Shown here: positions 1 to 64,000 of the stretch, in pieces
How the letters are laid out: every line of letters starts with the position of its first letter
How positions within the stretch are numbered: position 1 is the first letter of the stretch
Origin: Sinomicrobium soli
Lineage (GTDB): Bacteria; Bacteroidota; Bacteroidia; Flavobacteriales; Flavobacteriaceae
Assembly (NCBI RefSeq): GCF_003285545.1
Contig: NZ_QLNV01000003.1
Location: forward strand, 248,001 to 312,000
DNA: 64,000 nt
Direction: 5' to 3'
The notes under the pieces: generated by a model
The model's input: the letters and a program-made list of their open reading frames with translations, nothing else
The model's database searches: none
Told to the model about the DNA's origin: nothing
Made by a program: the position numbers and the translations under genes

Positions 1-212
1 TCAGGTGCAATGCCATTGCTCCCGGGTTTATAGAAACAGAAATGACCGCCAGGCTCGATGAGAAAACCGTTCAGGGATGGAGAGAGGGTATCCCGCTGAA
101 ACGCGGCGGAACTCCCGAAGACGTGGCCAATGCATGCCTCTTCCTGGCCTCGGACCTCAGTGCCTATATTACGGGACAGGTACTCCATGTAGACGGGGGC
201 ATGCTTACCTGA
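1..212 (+). CDS. SDR-family oxidoreductase, FabG-like (C-terminal part)
   Basis: This is the 3' end of a gene that begins outside the window. About 70 codons are readable, from base 3 to the TGA at 210-212. The translation contains NAIAPGFIETEMT and ends ITGQVLHVDGGMLT. These are the substrate-loop and C-terminal motifs of classical short-chain dehydrogenases of the 3-oxoacyl-ACP reductase group, in which NADPH reduces 3-oxoacyl-ACP in fatty acid synthesis. The catalytic Ser/Tyr/Lys and the nucleotide-binding Gly motif lie upstream and cannot be checked, so the substrate stays open among FabG-like reductases. The next gene starts 23 bases downstream on the same strand. Confidence 0.85.
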   Translation, partial: RCNAIAPGFIETEMTARLDEKTVQGWREGIPLKRGGTPEDVANACLFLASDLSAYITGQVLHVDGGMLT

Positions 213-235
213 GCCCCTAACCAAACAGACATTAA

Positions 236-2257
236 ATGTATGTAATAGAATGTATTGTAGCGGGTATGGCAGCCTTAACGGTTGCTTTTTTCCAATACGG
301 CAGGGCAAAAGGCAGGTCGGTACAGGGCCTGCTTTTTGCCTTTCTGCGTTTTCTGTCTGTATTTGCACTCGTACTGCTATTGCTCAATCCCGAAGTACGG
401 ACCACCACCTCACAACAGGAAAAGGCCACTCTTGCCGTACTGACCGACAACTCCTCCTCCATCGCTTTCCTCGGGCAACAGCAGACCGCAGAAGAACTTG
501 TCAGCAATATCCGGCAGCACACTGCACTACGGGAAAAGCTCAATGTCGATTTCTATACCTTCGGACCTGGCCTGCAGCACGGAGATTCCCTGGGTTTTGA
601 CCTGCCGCGGACCGATATCGGCAATGCACTGGCTTCTCTGAAAGATATTTACAGGGGTAAAAATACCGCCGTATTATTACTCACCGACGGCAACCGGACC
701 TACGGAGAAGATTATACCTATACTTCCCGTCAATACCCTTTTCCCGTATTCCCGGTAACCATAGGGGATACCACTACCTATGACGACCTCAGCATCAGCC
801 GGCTCAATGTAAACCGCTATGCCTATTTCCGGAATAAGTTTCCGGTGGAGATACTGTTGCGGTATGACGGTGAAAAGGAAGTGACTTCCCGTTTTACGAT
901 CTCTTCCGGCCAACGCACCCTCTTTTCAAAAAGGGTCCGCTTCTCGCCGGAAAAAAAATCAGAGATCATCGAGACCTATCTCGATGCGGACAGCAAGGGG
1001 ATCCTGACGTATAAAGCAGGTATCAGCCCCCTGGAGAATGAAAAGAATACCCGGAACAACACCAAAGAATTCGGTATTGAGGTTATCGATGAAAAAACCG
1101 GGGTTCTCATCGTTTCCGGCATATCACATCCCGATCTCGGAGCATTGAAACGGAGTATAGAAAGCAATGAGGAGCGCGAAGTGACCTTGTCCGGGCCTGA
1201 TATCGATCCGGCCAGGCTCAACGATTATCAGCTCATCATACTCTACCAGCCCTCTTCCGCTTTCGATGCCGTTTTCAAACAGCTTGAACAGGCGCCCGGC
1301 AATACGTTTATTATCGCCGGTGAAGACACCGACTGGAATTTCCTGAACAAGGTACAATCTGCCTTCTCCCATGAAAGCAGTATGCTGACCGAAGAAGTAC
1401 AGGGCAGCTTTAATACTTTTTTTACTGCCTTTACCGCGGAAGATCCCGGTTTCGGGCACTACCCTCCCCTGCTGGTATCTTTCGGCGATGTCAATATCAA
1501 CACCTCATATGAAACCCTGCTCCATCAAAAGGTAAAAGGCACGGAGACCGACATCCCCCTGCTGTTCATCCTGGAAAAAGACCGGAAGCGGCAGGCCGTA
1601 CTGCTCGGGGAGAATTTGTGGAAGTGGAGAATGCAGGACTACCGGGAGAACGGCAATTTCGAAAAGTTCGACACGTTTACGGGAAAACTGGTGTTCTTCC
1701 TGGCTTCCGACAAAAAGAGAGACCGGCTGGAAACCGAATACGAAACACTTTACGATGGCAGCAGGCCGGTCGTGATCACCGCACAGTACTTCGACAGGAA
1801 TTATGTCTTTAATCCCGATGCTGCTCTCAGGCTGGAAATATCTGCCAGAGACACCTCGCTTCGGAAAACCTATCCCATGCTGCTCCGAAACAATTATTAC
1901 CAGGCCGACCTCAGCGATCTGGAAGCGGGAAAATACAGCTTTACCGTGCAGGTAGAGGGAGAACAACTGAAAAGGTCGGGAGAATTCAGCATACTCCGGT
2001 TCGATGTGGAACAGCAACACACCAGTGCCAACGTCAATGGCTTGCAGAAACTGGCCGTTCAGTCCGGCGGTAAACTGCTGTACCCCGACACCCTCGACAG
2101 TATATACCCTTTTCTTACGGAGAGCCCCGAGTTTAAGCCGGTCCGGAAAACCAGCCAGAAAAGCGTGCCGCTCATTCACTGGAAGATACTGCTTTTTATC
2201 ATCATCGCATGTCTTTCCGCCGAGTGGTTTTTACGCAAATACAGGGGGTTGACATGA
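236..2257 (+). CDS. Membrane-anchored von Willebrand factor A-like protein
   Basis: A 673-residue protein with two N-terminal hydrophobic segments (about 3-20 and 31-50), a large extracytoplasmic part and one C-terminal membrane segment (about 645-662). The region after the second helix is VWA-like and keeps a metal-ion-dependent adhesion site: DNSSS at 71-75, Thr126 and Asp151 in LLLTDGN. The family description, a BatA/BatB-like or glutamine-amidotransferase-like membrane protein with a VWA fold, fits many Bacteroidota proteins of unknown role. The substrate or partner cannot be told from sequence. It follows the FabG-like gene by 23 bases and may be co-transcribed with it. The function is uncertain; the fold is fairly sure. 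Confidence 0.8.
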   Translation: MYVIECIVAGMAALTVAFFQYGRAKGRSVQGLLFAFLRFLSVFALVLLLLNPEVRTTTSQQEKATLAVLTDNSSSIAFLGQQQTAEELVSNIRQHTALREKLNVDFYTFGPGLQHGDSLGFDLPRTDIGNALASLKDIYRGKNTAVLLLTDGNRTYGEDYTYTSRQYPFPVFPVTIGDTTTYDDLSISRLNVNRYAYFRNKFPVEILLRYDGEKEVTSRFTISSGQRTLFSKRVRFSPEKKSEIIETYLDADSKGILTYKAGISPLENEKNTRNNTKEFGIEVIDEKTGVLIVSGISHPDLGALKRSIESNEEREVTLSGPDIDPARLNDYQLIILYQPSSAFDAVFKQLEQAPGNTFIIAGEDTDWNFLNKVQSAFSHESSMLTEEVQGSFNTFFTAFTAEDPGFGHYPPLLVSFGDVNINTSYETLLHQKVKGTETDIPLLFILEKDRKRQAVLLGENLWKWRMQDYRENGNFEKFDTFTGKLVFFLASDKKRDRLETEYETLYDGSRPVVITAQYFDRNYVFNPDAALRLEISARDTSLRKTYPMLLRNNYYQADLSDLEAGKYSFTVQVEGEQLKRSGEFSILRFDVEQQHTSANVNGLQKLAVQSGGKLLYPDTLDSIYPFLTESPEFKPVRKTSQKSVPLIHWKILLFIIIACLSAEWFLRKYRGLT

Positions 2258-2305
2258 TTTGTGATAAATCCAAAATAAATACTAACTAAAAATCAATATA
2301 CAGAC

Positions 2306-3121
2306 ATGGACAGGCTATCAAAAATCGGACTTCCGTTAATTCTCGGAGCTGTTTTATTCATCATCATAATCACAAAATCAACCATAACCATCGGTTCGGG
2401 AGAGGCCGGTGTACTGTACCGTACTTTCGGAGGAGGAGTGGTTACCGACCAGCCCCCTATGGGAGAAGGGTTTCACTTCGTAATGCCCTGGAACAAGGTT
2501 TTTGTGTATGAAGTGAGGCAGCAGGAACTTTCCGAAAAAATGCTCGTACTGTCTTCCAACGGACTCGAAATAGGTGTAGACGCCACCGCCTGGCATCAAC
2601 CCTTTTACAATAAACTGGGAGCATTACACCGGGAAAAGGGAGAACAGTATATCGACCGTGTTATCCGCCCCGCCATACGCTCGGCGGTTCGCAGCGTAGT
2701 AGGCAGGTATACCCCGGAACAGCTATACTCTTCAAAAAGGGATGCCATTCAGAACGAAATCCATGAGGAAACAAAAAGGATACTGGACGAGCAATATGTA
2801 CAGCTCAATGAAATACTGGTAAAAGACATCACACTGCCCGCCACCATAAAAACAGCCATAGAGACCAAACTGCGGCAGGAACAGGAATCGCTGGAATACG
2901 AATTCCGGCTGGAAAAGGCAGAGAAAGAAGCAGAACGCCAGCGTATCGAAGCCGAAGGAAAAGCCAATGCGAACCGTATCCTCAATGCATCGCTCTCCGA
3001 CCAGATCCTCAGGGAAAAGGGAATACAGGCCACCATAGAATTGTCAAAATCGGAAAATGCCAAGGTCATTGTCATAGGTTCCGGAAAAGACGGCATGCCT
3101 ATCATACTGGGGAACCAATGA
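2306..3121 (+). CDS. Prohibitin-like SPFH/Band 7 protein
   Basis: A 271-residue protein with one N-terminal membrane helix (about 7-23), then an SPFH/Band 7 domain (about 28-190), then a charged helical stretch rich in Glu, Lys and Arg (about 175-230) typical of the coiled coil of prohibitins. Proteins of this family form large ring or cage assemblies on membranes and often control membrane proteases such as FtsH or organise lipid domains. The order TM-SPFH-coiled coil and the total length match bacterial prohibitin homologues. It starts 48 bases after the VWA gene. The exact partner is not visible here. Confidence 0.88.
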   Translation: MDRLSKIGLPLILGAVLFIIIITKSTITIGSGEAGVLYRTFGGGVVTDQPPMGEGFHFVMPWNKVFVYEVRQQELSEKMLVLSSNGLEIGVDATAWHQPFYNKLGALHREKGEQYIDRVIRPAIRSAVRSVVGRYTPEQLYSSKRDAIQNEIHEETKRILDEQYVQLNEILVKDITLPATIKTAIETKLRQEQESLEYEFRLEKAEKEAERQRIEAEGKANANRILNASLSDQILREKGIQATIELSKSENAKVIVIGSGKDGMPIILGNQ

Positions 3122-3171
3122 TCACCCGGTATTGTTTCCCGGTGATATGAACAACCAGATAACAAAATCCG

Positions 3172-3179
3172 TAAATTTG
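3172..3179 (+). promoter_or_regulatory. Putative -7 promoter element before the DUF2461 gene
   Basis: TAAATTTG matches the Bacteroidota -7 consensus TAnnTTTG and lies 22 bases before the start codon at 3201. No clear TTG -33 element is seen at the usual distance. A weak hairpin (ATCACC at 3121-3126, GGTGAT at 3141-3146) starts within the stop codon of the preceding gene, so transcription may be partly reset here. Confidence 0.42.
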
Positions 3180-3200
3180 AACGGACAAAACATCTAAGCC

Positions 3201-3866
3201 ATGATCTCCAAAGAAACGCTTGATTTTCTCAAAACACTCAAAAACAACAATCAGCGCGATTGGTTCAACGAGCACAAAAAACAGTTCAGGACCGCAGAGG
3301 CAGAAGTAAAGCATTTTGCCGATGCCCTGTTCGCCATACTGCGGACGCATGACGATGTAGACCGGGTAAAGCTTTTCAGAATATACAGGGATGTGCGCTT
3401 TTCCGCTGACAAGCAACCTTACAAAACCCATTTCGGAATGACTTTTCACCGCCAGAAGCCGAAATTCAGGGGAGGATATTACCTGCATATAGAGCCCGGA
3501 AATTCGTTTATTGCCACCGGTTTCTGGAATCCCGAAAAAGAAGACCTGAACCGTATTCGCAAAGAATTTGAGGCGGATGACTCCGAAATGCGGAAAATTG
3601 TGAACGACAAAAAGTTTCAGGCCGTCTGGGGGCTGTTAAAAGGTGATGAAGTGAAAACGGCCCCCAAGGGCTTCAGCAAAGATCATCCGGCCATAGACCT
3701 TATACGGAAGAAACAGTTCATCTTCACCAGGAACTTTACGGATAAGGAAGTCCTCGACCCCGAATTTGCGGAAAAAGCAGACCGGTCTTTTCGCGCCATA
3801 CGCTCCTATTTCGATTATATGAGCGATGTGCTCACGACCGACCTGAACGGGGTTTCCCTGTTGTGA
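3201..3866 (+). CDS. DUF2461 family protein
   Basis: A 221-residue soluble protein of the DUF2461 (TIGR02453) family, recognised by the start ISKETLDFLKTLKNNNQRDWFNEHK, the motif VKLFRIYRDVRFSADKQPYKTHFG and the block GGYYLHIEPGNSFIATGFW. The family is widespread in bacteria and fungi but its biochemical activity is unknown. No signal peptide or membrane helix is seen and the length is normal. It stands alone between a putative promoter at 3172 and the dnaX leader. No function is assigned. Confidence 0.9.
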   Translation: MISKETLDFLKTLKNNNQRDWFNEHKKQFRTAEAEVKHFADALFAILRTHDDVDRVKLFRIYRDVRFSADKQPYKTHFGMTFHRQKPKFRGGYYLHIEPGNSFIATGFWNPEKEDLNRIRKEFEADDSEMRKIVNDKKFQAVWGLLKGDEVKTAPKGFSKDHPAIDLIRKKQFIFTRNFTDKEVLDPEFAEKADRSFRAIRSYFDYMSDVLTTDLNGVSLL

Positions 3867-3940
3867 ACCGAAATTCACCCTTAAAATCCGGCGGGTAAAA
3901 ACTAAATTCCCTTTCCGCTGAAAAATACAACTGCAATTTT

Positions 3941-3948
3941 TATATTTG
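3941..3948 (+). promoter_or_regulatory. Putative -7 promoter element before dnaX
   Basis: TATATTTG is a perfect match to TAnnTTTG. A CTG at 3918-3920, one base off the TTG -33 motif, lies 20 bases upstream. Transcription from here would give dnaX a leader of roughly 85 nt that contains the hairpins annotated at 3960-4009. Confidence 0.48.
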
Positions 3949-3959
3949 CCAATATAAGC

Positions 3960-4009
3960 CGCCCCGCACAAGGGGCGAAAAATTCCGGCACCACTGCCGG
4001 GGCATTTTT
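3960..4009 (+). promoter_or_regulatory. Structured leader before dnaX with competing hairpins
   Basis: Two short hairpins can form: CGCCCC (3960-3965) with GGGGCG (3972-3977), and CCGGCA (3985-3990) with TGCCGG (3995-4000). A third, longer-range pairing, GCCCCG (3961-3966) with CGGGGC (3998-4003), uses bases from both and is followed at once by ATTTTT, like an intrinsic terminator. The folds exclude each other, which is the layout of an attenuator. It could also simply be a terminator for the upstream gene. No known RNA family was recognised. Confidence 0.4.
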
Positions 4010-4038
4010 AACCTCAGATGGTGATTTAAGTTTTTTCT

Positions 4039-5850
4039 ATGGAACAATTTATAGTTTCGGCACGCAAGTACCGCCCGCAGACCTTTAAGGATGTAGTGGG
4101 GCAACAGGCTATTACCAATACCCTGCTCAATGCCATAGAAAACAATCACCTGGCCCAGGCCCTGTTGTTCTGCGGACCGCGTGGTGTGGGAAAAACCACC
4201 TGTGCCCGTATCCTCGCCAAAAAGATCAATGAAGACGGAGTGGAAAACCCGGAAGAGGATTTTGCCTTTAATATTTTTGAGCTGGATGCCGCTTCCAACA
4301 ACTCGGTAGACGATATCCGCAACCTCATCGACCAGGTCCGTATCCCTCCGCAATCCGGTAAATACAAGGTGTATATCATAGACGAGGTCCACATGCTTTC
4401 ACAGGCAGCGTTCAACGCTTTTCTGAAAACCCTCGAGGAACCGCCAAGGCATGCCATTTTTATCCTTGCCACTACCGAAAAGCACAAGATCATTCCCACC
4501 ATTCTCTCCAGGTGCCAGATATTCGACTTTAAGCGTATTACCGTAAAGGACGCTGCCGAATACCTCAGGTACATCGCAGAAAACCAGGGGATAGAAGCTG
4601 ATGACGACGCGCTTCACATCATCGCACAGAAGGCAGATGGTGCCATGCGCGATGCCCTGTCCATTTTCGACCGGGTGGTGAGCTTTTCGGGAAAGCAACT
4701 GACGCGCCAGGCAGTTACCGAGAACCTCAACGTGCTGGACTACGACACCTATTTCAGGGCTACCGACCTTATTCTGACCAATAATATCCCCCAGCTCCTG
4801 ATCGATTTTAACGAAACACTCGCAAGGGGATTTGACGGGCATCATTTTATCGCAGGGCTGGCATCGCATTTCAGAGACCTGATGGTCTGTAAGAACGAAG
4901 CCACGATACCACTTCTCGAAGTGGGAAGCGAGGCCCGGCAACGCTACCTGGAGCAGTCCAGGAAAACTTCGGTCCCCTTCCTGATGCACGGTATCGAACT
5001 TGCCAACACCTGCGACCTCAGCTACAAGACGAGTAAAAACCAGAGACTCCTCGTAGAGCTCTGCCTCATGCAACTGGCCTCCATCACTTTCGATGGAGAA
5101 AAAAAAAACTATAAGCAGTTCATAATATCCCCGCAGTATTTTAAACAACGGGAAAACGGGGAAATCAAAAAGGCAGGCCCGGACGCAACAATCGGAATAC
5201 AGCAGCCTGCTCCGGCCGTCAGCCTCAAAGAAAAGCGATCCGCAACCGAAGTGTCCGCAGCGGCAGAGTCCGAAGACAATAAATACACTCCGGAACCGGT
5301 ATCGCAAGCCTATCCCCATCCGGCAGAAGAGCTTGCAGGTGAGGTACCACAACCACAAAAAACCACGGCCGGACTGGATATCAGGAAAAAGCACGTTTCC
5401 GGCCTGTCGCTTTCCAGTATACGTACCAAAAAGGAATTGGAAAAGAACCGAAAGGAAACAGTTGTCGACGAATCTGCCCTCCCCCGGGAAAGCTTTACGG
5501 AAGAGGAAATGAGAAAGTCATGGGACCATTATATCGAAGAAATGAACAGGAAGGGAAAGAAGATCATCGCTTCCAACCTGGCTACCGACCGCCCGAAACT
5601 GAAAGAGGACAATACCATATGGATAGAACTGCCCAACGACACCATGAAAAAGGAGGTGGAACGGGAACAGTTCCCCTTGATGGAATTCCTGAAAAACGAA
5701 CTGAAAAACCATTTTATCCGGCTCCAGGTAACGGTCAACGAAAAAACAGAGCGGAAATATGCCTTTACCCCTCATGAAAAATATATAAAGTTTGTAGAGG
5801 CCAATCCGCTGATGGATACCCTCAGAAAAGAATTCGATCTCGATATATGA
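4039..5850 (+). CDS. dnaX: DNA polymerase III subunit gamma/tau
   Basis: The clamp-loader ATPase that loads the sliding clamp and ties the replicase together. The 603 residues begin with the AAA+ domain: Walker A GPRGVGKT (46-53), Walker B around 111-116 (YIIDE) and the sensor motif ILSRCQIF. Domain III is followed by a long low-complexity linker (about 365-470) and a conserved C-terminal tau-like domain (about 490-603). Bacterial DnaX usually carries a four-cysteine zinc module between Walker A and the ELDAASN motif. Here that module is absent: only Cys55, next to Walker A, is present before ELDAASN at 81-87. No frameshift heptamer was found, so tau alone may be made. It is preceded by a structured leader. 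Confidence 0.97.
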   Translation: MEQFIVSARKYRPQTFKDVVGQQAITNTLLNAIENNHLAQALLFCGPRGVGKTTCARILAKKINEDGVENPEEDFAFNIFELDAASNNSVDDIRNLIDQVRIPPQSGKYKVYIIDEVHMLSQAAFNAFLKTLEEPPRHAIFILATTEKHKIIPTILSRCQIFDFKRITVKDAAEYLRYIAENQGIEADDDALHIIAQKADGAMRDALSIFDRVVSFSGKQLTRQAVTENLNVLDYDTYFRATDLILTNNIPQLLIDFNETLARGFDGHHFIAGLASHFRDLMVCKNEATIPLLEVGSEARQRYLEQSRKTSVPFLMHGIELANTCDLSYKTSKNQRLLVELCLMQLASITFDGEKKNYKQFIISPQYFKQRENGEIKKAGPDATIGIQQPAPAVSLKEKRSATEVSAAAESEDNKYTPEPVSQAYPHPAEELAGEVPQPQKTTAGLDIRKKHVSGLSLSSIRTKKELEKNRKETVVDESALPRESFTEEEMRKSWDHYIEEMNRKGKKIIASNLATDRPKLKEDNTIWIELPNDTMKKEVEREQFPLMEFLKNELKNHFIRLQVTVNEKTERKYAFTPHEKYIKFVEANPLMDTLRKEFDLDI

Positions 5851-5856
5851 TAAATT

Positions 5857-5893
5857 GCCGGAAGTCCGAAGTCGGGAGTTGTCATCCAGACCG
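5857..5893 (+). repeat. Dispersed intergenic repeat, copy 1 (37 bp)
   Basis: This stretch matches 16430-16466 at 34 of 37 bases. It contains TTGTCATCCAGACCG and continues into GGAAGGATCT, resembling the TGTCATCCTGAGCG-AAGGATCT class of extragenic repeats that is scattered through many Bacteroidota genomes. It starts seven bases after the dnaX stop codon and is followed by a 7-bp tandem array. Confidence 0.8.
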
Positions 5894-5934
5894 GAGGGAA
5901 GGATCTATACCCGGGCACAAAGGAACTTCAGTGC

Positions 5935-5966
5935 AACTAACAACTACGAACTAATAAACTATAACC
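5935..5966 (+). repeat. Degenerate 7-bp tandem array before murQ
   Basis: Units AACTAAC, AACTACG, AACTAAT and AAACTAT follow each other with a strict 7-base period, ending a few bases before the murQ start codon. The same unit family recurs at 12738, 16515 and 63738. Confidence 0.75.
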
Positions 5967-5972
5967 TCATAT

Positions 5973-6794
5973 ATGACCTTCGTTAAAACCACCGAACAGG
6001 ACTCTGATTACCGGGATCTGGAAAAGATGCCGGTAGCGGAGATCCTGAAGAATATAAACAGGGAAGACCGTTCGGTGCCCCTGGCTGTGGAAAAGGCCAT
6101 CCCCCGGATAGAGGCCCTTGTATCACAGATCGTTCCGAGGTTGCGGGACGGCGGGCGACTGTTTTATATAGGGGCAGGTACCAGTGGCCGGCTCGGGATA
6201 CTCGACGCTTCGGAATGCCCGCCCACTTTCGGCGTTTCCGACCAGCTGGTCACAGGCCTTATCGCCGGGGGTGACAAAGCCATACGAAAAGCCGTGGAAT
6301 TTGCAGAAGACGACCGCAACCAGGCCTGGAAAGACCTGCAACAACACGACATCAATTCCCGCGACGTCGTTGTCGGTATTGCAGCTTCAGGAACTACGCC
6401 CTATGTTATCGGCGGGCTGGAAGCGTGCAATAAGGCCGGTATAGCTACGGGGTGTATTACCTGTAATGCCGGAAGCCCCCTGGCCGAAGCCGCCCGATTT
6501 CCCGTAGTGGCCGTAGTAGGGCCCGAATTCCTCACCGGGAGTTCCCGCATGAAGGCAGGTACGGCCCAGAAGCTGATCCTCAATATGATCTCGACGGCCA
6601 CCATGATACAGCTGGGTCGCGTTAAAGGCAACAAAATGGTGGATATGCAGCTCAGCAATACCAAACTCGTGGATCGCGGCATACGCATGCTTATGGAGAC
6701 CCTGGAGATTACTGCCGAAAAAGCAACGGCCCTGCTGGAAAAGCACAGCAATGTGAGAAGTGCCATAAAAGCATATCGCCATGAAAAACAATAA
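5973..6794 (+). CDS. murQ: N-acetylmuramic acid 6-phosphate etherase
   Basis: Cleaves the lactyl ether of MurNAc 6-phosphate to give GlcNAc 6-phosphate and D-lactate, a cytoplasmic step in recycling of peptidoglycan. The 273 residues form a SIS sugar-isomerase fold. Signature stretches are IGAGTSGRLGILDASECPPT (66-85), IAASGTTPYV and LTGSSRMKAGTAQK. Glu81 and Glu112 match the catalytic glutamates Glu83 and Glu114 of the Escherichia coli enzyme. The last codons overlap the next gene by 14 bases, so the two are translationally coupled. A 7-bp repeat array lies directly before the start. Confidence 0.95.
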   Translation: MTFVKTTEQDSDYRDLEKMPVAEILKNINREDRSVPLAVEKAIPRIEALVSQIVPRLRDGGRLFYIGAGTSGRLGILDASECPPTFGVSDQLVTGLIAGGDKAIRKAVEFAEDDRNQAWKDLQQHDINSRDVVVGIAASGTTPYVIGGLEACNKAGIATGCITCNAGSPLAEAARFPVVAVVGPEFLTGSSRMKAGTAQKLILNMISTATMIQLGRVKGNKMVDMQLSNTKLVDRGIRMLMETLEITAEKATALLEKHSNVRSAIKAYRHEKQ

Positions 6795-7035
6795 TGAAAA
6801 ACAGAACACCGTGAGAAGAACAGACCGGGAACTATTCTTTAAAAGCCTTAAATACTTCGCCTATACCCTGATCCTGATGTTTACGGCCCCCACCATCATT
6901 TACCAGGCCTTTAAAAACCAGGACCACTTCCTCTACTGGCCCGTACTGATCGTCGGGCTGCTCGCGGCCATAGGCGCCATAGGCATGGCCTTCTTCAGCC
7001 TGCGCACCATGATGAGGTCCTTTTTCGGCGATTAA
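6781..7035 (+). CDS. Small two-helix membrane protein (DUF6095-like)
   Basis: An 84-residue protein with a charged N-terminus (MKNNNEKQNTVRRTDRE) and two hydrophobic segments at about 27-45 and 52-74. It overlaps the end of murQ by 14 bases, with its ATG inside the murQ reading frame. This arrangement and the sequence resemble the small DUF6095-type proteins of Flavobacteriia, whose function is unknown. There is no other in-frame start nearby. The coupling to murQ suggests a link to cell-wall recycling, but that is inference. Confidence 0.75.
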   Translation: MKNNNEKQNTVRRTDRELFFKSLKYFAYTLILMFTAPTIIYQAFKNQDHFLYWPVLIVGLLAAIGAIGMAFFSLRTMMRSFFGD

Positions 7036-7104
7036 GCCCTGCCCCCGGATCATCATTCCGGAAGCAGGTTAGCATACGTAGATCGTTTTCCGTATATCCG
7101 ATCC

Positions 7105-8946
7105 CTATTCTTTCTTAAGTACCGTAAATTCTATCGATGATGAATTATACACCCTATGGGTCTGCTTCTGGAAATCTTTCTCTTCGGCGTAAAAAATATT
7201 GTCTACATAAGTCTGCGGGTTCAGGTCGATAAGCGGAAACCAGGTGCTCTGTACCTGCACCTGTATCTTATGTCCCTTTTTAAAAGTGTGGAAAACATCC
7301 TGCAGCTTTACGTTTACCGGGGTTACCTCACCGGGTACAAAGGGCTCGGGTTTTTCAAAACTGTTCCGGAAACGGCCGCGCATCACTTCACTCCGTACCA
7401 TCATGTGGTAATTGCTCATTTTCAGGTAATCCTGGGTTTCCTCATAATCTTCGGCATCGGGAGGAAATACGTCGATCACCTTGACGATCCAGTCGGCATC
7501 GGTACCGGTAGTAGACACCTGCAGTTTTGCCAGGATATCCCCCGCCAGGGTCATGTCTTCCTCCAGCACTTGCGTCTCAAAGACCAGCACATCAGGCCTC
7601 CGGGCAGCAAAACGCTGGTCATCGGTCATATATTTCCTGGGGGTAAACACCACTTTAATATCCTCCGAATACGGGACGGGTTTTTTAGGGTCACTGACAA
7701 ATTCCCGGTATGAAAACTCCATGGTCATCACCTGCGACAGGTTTTGATTTCTCCCCATTCCGTATGACTCCTTAGTTGTGTTTTCGGGTGGCCAGGTGTC
7801 GAACTTCTGCCATTCGCACTTCCCGGTATCATACATATAGGCTTCCGGCAAACCGGAGTTCCCGTCTCCGCTGTCCTTCAGGAAATGGTCGAAAAACGGG
7901 GTTTCAATCTCTTCCTGGTAGAATGCGGATATATCATCCCCGAAATACACATTGCCGATGGCCTGCCGCTTGTTGAGCCGTATCCAGTCGCCATGACTCC
8001 AGGGGCCCATCACTATGGAGTGATAGTTATCACTGCTCTTCATGGCCTTATAGGTCTCCAGAGGGCCGTACAGGTCCTCCGCATCAAACCAGCCTCCTAC
8101 AACCATCACCGCAGGCTCTATGTCCCTGACGTGCTGGATAATGCCCCGGGACTGCCAGAATTCATCGTAATTCGGATGGTCTTTCAGCTGCTGCCAGAAT
8201 ACGTTGTCCTCCTTAAAATACTGGTCCAGGTTAGACAACGGCCCCACATCGAGAAAAAACTGGTACTGGTCCTGGGTTCCCAGGTCCGGCAATTCGTACC
8301 AGGCATCCGTAGTCGGTTTGTCTTTCATATGCCCGAACAGGGGTGTTACCCTCCAGTAGCTCAGCATATATGCCCCATTGTGATGAAAATCGTCAAAGAA
8401 GAAATCACCTATGGGCGCCTGTGGCGATACGGCCTTAAGCGCGGGATGCGGGTCGAGAAGGCTGTAAGTGGAATAGAAGCCGGGGTATGATCCTCCCCAT
8501 ACACCTACTCTTCCGTTGTTGTTCGGCACATTTTTTACCAGCCAGTCTATGGTGTCATAGGTATCGGAAGCCTCGTCGGTCTGTTTCCTTTTTTTCTTCG
8601 GGATATAGGCCCTCATGTTATCGTATACCCCTTCGCTGTTCCAGCGCCCCCTTACATCCTGGTATACGATAATATATCCCTCCTTCATCATGGTTTCGTT
8701 AGGCCCTATCTTGGAGCGGTACTGATCCTCTCCATAAGGTGCACAGCTATACGGAGTACGCTGCATGATTATGGGATACTCCCCGGATTTGTCCTTCGGA
8801 CTATAGATCGTGGTATGCAGTTTAATGCCATCTCTCATGGTAATGGCTACTTCCTGCTTGTCGTAATGTGCCTTTACATCGTATTCCTGTGCTACACAGG
8901 CGATAAAGACAAATAAGGCAAAAAACAAAACGGAAAATCTCTTCAT
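7105..8946 (-). CDS. CocE/NonD family hydrolase (X-Pro dipeptidyl-peptidase S15-like)
   Basis: A 613-residue exported serine hydrolase of the CocE/NonD and S15 group, which cleaves acyl bonds such as esters, glutaryl-lactams or peptides. Residues 1-19 form a signal peptide. The alpha/beta-hydrolase nucleophile is Ser153 in GVWGGSYPG. The oxyanion tyrosine lies in RTPYSCAPYGE (about 63-73), the acid in GGWFDAEDLYGP, and the histidine in GPWSHGDW. The C-terminal beta-sandwich begins near residue 380. Substrate cannot be told. It is a single gene facing murQ tail to tail; the gap before it shows no strong terminator. Confidence 0.9.
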   Translation of the reverse strand: MKRFSVLFFALFVFIACVAQEYDVKAHYDKQEVAITMRDGIKLHTTIYSPKDKSGEYPIIMQRTPYSCAPYGEDQYRSKIGPNETMMKEGYIIVYQDVRGRWNSEGVYDNMRAYIPKKKRKQTDEASDTYDTIDWLVKNVPNNNGRVGVWGGSYPGFYSTYSLLDPHPALKAVSPQAPIGDFFFDDFHHNGAYMLSYWRVTPLFGHMKDKPTTDAWYELPDLGTQDQYQFFLDVGPLSNLDQYFKEDNVFWQQLKDHPNYDEFWQSRGIIQHVRDIEPAVMVVGGWFDAEDLYGPLETYKAMKSSDNYHSIVMGPWSHGDWIRLNKRQAIGNVYFGDDISAFYQEEIETPFFDHFLKDSGDGNSGLPEAYMYDTGKCEWQKFDTWPPENTTKESYGMGRNQNLSQVMTMEFSYREFVSDPKKPVPYSEDIKVVFTPRKYMTDDQRFAARRPDVLVFETQVLEEDMTLAGDILAKLQVSTTGTDADWIVKVIDVFPPDAEDYEETQDYLKMSNYHMMVRSEVMRGRFRNSFEKPEPFVPGEVTPVNVKLQDVFHTFKKGHKIQVQVQSTWFPLIDLNPQTYVDNIFYAEEKDFQKQTHRVYNSSSIEFTVLKKE

Positions 8947-9081
8947 TATCAGTAGTTTTATTCGTGTAAGACATTTAGCCGGAAGCTGCTGCTCCGCAAC
9001 AATACATGCATTGCAAAAGCCCGGAAACCACTCCGGGCCGGCGCGGAGTACGGCAATACTCCCTGATTACGTAAATATAAC

Positions 9082-9107
9082 AAAAAAAGCACGGTAAATA
9101 CCGCACT
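9082..9107 (-). terminator. Rho-independent terminator after dsbD
   Basis: On the minus strand, a stem formed by 9099-9107 and 9088-9096 (with two G-T pairs) is followed by seven T residues. It lies 26 bases past the dsbD stop codon and should end the tilS-dsbD transcript. Confidence 0.65.
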
Positions 9108-9132
9108 CTTTCTGTTTCATTAAAAGGAGTTC

Positions 9133-11091
9133 TTATTGAACACTTTCGGCACCGGACTTTAACCAGTTGTAATAGGTGTCGGTGTCGGAATATTGCTGCG
9201 GAGCCCCCAGTAATTCCATCTCCGGCGTCATAATGATATAATAGGGCTGGGAGGCGGTCTGAAAGTTTATGGCCTGGAAAGTAGCCCATTTTTCTCCTAT
9301 GGTACGGATCTTCTTGACCCTTCCCGACTCCATCTGGAAATTGAACTGCTTGTCTTCGGGAAGCTCCTTGCGGTCGTCCACATAGAGCGAGATAAGCACA
9401 TAGTTGTCCCGGAGCTGTTCGTATACTTTGGGAACACTCCATACGTTCTCCTCCATCTTCCGGCAGTTCACACAGGCCCATCCCGTAAAATCGAGCAGGA
9501 TGGGTTTATTGTTGGCCCTTGCGTATTCCAGTCCCTCATCAAAATCCTTAAAACAGTTAAGCCCCAGCGGGCAATCACTTTCCTGTTGCTTTACGCTGTA
9601 GAAGGCCGGCGGGGGAAACCCACTCAAAAGTTTGAGATTATTCCCGAAGATCCCGCTAACCAGGTAAACCACAAAAGCCGCAGAGAGTATCGCAGTACTT
9701 ATCCTCAGAAAACCGAGCTTCTTTAAGGGCCCGTCGTGGGGGAACCTGATCTTCCCGAAAAGGTATAAGGCCATAAGCGCAAAGATCACGACCCATATCC
9801 CCAGGAATATTTCTCTTTTGAAGATCCCCCAATGCTGCACCAGGTCGGCATTGGAAAGGAATTTGAAGGCCAGGGCCAGTTCCAGGAAACCAAGCACTAC
9901 CTTTACCGTGGTCATCCACCCCCCGGAACGCGGCAGGGAATTCAGCCAGTTGGGAAACAGGGCAAACAAGGCAAACGGCAGGGCCAGGGCAAAACCGAAA
10001 CCGGTAATCCCCGCGGTGAGTTGCATGGCTCCGCCTTCGGCAGTCAGCGACCCTACCAGCAGCGACCCCAGAATAGGGCCCGTACAGGAAAAAGACACTA
10101 TGGCCAGGGTGAGCGCCATGAAAAAGATCCCGATCACACCTCCGGCCCCGGAAGCGGAATCCATCTTATTGCCCCATGAACTGGGAAGGGTAAGCTCGTA
10201 ATAGCCGAAAAAGGAGAAAGCGAAAAACACAAAGATCACAAAGAACGCCACATTCAGCCAGACATTGGTCGAAATGGTATTCAGTATTTCAGGATCTATG
10301 GAGTCCAGAAAATGAAACGGCAGGCTGAGCAATACATAAATGAGCACGATAAAAGCGCCGTACAGCACCGCATTGGTCACTCCTTTCTTCCGGTTTCCCG
10401 AATGTTTGGTAAAAAACGATACCGTAAGCGGGATCATGGGAAAAACACAAGGGGTGAGCAATGCGATCAGCCCCCCGAGAAAACCTATGGCAAAAATACT
10501 CAACAGCCCCGCATTCTGATCGTGCCGCTGATCAGACTCCAGCAGTAATTCCGCATTTTTAAGATCCAGTTTCAGCTTTTCCGAAAGCTGTGCACTCTTA
10601 TCGTCGACTTCCAGCTGTTTTACTTCCGCCTTTCCGCCGTCCAGGGAAAATGCCAGGTCGGCATCAGAGAATATACAGCTCTTGTCGTCACAGGCCTGGT
10701 ACTCCACCAGTCCCTGTATGGCGGACAGTTCCGGATTGAGCAGGGTGATCTTTTGTCTGAATACGGCTTCCCTGTCAAAAAAGGAAAGTTCCATCTCGAA
10801 GATATTGTCGTATTCCGTATGCGCCTCACTCTCCACGATCTCCCCTTCCAGCTTAAAATCCTCTCCCTCTCCTTCAAAAGTAAAAGAAGTGGGAATAGGC
10901 CCCCCTTCGGGGATATCGGTCGTATAGAGGTGCCAGTTTTCGACTATCGATGCCTTCATGACCAGCTCGTATTCCGCGTCCGATATTTTTTCTACGGACG
11001 TCGACCAGCTCACCTGTTCTCCCTGGGCAGAAAGCAGCTGTGAAAAGATGGTAAATAAAAATACGGTTAAAACAGGAAAAAGTTTTTTCAT
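9133..11091 (-). CDS. dsbD: Thiol:disulfide interchange protein DsbD
   Basis: Transfers electrons from cytoplasmic thioredoxin across the inner membrane to periplasmic thiol proteins, including the cytochrome c maturation path. The 652 residues hold a signal peptide (1-22), an N-terminal alpha domain with the pair in QACDDKSC, a central membrane domain with about eight helices and the two conserved cysteines in LLTPCVFPMIP and SFSCTGPILG, and a C-terminal thioredoxin-like gamma domain with WACVNCRK. All three redox pairs are thus present. The gamma motif is CVNC rather than the CVAC of E. coli. The ccsBA gene in the same window is a likely beneficiary. It follows tilS by about 100 bases. Confidence 0.94.
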   Translation of the reverse strand: MKKLFPVLTVFLFTIFSQLLSAQGEQVSWSTSVEKISDAEYELVMKASIVENWHLYTTDIPEGGPIPTSFTFEGEGEDFKLEGEIVESEAHTEYDNIFEMELSFFDREAVFRQKITLLNPELSAIQGLVEYQACDDKSCIFSDADLAFSLDGGKAEVKQLEVDDKSAQLSEKLKLDLKNAELLLESDQRHDQNAGLLSIFAIGFLGGLIALLTPCVFPMIPLTVSFFTKHSGNRKKGVTNAVLYGAFIVLIYVLLSLPFHFLDSIDPEILNTISTNVWLNVAFFVIFVFFAFSFFGYYELTLPSSWGNKMDSASGAGGVIGIFFMALTLAIVSFSCTGPILGSLLVGSLTAEGGAMQLTAGITGFGFALALPFALFALFPNWLNSLPRSGGWMTTVKVVLGFLELALAFKFLSNADLVQHWGIFKREIFLGIWVVIFALMALYLFGKIRFPHDGPLKKLGFLRISTAILSAAFVVYLVSGIFGNNLKLLSGFPPPAFYSVKQQESDCPLGLNCFKDFDEGLEYARANNKPILLDFTGWACVNCRKMEENVWSVPKVYEQLRDNYVLISLYVDDRKELPEDKQFNFQMESGRVKKIRTIGEKWATFQAINFQTASQPYYIIMTPEMELLGAPQQYSDTDTYYNWLKSGAESVQ

Positions 11092-11194
11092 CCCTCTTGA
11101 AATTAGAATATTTAATTAGTGTTGGTCTTCTCTATATTATCCAGGCCGGTATATGCCGGTTCCACACATTCCGATCCGGCTTATAACCATTGTT

Positions 11195-12502
11195 TTAACT
11201 ATCGCACAACACAACCCGGAGTATATTTCCGGTATCCGGCGCTACCTTGAAACGATCGTCCAGCCGGTGTCCTACTATCCATACGATATCCTTTCCCGAG
11301 CACAACAGCCAGGTATCTTCCTTATCGAATACCGAAAACCTCTCATCCTTAAAGAACTTGCTCACTTTCTTTCGGTTAGTCATCCCCAGCGGATAAAAGT
11401 AATCCCCTTTTTCCCATTTCCTCAAAACGAGCGGGTACTTTAACTTATCTTTATCAATCATTGCCGTATTCGCCGACGATTTTCCGGTAGCTTCTCCCTC
11501 GAGAAACTGCAGGTGGACCGGGGTAAAGATCTCCCTGGTCCCCGGTGGGATCTCGTACTGTCGTTTTTCTCTCTCTTTTTGTGGGGTTATGATCAGCTCC
11601 TCCCTGTTTTTCAGCATGACATACTTGTCCGAAACAATGAATTTTCCGGACATGGCATACAGAAGCTTGCGTATTTCATCGACCGGAAAATCAAATTCCC
11701 TGAAAAGGTAGTACAGGTAGGTTTCCTTCGGGTCGAGGGCCTTGAGATCATCGACGGCAACCGTCCACCGTTCCCCCTTCCTGAAAAACACCCGGTCTCT
11801 CACTGCGTCCATATGTCCTTCCAGTATCTGCTCACACTCCCGCAGGTGCCGCTGGGTACGGCCGAACTGTTCCAGGAACCCCTGCGAAAGCTGTTTCAGC
11901 TCCGGCACTACCCGGTGCCTTATCCTGTTTCTCAGGTATTTGGTATCCGCATTGCTGCCGTCTTCCCGCCATGTCCATCCGTTTTCCTGCAAATAACCGA
12001 AAAGCTGTTCCCTTGAAAACGGAAGGAGCGGCCTTGCGATCTTTCCGTTTACTGCCGGGATCCCGGCCAGTCCCTCTATTCCCGTACCCCTTGAAAGGTT
12101 GATCAGGAAGGTTTCCAGCATATCGTCGGCATGATGGGCAGTGAGCAGGTAATCGTACCCTTCGGCATCCAGCACTTTTCCGAACCAGTCATAGCGCAGT
12201 TCCCGGGCTGCGATCTGTATCGATATTCCCCGGGCCGCCGCATATTCCTCCGTCCGGAACGAGGTGGTAAAAACCGGTACGCCGAGTTCTTCCGCCAATG
12301 CCCTTACAAAATCTTCGTCCCCGTTACTGTCCTCTCCCCTGAGATGAAAGTTACAATGTACCAGAGCCATCTTCAGCCCTGCCGTATGGCACAACCTCGC
12401 CAGGACCACACTGTCGATGCCCCCGCTGACGGCCACCAACAGCCCCGCCTCTTCCAGAAAAGGAAAACTGTTTCTGATATGCTCCTTAAACCATGCTAAC
12501 AT
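11195..12502 (-). CDS. tilS: tRNA(Ile)-lysidine synthase
   Basis: Attaches lysine to C34 of the CAU-anticodon tRNA(Ile), changing both codon reading and charging; essential in most bacteria. The chosen start gives 435 residues, beginning MLAWFKEHIRNSFPF. The ATP-pyrophosphatase loop SGGIDS lies at 26-31, followed by HCNFHLRGEDS and the LTAHHADDMLETFLINL block. The C-terminal TilS domain is present. An in-frame ATG at 12533-12535 would add 11 residues, but it overlaps a likely promoter element (12533-12540), so the downstream start is preferred. Length is normal for the family. Confidence 0.95.
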   Translation of the reverse strand: MLAWFKEHIRNSFPFLEEAGLLVAVSGGIDSVVLARLCHTAGLKMALVHCNFHLRGEDSNGDEDFVRALAEELGVPVFTTSFRTEEYAAARGISIQIAARELRYDWFGKVLDAEGYDYLLTAHHADDMLETFLINLSRGTGIEGLAGIPAVNGKIARPLLPFSREQLFGYLQENGWTWREDGSNADTKYLRNRIRHRVVPELKQLSQGFLEQFGRTQRHLRECEQILEGHMDAVRDRVFFRKGERWTVAVDDLKALDPKETYLYYLFREFDFPVDEIRKLLYAMSGKFIVSDKYVMLKNREELIITPQKEREKRQYEIPPGTREIFTPVHLQFLEGEATGKSSANTAMIDKDKLKYPLVLRKWEKGDYFYPLGMTNRKKVSKFFKDERFSVFDKEDTWLLCSGKDIVWIVGHRLDDRFKVAPDTGNILRVVLCDS

Positions 12503-12532
12503 CCGGCTAAAATAATAGTTCTCGGCAAAAGT

Positions 12533-12540
12533 CAAAAATA
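12533..12540 (-). promoter_or_regulatory. Putative -7 promoter element for tilS
   Basis: On the minus strand this reads TATTTTTG, a match to TAnnTTTG, about 30 bases before the preferred tilS start. There is no clear -33 TTG at standard spacing. A palindrome at 12559-12578 lies just upstream. Confidence 0.4.
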
Positions 12541-12558
12541 AACAGATCGAAGCAAAGG

Positions 12559-12578
12559 AATGTAAACATTGTTACATT
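12559..12578. promoter_or_regulatory. Inverted repeat upstream of tilS, possible operator
   Basis: AATGTAA (12559-12565) and TTACATT (12572-12578) form perfect 7-bp arms around ACATTG. The spacing and symmetry resemble a dimeric regulator site placed just upstream of the tilS promoter. The binding protein is not known. Other inverted repeats in this gap are GTCGTTTT at 12656-12663 with AAAACGAC at 12681-12688, and GGTCGG at 12599-12604 with CCGACC at 12620-12625. Confidence 0.35.
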
Positions 12579-12737
12579 AGGGTATTTTGTCCGCTACAGG
12601 TCGGTGGCTTCGGTACATTCCGACCGGAAGCCGGAACACTCATCCTCCTTAAGGCGTCGTTTTAAACTCGCAGAAAATACAAAACGACCGAACCAAGGTA
12701 GCTGAATGCCGGAGCAAAGCGATCGGTGTATCGAAGT

Positions 12738-12781
12738 CACAACTAAGAACTAAAAAACTACGAACTAAGAACTAAAAAACC
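12738..12781 (+). repeat. AACTAAG-type tandem array with an 18-bp direct repeat
   Basis: The 18-bp word AACTAAGAACTAAAAAAC occurs twice without change, at 12741-12758 and 12763-12780, separated by TACG. It belongs to the same low-complexity family as the arrays at 5935, 16515 and 63738. It ends just past the pabB stop codon (pabB runs on the minus strand). Confidence 0.75.
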
Positions 12782-12784
12782 ACA

Positions 12785-14083
12785 TCACTCCTCCAGCACG
12801 CTGCGCAGGGCCCTCGCCTTGACCATACACTCCTCGTATTCCCGCCCGGCATCAGACGCTCCCGTAATGGCCCCTCCCACACTGAAAGACACGTAGCCGG
12901 CAGAGGCATTGTAAAGTATGCTGCGTATCACCACATTAAGGTCAAAATCACCGGAAGGAGAAAAATATCCGACCGCCCCGCTGTATACCCCTCTCCTGGT
13001 CTCCTCGAGCGACTCGATGATCTTCATGGCCGATATTTTCGGGGCGCCGGTCATGCTCCCCATGGGAAAAGTAGTCCGTATAATATCTACCGAAGCTGTG
13101 TTGTCATCCACTTCCGAAGTTACCGTGGAGATCAGCTGGTGTACCTGTTCGAACGTATATACCCCGCATAGTTCCTCTACCCGTACGCTTCCCTTTTTTG
13201 CGGTAACAGACAGGTCGTTGCGCACCAGGTCCACGATCATAATGTTTTCCGAGCGTTCCTTGGGGGTGTTTACCAGGCGGTCCTTCAGTTCCGCATCTTC
13301 CCCCGGAGAGGCTGCCCGCCCCGAGGTCCCTTTTATGGGCTGGGAGATCACCGTATTGCCTTCCCTTTTCAGGTAGCGCTCCGGGGAGGCCGACAGCACA
13401 TACCTGTCTTCCAGTTTCAGGTAACAGGCAAAAGGCGGCCTCGAAATGGCATTGAGCCTCGAAAAAACACACAGGGGATCTATTTCTGCGCGATCGGCAT
13501 AAAATTCCTGGCAAAAATTAACCTCGTAGACATCTCCCCGGTGAATATGTTCCAGCAGGCGGTTGACCTTATTCTCATATACCTCCTCCGGAATACGCGC
13601 TTTTATCTTTCCTGCCCCGGGCGACGGACTATGCCGTTCGGAGTGCACCCCTTCACAGATGGCCCTGAAATCGTCCCCGATCTCGTCGTCTACCATGGGC
13701 ATATACGAAAACCTGGCCTTGTTCCCTTCTATAAAAACAAGTTTTTTGGGCTGAAAAAAATAGAGATCCGGAAACCCCAGGTGGTCGGGATTGGCAGACT
13801 GCAGCATTTCCACATCGTTCTTCAGGTCGTAGGCCAGGTACCCGAATATCCAGTCGGCCGTAACCTGCCGGTACTCCTTCAGATCGTCGAAGGCGCAATA
13901 GTAATCGGTTTTTATGGCCGTGAGGGCGTCCACGGCCAGGACAGCGTCGAAAGAAGCGTATAAATGACGGTAGCTGTTGCTGTCCAGCCATATAACCTCG
14001 TTGTATTGTTGTGCCCAATCCAGTATCTTTTCCTTAAAGTTTTCCTCCTCCTCCAGGGAGAATATGACTTCGGTTCGCCGCAT
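12785..14083 (-). CDS. pabB: Aminodeoxychorismate synthase component I
   Basis: Converts chorismate and ammonia to 4-amino-4-deoxychorismate, the first step towards p-aminobenzoate and folate. The 432 residues have the chorismate-binding domain in the C-terminal half, with FPMGSMTGAPK, ERSENIMIVDLVRNDL and GGAITGASD. The diagnostic motif is PIKGT with Lys251: PabB uses this lysine as a nucleophile, whereas anthranilate synthase TrpE has PIAGT. This separates it from TrpE even without the amidotransferase partner, which is not in the window. A promoter-like TAAATTTG lies on the minus strand at 14112-14119. Confidence 0.93.
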   Translation of the reverse strand: MRRTEVIFSLEEEENFKEKILDWAQQYNEVIWLDSNSYRHLYASFDAVLAVDALTAIKTDYYCAFDDLKEYRQVTADWIFGYLAYDLKNDVEMLQSANPDHLGFPDLYFFQPKKLVFIEGNKARFSYMPMVDDEIGDDFRAICEGVHSERHSPSPGAGKIKARIPEEVYENKVNRLLEHIHRGDVYEVNFCQEFYADRAEIDPLCVFSRLNAISRPPFACYLKLEDRYVLSASPERYLKREGNTVISQPIKGTSGRAASPGEDAELKDRLVNTPKERSENIMIVDLVRNDLSVTAKKGSVRVEELCGVYTFEQVHQLISTVTSEVDDNTASVDIIRTTFPMGSMTGAPKISAMKIIESLEETRRGVYSGAVGYFSPSGDFDLNVVIRSILYNASAGYVSFSVGGAITGASDAGREYEECMVKARALRSVLEE

Positions 14084-14420
14084 TCCTCAGGTTTAGAAAA
14101 TAAGAATGTTACAAATTTAACAAATACTTTAAGAAAGATAAACCGGTAAAAAGAAAATATTTTGTAGTATTGCAATGTGAAAACAGGTACTGGGGACGAC
14201 ATTTCTGATCTCCTCATTATTTTAGTTGAAAATAAAATGCAAAACACTCACAACATATCTGCTTCAGTTTTCCTGAGACTTCCGGTTTCAGCGATCCGTC
14301 CTGTTGTGCGTCGTACTCCCCGTCGCCCGTAAGGGTGTACTTCTAATTCTGGAACTTAGGTGAGTCCGGTTCCCCTCTCAAAGAAATCTTTACTGATTTT
14401 TTCAACCAAGAAAAAGTGAA
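14084..14420. other. Divergent intergenic region between pabB and the arginine operon
   Basis: These 337 bases must hold the control region of the arginine operon. A hairpin with arms GTACTCCC (14313-14320) and GGGTGTAC (14333-14340) is visible and has no T-run. No clear TAnnTTTG element was found for the + strand and no ArgR-type box could be recognised with confidence. On the minus strand about 41 codons from 14342 down to about 14220 stay open and read like coding sequence (TLTGDGEYDAQQDGSLKPE) but have no start; this may be a gene remnant. Confidence 0.6.
14112..14119 (-). promoter_or_regulatory. Putative -7 promoter element for pabB
   Basis: The minus strand reads TAAATTTG, a full match to TAnnTTTG, 29 bases before the pabB start codon. 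No TTG is found at the usual -33 spacing. Confidence 0.45.
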
Positions 14421-15122
14421 ATGGACATTGTTATTGCTGACAAGTCGCATATCAGATATGCCTCTCTTATCTGTGATACCATAGAAGCCTCCGCAAAAGT
14501 AAGGGGTACGGGTATTGCCAAGAGAACCCCGGAATACATTATCTCCAAAATAGAGAACGGCAATGCGGTTATTGCCCTGGAAGGAGACAAGTTTGCCGGA
14601 TTCTGCTATATCGAAGCCTGGGGACACGAAAAATTCGTGGCCAACTCCGGGCTGATCGTACATCCCGATTTCAGGAATATGGGACTGGCCAAAAAAATTA
14701 AAAAAACCATCTTCGACCATTCCAGGCAAAAGTATCCCGATGCCAAGATCTTCGGGATCACGACCGGCCTGGCCGTCATGAAGATCAATTACGAACTGGG
14801 ATACCGGCCCGTTACCTTTTCGGAGCTCACGGACGACCCCACCTTCTGGAAAGGATGCCAAACCTGTAAGAATTACGATATCCTGCAACGGACACAACAG
14901 AAAATGTGCCTTTGTACCGGCATGATGTATGACCCGGAGGAAAAGGAAAAGGCCGAAGAGAAGCACCCGTATAACAGCAAGGTACTCCAAAGGTTGAAAA
15001 ACATAAAACAGAACCTCTTTCTGAAAAACAAAAAACCTTCCAAAGACTCCGTAATCCCCCTGGAAGAAGGTTATATCAGCTTGAAGAAGGTCATGAACAA
15101 ATTAAAAGGAAATAATAAATAA
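14421..15122 (+). CDS. GNAT acyltransferase, likely N-acylglutamate synthase of the arginine pathway
   Basis: A 233-residue protein with a GNAT fold (about 1-150): IVHPDFRNMGLAKKIKKTIF is the acyl-CoA-binding beta4-alpha3 region. It has a C-terminal extension with four cysteines (GCQTCKNYD, CLCTG) that could bind a metal. It is the first gene of the arginine operon. No classical argA or argJ is present, so it most probably makes the N-acylglutamate that feeds ArgB. Whether the donor is acetyl-CoA or succinyl-CoA is open; the ArgF' residue at position 90 points to succinyl. The fold is sure and the role is inferred from position. It is followed by argG after 72 bases. Confidence 0.8.
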   Translation: MDIVIADKSHIRYASLICDTIEASAKVRGTGIAKRTPEYIISKIENGNAVIALEGDKFAGFCYIEAWGHEKFVANSGLIVHPDFRNMGLAKKIKKTIFDHSRQKYPDAKIFGITTGLAVMKINYELGYRPVTFSELTDDPTFWKGCQTCKNYDILQRTQQKMCLCTGMMYDPEEKEKAEEKHPYNSKVLQRLKNIKQNLFLKNKKPSKDSVIPLEEGYISLKKVMNKLKGNNK

Positions 15123-15194
15123 TTGTGTCAATGCCTGCGTAAACCGGCGCATTGCCGGATTTACCGGCTTGCAAATTAAAACAACAGATTAACA

Positions 15195-16391
15195 ATGAAA
15201 AAACTCGTTTTGGCCTACAGTGGCGGACTGGACACTTCCTATTGTGCCAAATACCTGTCTCAGGAAAAGGGATATGAAGTACATGCCGTAAGTGTGAATA
15301 CCGGTGGGTTTACCGCGGAAGAGAAAAAGGAGATCGAAGAAAAAGCCGTGAAACTGGGCGTAGCCAGCTACACCAATATCGAGGCCAGGGATACTTTCTA
15401 CAAGGACGTGGTAAAATACCTCATCTTTGGCAATATCCTCAAAAACAACACTTACCCGCTCTCGGTCAGTGCCGAAAGGATCGTTCAGGCGATAGAAATT
15501 GTAAACTACGCCAAAAAGATCGGGGCGCAATATATTGCACATGGCAGTACCGGTGCCGGTAACGACCAGGTGCGGTTCGACATGATCTTCCAGATCCTGG
15601 CCCCGGAAATAGAGATCATAACGCCCATCCGCGACGAACAGCTCGCCCGGCAGGACGAAATTGCATACCTGCAAAAAAACGGGGTCGACATGTCGTGGGA
15701 AAAGGCGAAATACTCCATCAACCGCGGCTTGTGGGGCACCAGTGTAGGCGGCGAGGAAACCCTTACCTCCCACCGGTCACTCCCCGAAGAAGCCTATCCG
15801 AGCCAGCTTGAAAAAGAAGGTTCCCGGCAGGTAAAACTGAGCTTCCGGAAAGGTGAACTCGTAGCCATAGACGACAAGGAAGATACCCCGGTAAACAATA
15901 TAGAACTCCTGAACAGCATAGCTTCTGCCTATGCCATAGGGCGTGACATACATGTAGGGGATACCATTATCGGGATCAAGGGAAGGGTTGGTTTTGAAGC
16001 CGCTGCCCCCCTGGTCATTATAAAGGCCCACCATACCCTCGAAAAACACGTCCTTACCAAATGGCAGCAACACCACAAGGAATACCTGGCCAACTGGTAC
16101 GGAATGCTGTTGCACGAAGGGCAGTACCTGGACGAAGTGATGCGAAACATAGAAACGTTCCTCGCCGACACGCAAAAAAATGTTACCGGCGATGTATTTG
16201 TCACCCTTGCTCCCTACCGCTTTGTGATAGACGGCATACAATCGGAGCACGACCTGATGAACGCTTCCTTCGGCAGCTATGGAGAAATGAACAAAGGCTG
16301 GACCGCAGAAGATGCCAAAGGGTTTATCAAGCTCAACGCCAATCAGAACAAGATCTATCACCACGTCAATCAAAACAGTTCAGAGTTATGA
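15195..16391 (+). CDS. argG: Argininosuccinate synthase
   Basis: Joins citrulline and aspartate with ATP to give argininosuccinate, the next-to-last step of arginine synthesis. The 398 residues start with the PP-loop motif LVLAYSGGLDTSYCAKYL and contain IAHGSTGAGNDQVRFD and the NRGLWGTSVGGEE block, all typical of ArgG. Length is normal. The final codons GAG TTA TGA are formed by a GAGTTAT tandem repeat: the stop codon spans two units (16383-16396). This suggests that the repeat has shaped the gene's end. The substrate citrulline comes from deacylation of N-acyl-citrulline by the argE product of the same operon. Confidence 0.96.
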   Translation: MKKLVLAYSGGLDTSYCAKYLSQEKGYEVHAVSVNTGGFTAEEKKEIEEKAVKLGVASYTNIEARDTFYKDVVKYLIFGNILKNNTYPLSVSAERIVQAIEIVNYAKKIGAQYIAHGSTGAGNDQVRFDMIFQILAPEIEIITPIRDEQLARQDEIAYLQKNGVDMSWEKAKYSINRGLWGTSVGGEETLTSHRSLPEEAYPSQLEKEGSRQVKLSFRKGELVAIDDKEDTPVNNIELLNSIASAYAIGRDIHVGDTIIGIKGRVGFEAAAPLVIIKAHHTLEKHVLTKWQQHHKEYLANWYGMLLHEGQYLDEVMRNIETFLADTQKNVTGDVFVTLAPYRFVIDGIQSEHDLMNASFGSYGEMNKGWTAEDAKGFIKLNANQNKIYHHVNQNSSEL

Positions 16392-16427
16392 GTTATGGGT
16401 TCAAATCATAAACTACAAACTACGAAA
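16383..16427 (+). repeat. 7-bp array overlapping the argG stop codon
   Basis: GAGTTAT at 16383-16389 and 16390-16396 is followed by GGGTTCA, then after a short gap by AACTACA and AACTACG. The first half has the opposite polarity to the second, as in the other head-to-head arrays of this window. The argG stop codon TGA is bases 16389-16391. Confidence 0.65.
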
Positions 16428-16429
16428 TG

Positions 16430-16509
16430 GCCGAAAGTCCGGAGTCGGAAGTTGTCATCCAGACCGAAGTGCCTGTCGGACCAGGCGGGAGTTTTGCTCA
16501 GAATGACAA
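16430..16509 (+). repeat. Dispersed palindromic repeat, copy 2
   Basis: Bases 16430-16466 match 5857-5893 at 34 of 37 positions. The element closes with an inverted end: TTGTCAT (16452-16458) pairs with ATGACAA (16503-16509), and an inner stem GCCTG (16471-16475) pairs with CAGGC (16482-16486). Read backwards, the right end gives TTGTCATTCTGAGC, the core of a repeat class common in Bacteroidota. Confidence 0.78.
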
Positions 16510-16514
16510 TAACA

Positions 16515-16541
16515 GACTAAGAACTAACAAACTAAACTACT
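16515..16541 (+). repeat. 7-bp array abutting the argC start codon
   Basis: GACTAAG, AACTAAC, AAACTAA and a partial unit follow with a 7-base period and end at the base before the argC ATG. Same family as 5935 and 63738. Confidence 0.7.
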
Positions 16542-17519
16542 ATGATACAAGCAGGAATAATCGGAGGGGCCGGATATACGGCAGGAGAATTAATACGATT
16601 GCTACTGCATCACCCTGCCGCAGCGCTAAATTTTGTCTACAGCACCTCCAATGCCGGAAACCTCCTGAGCGATGTCCACCAGGACCTTCAGGGAGATACA
16701 GACAAGCGGTTTACCGGGGAGATCAACCCGGATGTGGATGTCCTTTTCCTTTGCCTCGGGCACGGAAACTCCAGGAGCTTCCTGGAAAAGCACACTTTTT
16801 CAGAAAAAACCAGTATTATCGACCTCAGCAATGATTTCAGGCTTTCCCCGGATGCCGATTTCGGGGGAATGCACTTCGTATACGGTTTGCCGGAACTCCA
16901 CAAGTCAGAAATTGAGAATGCACAGTATATCGCCAATCCCGGGTGTTTTGCCACGGCCGTTCAGCTGGCCCTGCTCCCGCTGGCACAACACGGTCTGCTG
17001 CAGCAGGACGTTCATATCACCGCCGTAACCGGGGCAACCGGGGCAGGTACCTCGCTGTCACCTACCTCTCACTTTCCCTGGAGGGATAATAATTTCTCCT
17101 ATTACAAACCCTTTGCACACCAACATCTCGGGGAAATAGAACAGAGCATTACCGGGCTGCAGGGCAGTTTCGCCAAAAAAATAAGGTTTATGCCCTATCG
17201 CGGTGATTTTCCGAGGGGGATCTTTGCCACGGCATATACGGCATTTGACGGGGATATCGGAAAAGCAGAAGAACTCTATGAGGATTTTTATAAAAATGCG
17301 GCCTTCACCCATGTCAGCGACAGGCAATTACACCTCAAGCAGGTGGTCAATACCAACAAATGCCTTATCCACCTGCAGAAACACGACGATCAATTGCTGG
17401 TGACTTCCATCATCGACAACCTGACCAAGGGGGCTTCCGGACAGGCCATACACAATATGAACCTGGTATTCGGACTTGAAGAAACCCTCGGGCTCGGGTT
17501 AAAGGCATCCTATTTCTAA
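16542..17519 (+). CDS. argC: N-acyl-gamma-glutamyl-phosphate reductase
   Basis: Reduces N-acyl-glutamyl phosphate to N-acyl-glutamate semialdehyde with NADPH. The 325 residues begin with the nucleotide-binding motif AGIIGGAGYTAGELIRLL. The catalytic cysteine is Cys135 in NPGCFATA, and the GATGAGTSLSPTSHFPWR and HQHLGEIEQS motifs follow. Length fits the family. The enzyme acts on the acyl form made by the first gene of the operon; from sequence alone I cannot say whether it prefers acetyl or succinyl. It begins directly after a 7-bp array and is followed by proC after 27 bases. Confidence 0.95.
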   Translation: MIQAGIIGGAGYTAGELIRLLLHHPAAALNFVYSTSNAGNLLSDVHQDLQGDTDKRFTGEINPDVDVLFLCLGHGNSRSFLEKHTFSEKTSIIDLSNDFRLSPDADFGGMHFVYGLPELHKSEIENAQYIANPGCFATAVQLALLPLAQHGLLQQDVHITAVTGATGAGTSLSPTSHFPWRDNNFSYYKPFAHQHLGEIEQSITGLQGSFAKKIRFMPYRGDFPRGIFATAYTAFDGDIGKAEELYEDFYKNAAFTHVSDRQLHLKQVVNTNKCLIHLQKHDDQLLVTSIIDNLTKGASGQAIHNMNLVFGLEETLGLGLKASYF

Positions 17520-17546
17520 TTTATCAACACGTCATAAAGTAAACCC

Positions 17547-18341
17547 ATGAAAATAGCCATCATAGGAAGCGGAAACCTCGGGCTTTCCATAGCCAAAGGA
17601 CTCCTTGTCAGCAATTCGGTAACCACCCTTTACCTGACCAAAAGGAACCCCCGGGCCATTAAAAGCTGGGAAGACTACGGCAATGTTACCGTTACTTCCG
17701 ACAACCGGGAAGCCGTACGACAATCGGATATCCTGATCTTTGCAGTACAACCCGGGCAATTCGGGGGAATACTTGAAGAGATCAGGGACCTGCTGAACGA
17801 AAAACACGTCCTTATTTCCACCATTACCGGGTTTAAGATAAAAAAGATAGAATCCGTCGTCGGCCGGGACCAGTATATCATACGCAGCATGCCCAATACG
17901 GCCATCTCCGTGGGAAAATCGATGACCTGTATCTGCAGCAACGAAAAGGGCAGGCAACGGACAGACCTGGCCAAAGCCATTTTCAACAAACTGGGCACCT
18001 CTATCGAGATCCCGGAAGAACAGATGCGTGCCGCCACGGTAATCTGTGCCAGCGGTATCGCGTTCTGGATGCGCCTTATCCGCGCTACTACCCAGGGGGC
18101 CATACAACTCGGGTTCGACGCCAGGGAAGCACAGGAGCTGGCCATGCACACCTGCATGGGGGCCGCTACCCTGCTCGTGGAATCGGGCCATCATCCGGAA
18201 GAAGAGATCGACCGGGTAACCACCCCTAAAGGATGCACCATAGAAGGGCTCAACGAGATGGAACACAGCGGACTGAGTTCTTCCCTGATCAAGGGTATTG
18301 TGGCCTCGTTCAACAAGATAAACCAGATCGCAGATCTGTAA
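17547..18341 (+). CDS. proC: Pyrroline-5-carboxylate reductase
   Basis: Reduces 1-pyrroline-5-carboxylate to proline with NAD(P)H. The 264 residues start with the Rossmann motif IAIIGSGNLGLSIAKGLL, and the C-terminal dimer domain holds ITGFKIKKIESVVG, RSMPNTAISVGKSMT and the family signature VTTPKGCTIEGLNEME. Length is normal. Its place between argC and argD links proline and arginine synthesis: glutamate semialdehyde and its cyclised form are the shared type of intermediate. There are no proA or proB genes in the window. A 7-bp inverted array lies between its stop and argD. Confidence 0.94.
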   Translation: MKIAIIGSGNLGLSIAKGLLVSNSVTTLYLTKRNPRAIKSWEDYGNVTVTSDNREAVRQSDILIFAVQPGQFGGILEEIRDLLNEKHVLISTITGFKIKKIESVVGRDQYIIRSMPNTAISVGKSMTCICSNEKGRQRTDLAKAIFNKLGTSIEIPEEQMRAATVICASGIAFWMRLIRATTQGAIQLGFDAREAQELAMHTCMGAATLLVESGHHPEEEIDRVTTPKGCTIEGLNEMEHSGLSSSLIKGIVASFNKINQIADL

Positions 18342-18347
18342 TTGTAT

Positions 18348-18426
18348 AGATGTGAGATTATAGATTTTAGATATGAGATGTAGTTTAAAATCTAAAATCT
18401 CACGTCTAAAATCTCATATCTAAAAC
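18348..18426 (+). repeat. Head-to-head 7-bp arrays between proC and argD
   Basis: Left arm: AGATGTG, AGATTAT, AGATTTT, AGATATG and AGATGTA, five 7-base units from 18348 to 18382. Right arm: CTAAAAT, CTCACGT, CTAAAAT, CTCATAT and CTAAAAC from 18392 to 18426. The arms are inverted copies, with a perfect 15-bp inverted match between 18365-18379 and 18411-18425, so the transcript can form a long AU-rich hairpin. It ends about ten bases before the argD start codon. Confidence 0.8.
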
Positions 18427-18436
18427 CTATAAAAAA

Positions 18437-19555
18437 ATGAAACTATTTGACGTTTACCCATTATACGATGTTACTCCCGTCAGGGGAAAGGATGTATATG
18501 TATACGATACCGAAGGGACCCCCTACCTGGACCTCTATGGCGGGCATGCCGTTATTTCCATAGGGCATTCGCACCCGGAATATGTCGCCGCAATTTCGGA
18601 ACAGGTAAAAAAGCTGGGGTTTTATTCCAATGCCATACAAAATCCGCTGCAGGTGGAACTGGCTGACAAGCTCGGCGCCCTTTCCGGGTGTGATGATTAC
18701 CAGCTATTTCTGTGCAATTCCGGGGCCGAAGCCAATGAAAATGCGTTAAAACTCGCCTCTTTTCACACCGGAAAATCCCGCGTTATCGCCTTTAACAACG
18801 CTTTCCACGGACGGACCTCCGCAGCGGTTGCTGCTACCGACAACAAGAATATAAATGCTCCTATCAATGTACAGCACCAGGTGACTTTCCTGGAACTCGG
18901 CGATACCAAAAGCCTGGAACAGGAATTGCAAAAAGGCGATGTATGTGCCGTAATCGTAGAATTTATCCAGGGCGTAGGCGGGCTCGACGAGGCCACTGCC
19001 GATTTTTATGAAGAAACCGGCCGCCTGTGCAAGGTGCACAACACTGTTTTTATCGCAGACGAAATACAGTGCGGCTATGGACGGACAGGAGATTTCTTCG
19101 CCTTCCGGAAATACGAAGTGACCCCGGATATCATCTCTACGGCCAAGGGTATGGGGAACGGCTTTCCGGTAGCGGGTATTCTTATCCATCCTTCCATTCC
19201 TGCAAAATACGGTATGCTCGGAACCACCTTCGGCGGGAATCACCTGGCCTGTGCCGCAGCCATCGCCGTACTGGATGTATTAAAAAAAGAAAAACTCATG
19301 GAAAACGCCCGGGAAATCTCTGCCTATTTTATCGAAAAAGCACAGCGTATCCCGCAAATAAGGAAAATAAAAGGAAGAGGGCTTATGCTGGGGATAGAGC
19401 TGGACTTCGAGGTAGGCGAACTCCGGAAAAAACTGATTTACGACCATCACATCTTTACCGGCGGAAGCAGCAACAAAAAACTGTTGCGGATCCTGCCCCC
19501 GCTCACCGTGAAAAAAGAGCATATCGATACCTTTTTCGAGGCATTAAATACGTAG
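18437..19555 (+). CDS. argD: N-acylornithine aminotransferase
   Basis: A PLP enzyme that transfers an amino group from glutamate to N-acyl-glutamate semialdehyde, giving N-acyl-ornithine. The 372 residues contain LCNSGAEANENALKLA, FHGRTSAAVAAT, FIADEIQCGYGRTG and STAKGMGNGFP, in which Lys237 is the PLP lysine. Length is slightly short of the E. coli enzyme but normal for this phylum. The TAG stop codon (19553-19555) lies inside a palindromic repeat (19552-19600). The acyl group is inferred from the neighbouring transcarbamylase. Confidence 0.94.
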   Translation: MKLFDVYPLYDVTPVRGKDVYVYDTEGTPYLDLYGGHAVISIGHSHPEYVAAISEQVKKLGFYSNAIQNPLQVELADKLGALSGCDDYQLFLCNSGAEANENALKLASFHTGKSRVIAFNNAFHGRTSAAVAATDNKNINAPINVQHQVTFLELGDTKSLEQELQKGDVCAVIVEFIQGVGGLDEATADFYEETGRLCKVHNTVFIADEIQCGYGRTGDFFAFRKYEVTPDIISTAKGMGNGFPVAGILIHPSIPAKYGMLGTTFGGNHLACAAAIAVLDVLKKEKLMENAREISAYFIEKAQRIPQIRKIKGRGLMLGIELDFEVGELRKKLIYDHHIFTGGSSNKKLLRILPPLTVKKEHIDTFFEALNT

Positions 19556-19600
19556 AGACGCAAAATTTTGCGCATCCACATATCAATTTTGCGTCTCTAC
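19552..19600 (+). repeat. GTAGAGACGC palindromic repeat covering the argD stop codon
   Basis: GTAGAGACGCAAAAT (19552-19566) and its perfect inverse ATTTTGCGTCTCTAC (19586-19600) form a 15-bp stem with a 19-base loop. The GTAGAGACGC...GCGTCTCTAC class is known as a dispersed repeat in cyanobacteria and Bacteroidota. The argD stop codon is the TAG at the start of the left arm. The hairpin could protect or separate the messages of argD and argF'. Confidence 0.82.
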
Positions 19601-19635
19601 CGCATACCACACAACATATAAAATAAAAAAACAAG

Positions 19636-20583
19636 ATGAAACATTACCTGACCACAGACGACATAGACAGTGTCCCGGAAATCATCACAGAAGCCATCGC
19701 ATTAAAAAAAGACCCTTACCGGTTCGAGCAGCTGGGAAAACGCCGGACCCTGGGGATGTTGTTCTTTAATTCCAGTCTGCGTACCCGCCTGAGCACACAA
19801 AAAGCGGCAATGCAACTGGGGATGCAGGTCATGGTCATGAATTTTGCGGGCGAAGCATGGTCGCTGGAGTTTGAAGACGGCAGTATCATGAACGGTTCCA
19901 CCTCCGAGCATATTAAAGAGGCCGCGGCCGTGGTTTCGCAATACTGCGATATTATAGCGGTCAGGGCATTCCCCACACTTACCGACAAGGAAAAGGATGA
20001 GGAAGAGTACGTATTGAATAGTTTTCAGAAATACGCCTCGGTACCCATTGTAAACATGGAAAGCGCCACGGCACACCCGTTACAGGCACTCACGGACGCC
20101 ATTACCATCACCGAACTGAAAACCATAGAGAAACCCAAAGTAGTGCTCTCCTGGGCGCCACATCCCAAGGCACTACCCCATGCGGTAGCCAATTCCTTTA
20201 CCTCCATGATGCAGAAAATGGATGTGGAATTTGCCATTACTCATCCCGTAGGATATGAGCTGAACCCGGAAGTTACGGGAAATACCCCGATAATATACGA
20301 CCAGGACGAAGCTCTGAAAGACGCCGATTTCGTCTATGTCAAAAACTGGAGCTCGTATAAGGATTACGGCAAGGTGCTCCACTCCGATCCGGCATGGAAG
20401 ATCACCGCGGAAAAAATGGCACTGACCAACAACGGGAAATTCATGCACTGCCTACCGGTAAGAAGGAATGTCATTGTGGATGATGCCGTGCTGGACAGCC
20501 CGCAATCGGCAGTAATCCGGCAGGCCAATAACCGGACATTTGCAGCACAGATCGTCCTGAAACATATATTGCAATCCCTGTAA
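19636..20583 (+). CDS. argF': N-acylornithine carbamoyltransferase, predicted succinyl type
   Basis: Transfers a carbamoyl group from carbamoyl phosphate to N-acyl-ornithine, giving N-acyl-citrulline. The 315 residues carry the carbamoyl phosphate loop SSLRTR (46-51), HPLQ and HCLPVRRN, and match the ArgF' family over their length, not ordinary ArgF. The position that decides specificity, Glu92 in Xanthomonas acetylornithine and Pro90 in Bacteroides fragilis succinylornithine transcarbamylase, is Ser90 here (in NGSTSEH). Published mutants of the Xanthomonas enzyme with Ser at this place use succinyl-ornithine, so the succinyl substrate is predicted. A palindromic repeat lies before the start; argB follows after ten bases. 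Confidence 0.93.
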   Translation: MKHYLTTDDIDSVPEIITEAIALKKDPYRFEQLGKRRTLGMLFFNSSLRTRLSTQKAAMQLGMQVMVMNFAGEAWSLEFEDGSIMNGSTSEHIKEAAAVVSQYCDIIAVRAFPTLTDKEKDEEEYVLNSFQKYASVPIVNMESATAHPLQALTDAITITELKTIEKPKVVLSWAPHPKALPHAVANSFTSMMQKMDVEFAITHPVGYELNPEVTGNTPIIYDQDEALKDADFVYVKNWSSYKDYGKVLHSDPAWKITAEKMALTNNGKFMHCLPVRRNVIVDDAVLDSPQSAVIRQANNRTFAAQIVLKHILQSL

Positions 20584-20593
20584 AAACCAAAAA

Positions 20594-21373
20594 ATGAAAC
20601 CCGAATTATCCGTAGTCAAAATAGGTGGCAACATTATAGAAAACGAGTCGGCCTTAGGTGATTTTCTCAACGATTTTGCCGCCATGAAAGGGAATAAGAT
20701 CCTTGTTCACGGCGGGGGAAGGACCGCAACACGTATTGCCGGGCAGCTGGGTATACCGGCACAAATGACAGGCGGAAGGCGGATTACCACCAGGGAAACG
20801 CTCGATGTTATTGTCATGGTGTATGGCGGGCTTACCAACAAGAATATCGTGGCCCGGCTGCAAGGCCTGGACTGCAATGCCATAGGGCTGTCCGGTGCAG
20901 ACGGCAATACGATCACCTCCGGTAAAAGGCCGGTAAAGGATGTCGATTACGGGTTTGCCGGGGATATCCGCGAGGTAAACGGTAAAGCTGTAAAAGCATT
21001 GCTGGAAAGCGGCATGACCCCTGTTTTCTGCGCCATAACACACGATGGAAAAGGCCAGCTGCTCAATACCAATGCCGATACCATAGCCTCGGAAGTAGCC
21101 ATAGGCATGAGCGAACATTTCGAAACCTCGCTGTATTACTGTTTTGAGAAAAAGGGCGTACTCCGCAACGTGGAAGATGACAACTCGGTCATTCCCCATA
21201 TCGATACGGAATCTTATAAACAGTTGCTGGAAACCCGTGTTATTGCCGACGGTATGCTGCCGAAAATGCACAACTGCTTTAATGCCCTGCAACGGCATGT
21301 GGGCAAGGTACATATCGGCCTGCCGGGCATGATCGCCGGGAAAGAAGACCTGTTTACCACACTGACGTTATAA
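20594..21373 (+). CDS. argB: N-acylglutamate kinase
   Basis: Phosphorylates N-acyl-glutamate on the gamma-carboxylate with ATP, the second step of the pathway. The 259 residues form an amino-acid kinase fold starting with VVKIGGNIIENES, then LVHGGGRTATRIAGQLG, and with AIGLSGADGN and LNTNADTIASEVA in the ATP-binding half. There is no N-terminal extension of the kind linked to arginine inhibition, so feedback control by arginine is not expected from structure; that is inference. It starts ten bases after argF' and is followed by argE. Confidence 0.94.
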   Translation: MKPELSVVKIGGNIIENESALGDFLNDFAAMKGNKILVHGGGRTATRIAGQLGIPAQMTGGRRITTRETLDVIVMVYGGLTNKNIVARLQGLDCNAIGLSGADGNTITSGKRPVKDVDYGFAGDIREVNGKAVKALLESGMTPVFCAITHDGKGQLLNTNADTIASEVAIGMSEHFETSLYYCFEKKGVLRNVEDDNSVIPHIDTESYKQLLETRVIADGMLPKMHNCFNALQRHVGKVHIGLPGMIAGKEDLFTTLTL

Positions 21374-21424
21374 CGCGGAGTAACTGCAAAGATGATCTCA
21401 CTAAAAGATATAAATGAAATTAAC

Positions 21425-22483
21425 ATGACAGACCAACTCACACCATCAGCCATTGCCCTTTTAAAACAACTGATCGGTACTCCTTCCTTTTCGTCGGAAG
21501 AAGACAGGACGGCGGCGCTCATAGAAAGCTGGCTGGAATCGCATGGTATTCCCTATCAGCGAAAGGACAATAACGTATATGCCTTTAACAAATATTTCGG
21601 GGAAGGAAAGCCCACACTGCTGCTCAACTCCCACCACGATACCGTAAGGCCCAACAGCGCTTATACCAAAGACCCTTTTGACGCACATATCGAAGACGGG
21701 AAACTGTTCGGGCTGGGAAGCAACGACGCAGGAGGGTGCCTGGTGTCGCTGCTGGCAACTTTCGTCCATTTTTACGACAAGCCCCTCAATTACAACCTGG
21801 TCATCGTGGCCTCGGCAGAGGAGGAAAGTTCCGGGGACAAAGGGCTGAACAGCATGATTCCCGTACTGCCGCACATCGATGTGGCCATTGTGGGAGAACC
21901 TACCCTGATGCAACTGGCCGTTGCGGAAAAAGGGCTCGTCGTTTTCGACGCCGTGGTTAAAGGTACTCCCAGCCATGCCGCACATCCCAACGACAACAAT
22001 TCCATTTACAACACCATCAGGGTACTGGAATGGTTCCGCGATTACCGGTTTGAAAAAGTCTCCGATGCCCTGGGCGAAGTAAAGATGACAGTGACCCAGA
22101 TCAATGCCGGCAAGCAGCACAATGTCGTTCCGGCGGAGACCGGCCTGGTGATCGATGTACGGGTAAACGACAGGTATACCAACCGGGAAATTGCAGACCT
22201 GCTGCAGGCACAATCGCCCTGTGATATTATTACGCCCCGGTCGTTACGCCTCAATTCATCCTCCATTCCGGAAGATCATCCCCTCGTACAGGCCGGGATT
22301 GCCCTGGGCAGGGAAACATACGGTTCCCCCACCCTTTCAGACCAGGCCGTGCTGACGTGCCCGTCCCTGAAATTAGGCCCCGGAGACTCGACACGATCGC
22401 ATTCGGCCGACGAGTTTATTTATGTGCGGGAGATCGAGGAAGGGATCCGGTTATATGTTCAATTGTTGGAAAAAGTATTGTAG
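21425..22483 (+). CDS. argE: N-acyl-ornithine/citrulline deacylase (M20 family)
   Basis: A zinc-dependent M20 amidohydrolase of the ArgE/DapE group. In this operon it should free citrulline from N-acyl-citrulline. The 352 residues have the metal ligands in LLLNSHHDTVRPNS, GLGSNDAGGC, ASAEEESSGDKG, VGEPT and HSADEF, with the catalytic pair Glu-Glu in AEEE. An in-frame ATG at 21392 would add 11 residues; the shorter form is preferred because MTDQLTPSAIALL fits the family N-terminus. No argJ is present, so the route is linear. The stop codon is followed at once by an inverted 8-bp array. Confidence 0.92.
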   Translation: MTDQLTPSAIALLKQLIGTPSFSSEEDRTAALIESWLESHGIPYQRKDNNVYAFNKYFGEGKPTLLLNSHHDTVRPNSAYTKDPFDAHIEDGKLFGLGSNDAGGCLVSLLATFVHFYDKPLNYNLVIVASAEEESSGDKGLNSMIPVLPHIDVAIVGEPTLMQLAVAEKGLVVFDAVVKGTPSHAAHPNDNNSIYNTIRVLEWFRDYRFEKVSDALGEVKMTVTQINAGKQHNVVPAETGLVIDVRVNDRYTNREIADLLQAQSPCDIITPRSLRLNSSSIPEDHPLVQAGIALGRETYGSPTLSDQAVLTCPSLKLGPGDSTRSHSADEFIYVREIEEGIRLYVQLLEKVL

Positions 22484-22484
22484 A

Positions 22485-22508
22485 GTTAATAGGTTATTGA
22501 GTTATTTA
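22485..22508 (+). repeat. 8-bp array, left flank of the S23-type gene
   Basis: GTTAATAG, GTTATTGA and GTTATTTA follow with an 8-base period, starting two bases after the argE stop codon. The units are the inverse of the AATAACYY units on the other side of the S23-type gene (22990-23045). Confidence 0.7.
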
Positions 22509-22581
22509 GTCGACGTACAATAATCTTATTTAAACCGTATATTTAAACCCTAACTGATGTTAATTTACAAAACATTAAATT

Positions 22582-22959
22582 ATGGGTTATCAAACTTTTG
22601 AAGACTTGGAGGTGTGGAAATTAGCACGGCAGCTCAAAAAGGATATCCGGAAATTAACCCGTGAATTTCCTGCAGAGGAAAAATACAGGCTTACAGACCA
22701 GGTGATCCGTAGCAGCAGATCAATAGGTTCAAATATTTCTGAGGGTTTTGGAAGATTTCATTATAAAGAAAATTCAAAGTTCTGCCGCAATGCAAGAGGA
22801 AGTCTGATGGAAACCCTGAGTCATTTGATAGACGCATTTGATGAAGAATATATAAATGAACAAACCCTATCCAGATATAAAATACAGATACTGCACTGTA
22901 ACAAGGTTCTCAATGGTTATATTGCCTACCTTAACAAACGCAGTATGGATAATCAGTAG
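22582..22959 (+). CDS. Four-helix-bundle protein, S23 / 23S rRNA intervening-sequence type
   Basis: A 125-residue, all-helical protein starting MGYQTFEDLEVWKLARQLKKDI, with VIRSSRSIGSNISEGFGR, the signature of the S23 family. These proteins were first found encoded within insertions in 23S rRNA genes and form pentameric bundles; their role is unknown. Here the gene is not in an rRNA but inside the arginine operon, between argE and argH. Its base composition is clearly more A+T rich than that of its neighbours, and it is flanked by inverted copies of an 8-bp array (22485-22508 and 22990-23045). This looks like a transferred cassette. No link to arginine synthesis is expected. Confidence 0.93.
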   Translation: MGYQTFEDLEVWKLARQLKKDIRKLTREFPAEEKYRLTDQVIRSSRSIGSNISEGFGRFHYKENSKFCRNARGSLMETLSHLIDAFDEEYINEQTLSRYKIQILHCNKVLNGYIAYLNKRSMDNQ

Positions 22960-22989
22960 TATCGTTATCAGGTTATCGAAGGCAATCCC

Positions 22990-23045
22990 AATAACTTAAT
23001 AACCCAATAACCCAATAACCCAATAACTTAATAACTTAATAACCA
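22990..23045 (+). repeat. AATAACYY array (7 units of 8 bp) ending at the argH start codon
   Basis: Seven units with a strict 8-base period: AATAACTT, three AATAACCC, two AATAACTT and AATAACCA. The last base is 23045 and the argH ATG begins at 23046. The array would form the whole region just before argH and contains no Shine-Dalgarno sequence. Confidence 0.9.
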
Positions 23046-24323
23046 ATGAAACTCTGGGACAAAGGCTTTAGCACCGACAAGAAAATAGATCACTTTACCG
23101 TAGGAAACGACAGGGAACTCGACCTGCTTCTGGCGAAATACGATGTTATCGCATCTGCGGCACATGCCCGTATGCTGGGCAAGATCGGTTTGCTTACCGA
23201 AGAAGAGGTTACGCAACTGACCGGGGAACTCGATCGTATAGGAGAAGATATCGAGGCCGGTACATTTACCATAGAAGACAGCTTCGAAGACATGCATTCC
23301 AGGATCGAGTACCTGCTCATTCAGAAGCTGGGCGATACGGGAAAAAAAATACATACGGCACGTTCCCGGAACGACCAGGTACTGGTAGCCATGCACCTCT
23401 ACCTGAAAAACGAATTACAGGAGATCAGACAGGACACTGTGGCCCTGTTTAACCTGTTAATGGAACTGGCCGGGAAATACAGCGGTATACTCCTCCCCGG
23501 CTATACTCATTTACAGATTGCCATGCCTTCCTCCTTCGGGCTCTGGTTTTCCGCCTATGCAGAAAGCCTGATAGACGATCTGTACTTTATCGATGCTGCC
23601 TATAAAGTAGCCGACCAGAACCCGCTCGGAAGTGCGGCAGGTTACGGGAGTTCCTTTCCCATAGACCGTACTTACACTACGAAAGAACTCGGTTTCGGTA
23701 CGATGAAATACAATGTAGTCGCCGCACAGATGGGGCGGGGCAAAGTGGAAAAGAGTACTGCATTCGGACTGGCAGGTATAGCAGCCACCTTATCCAAAAT
23801 GGCTATGGATGTATGCCTTTACATGAGCCAGAATTTCAATTTTGTCTCCTTCCCTGACGAACTCACTACCGGAAGCAGTATCATGCCCCATAAGAAGAAC
23901 CCGGACGTTTTTGAACTTATCCGCGGAAAGTGCAACAAGATACAGGCCGTACCCAACCAGCTCACCCTTATCACCAACAACCTCCCCAGCGGATATCACC
24001 GCGACCTGCAACTGGTCAAGGAAGTAATCGTACCCGCTATACAGGACCTGAAAGCCTGCCTGGAGATGGCTGCATTTACACTGAAAGATATCCGTGTCAA
24101 CAAAGGTATTCTCGAAGATCCGAGATACGACTATCTCTTTAGTGTAGATACCCTGAACGAACTGGTACAATCGGGCATGCCCTTCCGCGACGCCTATAAG
24201 AAGATGGGGATGGAGATCGCCAACGGAAATTTCAAACCGAAAAAGGATATTCATCATACCCATGAAGGGAGCCTGGGGAACCTCTGCCTGGATGCGATCA
24301 GGAAGAAAATGGACCAGGTATGA
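23046..24323 (+). CDS. argH: Argininosuccinate lyase
   Basis: Splits argininosuccinate into arginine and fumarate, the last step. The 425 residues show the fumarase/aspartase-superfamily signature GSSIMPHKKN (276-285) and the motifs HTARSRNDQV, LPGYTHLQIAMPSS and NPLGSAAGYG. At 425 it is shorter than the E. coli enzyme (457), as is common in this phylum. Its start codon abuts the 8-bp array exactly. The S23-type gene separates it from the rest of the operon, so its expression may depend on read-through of that insert. Confidence 0.96.
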   Translation: MKLWDKGFSTDKKIDHFTVGNDRELDLLLAKYDVIASAAHARMLGKIGLLTEEEVTQLTGELDRIGEDIEAGTFTIEDSFEDMHSRIEYLLIQKLGDTGKKIHTARSRNDQVLVAMHLYLKNELQEIRQDTVALFNLLMELAGKYSGILLPGYTHLQIAMPSSFGLWFSAYAESLIDDLYFIDAAYKVADQNPLGSAAGYGSSFPIDRTYTTKELGFGTMKYNVVAAQMGRGKVEKSTAFGLAGIAATLSKMAMDVCLYMSQNFNFVSFPDELTTGSSIMPHKKNPDVFELIRGKCNKIQAVPNQLTLITNNLPSGYHRDLQLVKEVIVPAIQDLKACLEMAAFTLKDIRVNKGILEDPRYDYLFSVDTLNELVQSGMPFRDAYKKMGMEIANGNFKPKKDIHHTHEGSLGNLCLDAIRKKMDQV

Positions 24324-24331
24324 GCAAAAAC

Positions 24332-24348
24332 AAAGCCTGATAAGCTTT
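24332..24348 (+). terminator. Weak hairpin after argH
   Basis: AAAGC (24332-24336) and GCTTT (24344-24348) form a five-pair stem followed by TTA. It lies nine bases past the argH stop and could end the arginine operon, but it is short. Confidence 0.3.
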
Positions 24349-24369
24349 TATCCCCTTAAATTTATTTGA

Positions 24370-24377
24370 TATATTTG
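24370..24377 (+). promoter_or_regulatory. Putative -7 promoter element before the mechanosensitive channel gene
   Basis: TATATTTG fully matches TAnnTTTG. It lies 119 bases before the start codon at 24497, implying a leader of about 110 nt. No TTG is seen at the -33 position. Confidence 0.42.
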
Positions 24378-24496
24378 GTCTTTAAATCAGAAAAGCATTC
24401 CGGCATTGCCCGACATAGTACGTTTCGGCACAAGTTCCGGATCGTTTTAAAGCTCATTTAGTCGTAAAATTTAACCTGCAAAAAACATTCGTCTGT

Positions 24497-25309
24497 ATGG
24501 AAACCCAAATGTGGATAGACAAAGGAATTCAACTGGTAATGGAGTATGCTCCGAAAATCCTGCTGGCCATTGCGATATGGTTTATCGGCCTCTGGATATT
24601 CGGAAATATTGTGAAATATGCCCGCAAGATCATGGAAAAACGCCGCTATGAAGCGGGGTTGCGGAATTTCCTGGCTACCCTGCTGAGCTGGGCATTGAAA
24701 ATACTCCTGATCATTGTTATTCTGGGTACCCTCGGAGTAGAGACCATGTCTTTTGCCGCGGTAATCGCATCTGCCGGGCTGGCCATAGGCCTGGCACTCC
24801 AGGGGTCGCTGGCCAATTTTGCCGGCGGAGTGCTGATTCTTATTTTCAAACCCTTCCGCGTAGGCGACTTTATAGAAGCCCAGGGACTTTCCGGTACCGT
24901 AAAGGAAATAGGGATTGTCAATACCACCCTTACCACTTTCGGAAACCAGCTGGCCATTATCCCGAACGGAAAACTGTCTAATGAAAATATCGTAAACTAC
25001 AGTGCGGAAAATATACGGAGGGAAAACATCATCGCCGGGATCAGCTATGATTCCAATATCAAAAAGGCGAAGGATATCCTTCTCGATATCGTAAATTCAA
25101 AGGAAGGCGTACTGCGGGACCCCGCCCCTATGGTTATTGTTAACGAACTGGCCGACAGTTCCGTAAACCTTTCCCTTCGCTACTGGGCCAGGAACGAGGA
25201 CTTCTGGGACTGCCGGTGGTATGTACTGGAAGAAATGAAAAACCGCTTCGATTCCGAAGGTATCGAAATCCCGTATCCTCACCAGGTAGAGATCCACAAA
25301 GAGGTATAA
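24497..25309 (+). CDS. MscS-family small-conductance mechanosensitive channel
   Basis: A channel that opens under membrane tension to release solutes on osmotic downshock. At 270 residues it is about the size of E. coli MscS. Hydrophobic segments lie at about 15-38 and 55-77, then the pore-lining helix with the family signature ASAGLAIGLALQGSLANFAGG (about 91-111), then the beta domain with FRVGDFIEAQGLSGTVKEIG and the C-terminal alpha/beta domain. It stands alone with its own putative promoter and is closed by a strong terminator. Confidence 0.94.
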   Translation: METQMWIDKGIQLVMEYAPKILLAIAIWFIGLWIFGNIVKYARKIMEKRRYEAGLRNFLATLLSWALKILLIIVILGTLGVETMSFAAVIASAGLAIGLALQGSLANFAGGVLILIFKPFRVGDFIEAQGLSGTVKEIGIVNTTLTTFGNQLAIIPNGKLSNENIVNYSAENIRRENIIAGISYDSNIKKAKDILLDIVNSKEGVLRDPAPMVIVNELADSSVNLSLRYWARNEDFWDCRWYVLEEMKNRFDSEGIEIPYPHQVEIHKEV

Positions 25310-25336
25310 AAGAAACGAGACATACAACAACTCTTC

Positions 25337-25360
25337 AAAATCCCGGAAATCCGGGATTTT
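25337..25360 (+). terminator. Intrinsic terminator after the mechanosensitive channel gene
   Basis: AAAATCCCGGA (25337-25347) and TCCGGGATTTT (25350-25360) are perfect inverse arms of 11 bases around AA. With its A-run and T-run it can act in both directions. It lies 27 bases after the stop codon. Confidence 0.75.
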
Positions 25361-25380
25361 ACTTATGGTGGCATTGTCCG

Positions 25381-25388
25381 TAGTTTTG
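25381..25388 (+). promoter_or_regulatory. Putative -7 promoter element before the DUF6438 lipoprotein
   Basis: TAGTTTTG matches TAnnTTTG and lies 42 bases before the preferred start codon at 25431. Confidence 0.4.
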
Positions 25389-25430
25389 TATAAGTGAAAT
25401 TGTTGGTCGTCAATGTCCAACCCGATATCT

Positions 25431-26297
25431 ATGAAAAAACCGCTATTGCTATCCCTGCTCCCACTCCTGTTTATCAGATGTTCCGGATTGGAAAAACGGG
25501 ACAACTACTCCGGCCATATCAGGGGGGACTGGGTTACGGATTTTGTTCACAGTGATGCAAACAGGCCATTCTATACGTTTTCATTCCAGGACAGTATCTG
25601 TTCTTATATCCATCCCTCGGGTGCTTATTCTCCATACACCGTAAAACAGGACACGCTGGTCATCACGGAATCGGCTCCACGGGGCGGCATGGCAGAAAAA
25701 CAGGGAAAATATCATTTCAGGATCACTGCACTGGACGACCATGCGCTTTCACTCTATCCCATTACTCCGGAAACGGCAGAGCTCACTGCCACATCAGGGG
25801 AAAGGGCAGATACCATACACCTGAAAAAAATCCCTGAAAAGAACGATGAAAGGCTGGTGAGAATAGGCTTCTACAGCGGTCCCTGCTTCGGGGTCTGTCC
25901 TTCCATGTATCTCGAGATCGACAGTGAAGGCAATATATTATTCGACGGACTCGCTCATACGTCAAAGCAAGGCATGCATTCCGGGAAAATTCCGGAATCC
26001 GAATTAAAGCAGATAGCAAAAAAACTGCAGCGTATCGAACTCGGCAAGCTGAAAAAGGAATATGCCGCAAGATGGACCGACGACCAGGCATGCAGGATAA
26101 AAATAGAGACCGGTAAGGGAATGTATGAATCCAGCGTCTACGGATTCGACAAAGAGCCCGTAGCCCTCCGGATGTTATTGCACAAGCTTATGGAAACCTA
26201 TAAAACCGCAACGTTGAAACAGGATTCCTCCATCGTGCGGAAATTTGCCTTCCCCGGTTTCCAGCAGAGCGGTTTTCCCACATCTCCGGGACAGTAA
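25431..26297 (+). CDS. DUF6438 domain lipoprotein
   Basis: The start chosen gives 288 residues beginning MKKPLLLSLLPLLFIRCSGLEKR, a short lipoprotein signal with Cys17; an upstream in-frame ATG at 25413 would put six residues before it. The lipobox FIRC is unusual, as Arg before Cys is rare. The first half is a beta-rich domain; the second has IGFYSGPCFGVCPSMYLEI, the DUF6438 hallmark with two close cysteines, and EGNILFDG. Function is unknown. The gene follows a terminator and has its own putative promoter. Confidence 0.75.
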   Translation: MKKPLLLSLLPLLFIRCSGLEKRDNYSGHIRGDWVTDFVHSDANRPFYTFSFQDSICSYIHPSGAYSPYTVKQDTLVITESAPRGGMAEKQGKYHFRITALDDHALSLYPITPETAELTATSGERADTIHLKKIPEKNDERLVRIGFYSGPCFGVCPSMYLEIDSEGNILFDGLAHTSKQGMHSGKIPESELKQIAKKLQRIELGKLKKEYAARWTDDQACRIKIETGKGMYESSVYGFDKEPVALRMLLHKLMETYKTATLKQDSSIVRKFAFPGFQQSGFPTSPGQ

Positions 26298-26503
26298 AAG
26301 TGAGCGGGACAGCAAATCACAGACGCTTTCTGCCACCGGTCAATAATCCTGGATCAGGACTTCTGTCGGAATACGGAGGGGTATTATTCGCGTCTATTTT
26401 ATCATATTCCGCATGTGTTCCAATAATCGGGTAAAATTTACAAAAAAACACTATCCTTTCATAAAAAGAATATTAAATTAGTGATGTTCAAACGCTGTTT
26501 TAT

Positions 26504-28015
26504 TTGAAAAGGAGATCCATTATCGCGCTTTCTGTTCTGGCCCTGGTTGTCGGGGGATATGTTATTTTAAATCACCTGGCCCACCGGAAAATAGGAAGCC
26601 TGCTGGACGAACAGGTGGAAAAGGGAAACCTGGAATACAAAAACTTCAGTATATCCCTGCTGCGTGGCAATGCTGCCATTTACCAGGCAAATTACCGGAA
26701 GGGGAGACAACGGATAAAAGCGGACCAGGTCAGGGTAAGAGGCTTCAGCTACTGGCGTTACCTGCTGAAAGACCAGGTATCCGTACAAAAGATCATTGTA
26801 GATACCCCTCACCTGGACATCAGGAGAACAGCAGGTACCGGCGCCGATAGCTCAACGGAAGCGCAAAAGAATACCACCCCTGGCAAGAATATCCGTATCA
26901 CACAACTGGACATTCACAACGGGAGCCTGAATCTTGTAAAAGACACCTCGGCCATCCTGACCGTGAAAAAATACGATCTGCAGCTACGGGACATCACGGC
27001 AGACCAGCAGAGCCTGCAGCGGAAAATACCGGTCAATTACGGAGCTTTTTCCCTGGAAGTATCAGAATTATGGCATGACCTGAATACGTTACAGGAAGTA
27101 AAAGTATCGCACCTCTCTCTTTCAGAAAAAACTGCAGAAGCCCATAATATCAGGTTGATCCCTAAATATACCGTAAAAGATTACGTCCGTGTCATCCCGT
27201 ATGAAAAGGACCTGATGGAATTAAAGCTGGATACGCTTTCCATTCCGCAGTATCAACTGGAGCTGAATAAGGAAAATCCCCATTTTTCAGCTCCCGGAGT
27301 CTTTCTCCGGGATATCGATTTCGATGTCTACCGGGATAAAACGGTGGAAGACGATATACATATTAAAAAACTCTACAGTCATATGCTTCGCGAACTGGAG
27401 CTGAAACTGGACATCGATTCCCTCCACATAGACCGCGCACGGATAAGATACCGGGAACTGATCCACAAGGAGCGCCCTCCCGGGGAGGTATTTTTTACCG
27501 GCATGAAGGCAGTAGTTACGGGGTTGACCAATACAGGCCTGGAAAGAAAAGACTTTCCCGCTACGGAGCTGGCCATAGAAACGATGTTTATGGGCAAGTC
27601 TCCCCTTTCGGTACACTGGTCATTCCGTGTAAACGATCCTTCCGACACCTTTACCATCAGCGGTAAGAGTTCCGGTATTCCTTCGGAATCCATCAATTCC
27701 TTCTTTGTCCCGGCCTTTCATACGAAAACCCAGGGAGAAGTAAACCAGTTATACTTTAATTTCGGGGGTGATCTCCATACGGCCTCGGGAGATTTCCAGA
27801 TAAAATTCAGCAATTTTACCGTTGAGGTGCTCCGGAAGGACGGAAAGGAAAAAAGGGGCTTCCTGACCTGGATAGCCAATATCTTTGTCAGGGAGAGTTC
27901 GGAAGGGCAGGATATCGCCAAACACGTGGATAAGGTAGAAAGGGACAAGACCAAATCGTTCTGGAATTACTTCTGGTCCTGCATAGAGGCCGGGCTTGCC
28001 AAAACCCTGATATAG
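26504..28015 (+). CDS. Membrane-anchored AsmA/DUF748-like protein of unknown function
   Basis: A 503-residue protein starting with a single membrane helix (about 5-23), then a long beta-rich extracytoplasmic part with repeated short strands (for example IVDTPHLDIRR, KVSHLSLSEKTAEA, LELKLDIDSLHIDRARIRYREL). This pattern resembles AsmA-like or DUF748 proteins, which bridge or act on the outer membrane, but no signature was firmly identified. The start is a TTG at 26504: no in-frame ATG or GTG exists upstream after the stop at 26474, and the first residues MKRRSIIAL fit an anchor. The last 60 residues have conserved-looking charged turns. Function not assigned. Confidence 0.78.
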   Translation: MKRRSIIALSVLALVVGGYVILNHLAHRKIGSLLDEQVEKGNLEYKNFSISLLRGNAAIYQANYRKGRQRIKADQVRVRGFSYWRYLLKDQVSVQKIIVDTPHLDIRRTAGTGADSSTEAQKNTTPGKNIRITQLDIHNGSLNLVKDTSAILTVKKYDLQLRDITADQQSLQRKIPVNYGAFSLEVSELWHDLNTLQEVKVSHLSLSEKTAEAHNIRLIPKYTVKDYVRVIPYEKDLMELKLDTLSIPQYQLELNKENPHFSAPGVFLRDIDFDVYRDKTVEDDIHIKKLYSHMLRELELKLDIDSLHIDRARIRYRELIHKERPPGEVFFTGMKAVVTGLTNTGLERKDFPATELAIETMFMGKSPLSVHWSFRVNDPSDTFTISGKSSGIPSESINSFFVPAFHTKTQGEVNQLYFNFGGDLHTASGDFQIKFSNFTVEVLRKDGKEKRGFLTWIANIFVRESSEGQDIAKHVDKVERDKTKSFWNYFWSCIEAGLAKTLI

Positions 28016-28016
28016 A

Positions 28017-28053
28017 GGATACGGTACGGTAATAGTTTACCCGCCCCGTATCC
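28017..28053. terminator. Hairpin between convergent genes
   Basis: GGATACGG (28017-28024) pairs with CCGTATCC (28046-28053), and an inner stem GGTAA with TTACC can form in the loop. It starts two bases past the stop of the plus-strand gene and lies ten bases from the aldo/keto reductase stop codon. There is no T-run, so it may work as a stabiliser or weak terminator. Confidence 0.45.
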
Positions 28054-28062
28054 CCGTATCCA

Positions 28063-29082
28063 TTATTTCAGTATGGCTTCGATCTCCTGTAACTCGCCGG
28101 AAGTAAATTCCGAATTGTTCAGGGCAGCGGCATTATCCCTTAATTGTTCGGGACGGCTGACCCCTATCAGTACACTGGTTACCCGTTTATCCCTCAGCAG
28201 CCATGCTATGGCCATCTGTGCCAGTGACTGCTTTCTTTTCCGGGCTATGGCATTGAGCTTCGCCACCTTATTTATAAGCACATCGGTAATCTGGTCGGCT
28301 TTCAGGTACCTTCCGTCTTTCCGGGCACGGGAATCTTCGGGTAATCCGTCCAGGTATTTATCGGTAAGCACACCCTGTGCCAGGGGAGAAAACACAATAG
28401 CCCCTGCCCCCTGCTCTTCCAGGGTATCCAGCAGGCCGTCGCGTTCTACCCAGCGGTCCAGCATGTTATATCTCGGCTGATGTATCAGGAAGGGTGTCCC
28501 CATGGCCTTGAGTATCTCAGATGCCCGGGCGGTATCTTCGGCACTGTACTGGGAAATACCCGCATAAAGTGCCTTTCCCTGCCTCACCAGCTGGGCGAGA
28601 GCTCCCATGGTTTCTTCCAGCGGGGTTTCCGGATCGGGCCGGTGGTGGTAGAAGACATCCACATAATCTATTCCCATCCGTTTCAGGCTCTGTTCACAAC
28701 TGGCGATAAGGTATTTCCGGGAACCGTAATTGCCATAAGGCCCGGGCCACATGTCCCAGCCGGCCTTGCTGGATATAAAAAGCTCATCCCGGTACGGCAT
28801 GAAATCCTTTTTAAAGATACGGCCGAAGTTTTCTTCTGCCGCACCGTAGGGCGGACCGTAATTATTCGCAAGATCGAAGTGGCATATCCCCAGGTCGAAA
28901 GCAGTTCTCAGAATGATCCTGGCCTTTGTAAAATCGTCAGCATGCCCGAAATTATGCCACAATCCCAGGGAGAGGGCAGGCAAAAGTACGCCACTCCGGC
29001 CGCAACGACGGTATTGCATGCCGTTATAGCGCTCTTCATTGGCCGCATAGGCAGCAAGCGGGTTGGTATCGTTAATATTCAT
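28063..29082 (-). CDS. Aldo/keto reductase, L-glyceraldehyde 3-phosphate reductase type
   Basis: An NADPH-dependent reductase of the YghZ group, which acts on L-glyceraldehyde 3-phosphate and detoxifies methylglyoxal-like aldehydes. The 339 residues form a TIM barrel with the tetrad in CHFDLANNYGPPYGAAEE (Asp, Tyr), ELFISSKAGWDMWPGPYG (Lys; the WPGPYG insert is typical of YghZ) and DVFYHHRPDPETPLEETM (His). The C-terminal cofactor site contains VTSVLIGVSRPEQLRDN. Substrate assignment by family only. It is the last gene of a minus-strand group with the two genes upstream of it. Confidence 0.88.
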   Translation of the reverse strand: MNINDTNPLAAYAANEERYNGMQYRRCGRSGVLLPALSLGLWHNFGHADDFTKARIILRTAFDLGICHFDLANNYGPPYGAAEENFGRIFKKDFMPYRDELFISSKAGWDMWPGPYGNYGSRKYLIASCEQSLKRMGIDYVDVFYHHRPDPETPLEETMGALAQLVRQGKALYAGISQYSAEDTARASEILKAMGTPFLIHQPRYNMLDRWVERDGLLDTLEEQGAGAIVFSPLAQGVLTDKYLDGLPEDSRARKDGRYLKADQITDVLINKVAKLNAIARKRKQSLAQMAIAWLLRDKRVTSVLIGVSRPEQLRDNAAALNNSEFTSGELQEIEAILK

Positions 29083-29185
29083 GATACGGTTCTTATTTTT
29101 AGTTTACAATTTATTGAGCCCGGCCTCTTCGGAAGCCAGGTTATTTTCCAGGTTGTGTACCGCGTAAGGGGCAATACGACTTCCG

Positions 29186-29614
29186 CTACTTAACCGCTTC
29201 CAGTACAGAATCGTGTACGGTCACTTTTTCCCAATAGTGGCCGTATTGCTCTATGGCCTCCATATGCAACGGGTGTACCCCGTAGACCTCGAGGGCTTCC
29301 AGCGAATCGAACTGTATCATCAGGTTATAGTCAAAGCTGTTATCTACTACCTCCCTGTCTTTGCTGTCTGCCGGCCCCCCATAGTAAAAACTGCGGATTC
29401 CCGGGACCTTGCGGAGCAGATCGAAAAATCCGGTAAACGCTTCCTTTTCGTCCCGATTCAACGTTTTCTTCAGCCAGAAAAGTACGTAGTGATTAATCAT
29501 TCTGTCCTGTGTATCCTGTTCCCGGTCACCGGAACGGCCAATGGCAGTTACCGGCAGTATCACACCGGTCGTTACGGCTGCCGTAGTTGCCCTGACAAAG
29601 TTTCTTCTTTTCAT
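29186..29614 (-). CDS. Dabb domain protein with a twin-arginine signal
   Basis: A 142-residue protein from the preferred start MKRRNFVRATTAAVTTG, a twin-arginine type signal followed by a hydrophobic stretch to about residue 27; an ATG five codons upstream is also possible. The mature part starts INHYVLFWLKKTLNRDEKEAF and matches the stress-responsive A/B barrel (Dabb) family, small ferredoxin-like folds often found as dimers with varied roles. Its ligand is unknown. It lies about 100 bases upstream of the aldo/keto reductase gene and is likely in the same transcript. Confidence 0.82.
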   Translation of the reverse strand: MKRRNFVRATTAAVTTGVILPVTAIGRSGDREQDTQDRMINHYVLFWLKKTLNRDEKEAFTGFFDLLRKVPGIRSFYYGGPADSKDREVVDNSFDYNLMIQFDSLEALEVYGVHPLHMEAIEQYGHYWEKVTVHDSVLEAVK

Positions 29615-29711
29615 ATCGGTTAAATTCAATGTTTATCTACTGTACTCATAAATACCTGTAAATATACGACGGTATCACCTCCGGAAGCGTTAAAAAAAAG
29701 CTTTATGCCCT

Positions 29712-30248
29712 TCAGGATAATTCCTCCAGAAAAGTGTCCAGGGCTTTTCGATGTGCTGCCCGAAGTTCAGCGTCTGTGATCCCTCCTTCTGCCGGAGAAA
29801 AATGCTGTCCGAACGAGGGAAGTGAAAAAGTAGCCGTGATCGTGGCCCCGAAACGGGGAAGCGTCTTTAAAGCAAGAGACAGCGAATTCCTCCCGGCGCC
29901 CTGACCGGTAGAGGTGCTCATCAGGAAAACCTGCTTCCCTGCCAAAAAATTCCGGTCTGCACGCGAAAGCCAGTCGATAAGGTTCTTGAAATAGGCCGAA
30001 AAGTTACGGTTGTGTTCATTTACCGCTATGATCAATGCCGCGGCATTTCTTATTTCATCGAGAAACCCGGTTACCTCTCCGGGAATACCATCGTCCCTTT
30101 CACGGTCCATACTATACATCGGGAAAGGCTTCCCGGACATATCAAACCGGCGTATATTGTGATTTTCGATCATGGAAACCGTATAGGTGACCAGTTGATA
30201 ATTGATAGAAGCAGAGGAATTACTTCCTGCAAAAGCCAGTACAGACAT
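29712..30248 (-). CDS. NAD(P)H-dependent FMN reductase
   Basis: A 178-residue flavodoxin-like protein of the NADPH-dependent FMN reductase (azoreductase/chromate reductase) family. The FMN phosphate loop is SVLAFAGSNSSASIN near the start; AAALIIAVNEHNRNFSAYFKNLIDWLSR is the family block in which a conserved loop and Lys contact the flavin. It carries no signal peptide and acts in the cytoplasm. It reduces FMN, quinones or azo and metal compounds; the true substrate is open. It is the upstream gene of the minus-strand group ending with the aldo/keto reductase. Confidence 0.9.
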   Translation of the reverse strand: MSVLAFAGSNSSASINYQLVTYTVSMIENHNIRRFDMSGKPFPMYSMDRERDDGIPGEVTGFLDEIRNAAALIIAVNEHNRNFSAYFKNLIDWLSRADRNFLAGKQVFLMSTSTGQGAGRNSLSLALKTLPRFGATITATFSLPSFGQHFSPAEGGITDAELRAAHRKALDTFLEELS

Positions 30249-30417
30249 AAATTCTTATAAATTTTAACCTTACTAATATAAAAAATACTTTGGTAGTACA
30301 GGAAAAACCTGAAATATATCGCCCCATGCTGCGTTTAAAAACCGGGAAACCGTTCTAAAAGATCCAAAATTCCGTTTTCGGAGTATATATTAAATCACTA
30401 TGGGCATGAAGTCCATT

Positions 30418-30516
30418 GATTATTAAGTTATTTGGTTATTAGGTTAATAAGTTATTAAGGTAAGACACATAAACTCAATAACCCAGTAACTTATTAACCT
30501 AATAACCCGTTAAACC
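30418..30516. repeat. Head-to-head 8-bp arrays (GTTATT / AATAAC)
   Basis: Left arm: GATTATTA, AGTTATTT, GGTTATTA, GGTTAATA and AGTTATTA (30418-30457). Right arm: AATAACCC, AGTAACTT, ATTAACCT, AATAACCC and GTTAAACC (30477-30516). The arms are inverse copies: bases 30434-30454 and 30487-30507 form a perfect 21-bp inverted match. The gap between arms is about 16-19 bases. The units are those that flank the S23-type gene at 22485 and 22990. Confidence 0.85.
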
Positions 30517-30556
30517 ATAACCTTTCGGAAACCAAAACGAGATCCGCTAAAGGGCG

Positions 30557-30564
30557 TAGGTTTG
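30557..30564 (+). promoter_or_regulatory. Putative -7 promoter element before the membrane acyltransferase
   Basis: TAGGTTTG matches TAnnTTTG, 25 bases before the start codon at 30590. No TTG at the -33 position. Confidence 0.4.
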
Positions 30565-30589
30565 ATTTTAACTGAGACCACTAAATATA

Positions 30590-31687
30590 ATGATCGACCG
30601 GAGATCCGAAAATAAGACAAAGCGACTGTATTTTATCGATGCCATGAGGGCATGGGCGATACTCATGATGCTTCAGGGACATTTTATAGATGGCCTGCTG
30701 GATCCTGTGTTCCGAAATGCCTCCGATCCGCTGTTTGCCGTCTGGGCCTATAACCGGGGGATTACGGCACCGGTTTTCTTTACTGTGGCAGGATTTATAT
30801 TCGTGTACCTGCTCATACGCAACCGGCAGCAGTCCGGCTGGGCGAACCCGAGGGCAAAAAGAGGGCTTAGGAGAGGGCTTATGCTTCTTGCCCTCGGGTA
30901 TGTGCTCCGCCTGGATTTTAAGGGTTTTCTGCTTCGGGGAGAGGTTTATGACAACTTTTATATGCTGGATGTACTGCACTGTATCGGGTTGTCCCTGCTG
31001 TTTCTCACCGGCCTGTACCTGCTTACCTGCCATCGCGGCAGGCATGTTATGCCGGTCGCTTTCGGGCTATCCACACTGGTGCTGTTTGCCCTGGCCCCGC
31101 TGTATACCGCGGCAGACTACAGCTTTTTCCCGAAAATGCTCGCCAATTATTTTACCAAAGCCCACGGTTCGGTATTTACGGTATTCCCCTGGTTCGGCTT
31201 TGCCTCCTTCGGGGGCCTGATGGCCACCCTGTTCCACCGTTTCGGGGACAGAAAGGCACTCTATCCGGCGGCTATCAGCCTGTGCCTGTCTGCCGGGATA
31301 TTGCTTATACTGATATGTTCTTTGCCCGATTTTCACAACGGATGGTTCTCACGGCTGGGGAATGTCCTGGTGTTCTTTGCAGTATTCATGCTGGCCCGGA
31401 AAATATTTACTCCCGGAATATTCCTGACCATCGGGCAGAATACCCTTTCCATTTACATGATCCACTATATCCTGCTCTACGGCAGTCTGTTCGGCCTCGG
31501 ATTATACCAGCCGTTCCACCATTCCCTGCCTCCTTATATTGCTATTCCCGGGGCTATCGTATTCGTACTCGCCGTAACCTGGCTGTCATTCAGGTACAAC
31601 AGCCTGAAACCGAGGTTACGGGAAATACAGGCCGCACTGTTGACAAAAGGCAGGTCCTGGTTGCGCCGCCGTGTGATCCGCAATTAA
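30590..31687 (+). CDS. Integral membrane acyltransferase-like protein (DUF1624/HGSNAT type)
   Basis: A 365-residue protein with about ten membrane helices. The first starts RLYFIDAMRAWAILMMLQGHFIDG, the Arg-Asp-Arg-His pattern at the start of acyltransferase-3 and heparan-alpha-glucosaminide N-acetyltransferase-like (DUF1624) proteins, in which a histidine in the membrane carries or activates an acyl group from a cytoplasmic donor. The C-terminal part (LTIGQNTLSIYMIHYILLYGS) is also typical. The acceptor, probably a sugar or envelope glycan, cannot be told. The gene is alone, with a terminator after it. Confidence 0.75.
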   Translation: MIDRRSENKTKRLYFIDAMRAWAILMMLQGHFIDGLLDPVFRNASDPLFAVWAYNRGITAPVFFTVAGFIFVYLLIRNRQQSGWANPRAKRGLRRGLMLLALGYVLRLDFKGFLLRGEVYDNFYMLDVLHCIGLSLLFLTGLYLLTCHRGRHVMPVAFGLSTLVLFALAPLYTAADYSFFPKMLANYFTKAHGSVFTVFPWFGFASFGGLMATLFHRFGDRKALYPAAISLCLSAGILLILICSLPDFHNGWFSRLGNVLVFFAVFMLARKIFTPGIFLTIGQNTLSIYMIHYILLYGSLFGLGLYQPFHHSLPPYIAIPGAIVFVLAVTWLSFRYNSLKPRLREIQAALLTKGRSWLRRRVIRN

Positions 31688-31691
31688 AAAA

Positions 31692-31720
31692 ACCACCTCC
31701 GGTCACAGGCCGGAGATGGT
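31692..31720. terminator. Bidirectional terminator between the acyltransferase and lpd
   Basis: ACCACCTCCGG (31692-31702) pairs with CCGGAGATGGT (31710-31720) with one mismatch; the upstream side has a run of seven A, the downstream side TTTT after a short gap. It can serve both convergent genes. Confidence 0.65.
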
Positions 31721-31769
31721 CGTTTTAAACGGTAATGGCGAATAACCTTCAGCACATTTTCCCCGGAAG

Positions 31770-33176
31770 TTAAACGTGCAAAGCCCGGTTATCGGTCGCA
31801 GCCAGGGCCGCTTCCTTCACCGCCTCGGCATAGGTGGGATGCGCATGGCTCATACGGGAAATATCTTCTGCACTGGCCCTGTATTCCATAGCCGTTACGG
31901 CTTCGGCAATAAGATCGGCCGTACGGGCCCCTATCATATGTACCCCGAGCACTTCATCGGTGGCCTTATCTGCAAGGATCTTTACAAAACCGTCAATATC
32001 CATGCTGGCCCTGGCACGTCCGAGAGCACGCATCGGGAATTGTCCCACTTTATAATCCACCCCGGCTTCCTTGAGTTCTTCTTCGGTTTTACCTACGGCA
32101 GCCACTTCCGGCCAGGTATACACGACCCCCGGGATCAGGTTATAGTCGATATGGGGCTTTTGCCCGGCGAGGGTCTCGGCTACAAAAACCCCTTCTTCTT
32201 CCGCCTTATGGGCGAGCATGGCGCCTTTGACAACATCTCCTATGGCATAGATATTTGATGCGCCGGTCTGCAGGTGGTCGTTTACTTCAACCTGCCCCCT
32301 GTCGTTCAGTTTCACCCCGGCAGCTTCGGCATTCAGTCCGTCCGTATACGGGCGACGGCCTACCGATACCAGGCAGTAATCTCCTTCAAGCACCACTTCT
32401 TTGCCCTTTTTATCATCGGCCTTAACCGTCACTTTGTCCCCGTCGCGGCTCACTTCCCTGACCTTGTGCCCGGTGTAGAATTTAAAGCCCTGTTTTTTCA
32501 GTACTTTAGTCAGTTCTTTGGAAAGCGCTCCATCCATTCCCGGGATGATGCGGTCCATAAACTCTACCACCGACACCTCGGCGCCCAGCCTTTTATATAC
32601 CTGCCCGAGTTCAAGACCTATCACCCCTCCGCCGATAATGACCAGGTGTTTGGGCACTTCTTTCAGTTTAAGCGCTTCGGTAGAGGTAATTACCCTCTCC
32701 TTGTCTATTTCAATAAAAGGAAGTGCAGAAGGTTTGGACCCCGTTGCAATGATAGTGTGTCTGGCTTCTATTTTTTCTTCCCCGCCATCACTTTTTTTCA
32801 CTGTGATATGTGTGACATCCTCAAAACTTCCCACACCTTCATAAACATCTATCTTGTTCTTGTCCATCAGGAATTTCACCCCGGCACAGGTCTGGTCTAC
32901 CACAGCCTGTTTGCGGTTTATCATTTTTTCCAGGTTGAGTTTTACCTCTCCCGGGATCTCGATACCGTGTTCCTCAAAATGTCTTAAGGCATCGTCGTAG
33001 TGGTGGGAAGAATCCAGAAGCGCCTTCGAAGGAATACACCCCACATTAAGACAGGTTCCGCCAAGGGTCGCATATTTTTCAATGATCGCTGTTTTCATCC
33101 CGAGCTGTGCACAGCGGATGGCTGCCACATACCCTCCGGGACCTGAGCCGATAACGGCTACATCGTATGAACTCAT
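31770..33176 (-). CDS. lpdA: Dihydrolipoyl dehydrogenase (E3)
   Basis: The FAD enzyme that reoxidises dihydrolipoamide in the pyruvate and 2-oxoglutarate dehydrogenase complexes and the glycine cleavage system, passing electrons to NAD+. The start at 33176 gives 468 residues with FAD motif VAVIGSGPGGYVAA, redox pair Cys42/Cys47 in GGTCLNVGCIPSK, NAD motif IIGGGVIGLELGQVY and the dyad His446/Glu451 in HPTYAE. A start at 33218 would add 14 residues, but a promoter-like element at 33216-33223 makes this unlikely. The partner E1/E2 genes are not in the window. Confidence 0.96.
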   Translation of the reverse strand: MSSYDVAVIGSGPGGYVAAIRCAQLGMKTAIIEKYATLGGTCLNVGCIPSKALLDSSHHYDDALRHFEEHGIEIPGEVKLNLEKMINRKQAVVDQTCAGVKFLMDKNKIDVYEGVGSFEDVTHITVKKSDGGEEKIEARHTIIATGSKPSALPFIEIDKERVITSTEALKLKEVPKHLVIIGGGVIGLELGQVYKRLGAEVSVVEFMDRIIPGMDGALSKELTKVLKKQGFKFYTGHKVREVSRDGDKVTVKADDKKGKEVVLEGDYCLVSVGRRPYTDGLNAEAAGVKLNDRGQVEVNDHLQTGASNIYAIGDVVKGAMLAHKAEEEGVFVAETLAGQKPHIDYNLIPGVVYTWPEVAAVGKTEEELKEAGVDYKVGQFPMRALGRARASMDIDGFVKILADKATDEVLGVHMIGARTADLIAEAVTAMEYRASAEDISRMSHAHPTYAEAVKEAALAATDNRALHV

Positions 33177-33215
33177 AATATGTTTTTTGAGAATGTGTTT
33201 TAAACTTACCTGAGA

Positions 33216-33223
33216 CAAAAATA
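33216..33223 (-). promoter_or_regulatory. Putative -7 promoter element for lpdA
   Basis: Minus strand TATTTTTG matches TAnnTTTG; it lies about 40 bases before the chosen start and overlaps the longer start codon, so it supports the shorter protein. Confidence 0.42.
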
Positions 33224-33281
33224 CAAATGTTTTGCAAAGCGACCGCCCTGTAAGACAGGTATTCTCGTCACGGAAAAAAAA

Positions 33282-34691
33282 CTATACGTTCACCGTTTTC
33301 CAGTGTCCCTTTTTGAACCATATCAGCGCTATAACCGCGATCAGGGTTTCCGCAAGTGTTATACCTGCATAAACGCCCACCGGCCCCCATTGCAGTACGA
33401 TGGCAGCGAGGTAGGCAAAAGGAAGCTGAAAGAGCCAGAAACAGAAAAAATTGATGACCGTCGGTGTCCGGGTATCTCCTGCCCCGTTAAAGGCCTGGGT
33501 GATCACCATCCCGTAAGCATAGAAAATATAACCGGCAGCCACGACCTGCAGGCTCAGACTGCCGTATTTTATCACCTCCGGGTCTGCACTGAACCAGCCT
33601 ATGATATGGGGTGCGAATGCCAGGTAAACCAGGGATACGGTAAGCATGAAAACAGCATTGTATTTGCCGGTCTGCCATACCGATTTCTCCGCCCGGTCGG
33701 GTTGCCCTGCACCGAGATTCTGCCCTACCAGTGTTGCCGCAGCATTACTCATACCCCATGAAGGCATCATGGTAAACATCATGACCCGTATGGAAATCGT
33801 ATAGCCGGCCAGGACCTCACTCCCGAATTCCGACATGATCCGCATTAACACCACCCAGCTGGACGTCCCGATCAAAAACTGTCCTATACCGCCGAGGGAA
33901 ACCCTTACGAGGTTCCACATCACCTGTCCGCGAAATACAAGGTCGGCTACCTGAAGTTTGATCCTGCTCCATCCGAAAAACAGGATCCAGAGCTGAAACA
34001 GTACCGCAGTTCCCCTTCCTATGGTCGTTGCAATGGCGGCTCCTTCCACTCCGAAGGCCGGGACGGGCCCCAGGCCAAAAATAAAAACGGGATCGAGAAT
34101 GATATTGAGGATATTGGACAGGATCAGCGACCACATGGCGATAGAAGCATCTCCGGCTCCCCTGAAGATCGCATTGATCAGGAACAAAAGAAATATGGTA
34201 ATGTTCCCTCCTATCATGATCTGGGTATACCGGTATCCCTCCTCTATCAATCCGGGCTCTCCCCCCATAAAAGAAAGTATCTGCCGCGGATAGAGTACCC
34301 CTGCAACCCCCACCGCAACAGCAACAATGATACCCAGCCCGATGGCCTGTACGGCCGTCTGCCGGGCACTTCGCAGGTCCCGTTCCCCTACACGTCTCGC
34401 AATAACCGCAGTGGCGGCCATGCTCAATCCCATGGCTACCGCATAGAGCAGCGTGATCACCGATTCGGTAAGGCCTACGGTGGCTACGGCATTGACGCTT
34501 ACCCGTGACAAAAAGATAATATCCACCAGGGCAAAAACCGATTCCATCATCATCTCCAGGATCATGGGGACTGCCAGCAGGAATATGGACCTGCGAATAC
34601 TCCCGCTGGTATAATCGTTTTCCTTACCGGTAAGGGAATCTCTCAGAAAAGAAACAATACTGTGGAATGAATACTTGTGAAGACGGCTCAT
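33282..34691 (-). CDS. MATE-family efflux transporter
   Basis: A 469-residue inner-membrane exporter with about 12 helices, of the MATE family, which expels organic cations or drugs in exchange for Na+ or H+. Matching features are the N-terminal SIRRSIFLLAVPMILEMMMESVFALVDIIFLSRV, the repeat halves with IMIGGNITIFLLFLINAIFRGAGDASIAM and GMVITQAFNGAGDTRTPT. Substrate is unknown. Downstream lies lpdA in the same orientation, with a gap of about 100 bases containing a promoter-like element for lpdA, so the two are probably separate units. Confidence 0.92.
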   Translation of the reverse strand: MSRLHKYSFHSIVSFLRDSLTGKENDYTSGSIRRSIFLLAVPMILEMMMESVFALVDIIFLSRVSVNAVATVGLTESVITLLYAVAMGLSMAATAVIARRVGERDLRSARQTAVQAIGLGIIVAVAVGVAGVLYPRQILSFMGGEPGLIEEGYRYTQIMIGGNITIFLLFLINAIFRGAGDASIAMWSLILSNILNIILDPVFIFGLGPVPAFGVEGAAIATTIGRGTAVLFQLWILFFGWSRIKLQVADLVFRGQVMWNLVRVSLGGIGQFLIGTSSWVVLMRIMSEFGSEVLAGYTISIRVMMFTMMPSWGMSNAAATLVGQNLGAGQPDRAEKSVWQTGKYNAVFMLTVSLVYLAFAPHIIGWFSADPEVIKYGSLSLQVVAAGYIFYAYGMVITQAFNGAGDTRTPTVINFFCFWLFQLPFAYLAAIVLQWGPVGVYAGITLAETLIAVIALIWFKKGHWKTVNV

Positions 34692-34952
34692 AACTGATTA
34701 CAGAATTACAAAAGATTAAGGTGAAAGAAATATAAAAACCTCCGCGGGCCAGGGTACGGCCCGACAACAATTCCCGCTTTCCCTGCAGGGAAAATTGTTA
34801 ATGTCTTAATATAATTCTGTGAGCTTCATGATGCGGCAATATTAAGAACTTTTTTTTATATATTTCCTTCTTTTCCGGTTTTTAACAGCTTCTCCTTGCC
34901 GGACAGTAAATATTTTTATAACATTTGCGGTGGGAAAAAGACCTTATATTTA

Positions 34953-36101
34953 ATGAATATCAATCTCAAAAGACGTGTGGCTGTCAGTGCCGTATTTTTT
35001 CTCAGTGGCATATGCTTTGCCAGCTGGGCCAGCCGTATTCCGGACATCAAGAACAGGCTGCAGCTTAGCGAGGGGGAACTCGGCGGGCTCCTTCTCGGCA
35101 TGCCTACCGGCTCACTGCTGGCGCTGCCTCTTGCCGGGTTGCTCGTGCACCGTTTCGGAAGCCGGAAAGTGGCCGTGGTCTCTGCCATACTCTATGGGGC
35201 TGCCCTGCCCCTGTTAGGGCTCGCTGCCACCAGGCTGGAATTACTGGCCGCGGTGATACTCTTCGGCCTTATCGGAAACCTGATCAACATATCGGTAAAC
35301 ACACAGGCCGTAGGTGTTGAATTCCATTACGGAAAGACCATTATGGCCTCCTTTCACGGATTGTGGAGTTTTGCCGGTTTTATCGGGGGAGCCATCGGGG
35401 CAGGGATGATCGATCTCAGCATCACCCCTTTTATACATTTCACAGGTATAGGCCTTGTCAGTTTATTTATCATATTCTTCGCCTACCGCAACATGCTGAC
35501 CGAAGATGTCAATACCACCGACCAGAAAGGACTGGTACTGAAAAAACCCGACAAGCTGTTGCTCCGTATCGGACTGATCGCCTTTTGTGGCATGATGTGC
35601 GAAGGATGTATGTTCGACTGGAGCGGGGTGTACTTCGACAAGGTGGTAAAGGTAGACGCCGGGCTGGTCACACTCGGGTATATTGCCTTTATGAGCACCA
35701 TGGCCACCGGAAGGTTTGTGGCCGATCATTTTACCCAGCGTTTCGGGGCGGTCAGGCTTTTACAGTACAGCGGACTATTGATATTCTCGGGGCTGCTGCT
35801 TTCGGTGATCTTTCCGGGTATCGTATTTTCAACGGTCGGTTTCCTGATGGTAGGAGCCGGCACTTCGGCGGTCATCCCCCTGTCGTTCTCCATGGCAGGG
35901 CGATCAAAGAATTTTCCTCCCGGCATTTCCCTCGCACTGGTCTCTACCATCGCCTATTTCGGTTTCCTTTTCGGGCCTCCCGTTATCGGGTTTATAGCCG
36001 AGCATGCAAGCCTCAGGGCCTCATTCCTGCTTATCGCCTTTGTAGGTGCTGCCATAACCGTATTGTCGTATACCGGACGGGCCATGCTCCGGAAAAGCTG
36101 A
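34953..36101 (+). CDS. MFS transporter (YbjJ-like)
   Basis: A 382-residue protein with about 12 membrane helices, of the major facilitator superfamily. The first helix reads VAVSAVFFLSGICFASWASRIPDIKNRLQLSEGELG, the start pattern of the YbjJ-type subgroup, and LAGLLVHRFGSRKVAVVSA is the conserved loop 2-3 motif. Substrate is unknown. A TTG at 34896 would add 19 residues, but a promoter-like TTG with an AACATTTG -7-like sequence 34896-34927 overlaps that part, so the start at 34953 is preferred. It converges with ccsBA and has no clear terminator. Confidence 0.85.
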   Translation: MNINLKRRVAVSAVFFLSGICFASWASRIPDIKNRLQLSEGELGGLLLGMPTGSLLALPLAGLLVHRFGSRKVAVVSAILYGAALPLLGLAATRLELLAAVILFGLIGNLINISVNTQAVGVEFHYGKTIMASFHGLWSFAGFIGGAIGAGMIDLSITPFIHFTGIGLVSLFIIFFAYRNMLTEDVNTTDQKGLVLKKPDKLLLRIGLIAFCGMMCEGCMFDWSGVYFDKVVKVDAGLVTLGYIAFMSTMATGRFVADHFTQRFGAVRLLQYSGLLIFSGLLLSVIFPGIVFSTVGFLMVGAGTSAVIPLSFSMAGRSKNFPPGISLALVSTIAYFGFLFGPPVIGFIAEHASLRASFLLIAFVGAAITVLSYTGRAMLRKS

Positions 36102-36144
36102 TCACTTGACAGGCCCCACGGTTGTCACAGGATAAGAGCGCAAT

Positions 36145-39100
36145 CTATTCTTCCCTTGCGGAGACAGCCTTCTTCCCGTTATCCCCGTAATGTATACGGT
36201 ACCTCCAGTAGGCTACGACCCCGAGCAACAGCACTATCGCCCCGGTGTAATACACAAAATCGGGGGTGATCATCTTGTCGCCGCTGGCATAACTATGCAG
36301 TCCCACCAGGTAGAAATTCACCCCGAAATACGTCATCATAATGCTCGCATAGGCGACAATGGCAAGATAATTAAAGGCAAACCGTCCCCTTAATCCCGGT
36401 ACCAGGCGCATGTGCACTACAAAGGCGTACACCATAATACTGATAAGGGCCCAGGTTTCCTTGGGGTCCCATCCCCAGTAGCGCCCCCAGCTTTCGTTGG
36501 CCCACTGCCCGCCGAGAAAATTACCTATGGTCAGCATGACAAGGCCCACGGTAAGTGCCAGTTCATTGATAATGGTGATCTCCCGCAGGTGCAGGTCCAT
36601 TTTTTTCTTATTCCGGCTATTGGTGAGCATAATGAGCAGCAGGGCCACTACCCCCAGTATCATTCCCAGGGTAAAAGGTCCGTAACTGCCCACGATCACC
36701 GATACGTGAATCATAAGCCAGTAGCTGTCCAGTACCGGCTGAAGGTTGGCTATGGCCGGATCAAGCCAGTTCATATGCGCCCCGAATAAAACTATGGAAG
36801 TCACAAAAGCGGTAGATGCTACGGTAAGGTCTGATTTTCTCCCGAAGATCAGTCCGAAAAGCATGGTGGCCCAGGCTACGTAGATCATGCTTTCATAGGC
36901 ATCACTCCAGGGTGCATGCCCGGAAATATACGAACGGGTGATCAGTCCCAGCGTGTGCAACACAAAAAGTACAACTATGCCGATTTGTCCGATACGGATA
37001 AGGATATCCAGAAACCTTTTTTCATAGAAGATACGGAGTACGATAAGGAAGAACAGGATCAGCCCGCCTACCATATACCACATCAGCAGGCGCTGGAAGA
37101 TATTCACTTTGTTATAAAGGGCTTCCACTTCTATCCTGCGTTCGGACGGCAATACTTCGGCACCGTAATTTTCCTGGTTCCGGCTAAAGGCTTCCAGTAT
37201 TTTTTCTGCTTCGGTATAGTCGTCAGTCCTTATCGCCCTGCGCAGAGACATCAAGTACAGGGTCACGGACTTGTCGATAAAATTGGCATAAAGGGAATCT
37301 CCCACCACATGCTGCCCCGTCCTGAAATCAACCGCAGACACCCATTTATTGTTCTCGTGATCCGGCAGGGGAAAAATTTTCAGGATTTCCCCGCCCAAAG
37401 CCCTGTTCAGCAGGGCAAGCCGCTGGTCGGCCTCCTTGAATTCCTTCTGGAACTGGTTGGGTACGTTGGTGGCATATGCTTCCTGCAGATAAGGAGCCAG
37501 CTTATAATTTCCTTTCTCATCAAAGAAATCTATGGCCCTAACATATTTTTTTCCTTCTTCTACCCCTATCAGCCGGTGCAGGCTGTCGTTGCCTTTTTTC
37601 ATATAGATCACCTCCGCATTGTACCACGCAGCCGGGTTTTGCAACATGGAAAGGAATGTCTGGTCGGCATCCATTCCGTTGTAGTGATCGCTTTTACTTA
37701 TTTTGCGCAACAATTCCGAAGCAAAGGTATTGACCGGTTTCATCCGCCCGCCATCGTCCTGTATTACCAGTTTCCCGAAACGGTCGGCATGTGCCTGGCT
37801 TACAGTGGTGGCCTCTATGATGGAATCTATCTCCGCTTTTGTCGGTACGGCCACCGTATGCCGGTGGCCTTCGTCCGTAACCTCTACCTCCGTGTCATGA
37901 GGGTGTACTTCCGTGTCATGCTGGTGGTCTTCCTGGGCAAAACCGGCCATTCCGAGAAACATGACTGCCATCGTCGCAGCCATCTTTACCTTGTCCTTCT
38001 TCACCTTTTTCAGCATTTCTCCCAGTTTTTTAAATCTTGTTTTGCCGTAGAACATAATTCCCAGAAGCCCTATATACAGCAGGGTATATCCAATATAGGT
38101 GATCCATGTTCCGTAAAAATCGTGATTTACCGAGAGCACCGTCCCCTTCTCGTCCGGGTCGAACTGTGCCTGGAAAAACCGGTATCCCCGGTAATCGAGG
38201 ATGTGGTTCATATAGATATCGTAATCAAAAGGCTGGTCGTCATTTACGGTCACCTTACTCATAAACGAGGAATATCCGCTTTCGGTCCCGGGGTATTTTT
38301 CCGCTATAAAATCGTTCAAGGTAATACTGAAAGGCAGCTTGCGCTCTATGGAACCGAACGAAACATGAAAATCAAGACCGCCCACCTGGGTGGTCACCGG
38401 CTGGTTTACCATTCCTTTTCCGCCCAGCACCCTGATCCTTTCGGTTGCGCCCCCGGTGGTAATGTCGAGAATAATGGCATCCTGCGCTGCACTGTTCTTG
38501 TCCTCTGCTTCTATAACACCGTAATTTCCCCGCACTACCGGGTCAGGAAAGACGACCTGCATGTTTGCCAGGGTATAAAGAGACCGGAGTTGCAGGGGCT
38601 GTACGCTGTCTTTATACACACTGTCACGGTGCTGGTCGGCCATACGCATATAATTTCCCTCAAAGGGGGTGGATATGGTATAACCATCTCTATCGGTATT
38701 GATATTTATGGCCCCTTCGGTAGGTTTGTCCAAAGCAAAGAGAATGTTGTGAATACTGCTTACCTCCCCGCTTTTTATATAGTGCTCATGCCTCGTACCC
38801 CCGCTGGCTTCCACAAGTTTCAGGTATTCTTCCCCGTTTTCATCGGGGACCAGTCCCTCTTCAGCGCCGTCGATATAACCGACATACGAAACGGTAAAGG
38901 ACTGCCCGTTAAAATCGGACCTCCAGGGCAGCCTGGACTGAATACCTTCGGGAGAGACCAGGATGTCTTCCCTCATGGATTTCCGCATCGGGTTACCGTC
39001 AATATCGCCGTCTACAAATGCCGTGAGATAGGTTTTATCCGACAGGAATGAATCCGCTGTTTTTCCTTCCCGGATAGGCATGACTCCTTCATAACTGATA

Positions 39101-39435
39101 TAGCGGGTAACAAAAGCCCCTATCAATATAAACAGGAAAGACAGGTGTACCAGCAAAACGGCCCATTTCTCCCGTTTATGCAAACGGTAACGCACAATGT
39201 TTCCCGCAAAGTTTATGACAAAAAATACCATAATGGCTTCAAACCACCAGGCGTTATAGATCCATATACGCGCCGTGGTGATGCTGTACCAGCTTTCTAT
39301 AAAAGTACCGAAAGCCATTGCGACAGCAAAGACCAAAAACAAAACAGCCATTAAACGTGTGGAGAAGAGAGTTTTCCTGAAGAAGTCTGCCATTACAACC
39401 TTTTTATGTGCCGCAGCACTGATCCGTTTCCGCAT
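36145..39435 (-). CDS. ccsBA: Cytochrome c biogenesis fusion protein ResB-CcsA
   Basis: System II synthetase that exports heme and attaches it to apocytochrome c at CXXCH sites. The 1096 residues hold an N-terminal ResB (CcsB) half with membrane segments and a long periplasmic part, then after a joining region a CcsA half with the heme-handling motif WGWDPKETWAL (about 987-997) and its flanking histidines. At about 480-500 lies a stretch like a signal peptide (KMAATMAVMFLGMAGFAQ), followed by a His-rich segment (about 502-527, HQHDTEVHPHDTEVE and GHRH). This suggests an old fusion of two genes, the second with its own signal. The dsbD product would keep the apocytochrome cysteines reduced. 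Confidence 0.94.
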   Translation of the reverse strand: MRKRISAAAHKKVVMADFFRKTLFSTRLMAVLFLVFAVAMAFGTFIESWYSITTARIWIYNAWWFEAIMVFFVINFAGNIVRYRLHKREKWAVLLVHLSFLFILIGAFVTRYISYEGVMPIREGKTADSFLSDKTYLTAFVDGDIDGNPMRKSMREDILVSPEGIQSRLPWRSDFNGQSFTVSYVGYIDGAEEGLVPDENGEEYLKLVEASGGTRHEHYIKSGEVSSIHNILFALDKPTEGAININTDRDGYTISTPFEGNYMRMADQHRDSVYKDSVQPLQLRSLYTLANMQVVFPDPVVRGNYGVIEAEDKNSAAQDAIILDITTGGATERIRVLGGKGMVNQPVTTQVGGLDFHVSFGSIERKLPFSITLNDFIAEKYPGTESGYSSFMSKVTVNDDQPFDYDIYMNHILDYRGYRFFQAQFDPDEKGTVLSVNHDFYGTWITYIGYTLLYIGLLGIMFYGKTRFKKLGEMLKKVKKDKVKMAATMAVMFLGMAGFAQEDHQHDTEVHPHDTEVEVTDEGHRHTVAVPTKAEIDSIIEATTVSQAHADRFGKLVIQDDGGRMKPVNTFASELLRKISKSDHYNGMDADQTFLSMLQNPAAWYNAEVIYMKKGNDSLHRLIGVEEGKKYVRAIDFFDEKGNYKLAPYLQEAYATNVPNQFQKEFKEADQRLALLNRALGGEILKIFPLPDHENNKWVSAVDFRTGQHVVGDSLYANFIDKSVTLYLMSLRRAIRTDDYTEAEKILEAFSRNQENYGAEVLPSERRIEVEALYNKVNIFQRLLMWYMVGGLILFFLIVLRIFYEKRFLDILIRIGQIGIVVLFVLHTLGLITRSYISGHAPWSDAYESMIYVAWATMLFGLIFGRKSDLTVASTAFVTSIVLFGAHMNWLDPAIANLQPVLDSYWLMIHVSVIVGSYGPFTLGMILGVVALLLIMLTNSRNKKKMDLHLREITIINELALTVGLVMLTIGNFLGGQWANESWGRYWGWDPKETWALISIMVYAFVVHMRLVPGLRGRFAFNYLAIVAYASIMMTYFGVNFYLVGLHSYASGDKMITPDFVYYTGAIVLLLGVVAYWRYRIHYGDNGKKAVSAREE

Positions 39436-39650
39436 GCAAAAATAGGGCGTTTTTATGAGATTTAAAGGCTATGGAGCAGGCAAGAAGGCCTAAAAGAATG
39501 TTAATATGTTCTTAACAGGGGAAACAGCCTCGTTTTAATTTACGAAATTCAGAAGTCAATTCCGGATCCACTGTTTTATCACAACCTGCTAAACCCCTTG
39601 TCTTTGTACATCTGCCGGCAGTAATGCCCTCCATAGTGAAAAGATTACAT

Positions 39651-39658
39651 TATATTTG
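39651..39658 (+). promoter_or_regulatory. Putative -7 promoter element before the M14-type gene
   Basis: TATATTTG fully matches TAnnTTTG, 32 bases before the ATG at 39691. There is no TTG at the -33 position. Confidence 0.48.
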
Positions 39659-39690
39659 CAACTACATCGCATCAAAATCCAAAACCGCAT

Positions 39691-40782
39691 ATGATGAAAA
39701 AGAAAGATATGCCAGTCCGCCGTTTTCCCGAAGGCCTGCACCCATATGTGATAACACACTGTACGATACTCCTTTTCGCCCTGTTCCTCAACGGTGTAAG
39801 CGCACAGGAAAACAGGTCTTTTATCCACGGTCCGGAACCGGGGGAGCGACTCGATACACTATTGCGGGTCTACGATTCCGGGAATACGGCTTCGCTTCCC
39901 GTAAGCGTTATAAGGGGAAAGCAGAAGGGCCCGGTATTTACGGTCGTGGCCGGTATTCACGGTTACGAATATCCTCCCATTATTGCCGTGCAGCAACTTA
40001 TGGCGGAAATAGACCCCGACAGGCTCAGCGGTACACTGGTGGTAATTCCCATAGCCAATACACCCGCTTTTTATGGCAGGAGTGTTTTTCTGAACCCGCA
40101 GGATTCCAAAAACCTGAACAGGGTCTTTCCCGGGGATAAGGCCGGATCCGTAACCGAACAGATCGCCTATCGTATCTCAGAGGAGATCATTCCGGTATCC
40201 GACGTATTCCTGGACATCCATGCCGGGGATGCCAACGAAGACCTGCTGCCCTTTGTGTGTTACTACGACAAACGGGATGCCCCGCAGCAAAACGAACTGG
40301 CACGGAGACTCACTGCAGCGGCCGGTTTTGAATATAATGTAGTGTATCCTTATAACATCACTCCCGACGAAGCTGCCGAATACGCCTTTAAACACGCCAC
40401 ACAACAGGGAGTTCCCTCCCTCAGCATAGAAGCCGGCAAGCTCGGAACGGTACAGGAGGAAGCGGTAACCATGACCAGGGAAGCAGTATACCGCATGCTG
40501 CACGAAATGCAGATGTACCCGTATTCGGGAACAGGAGAGAAAACACAACAGCAATGGTTCGGTAAGCAATCCTATATAAAATGCCCGCAGCAGGGGATAT
40601 TCTACAGTAAGGTCAAAAGCGGAGACCGTATTGCCAAAGGACAATACCTCGGTCATATTACCGACGTATTCGGGAACAGGCGGGCCGATATTACCTCACC
40701 GGCAGACGGCATCGTCCTGTATAAAGTCGGAACGCCCCCGGTGAATGCCGGGGAGACCCTGTTCTGTATCGGTGGCAAATAA
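39691..40782 (+). CDS. Secreted M14-type succinylglutamate desuccinylase/aspartoacylase-like protein
   Basis: A 363-residue protein with an N-terminal signal sequence (about 20-38, TILLFALFLNGVSAQ). It belongs to the zinc carboxypeptidase-like group of succinylglutamate desuccinylases and aspartoacylases, which remove acyl groups from amino acids. Zinc ligands are His90 and Glu93 in GIHGYE and His177 in DIHAGD; a likely catalytic Glu is in SIEAGKLG. The C-terminal 90 residues resemble a biotinyl-like beta domain (KVKSGDRIAKGQYLG). The export signal argues against a role in arginine synthesis, which is cytoplasmic. Substrate unknown. Confidence 0.85.
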   Translation: MMKKKDMPVRRFPEGLHPYVITHCTILLFALFLNGVSAQENRSFIHGPEPGERLDTLLRVYDSGNTASLPVSVIRGKQKGPVFTVVAGIHGYEYPPIIAVQQLMAEIDPDRLSGTLVVIPIANTPAFYGRSVFLNPQDSKNLNRVFPGDKAGSVTEQIAYRISEEIIPVSDVFLDIHAGDANEDLLPFVCYYDKRDAPQQNELARRLTAAAGFEYNVVYPYNITPDEAAEYAFKHATQQGVPSLSIEAGKLGTVQEEAVTMTREAVYRMLHEMQMYPYSGTGEKTQQQWFGKQSYIKCPQQGIFYSKVKSGDRIAKGQYLGHITDVFGNRRADITSPADGIVLYKVGTPPVNAGETLFCIGGK

Positions 40783-40816
40783 CGCCTGTATATACTCTTT
40801 TCCGGGTCTTTACGGC

Positions 40817-43231
40817 TTACTGTTTTACGTGGAGGGTGAGCGTGGCATCGGGAAGGCCTGGAGAACTGACTGTCAACAGGATATCTCCCTTTTCCCGGGT
40901 GCTCTTTACGACAACCATCGCCCTGCCGTGCCAGGCTTTTCTCGTCCCGGAAACATAAGATCCCGTATCCTTCAGATCGGCATTATCCACCGCAACTATT
41001 TCTCCGGGGCCTTCCAGGGCGAACTGAAGTTTATGATCAGCATTCGGTTGCAAAATCCCTTCTCCATCGGTAATTTCAACAACGACAAAAGACAAGTCCT
41101 GCCCATTTGCCTCAATTTCGGAACGATCGGGGGAAAGCATGATCTTCGAAGCTTCACCGGCAGTAAGGAAGTTACGGGTTTCGACTTCCCTGCCGTCCTC
41201 CATACCGGCTACCTTTAATTCACCGGGATGATAAGGAACTTCGAAAACAGCCCTGAATTGTGTATCCGGAGTGGTTTCCTTTTCCCCGATCAGGCTATCG
41301 TTCAAATACAGCCGAACCGACGGATGCCTGGAATATACGTCAACAGTCAGCGTTTTCCCGTTCTGCCCGGGCCAGGTCCAGCTCTCCCAGGCGGGCCATA
41401 CGGCCCATGAGGTCAGTGTTATTTTACCGTCCTCCGGATCCGGCTCGCGGACAGCCATATACAATTTTTCATCGCCATTATACAGCATGCTGCGATAGTG
41501 GGAGACCGGCTTTCTCCACCCGGTAAGGTCTATGTCTCCGCAATAAGCCCCGTGCCAGGGAAACAAACCTCCAACCCAATGTTCTCCCTCGGGCTCACCG
41601 GGATAAAAATAACGGCCTATTCCCGATTCGCCAAGGTAATCCAGGGCAGTCCATACAAAATCACCAATAATATAATCGTGGTCCTGAACCATTTTCCAGT
41701 TGTAAAATGCATCTTTCGGATAAGATTCGGTCTGCAGGATAATACGGTCGGGGACACGTTCATGGTCTGATTCGGCCCTGTGCAACTGATAATTATAACC
41801 GGCTACGTCGTGTTCCGCCATTAAAGGATCAAAAATTTCCCATTCGGCATCCCAGGTAGTCATGGCCGAGGTAACCGGCCTTGTAGCATCGATTTCCTTA
41901 ACCGCCCCGGAAAGTTTACGGGCGGTCTCCACTGCCCCGGGTTCTTTCCGTTCGATAATTTCATTCCCGATACTCCAGAGTATGACGGAAGGGTGGTTCC
42001 GGTCGCGAAGCACCATGGATTGCGCATCGTGTTTCCACCACTCGTCAAATATCCCGGCATAATCATGATCTGTCTTTTTGACCCTCCACCCGTCAAAAGA
42101 TTCATCGATCACAAGAAGCCCCAAACTATCGCAGGCATATAAAAATGCTTCAGACGGCGGGTTGTGCGCAGTACGAACAGCATTGAATCCCGCCTCTTTC
42201 AACAACGCCACTTTTCTTACCTCCGCCCTGTCGTATGCGGCTGCACCGAGGCTACCGTTGTCATGATGTACGTTCCCCCCGTTCAGGATCACTTTCCTTC
42301 CGTTCAGCTCAAAACCGTTCTCTGCTGAAAACCTGATATCGCGGATTCCGAAAAACTCCGTGACTTCATCGACGACATCGGATTCCCGGCTCAACGTTAC
42401 ATCCAGGCGATACAACTCCGGAGATTCGGGGCTCCATAATGCGGGGTTCTCAACTGTCAATTCCTGTACGATTTCCTTTTCCCTGCCCGGTGCTATACTT
42501 ACCTGCGTCTGCTTTTCACTCACCAACGGAACAGTGCTCGTTATGACAAAGTCCTGCGCCAAAGTACTTTCGTTTTTCACCAGTGTCCTCACCCTCACGG
42601 TAGCCTGCTCCTTATGTATTTCAGGTGTGGTAACGGCTACCCCCCAATGCGAAATATGCAGGGGGTCGGTCACCTTGAGCCAGACATGGCGGTATATCCC
42701 GGAACCACTGTACCAGCGGCTGTTCTTTTGATGGGAGTTATCCACCCGCACAGCCACAACATTTTGTTTTCCGGGTTTCAGATAGGGAGTCAGGTCAAAG
42801 TCAAAAGACGTATAGCCATAGGGCTGAATTCCCAGTTTCTCCCCGTTAATAAAAACCTCGGCATTCATATAAACTCCTTCAAAATAGATGAGCACCTTCT
42901 TGCCTTCCCAATGTTCCGGCACCTCAAAAACCTTTTTATACCAGCCCGTTCCATTGGCGAAATACCCCCCGTCTCCACCGGACGGGTTAAGAGAATCAGG
43001 CCTTGATGCTATACTCCAGTCGTGGGGCAGGTCTACCTCATGCCAGTCACCGGCAGTATCTGCACGGGCAGTATCTCCCAGGTGAAATTGCCATCCCGCA
43101 TCAAATAACTGCTTGCGTTCGATCTTTGGTTTATGCACAGGCGAACACGCTATGAGGAATATATTAACGAATACAAAATATATTGTGATTTTTCCGATTG
43201 AATCCATTCTGTTTTTTTTATCTACTTCCAT
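40817..43231 (-). CDS. GH2 family lipoprotein glycosidase, likely beta-galactosidase
   Basis: An 804-residue lipoprotein (signal with lipobox LIAC near residue 29) of glycoside hydrolase family 2, with the sugar-binding sandwich first, then the Ig-like domain, the TIM barrel and C-terminal sandwich domains including a DUF4982-type region. The acid/base is Glu424 in WSIGNE and the nucleophile Glu502 in LQTESY. GH2 enzymes are retaining exo-glycosidases such as beta-galactosidase, beta-glucuronidase or beta-mannosidase; beta-galactosidase is most likely from context. The gene overlaps the GH97 stop by 14 bases, so the two are coupled; a second ATG at 43207 is possible. It is the last gene of the polysaccharide locus. 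Confidence 0.88.
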   Translation of the reverse strand: MEVDKKNRMDSIGKITIYFVFVNIFLIACSPVHKPKIERKQLFDAGWQFHLGDTARADTAGDWHEVDLPHDWSIASRPDSLNPSGGDGGYFANGTGWYKKVFEVPEHWEGKKVLIYFEGVYMNAEVFINGEKLGIQPYGYTSFDFDLTPYLKPGKQNVVAVRVDNSHQKNSRWYSGSGIYRHVWLKVTDPLHISHWGVAVTTPEIHKEQATVRVRTLVKNESTLAQDFVITSTVPLVSEKQTQVSIAPGREKEIVQELTVENPALWSPESPELYRLDVTLSRESDVVDEVTEFFGIRDIRFSAENGFELNGRKVILNGGNVHHDNGSLGAAAYDRAEVRKVALLKEAGFNAVRTAHNPPSEAFLYACDSLGLLVIDESFDGWRVKKTDHDYAGIFDEWWKHDAQSMVLRDRNHPSVILWSIGNEIIERKEPGAVETARKLSGAVKEIDATRPVTSAMTTWDAEWEIFDPLMAEHDVAGYNYQLHRAESDHERVPDRIILQTESYPKDAFYNWKMVQDHDYIIGDFVWTALDYLGESGIGRYFYPGEPEGEHWVGGLFPWHGAYCGDIDLTGWRKPVSHYRSMLYNGDEKLYMAVREPDPEDGKITLTSWAVWPAWESWTWPGQNGKTLTVDVYSRHPSVRLYLNDSLIGEKETTPDTQFRAVFEVPYHPGELKVAGMEDGREVETRNFLTAGEASKIMLSPDRSEIEANGQDLSFVVVEITDGEGILQPNADHKLQFALEGPGEIVAVDNADLKDTGSYVSGTRKAWHGRAMVVVKSTREKGDILLTVSSPGLPDATLTLHVKQ

Positions 43232-45179
43232 ACAGCACCGCGCCTCCTTCCGGCAGCATGCTTACCTTGAAGATCCCGTCTTTGCCTATTTTTACCTCCT
43301 TTATACCTGCCGACGTATCCTTGCGGTCGTACAACAGCTTTACTCTCTTCCCGGCCAGCATGGGGAGTTCCAGTTCCACCTGCTTTTTCTTCTTTTCCCC
43401 GTTCACGACGGCAATATACCATCGTTCTCCCTTTTTCCGGGCCAGGGCACAATAATCTTCTGGCGTTCCTCCTATATACAGGGTTTCATCCCATACGGTG
43501 GGCACTGCCCTGATAAAATCCAGCACATGTCCCGGCTGGTCCAGGTTATCGGGTGTCAGTCCGAAATGCTGTACCGGTGAAAAATACAGTACCGCAGTAG
43601 CCAGTTCAAAGGCATCGGTAGTACTCCTTACCGTTCCCCCTTTCTGGTCCCGGGACAGCTTTTTGTTCAGGAAAAGCGGACCGAAATCCATGGCCCCGGC
43701 CGTATTTCTCGTAAAGGGAAGTACGGTGGCGTTCATGGCGTGCTTATCCATGGCATCCTGCCGGAACACCAGGTTCTCCGAAGCCAGAACGGCTTCCGAA
43801 CTCACGTAGTTGGGGTACATACGCTCCCATCCCCTGGGCAGGGTACAACCGTGAAAATTTACTGCCAGCCCGTAATTGTTGGCATCGGTCAGTATCTCTT
43901 CGTACAGCTTTATGGTCTCCTGCTTGTCTCCCCCGAGGAAATCTACCTTAATGCCCTTTACCCCCGTGTCGCGGAGCCACGCCATCTCCTGTTGCCGGGC
44001 CACAATGTTGTTCATCCGGTGTTTCGGGGTTTGGGGGGCCTCGTTCCAGTAACCGTTGGAATTGTACCAGAGTATGACCTCTACTCCCCTGTCCCCGGCA
44101 TAATCGACCAGGGCCCTGATACGGTCTCTCCCTATCCTGAGGTCCCAGTGGTTGTCGATAAGTACATATTCAAAATCCAGGGCGGCGGCAAGGTCGATAT
44201 ATTTCAGCTGGTCCTCATAATTTATACTGTCGTCCTGCCATACGATCCAGCTCCAGGCAGCTCTTCCGGGCCTGTAACCGACGGCAGGCTTATAGGCCTC
44301 TTCCACCAGGTCGAAGGCTACGGTCGACTCCACTATCGGTTTTAAGCTCTCCCCGAGTGTCACGGTACGCCACGGGGTACGTGCCGGAAGGGCCTGCGCG
44401 GCGTAATTGATTCCTATCCCGTTATTTTCACCCTCCTGCGGAAAGGTCACGTGGTACAGCCCGGTATCAGTCCCTTCCCCGAGCCGGCATCCCGGATAAC
44501 GGCTGTCGGTCCCGGTCTCGGAGATCAGTAACCAGCCGTTATCCTTCCATTTGAAAAGTGCCGGAAAGGTATATCCGACACCATAGGCCGAGGGTTTTCC
44601 CATGGCTTCGTTGAGGGTATATTCCTCCTCGTAGGAGGGTTTGGTCTCCATCCACCCGGTCATGGGCAATGCCTGCGGTGTAATATAGGTGGTAGCCTCA
44701 TCAGGCAGGTTAAACCCGGAAAGCTCCTCGAATATCCTGATATTGCTCTTTCCTTCCCTGCTTGCGATGCGGTATGAAAATGCCACATCCCGGTCGCTTA
44801 CCCTGAAGATGACATTCAGCGTATCCCGGTTCCCGTTGACAAAAACAGCATTCAGTTCGCTGGCCACATAATCCACATGGCTTACCTTGGCCCTGTCCAG
44901 TTCATAGGATTCCTCGATCTTCGCGGTAGCCGATGACACATAGGTGAGCTGCTGCGAAAAATCGCCCAGGGAGGTCTTCAACCCCAAAGGGGAATCTTCC
45001 AGGAATGTCTTTTCCTTATGGCTGATCCGGTATATTAACTCCCCTGCCGGCCAGTTCAGGCTTACGCGGGTCATTCCGTCCGGACTTTCTATAGAAAGCT
45101 GATCCCGGGCTGTGGCATACCCCCCGGCACACAGGAAAAGCAGGGTTGTCTTTAAAAAAAGGGTCTTATACAAATTCAT
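43218..45179 (-). CDS. GH97 family glycosidase, probable alpha-galactosidase type
   Basis: A 653-residue exported enzyme (signal peptide 1-24) of glycoside hydrolase family 97, with the N-terminal beta-sandwich, catalytic TIM barrel and C-terminal sheet. The motif GIKVDFLGG puts Asp413 where retaining GH97 enzymes such as the Bacteroides alpha-galactosidase have their nucleophile; the inverting SusB type uses glutamates instead. The acid/base candidate is the Glu in VSSEAVLASE. So a retaining alpha-galactosidase-like activity is predicted, acting on terminal alpha-linked sugars. It lies between the tandem GH43 gene and the GH2 gene, whose starts are closely coupled. Confidence 0.9.
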   Translation of the reverse strand: MNLYKTLFLKTTLLFLCAGGYATARDQLSIESPDGMTRVSLNWPAGELIYRISHKEKTFLEDSPLGLKTSLGDFSQQLTYVSSATAKIEESYELDRAKVSHVDYVASELNAVFVNGNRDTLNVIFRVSDRDVAFSYRIASREGKSNIRIFEELSGFNLPDEATTYITPQALPMTGWMETKPSYEEEYTLNEAMGKPSAYGVGYTFPALFKWKDNGWLLISETGTDSRYPGCRLGEGTDTGLYHVTFPQEGENNGIGINYAAQALPARTPWRTVTLGESLKPIVESTVAFDLVEEAYKPAVGYRPGRAAWSWIVWQDDSINYEDQLKYIDLAAALDFEYVLIDNHWDLRIGRDRIRALVDYAGDRGVEVILWYNSNGYWNEAPQTPKHRMNNIVARQQEMAWLRDTGVKGIKVDFLGGDKQETIKLYEEILTDANNYGLAVNFHGCTLPRGWERMYPNYVSSEAVLASENLVFRQDAMDKHAMNATVLPFTRNTAGAMDFGPLFLNKKLSRDQKGGTVRSTTDAFELATAVLYFSPVQHFGLTPDNLDQPGHVLDFIRAVPTVWDETLYIGGTPEDYCALARKKGERWYIAVVNGEKKKKQVELELPMLAGKRVKLLYDRKDTSAGIKEVKIGKDGIFKVSMLPEGGAVLYGSR

Positions 45180-45211
45180 ATATGCTGATGTTTTATGATC
45201 CGGTTAACTGC

Positions 45212-47374
45212 TCAACCCGGGGTTACCGATGCAATTCCTTTCAGGGTAGGGATTACCTCGTTGATATACCCGTTTTCATCAAAGGTCAGACTGTCTATAC
45301 ACACTTCCCTGTGGAAGCCTGCCGCCCCGCCCATTTGTTCTCCGCCCGGGCGGTTAAACCTGTGATAGACGATATACCACTCGTCTTTTCCCGGAACCTG
45401 TATTACCGAGTTGTGCCCGGTTGCCAATATCCGGTTTTCCTCGTCTTTCCGGATAACGATGTTGTTTTCCGGGATCTCCAGCGGTCCTTCCGGGCTATCG
45501 GAGATGGCATACCTCACCTTGTACTCCGGGCTCCGGGTATCGTCTTCCGACCACAGGAAATAATACTTGCCGTTCCTGTAGAATACTTCCGCCCCTTCGC
45601 GGAAGGTTTTATCCGGGGTCATGACCTTTACGCTGCTTTTTTGGACGGACATCATGTCGTCGTTCAGCTCCGCTACCGCCATAAACCCATTTCCCCAGTA
45701 GAGGTAGTTCTTCCCGCTCACCGGGTCTGCAAACACATCCGGGTCTATATTCTGCCCTCCCTTTACCCCCTCCGGGAATTCCGAGATCAGGGCCTCCCCC
45801 TTGTCTTTAAAGGTGCCGCGGGGTTCGTCGTTTACAGCTACTCCTATTTGCTGTGCGGCCGTAAAATAGTAGAAGTATTTATATCCCCCGTCTGTCTTTT
45901 TTTCTATCATGGTGGGTGCCCAGGCATTGCGGCTGGTCCAGGAGACATCCTTTTCCAGGTCGAGAATAACCCCTTCGTTCCTCCAGTGTACAAGGTCTTC
46001 CGAGGAAAAAGTCTCAAAATACGTTCCCGACCAGCCGTTAAACCCGTCACTGGTGGGATAGAGATAGAATTTTTTATCCTTTTCGGAATAGATAATCTCG
46101 GGATCTGCGTAATATCCTTCCACCACGGGATTACCGGCAATTTCCGCACTCACCTTATAGGTTTCGACAACCCCTCCAAAGCTTACCTGGTAGTCTACGG
46201 GCCCCCGGCTGAAATCCCGGGCTCCTTCCGGGCGGATTACGGTGCCCGGCAGGGTAACGAAGCCGGGGGCAAAAGAAGAGAGATCACTACCTTCCTCAAC
46301 CGGGAGATATATGCTCCTGTTATCCTTGTCTACCACTACATTCCCCTTTTTTACCATATCGTCCGATACCACAAGTACAGGGGACAGGCCGGAAGAGGGA
46401 AATGCCTTTACCAGGCGTTCCAGCTCCGGCTGGCTGATCTGGATCACCGTTCCGTGGCGCGGGTGAAAATTCATGGAGACCTGTTCGTCTACCACTTCAA
46501 AATGTTTCAGGTCCTTGCTTTTGGTAAACTGGTATTCCCCGTTGGTATACACATCATACATCAGGATATATTCGTCAGTGTCAATGAGCTTGAAAACCCC
46601 GGAACCTTCCACGGCCTTGTCGGTCTGGTCTACATTTCCCGGTTCGGGGACATACCCGGAGGTGAGAACATCGGAAACCGCCACCTTTATTCCCTTGTCA
46701 CTCGTTCCTTCGGTCTTGTAGAACAGGTAGTATTTTCCGTCCTTGTGAACAATGTCACCGTCAATACACGCTTTCTCGTCCGGGCTGTAGAACAGCTGCT
46801 CCGGTGCTGCTTCGAGGGCGGTAAAATCCTCGTTGACATAGGCGTAGTATATCTTATCGTAACTCCCCGGTTCCAGCATGGAGAAATAGACCATATACTT
46901 TCCTTTTTCCCCGTCGTAAATGGTCTGGGGGGCCCATACCCGGTGAACTTCCGAAAATTCCGGAAAGGTCCCCGGTATATCTATCACGGTACCCGACCAG
47001 CTCACCAGGTCGTCCGACTTCATCAGCACCATAGCGGTATTATTCCATCCGTTTTTGGTGAGGAGGTCGGTCACCACCATATAAAAACCTTCACCATCAT
47101 CCCTTCTCAGAATATGAGGATCGCGTACCCCCCCGGTAGTACTGATATCCCCCGAAGCCACCACCGGCTCGTTATCGTTCAGTGCATAGTAATTGTATCC
47201 GTCCCTGCTGATGCCATAACGTATGGCCTCGGCACCCTCTCCGTTCCCGGTAAAGTAGGTAAAAAGATAAGCTACAGGTTTTTCACCTTCCCCGGTACTG
47301 CTACAGGCATTAAGGATAAATGCAAGGCCCCCGAGCAGGAAATACCCGGTAAAAAAAGACAAGCTGTTCTTCAT
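45212..47374 (-). CDS. Lipoprotein with two GH43-type beta-propellers
   Basis: A 720-residue lipoprotein (lipobox LNAC, Cys24). It contains two five-bladed propeller domains of the glycoside hydrolase 43 type: about 30-315 (GGVRDPHILRRDDG, VWAPQTIYDG, KAVEGSGVF) and about 390-715 (YYADPEIIYSEK, NAWAPTMIEK, FREGAEVF). Both keep the base Asp and the acid Glu in EG, but the Asp of the WAPD motif that tunes the acid is Gln in the first and Thr in the second. A small beta domain joins them. GH43 enzymes are inverting arabinosidases, xylosidases or galactosidases; the sugar is not decided. It sits between the LacZ-type GH2 and GH97 genes. Confidence 0.85.
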   Translation of the reverse strand: MKNSLSFFTGYFLLGGLAFILNACSSTGEGEKPVAYLFTYFTGNGEGAEAIRYGISRDGYNYYALNDNEPVVASGDISTTGGVRDPHILRRDDGEGFYMVVTDLLTKNGWNNTAMVLMKSDDLVSWSGTVIDIPGTFPEFSEVHRVWAPQTIYDGEKGKYMVYFSMLEPGSYDKIYYAYVNEDFTALEAAPEQLFYSPDEKACIDGDIVHKDGKYYLFYKTEGTSDKGIKVAVSDVLTSGYVPEPGNVDQTDKAVEGSGVFKLIDTDEYILMYDVYTNGEYQFTKSKDLKHFEVVDEQVSMNFHPRHGTVIQISQPELERLVKAFPSSGLSPVLVVSDDMVKKGNVVVDKDNRSIYLPVEEGSDLSSFAPGFVTLPGTVIRPEGARDFSRGPVDYQVSFGGVVETYKVSAEIAGNPVVEGYYADPEIIYSEKDKKFYLYPTSDGFNGWSGTYFETFSSEDLVHWRNEGVILDLEKDVSWTSRNAWAPTMIEKKTDGGYKYFYYFTAAQQIGVAVNDEPRGTFKDKGEALISEFPEGVKGGQNIDPDVFADPVSGKNYLYWGNGFMAVAELNDDMMSVQKSSVKVMTPDKTFREGAEVFYRNGKYYFLWSEDDTRSPEYKVRYAISDSPEGPLEIPENNIVIRKDEENRILATGHNSVIQVPGKDEWYIVYHRFNRPGGEQMGGAAGFHREVCIDSLTFDENGYINEVIPTLKGIASVTPG

Positions 47375-47404
47375 AATGATGAGATTATGTTGGTTTCAGA
47401 CGTT

Positions 47405-50599
<3,195 letters not shown>

Positions 50600-50726
50600 T
50601 CATTGTTTTAGTCAGTATATACCAGGGCATAACAAATATCAGGTTTTTCAGGGACTATTGAGACGAAGACTGCCTTTCGTTTTTCCATATGCCCCAGAGA
50701 AAATCACATCCTTATGTATTGCCGGT

Positions 50727-53147
50727 TTACTGTACAGTAACCGTCCGGGATACGGGTGCTAACCAGGGTGAAGAGAACGTCACCGTGATATCCGCCTTCT
50801 TTTCCGGCCTGATATAGGCCAGCAGTTTTCCGTGGAAAGCGCGTTGTACGTTATCGGTATAATCGGTCATATCACTGTTATTCCCGGCTTCCAGCCCGAG
50901 AAGTGTAGCCGGACCTTCAATGGTACAGGTAATCTCCTCGTCAGACAGCATTACGGGAATACCGTTTTCGTCTACCACCTGTATCCTTACCTGGGCTACT
51001 TCCCCCTTTTCCATCATTTCAGGACTTTCCACAATCTCAAGCGCATACGGACGGGAAGAGCTCTCTACGGCATAACGACAGGTCTCCTTTCCCTGCTCCA
51101 GCCCTACCACTTCAAGCCTGCCGGGGGCAAAGGGTATATCCCAGTGTATGATCCCGGTTTTATTGTCATAAGGCCTGACCTCTCCTACCACCTTACCGTT
51201 CAGCTCCAGCCGGGCTGCTTCGGTATTGGTATAGCTGACTACCCGCACCTGTTCTCCTTCCTTGTAGTTCCACAGGGGCCAGGCATCGATAGACAGCCTG
51301 TCGCGTTTTCCCTTAACATAGGTACCGGCATAGATAAAAGGCTCGTCAGACCACAGCGATCTCCGGAACTGCCCCCTCGGCTTTATATTTCCCGAAAGGT
51401 CTACCAGACCGGTATAAAACCCCCTTGACGGCCAACGGCCGGATTCACCGAGGTAATCAAAACCGGTCCACAGGAACTGCCCGAAAATATACTCGTTCTC
51501 TACCACGGCCTTCCAGGCGTCCAGTCCCTGCCCGTTCTCACTGCCGTAAATCACCCTGTCGGGATATTTTTCGTGATCTTCCGCATATTTGCTTTCGGTA
51601 TAATTATACCCCACAATATCCAGCGCCCCCGGATATGCGGTCTGGTTAGACATGGCCACCCCGGCCAGTCCGGCTGTTACCGGTCTTGAGGTATCATGTC
51701 TTTTGACCGCAGCGACCAGCTTTTCGGCGATCACCCCCAATTCCATAGCGTCGGGAGCATCGGGTTTATACCCTCCGAAAGCCGGTTGCTGAAAGCCGGT
51801 GTCCTTACCCCCGTCCAGTACCGGGTGCGAATAAGGGTCGTTGGGATAGTCGACCTCGTTACCGATACTCCAGGCAAATACCGACATGTGGTTCCGATCT
51901 CTGCGCACCATATCTTCCAGGTCTTTTTCCGCCCATTCCTCAAAATAATCATAGCTGCCCTGGAATCCCGGTGTACCCACGTTCCAGCCCTCTTTCCACT
52001 TTCTTTTCGGATGTTTCCATTCGTCATAGGCTTCGTTCAGAACCAGCAGGCCGATCTCGTCGCATACCTGGTAGAATTCGGGCGACTGCGGGTTGTGACT
52101 GGTACGTATGGCGTTGACCCCCATCGATTTCAGGGTAGATAATCTCGAAGCCCATACCTCTTTCGGCACTGCCGCGCCGAGTACCCCGGCATCGTGGTGC
52201 AGGCATACTCCTTTCATTTTCATCCATTCGCCGTTCAGGGCAAACCCCTTGTCGGCATCAAAGGTAAAGGTCCTGAATCCTGTAGTAACCTCGCTCCGGT
52301 CTGTTACTTTCCCGTCCCGGTACACCGTGGTTTTAAGCGTATACAGGTTTGGCGTATCCAGGCTCCACAACTCCGGATTATTTACTTTTATGATGCCCGA
52401 AGCCTTTCCGGTACTCCCTGCCGCAACTTTTATGCTACTGTCCTGTTTACCTGCGGAGTTTCCCGAAGCAGAAAACAGTTCATTAACCACTTTCAGCGTT
52501 ACCGTCTCCCCGGTCTCATTGACCACAGAGGTCTCCGTATGCAACTGCCCTCTTCGGCCTTTCACCTCCGGGTAGGCATATACGCCCCACTGACCGATAT
52601 GCACCGGGTTGGCCGATACCAGCCACACATTGCGGTAAATACCCGATCCGGTATACCAGCGGGAATCGGCATCCTCACTGTGATCTACCCTCACCGCTAT
52701 ATGATTGTCTTCCCCGAACCGGACATACGGCGTAATATCAAGTCCGAAAGAAATATAACCATTCGGACGTTTTCCCAGCGATTGTCCGTTGACAAATACC
52801 TCGCTCCTGTTATAGACCCCTTCGAAATAGAGGTATTGCTTTTTACCCTCCCGGTCTGCAGGTATACCGATGGTTTTCCGGTACCACCCGATACCTCCGG
52901 GGAGATACCCTGTACAACTGGCCAGCGACGGGCTCAGGGGCTGCCGTACACTCCAGTCATGGGGCAGGGTTACGGTTTCCCAGGAAGAATCATCGTGATC
53001 TGCTTCCCGGTATTTCATATTATCTCCAAGTGTGAATTTCCATTGACCGTTAATATTTCCGGCCTCTCCAAACCCTGCCTGGGCAAAACCCGGCACCGCA
53101 GCCAGGCACCACAAGGCGAAAAGAAAATGTTTTTTTAGTCTCATCAT
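50727..53147 (-). CDS. GH2 family glycosidase with DUF4982-type C-terminal domain
   Basis: An 806-residue exported enzyme (signal peptide about 1-23) of family GH2. Order: sugar-binding sandwich (about 30-200), Ig-like (about 200-310), TIM barrel (about 310-600), then DUF4982-like and Ig-like C-terminal domains. Acid/base Glu431 in WSIGNE; nucleophile Glu537 in YGSENGQG. It resembles the GH2 lipoprotein at the end of the locus (both have YPDRVI or PDRIIL before the nucleophile and the WTGFDYLGESG / WTALDYLGESG loop) and is likely a paralogue, here without a lipobox, so periplasmic. Beta-galactosidase is likely but not shown. Confidence 0.9.
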   Translation of the reverse strand: MMRLKKHFLFALWCLAAVPGFAQAGFGEAGNINGQWKFTLGDNMKYREADHDDSSWETVTLPHDWSVRQPLSPSLASCTGYLPGGIGWYRKTIGIPADREGKKQYLYFEGVYNRSEVFVNGQSLGKRPNGYISFGLDITPYVRFGEDNHIAVRVDHSEDADSRWYTGSGIYRNVWLVSANPVHIGQWGVYAYPEVKGRRGQLHTETSVVNETGETVTLKVVNELFSASGNSAGKQDSSIKVAAGSTGKASGIIKVNNPELWSLDTPNLYTLKTTVYRDGKVTDRSEVTTGFRTFTFDADKGFALNGEWMKMKGVCLHHDAGVLGAAVPKEVWASRLSTLKSMGVNAIRTSHNPQSPEFYQVCDEIGLLVLNEAYDEWKHPKRKWKEGWNVGTPGFQGSYDYFEEWAEKDLEDMVRRDRNHMSVFAWSIGNEVDYPNDPYSHPVLDGGKDTGFQQPAFGGYKPDAPDAMELGVIAEKLVAAVKRHDTSRPVTAGLAGVAMSNQTAYPGALDIVGYNYTESKYAEDHEKYPDRVIYGSENGQGLDAWKAVVENEYIFGQFLWTGFDYLGESGRWPSRGFYTGLVDLSGNIKPRGQFRRSLWSDEPFIYAGTYVKGKRDRLSIDAWPLWNYKEGEQVRVVSYTNTEAARLELNGKVVGEVRPYDNKTGIIHWDIPFAPGRLEVVGLEQGKETCRYAVESSSRPYALEIVESPEMMEKGEVAQVRIQVVDENGIPVMLSDEEITCTIEGPATLLGLEAGNNSDMTDYTDNVQRAFHGKLLAYIRPEKKADITVTFSSPWLAPVSRTVTVQ

Positions 53148-53234
53148 AAATATTTATTTAAATTTCTGAGGGATTGCCCGTTGCAGCCACCGGAGCAGGC
53201 AGTGTTTCATCCTTCATGCTTCCACCTCCCCAAC

Positions 53235-54929
53235 TCAATAAAAAGGGTTCTGTTCCAACTGGTTATCGGAAGCCAGTATCTCCGTTCTCGGAATGGGCAA
53301 CCAGTAATGCTGTTCACTGAAACTCTTGCCTTCAAGGGCGGTTTTCCGCTCGTATTCCAGCGATCCGTCGGTATTCTTTGTAATGGTTATGCCGTATGCG
53401 GGTTCATTTTCTGTTTCATCGGCAATCATCCAGCGCCGTACGTCGTAGAAGCGGTGTTCTTCAAAGGCCAGTTCAATTCTCCTTTCATGGCGTATACGCT
53501 CCCGCATCTCGCTTTGTGACAATCCTTCCGGAAGTGCCGGCATTTCAACACCGGGACGATTCCTTATGGCATTGACCGCACTGTACACCGACTCGTCCGG
53601 ACCGACGGCCTCATTCTGTGCTTCTGCATAGTTAAGAAGAATTTCACCATATCTGAAATAGATCCAGTTCTGTACCCCGGCCACATCCCAGGGATTGATA
53701 ATGGGCAGGTCTTCCCGAATAAATTTATTCAGGTAATACCCGCTCTTACTGGTATTCCAGTTGTCGTTACCTTCCTGGCTGTCGCGCCCTCCGGGCACAA
53801 AGGTCTCTACACTGCGCCCCCTGTACGAGGCCCCGTTGTAAAGGATGGTAGCGTAAAACCGGGGGTCCCTGTTCTCGTAGGGAGCCTCCGCATGTTCGGG
53901 ATTGTCCCAGCTAAAGGCCGTACCGTCTTCCATTTCGTAGTCGTCAACCAGGTTCTGTAGCGGGATATTGCCTCCCCAGCCGCCGTATCCGTTGGGGCCG
54001 TTGGCAATTTCCAGGGCAAGGTGCCTGGCGTTCAGGTTGTAAAAACGGGCAAAAATATACTCCCCGTTACTCGATTCGGCAGTAAAAAGCTCTTGGTAAT
54101 CAGGGTAAAGGCTATAGATCCCGAGGTCCATGACCTCCGAAGCCGCCTGTGCTGCGGCTGCCCATTTCTGGCTATCGCCCGCACCGTCGTTATACAGCGG
54201 ACTTGCGGCATACAGGGCAAGCCTGGACTTCAGGGCGAGGGCCGCACCCCTGGTAGCGCGCCCTTCCGGGTATTCACCGCTGTTGTTCAGGGGAAGCCCG
54301 GGAGCGATCTCCTCCAGTTCCCCCAGCACATAGGCCATACATTCTGCTATGGGCCTCCTGTCGAACCAGAAAGGATCGGTAAGGTCGTCATCCAGGCTGG
54401 ATACCCGGTCACCTATCAACACGGCCTTTCCGTAATTACGGATAATATCGTGATACCTGAAGGCACGGATAAAGCGCAGCTCCGCCCTGAGCCTTTCGGT
54501 ACGTTCCGTACTCATCTCCAGTTCTTCTATATGGGTCAGGGCGTAGTTCACCTCGCGTATGCTCCTGTAACTCCTGCTCCATACAGCTCCCGCCATTCCC
54601 AGGTTTTCCGGGGAAAGCTGTCCCTGCTGTACCAGCCAGGAGTTATCGTCATTATTGTATATGGATTCGTCGGTGATGGAACTCCACATGGCATATTCGA
54701 ACCCCCTTCCGAAACCGGGCTGATAGGCATCCCCTTCATTTCCAATCACTTTCGCCCCGAGGTAACGGTTTACCACATAGGCTTCGAAAAGCACCGAATC
54801 GGTAAGTATCGCCGCATCGGAAACACGATCGGTGGGATCGACGTCCAGATAGTCTTTTTCACATCCCGAAACAATGGCTCCGAAACACAAAAGACCTGCT
54901 ACATATTTGTATACTGCTGTTTTTCTCAT
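53235..54929 (-). CDS. RagB/SusD-family glycan-binding lipoprotein
   Basis: A surface lipoprotein that forms the lid of the SusC porin and binds glycan. The start at 54929 gives 564 residues; MRKTAVYKYVAGLLCFGAIVSGC is the lipoprotein signal, followed by EKDYLDVDPTDR, with acidic residues near the anchor as in surface-exposed lipoproteins of the phylum. An ATG at 54971 would add 14 residues but would place extra residues before the signal. Typical TPR helices and the C-terminal YGEILLNYAEAQNEA and RRIELAFEEHRFYDVRRW motifs are present. It lies downstream of susC. Confidence 0.93.
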   Translation of the reverse strand: MRKTAVYKYVAGLLCFGAIVSGCEKDYLDVDPTDRVSDAAILTDSVLFEAYVVNRYLGAKVIGNEGDAYQPGFGRGFEYAMWSSITDESIYNNDDNSWLVQQGQLSPENLGMAGAVWSRSYRSIREVNYALTHIEELEMSTERTERLRAELRFIRAFRYHDIIRNYGKAVLIGDRVSSLDDDLTDPFWFDRRPIAECMAYVLGELEEIAPGLPLNNSGEYPEGRATRGAALALKSRLALYAASPLYNDGAGDSQKWAAAAQAASEVMDLGIYSLYPDYQELFTAESSNGEYIFARFYNLNARHLALEIANGPNGYGGWGGNIPLQNLVDDYEMEDGTAFSWDNPEHAEAPYENRDPRFYATILYNGASYRGRSVETFVPGGRDSQEGNDNWNTSKSGYYLNKFIREDLPIINPWDVAGVQNWIYFRYGEILLNYAEAQNEAVGPDESVYSAVNAIRNRPGVEMPALPEGLSQSEMRERIRHERRIELAFEEHRFYDVRRWMIADETENEPAYGITITKNTDGSLEYERKTALEGKSFSEQHYWLPIPRTEILASDNQLEQNPFY

Positions 54930-55021
54930 CTGTTTAAAATTTACATGCATGGCCCGCCCGGAGGTGAACATTGACAGCCAATCGTGTCAAGCTCTCCCCG
55001 CAGGCATTCATCATATCATTT

Positions 55022-58000
55022 TTAGAATTGTACATTAAACCCGAGGTTGATAATACGTTGCTGCGGATAGAACTGCCCGCTCTCGTTGTTTCCTTCCGGG
55101 TCGTAATCCTTTACACTGGTAATGGTAAACAGGTTAAAGGCACTGGCATACACCCTGAGATGCTCTATCCCGTATTTCTCAAAAATGCTTTTGGGCACCG
55201 TGTATCCGAGCTGTACGTTTTTCAGTCTTATAAAAGAGGCGTCGTTCAGCCAGAAGTTGTTCCTGTACAATCCGCCGCTCACTGCCGAAGAAGCCCTTTC
55301 ACTTACCCTCGGATAGCTCCCGCCCGGATTGGACGGGCTGTACCGGTTATCGGCCCAGCTGCTGTAATAGTTCCCAACGGTCCCCGATTCCGGCAGTACG
55401 TACTGGCTTACCTGTGCCTGTCCGGAAAACACTACGGAGAGGTCAAAGTTCTTATAATCCGCATCCATGACAAGGCCGAAGGTCATTTGCGGGATATTCC
55501 CGTATTTGGTACGTACCATATCGTCTGCGGTAATTCTTCCGTCTTCATTGTAATCCTCATAGATCAGGTCGCCCACCCTGGCGCCGGGTACATGGGGGTA
55601 TGCCGCAAGTTCGTCCTCGCTTCTGAAGATCCCTATGGCGTTATAGAGCAGGTAGGTGTTCATCGGATGCCCGGTCTCCCGCTGGTACGCCAGTGTTCCC
55701 GGTGCCTCGTCGTTAAAGATGATCTTGTTTTTGGCATAGGTGAAGTTCCCGGTAACGCCCCAGTTAAATTCATTTCCGCTGCTCCGGTATCCCAGCGAAG
55801 CTTCAAATCCGTAGCTGTTCACCTTCCCTATATTTTCATCGGGTACCAGCGGATTATACTCCTCAGTACCGTCGTCGTACGGGTTTACGATCCCCGTAGT
55901 GCCGGGGATGGAAGCATTCCGGCTGGTAAGGATATCCGACCGGTTCTGGCGGAAATAGATCAGCTCCGTGGTAAAGTTGTCCAGCCAGCGGGCATTGATC
56001 CCCACATCGGTCTTGGTCGCTACCTCCCAGGTGATAAACGGGTTGGCCAGTTTGCTCAGGTCTACTCCCGTAGTAACCTCTCCCCCCGTCACATAACGGT
56101 TGTTAAAGAGGTAATTGTCAAAGAACTGGAACTGCCCCACATTGTCGTTCCCCAGCTGTCCCCAGGAACCCCGGAACTTGAGTTCGTTCATAAAGGGCAC
56201 CTTCTCCCGGAACCAGTCTTCCCTCGTTATGACATAACCGGCAGAAACAGAAGGAAAAAATCCGAAACGTTCCCCCTTTGGAAAATTGGAAGATCCGTCT
56301 ACCCTCATCTGTAATTCCAGCAGGTATTTTTCGTCGTAGTCGTACGCAATACGGCTCAGGTAGCTCTGCCGTGTAAAGGTGTAGCTTTCTCCCCAGTTAT
56401 CGTAATCGGTAGAGGCTGAGCCTCCCTGTGAAAGCTCGGGCGTCTCGGAAGAGGCGAAATTGATCCGGGAAGCCCCGAAAGTATGGCTTTTGTTCTTGCT
56501 CTGTTCAAAACCGATAAAGGCATCCAGGTTATGCAGCCCGAAGCTCCTTTTAAAGTTCAGTTTTATATTGGATACCGTCATGGATTGATTGATCTGCTCT
56601 TCAGACAGTGAAGGGCGCTGGTTTGCCCCCCCTCCCACGGTTATGGGAGAAAAGAGGTCGTCGGTCCTGTTGTAGCTGTATAGCACATAGGGTTTTGCAA
56701 AGGTCCTGGAGTGCCCCTGGCTCACATCCGTAGAGAAAAACCCGTCTACAGACAATCCTTCCACCCACGGGATATCATAACTGGCACGCAGTATCCCGTT
56801 GAACACATAGGTAGGGTTTTCGGTGGTCCCTCCCATCGAAGTGGCTTCGATAACCGGATTGCTGTTCTCTATCCCCGTAGTGGGCAGTCCGTTCGGAAAA
56901 TAGGCCGCCACCGTCGGATAGGCCCTGTAAATAGACCGGAAAATATTTCCCGCACTCGCTACGGGGTATTTGCGGTCTTCCTTTCTGCCCGAAAGGGATA
57001 CCCCTACTTTGAGGCGTTCACTGATATTGGTATCTATATTGGTCCTTACATTGTACTGGTTATAATGTGTGGCCCCGTTTTCATACAGTCCTTCCTGGGA
57101 CAGTTTTCCTATGGAGAAAAAGTAATTGGTATTTTCGCTCCCTCCCTGTACATTCAGGTTGTGCTGGCTCTGCAATGCCGTTTTCCTGAGCGCGGCATCG
57201 GCCCAGTCGGTATCGGGATAATTCAGCGGGTCTGAACCGTCACCGAAAGCGGCGATATCATCTTCGGTATAGATCTGGTTCATGCCCTTGGAAGTATCGT
57301 TATAATACGCGATCTCGTTACGTATACGGGCATAGGTAGCCGCATCGGCCATATCGGGCAGGCGGGTAGGTGAGGAAAAACCCTGGTCGAAGGTATAGTT
57401 TACGGTAAGCTTACTGCCTTTTCTTCCTTTCTTCGTAGTAACGAGAATAACCCCGTTAGCCGCCCGGCTACCGTAAATAGCCGCAGAGGCGTCCTTTAAT
57501 ACGGTAACACTCTCTATTTCCTGGGGGTTCAGCCGGTTCAGCCCCCCGACCTGTCCGGGTACCCCGTCGACAACCACGAGAACATCGTTATTTCCCGTAG
57601 TGGCCAGTCCCCTGATGGAAATCGAGGAGTCGTCATAGCCCGGTTCACCCGACCTGTTACTGGCGATAACCCCCGACATCCTCCCGGAAAAGGCATTGGA
57701 AACATTGGGCTGGGGACTCTTCGTAATAGATTCTCCCTTTACCTCCGATACCGAGCCCGTCAGGGTAGTCCTCTTCCTGGCCCCGTAGCCCACAACGACC
57801 ACTTCTCCGAGTTGCTGTGTATCTTCACTGAGGCTTACATTGAGGGTAGTCTGCCCCGCTACGGGAACTTCCCTGGTCTCAAACCCGATATAGGAAAAGA
57901 CCAGAATACTGTTCGGATCGTTGACCACAATCTCGAAATTACCGTCAAAGTCGGTAACCGTTCCCTGTCCGGCAGCATCCTTTACTACTATGGACGCTCC

Positions 58001-58159
58001 CGACAAGGGCATTCCGTCAGACGTGGCCGTAACTGTTCCGGTAACCGTAATTTCCTGAAAAGCGTAAGACCTCGCAGAGAAAATCAGCATGCCCAGCCAC
58101 AGGATGAGCACGGCCCCGTATTTTCTTTGCCGTCCGGAAAAACAAAATCTGTGTTTCAT
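55022..58159 (-). CDS. SusC/RagA-family TonB-linked outer-membrane transporter
   Basis: A 22-stranded porin that imports oligosaccharides with TonB energy. The start at 58159 gives 1045 residues with a signal peptide (1-30), a carboxypeptidase-like regulatory domain (about 33-120, VTGTVTATSDGMPLSGASIVVK and FDGNFEIVV), the TonB-box/plug start EVVVVGYGARKRTTLTGSV, and a C-terminal barrel ending FNVQF. A reading frame extending 66 codons upstream has no signal peptide and looks spurious. The partner SusD follows. It is the first gene of the operon, divergent from the hybrid regulator. Confidence 0.95.
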   Translation of the reverse strand: MKHRFCFSGRQRKYGAVLILWLGMLIFSARSYAFQEITVTGTVTATSDGMPLSGASIVVKDAAGQGTVTDFDGNFEIVVNDPNSILVFSYIGFETREVPVAGQTTLNVSLSEDTQQLGEVVVVGYGARKRTTLTGSVSEVKGESITKSPQPNVSNAFSGRMSGVIASNRSGEPGYDDSSISIRGLATTGNNDVLVVVDGVPGQVGGLNRLNPQEIESVTVLKDASAAIYGSRAANGVILVTTKKGRKGSKLTVNYTFDQGFSSPTRLPDMADAATYARIRNEIAYYNDTSKGMNQIYTEDDIAAFGDGSDPLNYPDTDWADAALRKTALQSQHNLNVQGGSENTNYFFSIGKLSQEGLYENGATHYNQYNVRTNIDTNISERLKVGVSLSGRKEDRKYPVASAGNIFRSIYRAYPTVAAYFPNGLPTTGIENSNPVIEATSMGGTTENPTYVFNGILRASYDIPWVEGLSVDGFFSTDVSQGHSRTFAKPYVLYSYNRTDDLFSPITVGGGANQRPSLSEEQINQSMTVSNIKLNFKRSFGLHNLDAFIGFEQSKNKSHTFGASRINFASSETPELSQGGSASTDYDNWGESYTFTRQSYLSRIAYDYDEKYLLELQMRVDGSSNFPKGERFGFFPSVSAGYVITREDWFREKVPFMNELKFRGSWGQLGNDNVGQFQFFDNYLFNNRYVTGGEVTTGVDLSKLANPFITWEVATKTDVGINARWLDNFTTELIYFRQNRSDILTSRNASIPGTTGIVNPYDDGTEEYNPLVPDENIGKVNSYGFEASLGYRSSGNEFNWGVTGNFTYAKNKIIFNDEAPGTLAYQRETGHPMNTYLLYNAIGIFRSEDELAAYPHVPGARVGDLIYEDYNEDGRITADDMVRTKYGNIPQMTFGLVMDADYKNFDLSVVFSGQAQVSQYVLPESGTVGNYYSSWADNRYSPSNPGGSYPRVSERASSAVSGGLYRNNFWLNDASFIRLKNVQLGYTVPKSIFEKYGIEHLRVYASAFNLFTITSVKDYDPEGNNESGQFYPQQRIINLGFNVQF

Positions 58160-58533
58160 AAATAAATGTTTTATTGGATCAGAATAATTGATTAAAGTGA
58201 TAACCGGGAGACAGAACCCGTTTCCGTTCCCGTGACAACAATCCCGGGATAAACCCGGAAGGCATGTACAGGATGCAGGTGTTTTACGTATACCCGCAGG
58301 CGGGGAAACTCTCTCCTTGTGTATAATGTCATGTCGTGTAATTTTATCCCCGTTCACCCGAACTTCAGATAAAAAATCCCTTTTATGGGCTTACAGACAT
58401 ACAATGTTCTTAAATTTGTGTTAATAAAAGCGGGTACTAATTGTCAAATTACGGGGTTTAAACTGTTCATTTTCCCGAAAAGATCAATTAATAAATGTTA
58501 TTTTTACACGATTAATGAATTTTAGCGTTCCGA
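58160..58533. other. Divergent control region between susC and the hybrid regulator
   Basis: 374 bases without a gene. A TAAATTTG element on the plus strand at 58411-58418 could start the regulator gene. No clear TAnnTTTG element was found on the minus strand for susC. The DNA site bound by the AraC-type domain of the regulator is expected here but I cannot identify it. Confidence 0.55.
58411..58418 (+). promoter_or_regulatory. Putative -7 promoter element for the hybrid regulator
   Basis: TAAATTTG matches TAnnTTTG, 115 bases before the start codon at 58534, giving a leader of about 105 nt. No TTG at the -33 position. Confidence 0.4.
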
Positions 58534-61500
58534 ATGATCAAAAACAAACTTGAAATACTCCTGGTTTTCCTCCTGTTCTGGAAGCTCTCATTTTCCCAGC
58601 AAAAAGATGTTTCGGAGCACATTCCTGACGACCTGTATTTTCACCTGGTCAATGTCAACTCGGGTTTATCCAACAATGTCATCAACGACATGATCCAGGA
58701 TTCCCTCGGCTTTATCTGGATAGGCACCGAGGACGGACTGAACCGCTTCGACGGGACAAACTTCAGGGTATTCAAACAAAAGGTAAAAAACAGGCAGGAG
58801 GGGCTGGCCAATAATTTTGTGCAATCCCTCCTGCTTCAAAACGGCCACACCATTCTGGTCGGGACCGATGGCGGACTCAATACCTACGATACCCGGAGTG
58901 AGCAGTTAAAGCTGACGGACCGGAACAAGGGGCTTCTGGACAACAGCGTCAGCAAGCTTTTCTCCGTTACGGGACGTAAAACCGCCATAGGCATTTACCG
59001 GGGAGGGATACAGTTTCTGGACCGGGACGGGGCGCTTGAAGAAACGGATACCACACTCAACAATACCCTCTCATCAGACGAAGTGTCTGCCATAACCATG
59101 CAGGGCGATTCCGTACTGTGGATAGGTACCTTTGCCCACGGTCTCAATAAGGCAGATTATCGTAATCGCCAGGTGACCGACACCCTGATCCCGGAAAACA
59201 GCGCCCTGGCATCGTCGTCGGTAAACAGCCTCTATACAGACCGGGAGAACAATATATGGATAGGGACCCGAAACGGCCTCACGGTGATCACGGCAAAGGG
59301 CGATACCATAAATATCGGGAAATCGGTATCTGCAGACCAGGGACTGAGCGACAACGACATCCTCTGTTTCCGGGAAGATGGCAAGGGGCGGATATGGATA
59401 GGGACACGGAACGGCGGCCTCAATATTATGGAAACAGCTTCCGTACTGAAGAATGAAAGCTCTTTAAAGAACAGGTGGTTCCTTCCGGCTACCGATGGTA
59501 CAAGCGTGTATAACAGAACGGTCTCGTCTATCCTGAGAGACCATAACGGCAATATGTGGCTGGGAACTCCCACAGGGCTCAATTATGTCAACCCCCGGGG
59601 AGAACCGGTGCATTCCATCCGGCGTCATGACGGACTGGCACAGACCATCAGTCATGAACGTGTGGGGGCGCTGGCCCTCTCATCCGGCGATAAGATCTGG
59701 ATAGGTACAGACGGGGGCGGACTGGATCTCCTGGACCCTGAAACACAGACCTATACCCACTTCCGGCACAGGCCCGGACACGATTCCGGCCTGAGCAACA
59801 ATTATATCCTGTCACTGCTCGAAGACAGCCGGAACAGGTTGTGGGCAGGAACCTACAGGGGTGGGATCAATAAAATGAAGAACGGACAGGACACCTTTTC
59901 ACATTACCTCCGGGGAGCACCGGAAGACGGTAGTGATGTAAGGGTTATTTTCGAAGCAGGCGACAGGCGTATATGGGCCGGTACCAACAGGGGCGGACTT
60001 TATTACTACGACGAAGGTGATGATATCTTCCGGTATGTGAGCAACCTTGGCAAGATCGACATCAGGGATATCGAAGAAGATCACGACCACAACCTCTGGC
60101 TGGCCACTTTCGGGTCGGGTATTATCAGGTACGATCCCCGTAGCGGCGAGCGGATATATTTCAATACGGAAACGATAAGCGAACTCCCCGGCAATATATT
60201 TTTCTGCATTCTTCCCGTAGACGGAGAAACAGTCCTGGCAGGCTCCAGGTATGGCGGGCTGGTTCGCCTTAATCCCCGTACAAGACAGACTACCGGTATT
60301 ACCGAACAGGACGGGCTGAGCAATAATTCGATCACCGCACTGATCCGGGAAAACGAAAGATATGTATGGCTGTCTACCTTCAACGGGATCAACCGCTACG
60401 ATATTCAGACCGGCAGCATCCTCAATATCTCAAGCATGAACAACATTCTCCAGGGAGGTTTTAATATCGGCGCCGCCACCCGGTCTTCCGACGGTGTAGT
60501 CTATATGGGGGGCAATGACGGGATCAATTACTTCGATCCTGAGGGATTTTCAGGGCCTGCCCGAAAATACCCCCTTATCTTTGAAGGGCTGAGGGTGCTT
60601 AATACCGATGTAAAAGTCGACACCAACAGCACCTTGAAACAGTCTCTCGCATTTACAGACCACTTGCGGCTGAATTACAACCAGAATACCTTTTCCATAG
60701 ATTTTGCAGTCCTTAAATACCCGGTCTCACACCATATTACCTATTCCTATAAACTGGAAGGTTACAACAATTTCTGGATCGATACCCGCGGGGTGGGGAC
60801 GGCGAATTTTACCGAACTGGACCCCGGGGAATACCGGTTAACCGTCAGGATCAACGCTCCCTATAACGAAAATGCCGAAAAAAGCCTCCTGATTACCATC
60901 GTGCCCCCGTTCTGGAAAACCTGGCCCGCCTATTTGCTATACCTGCTGGCTGCCGGGATGCTCATATGGATTAGCATAAAATACTATACCGAAAGGCTGA
61001 GGCTCAGGAATTCCCTGATCTTCGAGAAGAAGCAGCGCCAGCTCGAAAACGATCTCAATGAAGAACGCCTCCGCTTCTTTACGGGTTTTTCCCATGAGCT
61101 GAAAACGCCCCTGACGCTTATATCGGCCCCGGTAGATCACCTGCTCGAAAACGTAAAACAGAAAGAACTGGTCGACAATCTGCTCCTCGTAAAACAAAAT
61201 ACACAAACCCTGCACAATGCCATTACCAAACTCCTGGAGTTCAGAAAAACGGAAGAAGGCCTGAGCCAGCTTACCTTAGGAACATATCACATGGAAGAAA
61301 AGGTCAGAAAGTGGACCCTTAACTACATTCCCCTGGCAAGGGATAAAAAAATAGACCTGCAACAGGCCGTTCCGGAAAGTGATACGCTCCTGCAATGTGA
61401 TATCGAAAAGATTGAGGTTATTTTCAACAACCTGATTTCCAATGCTATAAAATACGGTAAACGGAAAGGAATAGTAAAAGCAGAATTCATATCTGAAGAT

Positions 61501-62646
61501 GATATACTGAAGATCAGGATCAGCAATACCGGGTCGGTCATCAGCAAGAAGGAGATCGACCAGATCTTTAACTGGTATTACCGATCGGGCAACAGCATCA
61601 GGAAAAACGGTACGGGAATAGGCCTGGCCCTTTCCAAAAGGTTTGCAGAGCTCCACCACGGATATATTACGGTAAACAGCGGGGAAAACGATATTACCGA
61701 ATTTACCTTATGCCTGCCGCGTGATGTGAAATACAGCGATCACGATGTCCGTATGATCGATACACGACCGGCAGAACAGGCAGAACATACCGTGTTTAAG
61801 GACAGTTTCTCCCTCACCCCCGCCTCCGGAGACAAGATCATTCAGCCTTCGGGGAACAGGGATGTGATCCTGCTGATCGACGACAATCCCGAAATACTGG
61901 AATTCCTGGACAGCATCATGAAATCTGACTACGACATCATTCATGCCACAGACGGTAACGATGGTGTAGCCAAAGCGATCAAGTACATCCCGAACCTGAT
62001 CATATCCGACGTGATGATGCCCTTTAAGGACGGTATGGATCTGTGTACTACACTGAAAAAACATATCAGCACCAGCCATATTCCCATTATACTGCTTACC
62101 GCCAAAAGCAATCCGGAAAGTATAAACACGGGCTTCGAAGAAGGGGCCGATGCCTATATGACGAAACCCTTTCATCCGAAGATCCTCAGGACAAGGGTCA
62201 GGAACCTGTTGCAAAACCGGCTTAAACTGCAATCGTATTTTCTGGGGAATGCGGCTAACGACCCTTCCGGTACCGGAACCATCCCTTCAAAAGGCCTTAC
62301 CCGGGAAAAACAGTTCCTGAAAAAGATGGAAGACCTGATCCTGGGGCAATCGGAAAACAGCAAGGTCAATACTGCTTTCCTGGTTGCGGAAATAGGCATG
62401 AGCCGTACGTCCCTGTACCGCAAGATAAAGGCGCTCACCGGGCAGAATATCAACGAATTCATCCGCGATGTAAAACTACAAAGAGCCGCAATGCTCATCC
62501 GGAATGGAAATTATTCCGTCAGCGAGGCTTCCTATGAGGTGGGTTTTAACAGTTTAAAATATTTCAGGAAGGTCTTCAAGGAAAAATACGGGACCACCCC
62601 GGTTAAATTCAGGTCGGGAGAATTGCCGGAAAATGAGGAGGTGTGA
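58534..62646 (+). CDS. Hybrid two-component sensor kinase/AraC-type regulator (HTCS)
   Basis: One 1370-residue chain that senses a glycan in the periplasm and activates the locus. Order: signal (1-22); two propellers of Reg_prop repeats (about 35-690, many copies of W-I-G-T-x-x-G-L, e.g. GFIWIGTEDGLNRFDG); Y_Y_Y domain (about 735-790); one membrane helix (about 797-817); histidine kinase with His854 in GFSHELKTP; ATPase domain with NNLISNAIKYG and NGTGIGLALSKRF; receiver with Asp1116, Asp1117 and phosphoacceptor Asp1159 in IISDVMMP; AraC-type HTH (about 1255-1365). In the ATPase G1 box the usual Asp is Asn (SNTGSV). Divergent from susC. The TGA stop codon is the first part of an 8-bp array. 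Confidence 0.95.
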   Translation: MIKNKLEILLVFLLFWKLSFSQQKDVSEHIPDDLYFHLVNVNSGLSNNVINDMIQDSLGFIWIGTEDGLNRFDGTNFRVFKQKVKNRQEGLANNFVQSLLLQNGHTILVGTDGGLNTYDTRSEQLKLTDRNKGLLDNSVSKLFSVTGRKTAIGIYRGGIQFLDRDGALEETDTTLNNTLSSDEVSAITMQGDSVLWIGTFAHGLNKADYRNRQVTDTLIPENSALASSSVNSLYTDRENNIWIGTRNGLTVITAKGDTINIGKSVSADQGLSDNDILCFREDGKGRIWIGTRNGGLNIMETASVLKNESSLKNRWFLPATDGTSVYNRTVSSILRDHNGNMWLGTPTGLNYVNPRGEPVHSIRRHDGLAQTISHERVGALALSSGDKIWIGTDGGGLDLLDPETQTYTHFRHRPGHDSGLSNNYILSLLEDSRNRLWAGTYRGGINKMKNGQDTFSHYLRGAPEDGSDVRVIFEAGDRRIWAGTNRGGLYYYDEGDDIFRYVSNLGKIDIRDIEEDHDHNLWLATFGSGIIRYDPRSGERIYFNTETISELPGNIFFCILPVDGETVLAGSRYGGLVRLNPRTRQTTGITEQDGLSNNSITALIRENERYVWLSTFNGINRYDIQTGSILNISSMNNILQGGFNIGAATRSSDGVVYMGGNDGINYFDPEGFSGPARKYPLIFEGLRVLNTDVKVDTNSTLKQSLAFTDHLRLNYNQNTFSIDFAVLKYPVSHHITYSYKLEGYNNFWIDTRGVGTANFTELDPGEYRLTVRINAPYNENAEKSLLITIVPPFWKTWPAYLLYLLAAGMLIWISIKYYTERLRLRNSLIFEKKQRQLENDLNEERLRFFTGFSHELKTPLTLISAPVDHLLENVKQKELVDNLLLVKQNTQTLHNAITKLLEFRKTEEGLSQLTLGTYHMEEKVRKWTLNYIPLARDKKIDLQQAVPESDTLLQCDIEKIEVIFNNLISNAIKYGKRKGIVKAEFISEDDILKIRISNTGSVISKKEIDQIFNWYYRSGNSIRKNGTGIGLALSKRFAELHHGYITVNSGENDITEFTLCLPRDVKYSDHDVRMIDTRPAEQAEHTVFKDSFSLTPASGDKIIQPSGNRDVILLIDDNPEILEFLDSIMKSDYDIIHATDGNDGVAKAIKYIPNLIISDVMMPFKDGMDLCTTLKKHISTSHIPIILLTAKSNPESINTGFEEGADAYMTKPFHPKILRTRVRNLLQNRLKLQSYFLGNAANDPSGTGTIPSKGLTREKQFLKKMEDLILGQSENSKVNTAFLVAEIGMSRTSLYRKIKALTGQNINEFIRDVKLQRAAMLIRNGNYSVSEASYEVGFNSLKYFRKVFKEKYGTTPVKFRSGELPENEEV

Positions 62647-62707
62647 TAATGTGATAATGTGATAATGTGTCAATGTGCCAATGAGAGAATGTGTTAATGG
62701 GAGGATG
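62644..62707 (+). repeat. 8-bp array starting in the stop codon of the hybrid regulator
   Basis: Three TGATAATG units (62644, 62652, 62660) are followed by TGTCAATG, TGCCAATG, AGAGAATG, TGTTAATG and GGAGGATG, eight units with an exact 8-base period. The first TGA is the stop codon of the regulator gene. It lies in the gap between convergent genes. Confidence 0.88.
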
Positions 62708-62746
62708 TTGTGGTCTGGGTGAATATCGGGCAAACCTGCGACTGCT

Positions 62747-63220
62747 CTACCGCGTTCCGTGATAGGTGGCAAGGGTCATTCCGAGAACCATGACACAGGA
62801 GAGGAAAATACCGATGGTATTGGCCCAGAATGCCTGTTTGTAAGGCATTCTGAAAAGATAGGAAGCAATAGTCCCGGCATATACCCCCGTTCCCGGAACA
62901 GGAAGCATCACAAAGATCAATATGCCCCAGAAGCCGAACCTGTTCACATTAGACCCCGCTCCCACCTTGACACGACGGGCTACCTTGATAGCGGTCTTCT
63001 TGTAGAATTTCCATTTCAGCAGATAGTGGTTCAGATGATCCAGGAAGAAGGCCATTACCGGGAACACCATCACATTTGCGGCAAAGCAGACAACAAATGA
63101 TATGTAGACGTTCACATGGTTAAAAATCGCATAAGGTATTCCCACTTTCGCCTCTCCGAAAGGGGATATACTCCATAATGCGGCTATCAATATATCTGCT
63201 ATCACAGTATTTTTTCGCAA
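62747..63220 (-). CDS. Small multidrug-export-type membrane protein (Sm_multidrug_ex family)
   Basis: A 157-residue protein with about four membrane helices. It matches the COG2426 / putative small multidrug-export family: ISPFGEAKVGIPYAIF, a hydrophilic mid-loop, and the block VMLPVPGTGVYAGTIASYLF that is the family signature. The name is historical; transport has not been shown for most members, and the family is structurally closer to DedA-like or SNARE-associated membrane proteins. The gene converges with the regulator gene and stands alone. Confidence 0.85.
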   Translation of the reverse strand: MRKNTVIADILIAALWSISPFGEAKVGIPYAIFNHVNVYISFVVCFAANVMVFPVMAFFLDHLNHYLLKWKFYKKTAIKVARRVKVGAGSNVNRFGFWGILIFVMLPVPGTGVYAGTIASYLFRMPYKQAFWANTIGIFLSCVMVLGMTLATYHGTR

Positions 63221-63359
63221 AAATAGAAATTATACATCTCCATAGGTAAACAGGGTTTATCATTTATGGGAGTTTTAACATTTTTCCCGAAAGAGAAAGG
63301 GAAGGCCATGCAACGGGTAAGTGTATGATCCGGCAGATCAAAACAGCTTACTGACCCGG

Positions 63360-63385
63360 AAAAATACCCTCAACAGGGTATTTTT
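63360..63385. terminator. Strong bidirectional terminator-like hairpin
   Basis: AAAAATACCCT (63360-63370), loop CAAC, AGGGTATTTTT (63375-63385): a perfect 11-pair stem with an A-run before and a T-run after it. No gene ends next to it on either strand, so its transcript is not clear; it could end a transcript coming from outside a recognised gene. Confidence 0.7.
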
Positions 63386-63682
63386 TTATAAAGCATCATT
63401 CTTTAGGTTTGCTTTCGGAATAATCACAGAAATCAATAACCTCCGGCAAAGTCTTCGGGACTTCAACCGGGAAAACCGACAAAACAATTATAGGAAACAC
63501 AACTACTAACCTCAAACGACATCTCAATCAAATGAAGAGAAACCATCTTTTACCGGAACCCGGGTTCACCGGATTCTGCATATGATACCTCTCCCAGACT
63601 CCTTATTATCATGTTCCCGCCTGTCCCGGTTACCGGGAGTAGTACCGCCCGTTCCTGGGTCCGACTGACAAAGCTGTGACCG

Positions 63683-63772
63683 GTTATGAGTTATGAGTTC
63701 AGAATTCAGAGTATATCTAACCTGTAACCATAAACCAAACTAACAACTAAGAACCACAAACTAATAAACCAA
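63683..63772 (+). repeat. Head-to-head 7-bp arrays before the last gene
   Basis: Left: GTTATGA, GTTATGA, GTTCAGA, ATTCAGA (63683-63710). Right: AACTAAC, AACTAAG, AACCACA, AACTAAT, AAACCAA (63738-63772), then ATT and the ATG at 63776. Both have a 7-base period and opposite polarity. Confidence 0.72.
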
Positions 63773-63775
63773 ATT

Positions 63776-64000
63776 ATGAAGAGGATCATTACCCTGTTAA
63801 CTTTTCTGATCACTGTTGTTTCGGGCTATTCACAGGAAGCCACCGTGTATATAGCCCGGAATAACGGTTTTGCCGGATCAGGAGCCCCTGCTCATATTTT
63901 TCACGAGTACGCTTATCTCGGAAAGCTAAAGCAAAAAAAGGATTATATCGAAATAAAGGTCCAGCCCGGTGAAAACAAGTTCGCCCTGGTATCCAATCTC
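63776..64000 (+). CDS. Secreted or membrane-attached protein, partial (DUF2846-like start)
   Basis: The first 75 codons of a gene that runs off the window. It starts MKRIITLLTFLITVVSGYSQ, a signal peptide, then EATVYIARNNGFAGSGAPAHIF and DYIEIKVQPGENKFALVSN. The pattern of a short signal followed by a YIARN-type beta strand resembles DUF2846-like proteins of the phylum, but this is tentative. The start codon follows the end of a 7-bp array with only ATT between. Confidence 0.6.
   Translation, partial: MKRIITLLTFLITVVSGYSQEATVYIARNNGFAGSGAPAHIFHEYAYLGKLKQKKDYIEIKVQPGENKFALVSNL

Follow-up and report, generated by a model that had tools for sequence, protein, structure and literature searches.

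S23 is a very common and uncharacterised protein family in the group of bacteria studied here, and the question of its function dates from the first descriptions of intervening sequences (IVSs) in rRNA genes. In Coxiella burnetii, according to the excerpts of PMC4990558, the IVS contains an S23 open reading frame in a stem that is cut by RNase III. Such insertions have complementary ends, are AT-rich and scattered in their distribution, and their mobility has been proposed before. S23 genes have also been reported in CPR rRNA insertions (excerpts of PMC11270868), between cas genes, in operons reported as CRISPR-associated (excerpts of PMC3936711), and between gmk and nadD in Flavobacterium columnare (excerpts of PMC5524665). 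The last two cases share with the locus described below the position of the gene between adjacent genes of an operon. Inverted tandem arrays around S23 genes are not mentioned in the excerpts of these four papers, and no report of them was found in the open-access papers searched, which does not prove novelty.

Other described systems share part of the layout. REP/REPIN elements are dispersed extragenic palindromes that match those beside one gene family, the RAYT genes, and gene and repeat co-vary. MITEs, including a MITE of P. gingivalis with an internal minisatellite (excerpts of PMC4596501), are small, have inverted ends and lack a transposase. The Avd protein of diversity-generating retroelements has a four-helix bundle fold, as is predicted for S23.

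The window, i.e. the whole stretch of 64,000 nucleotides analysed here, contains an argE-like M20 peptidase gene (21392-22483, PF01546/PF07687) and argH (23046-24323, PF00206), separated by 562 bp. In this gap lies a gene for an S23 (23S rRNA-intervening sequence) protein of 125 residues (22582-22959; PF05635, E=1.3e-32) with a tandem array on each side; genes and arms are all given on the forward strand. The left (5') arm (22485-22510) consists of GTTATTRR-type units and starts at 22484/22485, immediately after argE. Beside it, at 22507-22523, is a remnant of a palindrome centre (TAGTCGACGTACAATAA). The right (3') arm consists of AATAACYY units (22987-23043; 22987-23044 according to TRF) and stops two bases short of the argH ATG. 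When the left arm is aligned to the right arm in reverse complement, the match scores 16, a value seen in 0 of 2000 shuffles (mean 7.6). The GC content of the S23 gene is 38%, compared with 52% for argE and 49% for argH. An S23-type gene, richer in A+T than its neighbours and bracketed by inverted arrays of one unit that abut argE and argH, had been described in the first-pass annotation, and each part of that description is confirmed.

As in the rRNA IVSs, an S23 gene is here combined with complementary ends that can close a stem, judging from the arm pairing and the predicted fold. However, the host space is the one between two protein genes and not an rRNA gene; between positions 12000 and 32000 of the window there are no Rfam matches. 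In contrast to the IVS described in the excerpts of PMC4990558, the S23 elements found here end in short tandem arrays with lineage-specific units, have many dispersed copies that lack the gene, and carry an S23 gene under purifying selection. Unlike in an insertion sequence, no transposase was found between the arms, where S23 is the only gene and no other Pfam family matched. Compared with the MITEs in the excerpts of PMC4596501, the tandem arrays themselves are the ends, and the cargo form bears S23 rather than a transposase. Compared with REP/REPIN-RAYT systems, the flanked gene is S23 and not a Y1 transposase, the arms are built from tandem units of 7-8 bp or twice that length, and there are many units per genome. 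Finally, unlike in diversity-generating retroelements, neither a reverse transcriptase nor a template repeat adjoins the gene, whose neighbours are argE and argH.

The junction is usually free of S23: argE adjoins argH in 30 of 30 family genomes, with S23 between them in 3 and absent in 27. The S23-free gaps are mostly 2-100 bp long, and a few contain cargo-free arrays. Across all loci, three S23 lineages occupy this junction. An empty version in close relatives had been predicted, and it is present in the sister species G004, where a GTTATT palindrome without a gene separates argE from argH. S23 is also absent from the junction in G003 and G005 (a gap of 46 bp in the latter), and G001 and G002 have a different S23 gene with AACTCC-type arrays, so the gene is not fixed at this place among its relatives. 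The occupancies are independent. The commonest S23 site is upstream of a thiolase gene (38 loci, including L001, L045 and L054), and there G000, the genome of the window, and G005 have different S23 proteins with different arrays.

The G004 element aligns with the left flank of the window gene over 39 bp, through arm and centre, and with the right arm over 57 bp. The left flank thus corresponds to the left arm plus the centre and the right flank to the other arm, which places the S23 gene within the loop of one palindrome. The two alignments overlap by about 9 bp, indistinguishable from a repeat unit, and as the sister junctions are too divergent no target-site duplication is readable from them. 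The G004 element may be either a precursor of the filled form or a derivative that arose by deletion.

The layout is general. We compared the flanks of 129 S23 loci, a set drawn from the genus and the family together with 77 loci of named genomes, Clostridia and Treponema among them. In 71% of these loci the upstream flank is the inverted complement of the downstream one (score of at least 12), compared with 7.5% for 120 control genes of the same loci and 0.6% for shuffles (Fisher p=8e-27); 29% of the S23 loci fall under the threshold. The flanks are made of short tandem units that vary by S23 lineage and are common to similar S23 proteins. The second S23 gene of the genome (L001) and nearly all S23 genes of the five sister species have inverted tandem arrays, each with a unit of its own. 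A full palindrome in each single flank was ruled out, with a self-palindrome score of 7.3 against 6.8 in shuffled sequences; this again places the gene in the loop of one palindrome. When 2.45 Mb was scanned without bias for inverted arrays that enclose loops of 250-1600 bp, seven pairs were found, and four of the seven loops contain S23 (L001, L046, the window gene and a locus of G002, counted because it has the coordinates of the S23 gene with a truncated frame upstream of argH). Other genes between such arrays, which had been suggested as a search, therefore exist and are mainly S23 genes. Over all S23 arrays the strands are asymmetric: C is scarce in the 5' arm (7% C, 25% G), and G is scarce in the 3' arm.

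The repeat unit and the S23 protein are co-inherited. To keep out matches due to orthologous neighbours, the upstream arm of each locus was set against the downstream arm, in reverse complement, of a different locus. Array similarity rises with the identity of the S23 proteins (Mantel r=0.35, p=0.0005), with matching arrays in 68% of the S23 pairs that are at least 80% identical and in 0-0.3% of those under 45%. For pairs from different operons the trend is weaker: 26% match at 60-70% identity and 45% from 70% upwards, over a baseline of 0.8%. The nearest relatives of the window S23 are mostly located between sdhA and sdhB in other genera, and several of them (L219, L221, L227, L230) also have the GTTATT/AATAAC unit. 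The names sdhA, sdhB, fadJ and fadA are presumed from a reading of the protein ends.

Palindromes of these units that lack the gene are scattered over the genomes, in greatest number where the cognate S23 is present. In G000 three or more AATAACNN units are found at each of 30 loci, i.e. the many dispersed extragenic palindromes expected of a REP-like system. Most of them are compact, gene-free palindromes in which the inverted partner lies nearby and the centre is short (for example TAGTCAACACGC), and some cargo-free palindromes lie between convergent genes. A cargo-free palindrome at 30418-30516 of the window has the unit of the window arms, and the earlier view of it as the same structure without cargo is upheld. 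Among 37 palindromic arrays collected without reference to S23, 68% match S23 arms of the genus (score of at least 13), compared with 4% when shuffled and 11% for S23 arms from outside the genus. The assignment of palindromes to S23 arms of the same genome is weak (p=0.045), because the units are common to the whole genus.

Pattern counts for four unit families over the six whole genomes of the genus (G000-G005) each peak in a genome with a cognate S23. GTTATT-type matches number 48 in G000 (a pattern count; the 30 loci come from the looser AATAACNN pattern), 36 in G004 and 12 in G001; G002 and G003 have a single match each, and G005 has none. CTCACYTT has 45 matches in G005 and 0 in the five other genomes, CAATCTNNTATCAATCT has 38 in G005, 4 in G001 and 1 in G003, and AACTCC has 51 in G001 and 35 in G005. 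The units were picked from S23 loci, so some matches in the bearing genome are guaranteed, but tens at separate places are not. Arrays without a cognate S23 are seen for GTTATT in G001 and G004 and for AACTCC in G005, and G002 has the cognate S23 gene but no exact dispersed arrays.

S23 genes were found in 114 of 150 family genomes. They are under purifying selection (dN/dS 0.04-0.17), and their GC content is lower than that of the locus in 150 of 151 cases. Some copies have in-frame stops. The proteins are basic (median pI 8.7) and have no recognised catalytic domain. The predicted structure of the window protein (pLDDT 96) is a four-helix bundle with 2gsc and 2rld as top structural matches, followed by Avd (4dwl). 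Against Avd (4dwl, 8ub7) the TM-score is 0.7-0.78, with a weaker E-value than for 2gsc and 2rld, and the NCBIfam Avd profile gives a weak match for a relative.

The same layout surrounds most S23 relatives, with other repeat words and in other operons, and therefore looks like a widespread transposase-less mobile cassette. We consider it somewhat probable that the S23 gene, together with the inverted array on either side, is a single DNA cassette which spreads into the gaps between the genes of operons. This agrees with the earlier suggestion of a small cassette without transposase. The companion suggestion, that a repeat captured a gene, is not supported in the sense of a chance capture of something unrelated: S23 recurs as cargo across many genera and operons, and its sequence goes with the unit. 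By analogy, the layout is best read as RAYT/REP-like with miniature cargo-free derivatives. The inverted arrays would be the ends of the cassette, and the cargo-free palindromes miniature derivatives or precursors of the cassette with the matching unit. S23, as an Avd-like basic four-helix bundle, probably assists a separate enzyme, which would copy or move DNA that ends in the cognate array, as RAYT proteins serve REP palindromes. Transposition, an action of S23 on the arrays and the enzyme that does the chemistry are inferred. Several points speak against the cassette: the 29% of S23 loci under the threshold, the arrays without a cognate S23 gene and the missing exact arrays of G002, the weak assignment of palindromes within a genome, the lack of a readable target-site duplication and of a catalytic domain, and the S23 copies with in-frame stops. 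In addition, inside co-directional gene pairs 138 S23 genes are in sense and 1 in antisense orientation, which requires selection if insertion takes place at the DNA level. Probably the gene lacks its own promoter and is transcribed from the host operon, which would account for this orientation.

The main rival is an intervening sequence at the mRNA level, where base pairing between the arms in the operon mRNA would loop out the S23 frame and RNase III would cut the arms, as it does in rRNA IVSs; the insertion would then cost the host little. The Coxiella IVS, with its S23 frame in an RNase III-cut stem (excerpts of PMC4990558), offers a precedent, and the sense-only orientation agrees with this reading. 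The predicted RNA of 22470-23060 closes the S23 loop via the arms (z=-2.45). Moreover, arms at sdhA-sdhB co-vary between genera, with a score of 14.2 for own pairs and 10.2 for cross pairs (0 of 20000 permutations). However, the arm mismatches show no excess of G-U over A-C (125 against 150), and cargo-free palindromes also occur between convergent genes. The mismatch test thus lends no support to the idea that RNA pairing keeps the arms matched, and the missing G-U excess favours a process at the DNA level. We therefore prefer a DNA cassette that ends in the arrays and in which S23 assists an enzyme, and regard the mRNA reading as unlikely.

It also seems improbable that the arrays are ordinary minisatellites that grow by slippage, with hairpin-templated repair keeping the arms alike, homologous recombination between dispersed arrays shuffling S23 genes among sites, and S23 itself inert. 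The arrays are indeed dispersed and of short period, they lack a wobble signature, and their units turn over fast at one and the same junction. Yet they are specific to S23 and not to genes at large, the unit follows the S23 protein across different operons, and an inert gene is at odds with the purifying selection. That the palindromes belong to a Y1-transposase (RAYT-type) system with S23 as a passenger is very improbable: the dispersed palindromes are REP-like and 5 of the 6 genomes carry Y1 genes (two weak matches in G000), but G004 has no Y1 match and yet has GTTATT arrays at about 7 sites.

Pairing each S23 lineage with a repeat word provides a directly testable substrate. The pairing accounts for many short palindromic repeats in these genomes, and it suggests that rRNA IVSs, operon S23 genes and possibly Avd share one origin. 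More tentatively, genes of the S23/Avd fold may make up a class of mobile elements that lack a transposase and are widespread among Bacteroidota and among some Firmicutes and spirochaetes. Every protein lineage would recognise its own repeat word, use inverted arrays as ends, insert in sense between operon genes and drive cargo-free palindromes in trans, with rRNA IVSs and the S23 genes of cas operons as members.

The window contains further arrays at other junctions. At 18345-18432, before a gene starting MKLFDVYPL (probably argD), there is a cargo-free palindrome of TAGATNTGAG type that resembles the array of the second S23 gene (a moderate match to the L001 arm, score 12). In most sister species another short array occupies this junction, and in G003 and G005 it is of the type of an own-genome S23 array. 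Remnants of inverted short arrays lie at 16383-16535, upstream of a gene starting MIQAGIIG (probably argC), where G004 has a TTTGTAGTTTATGG palindrome. A short tandem array of AACTAAG type is found at 12741-12775 and is absent from the matching junction of G004. At 62642-62708 there is a tandem array of TGTGATAATG type, whose unit is similar to that of the S23 array L056 of the sister species G003.
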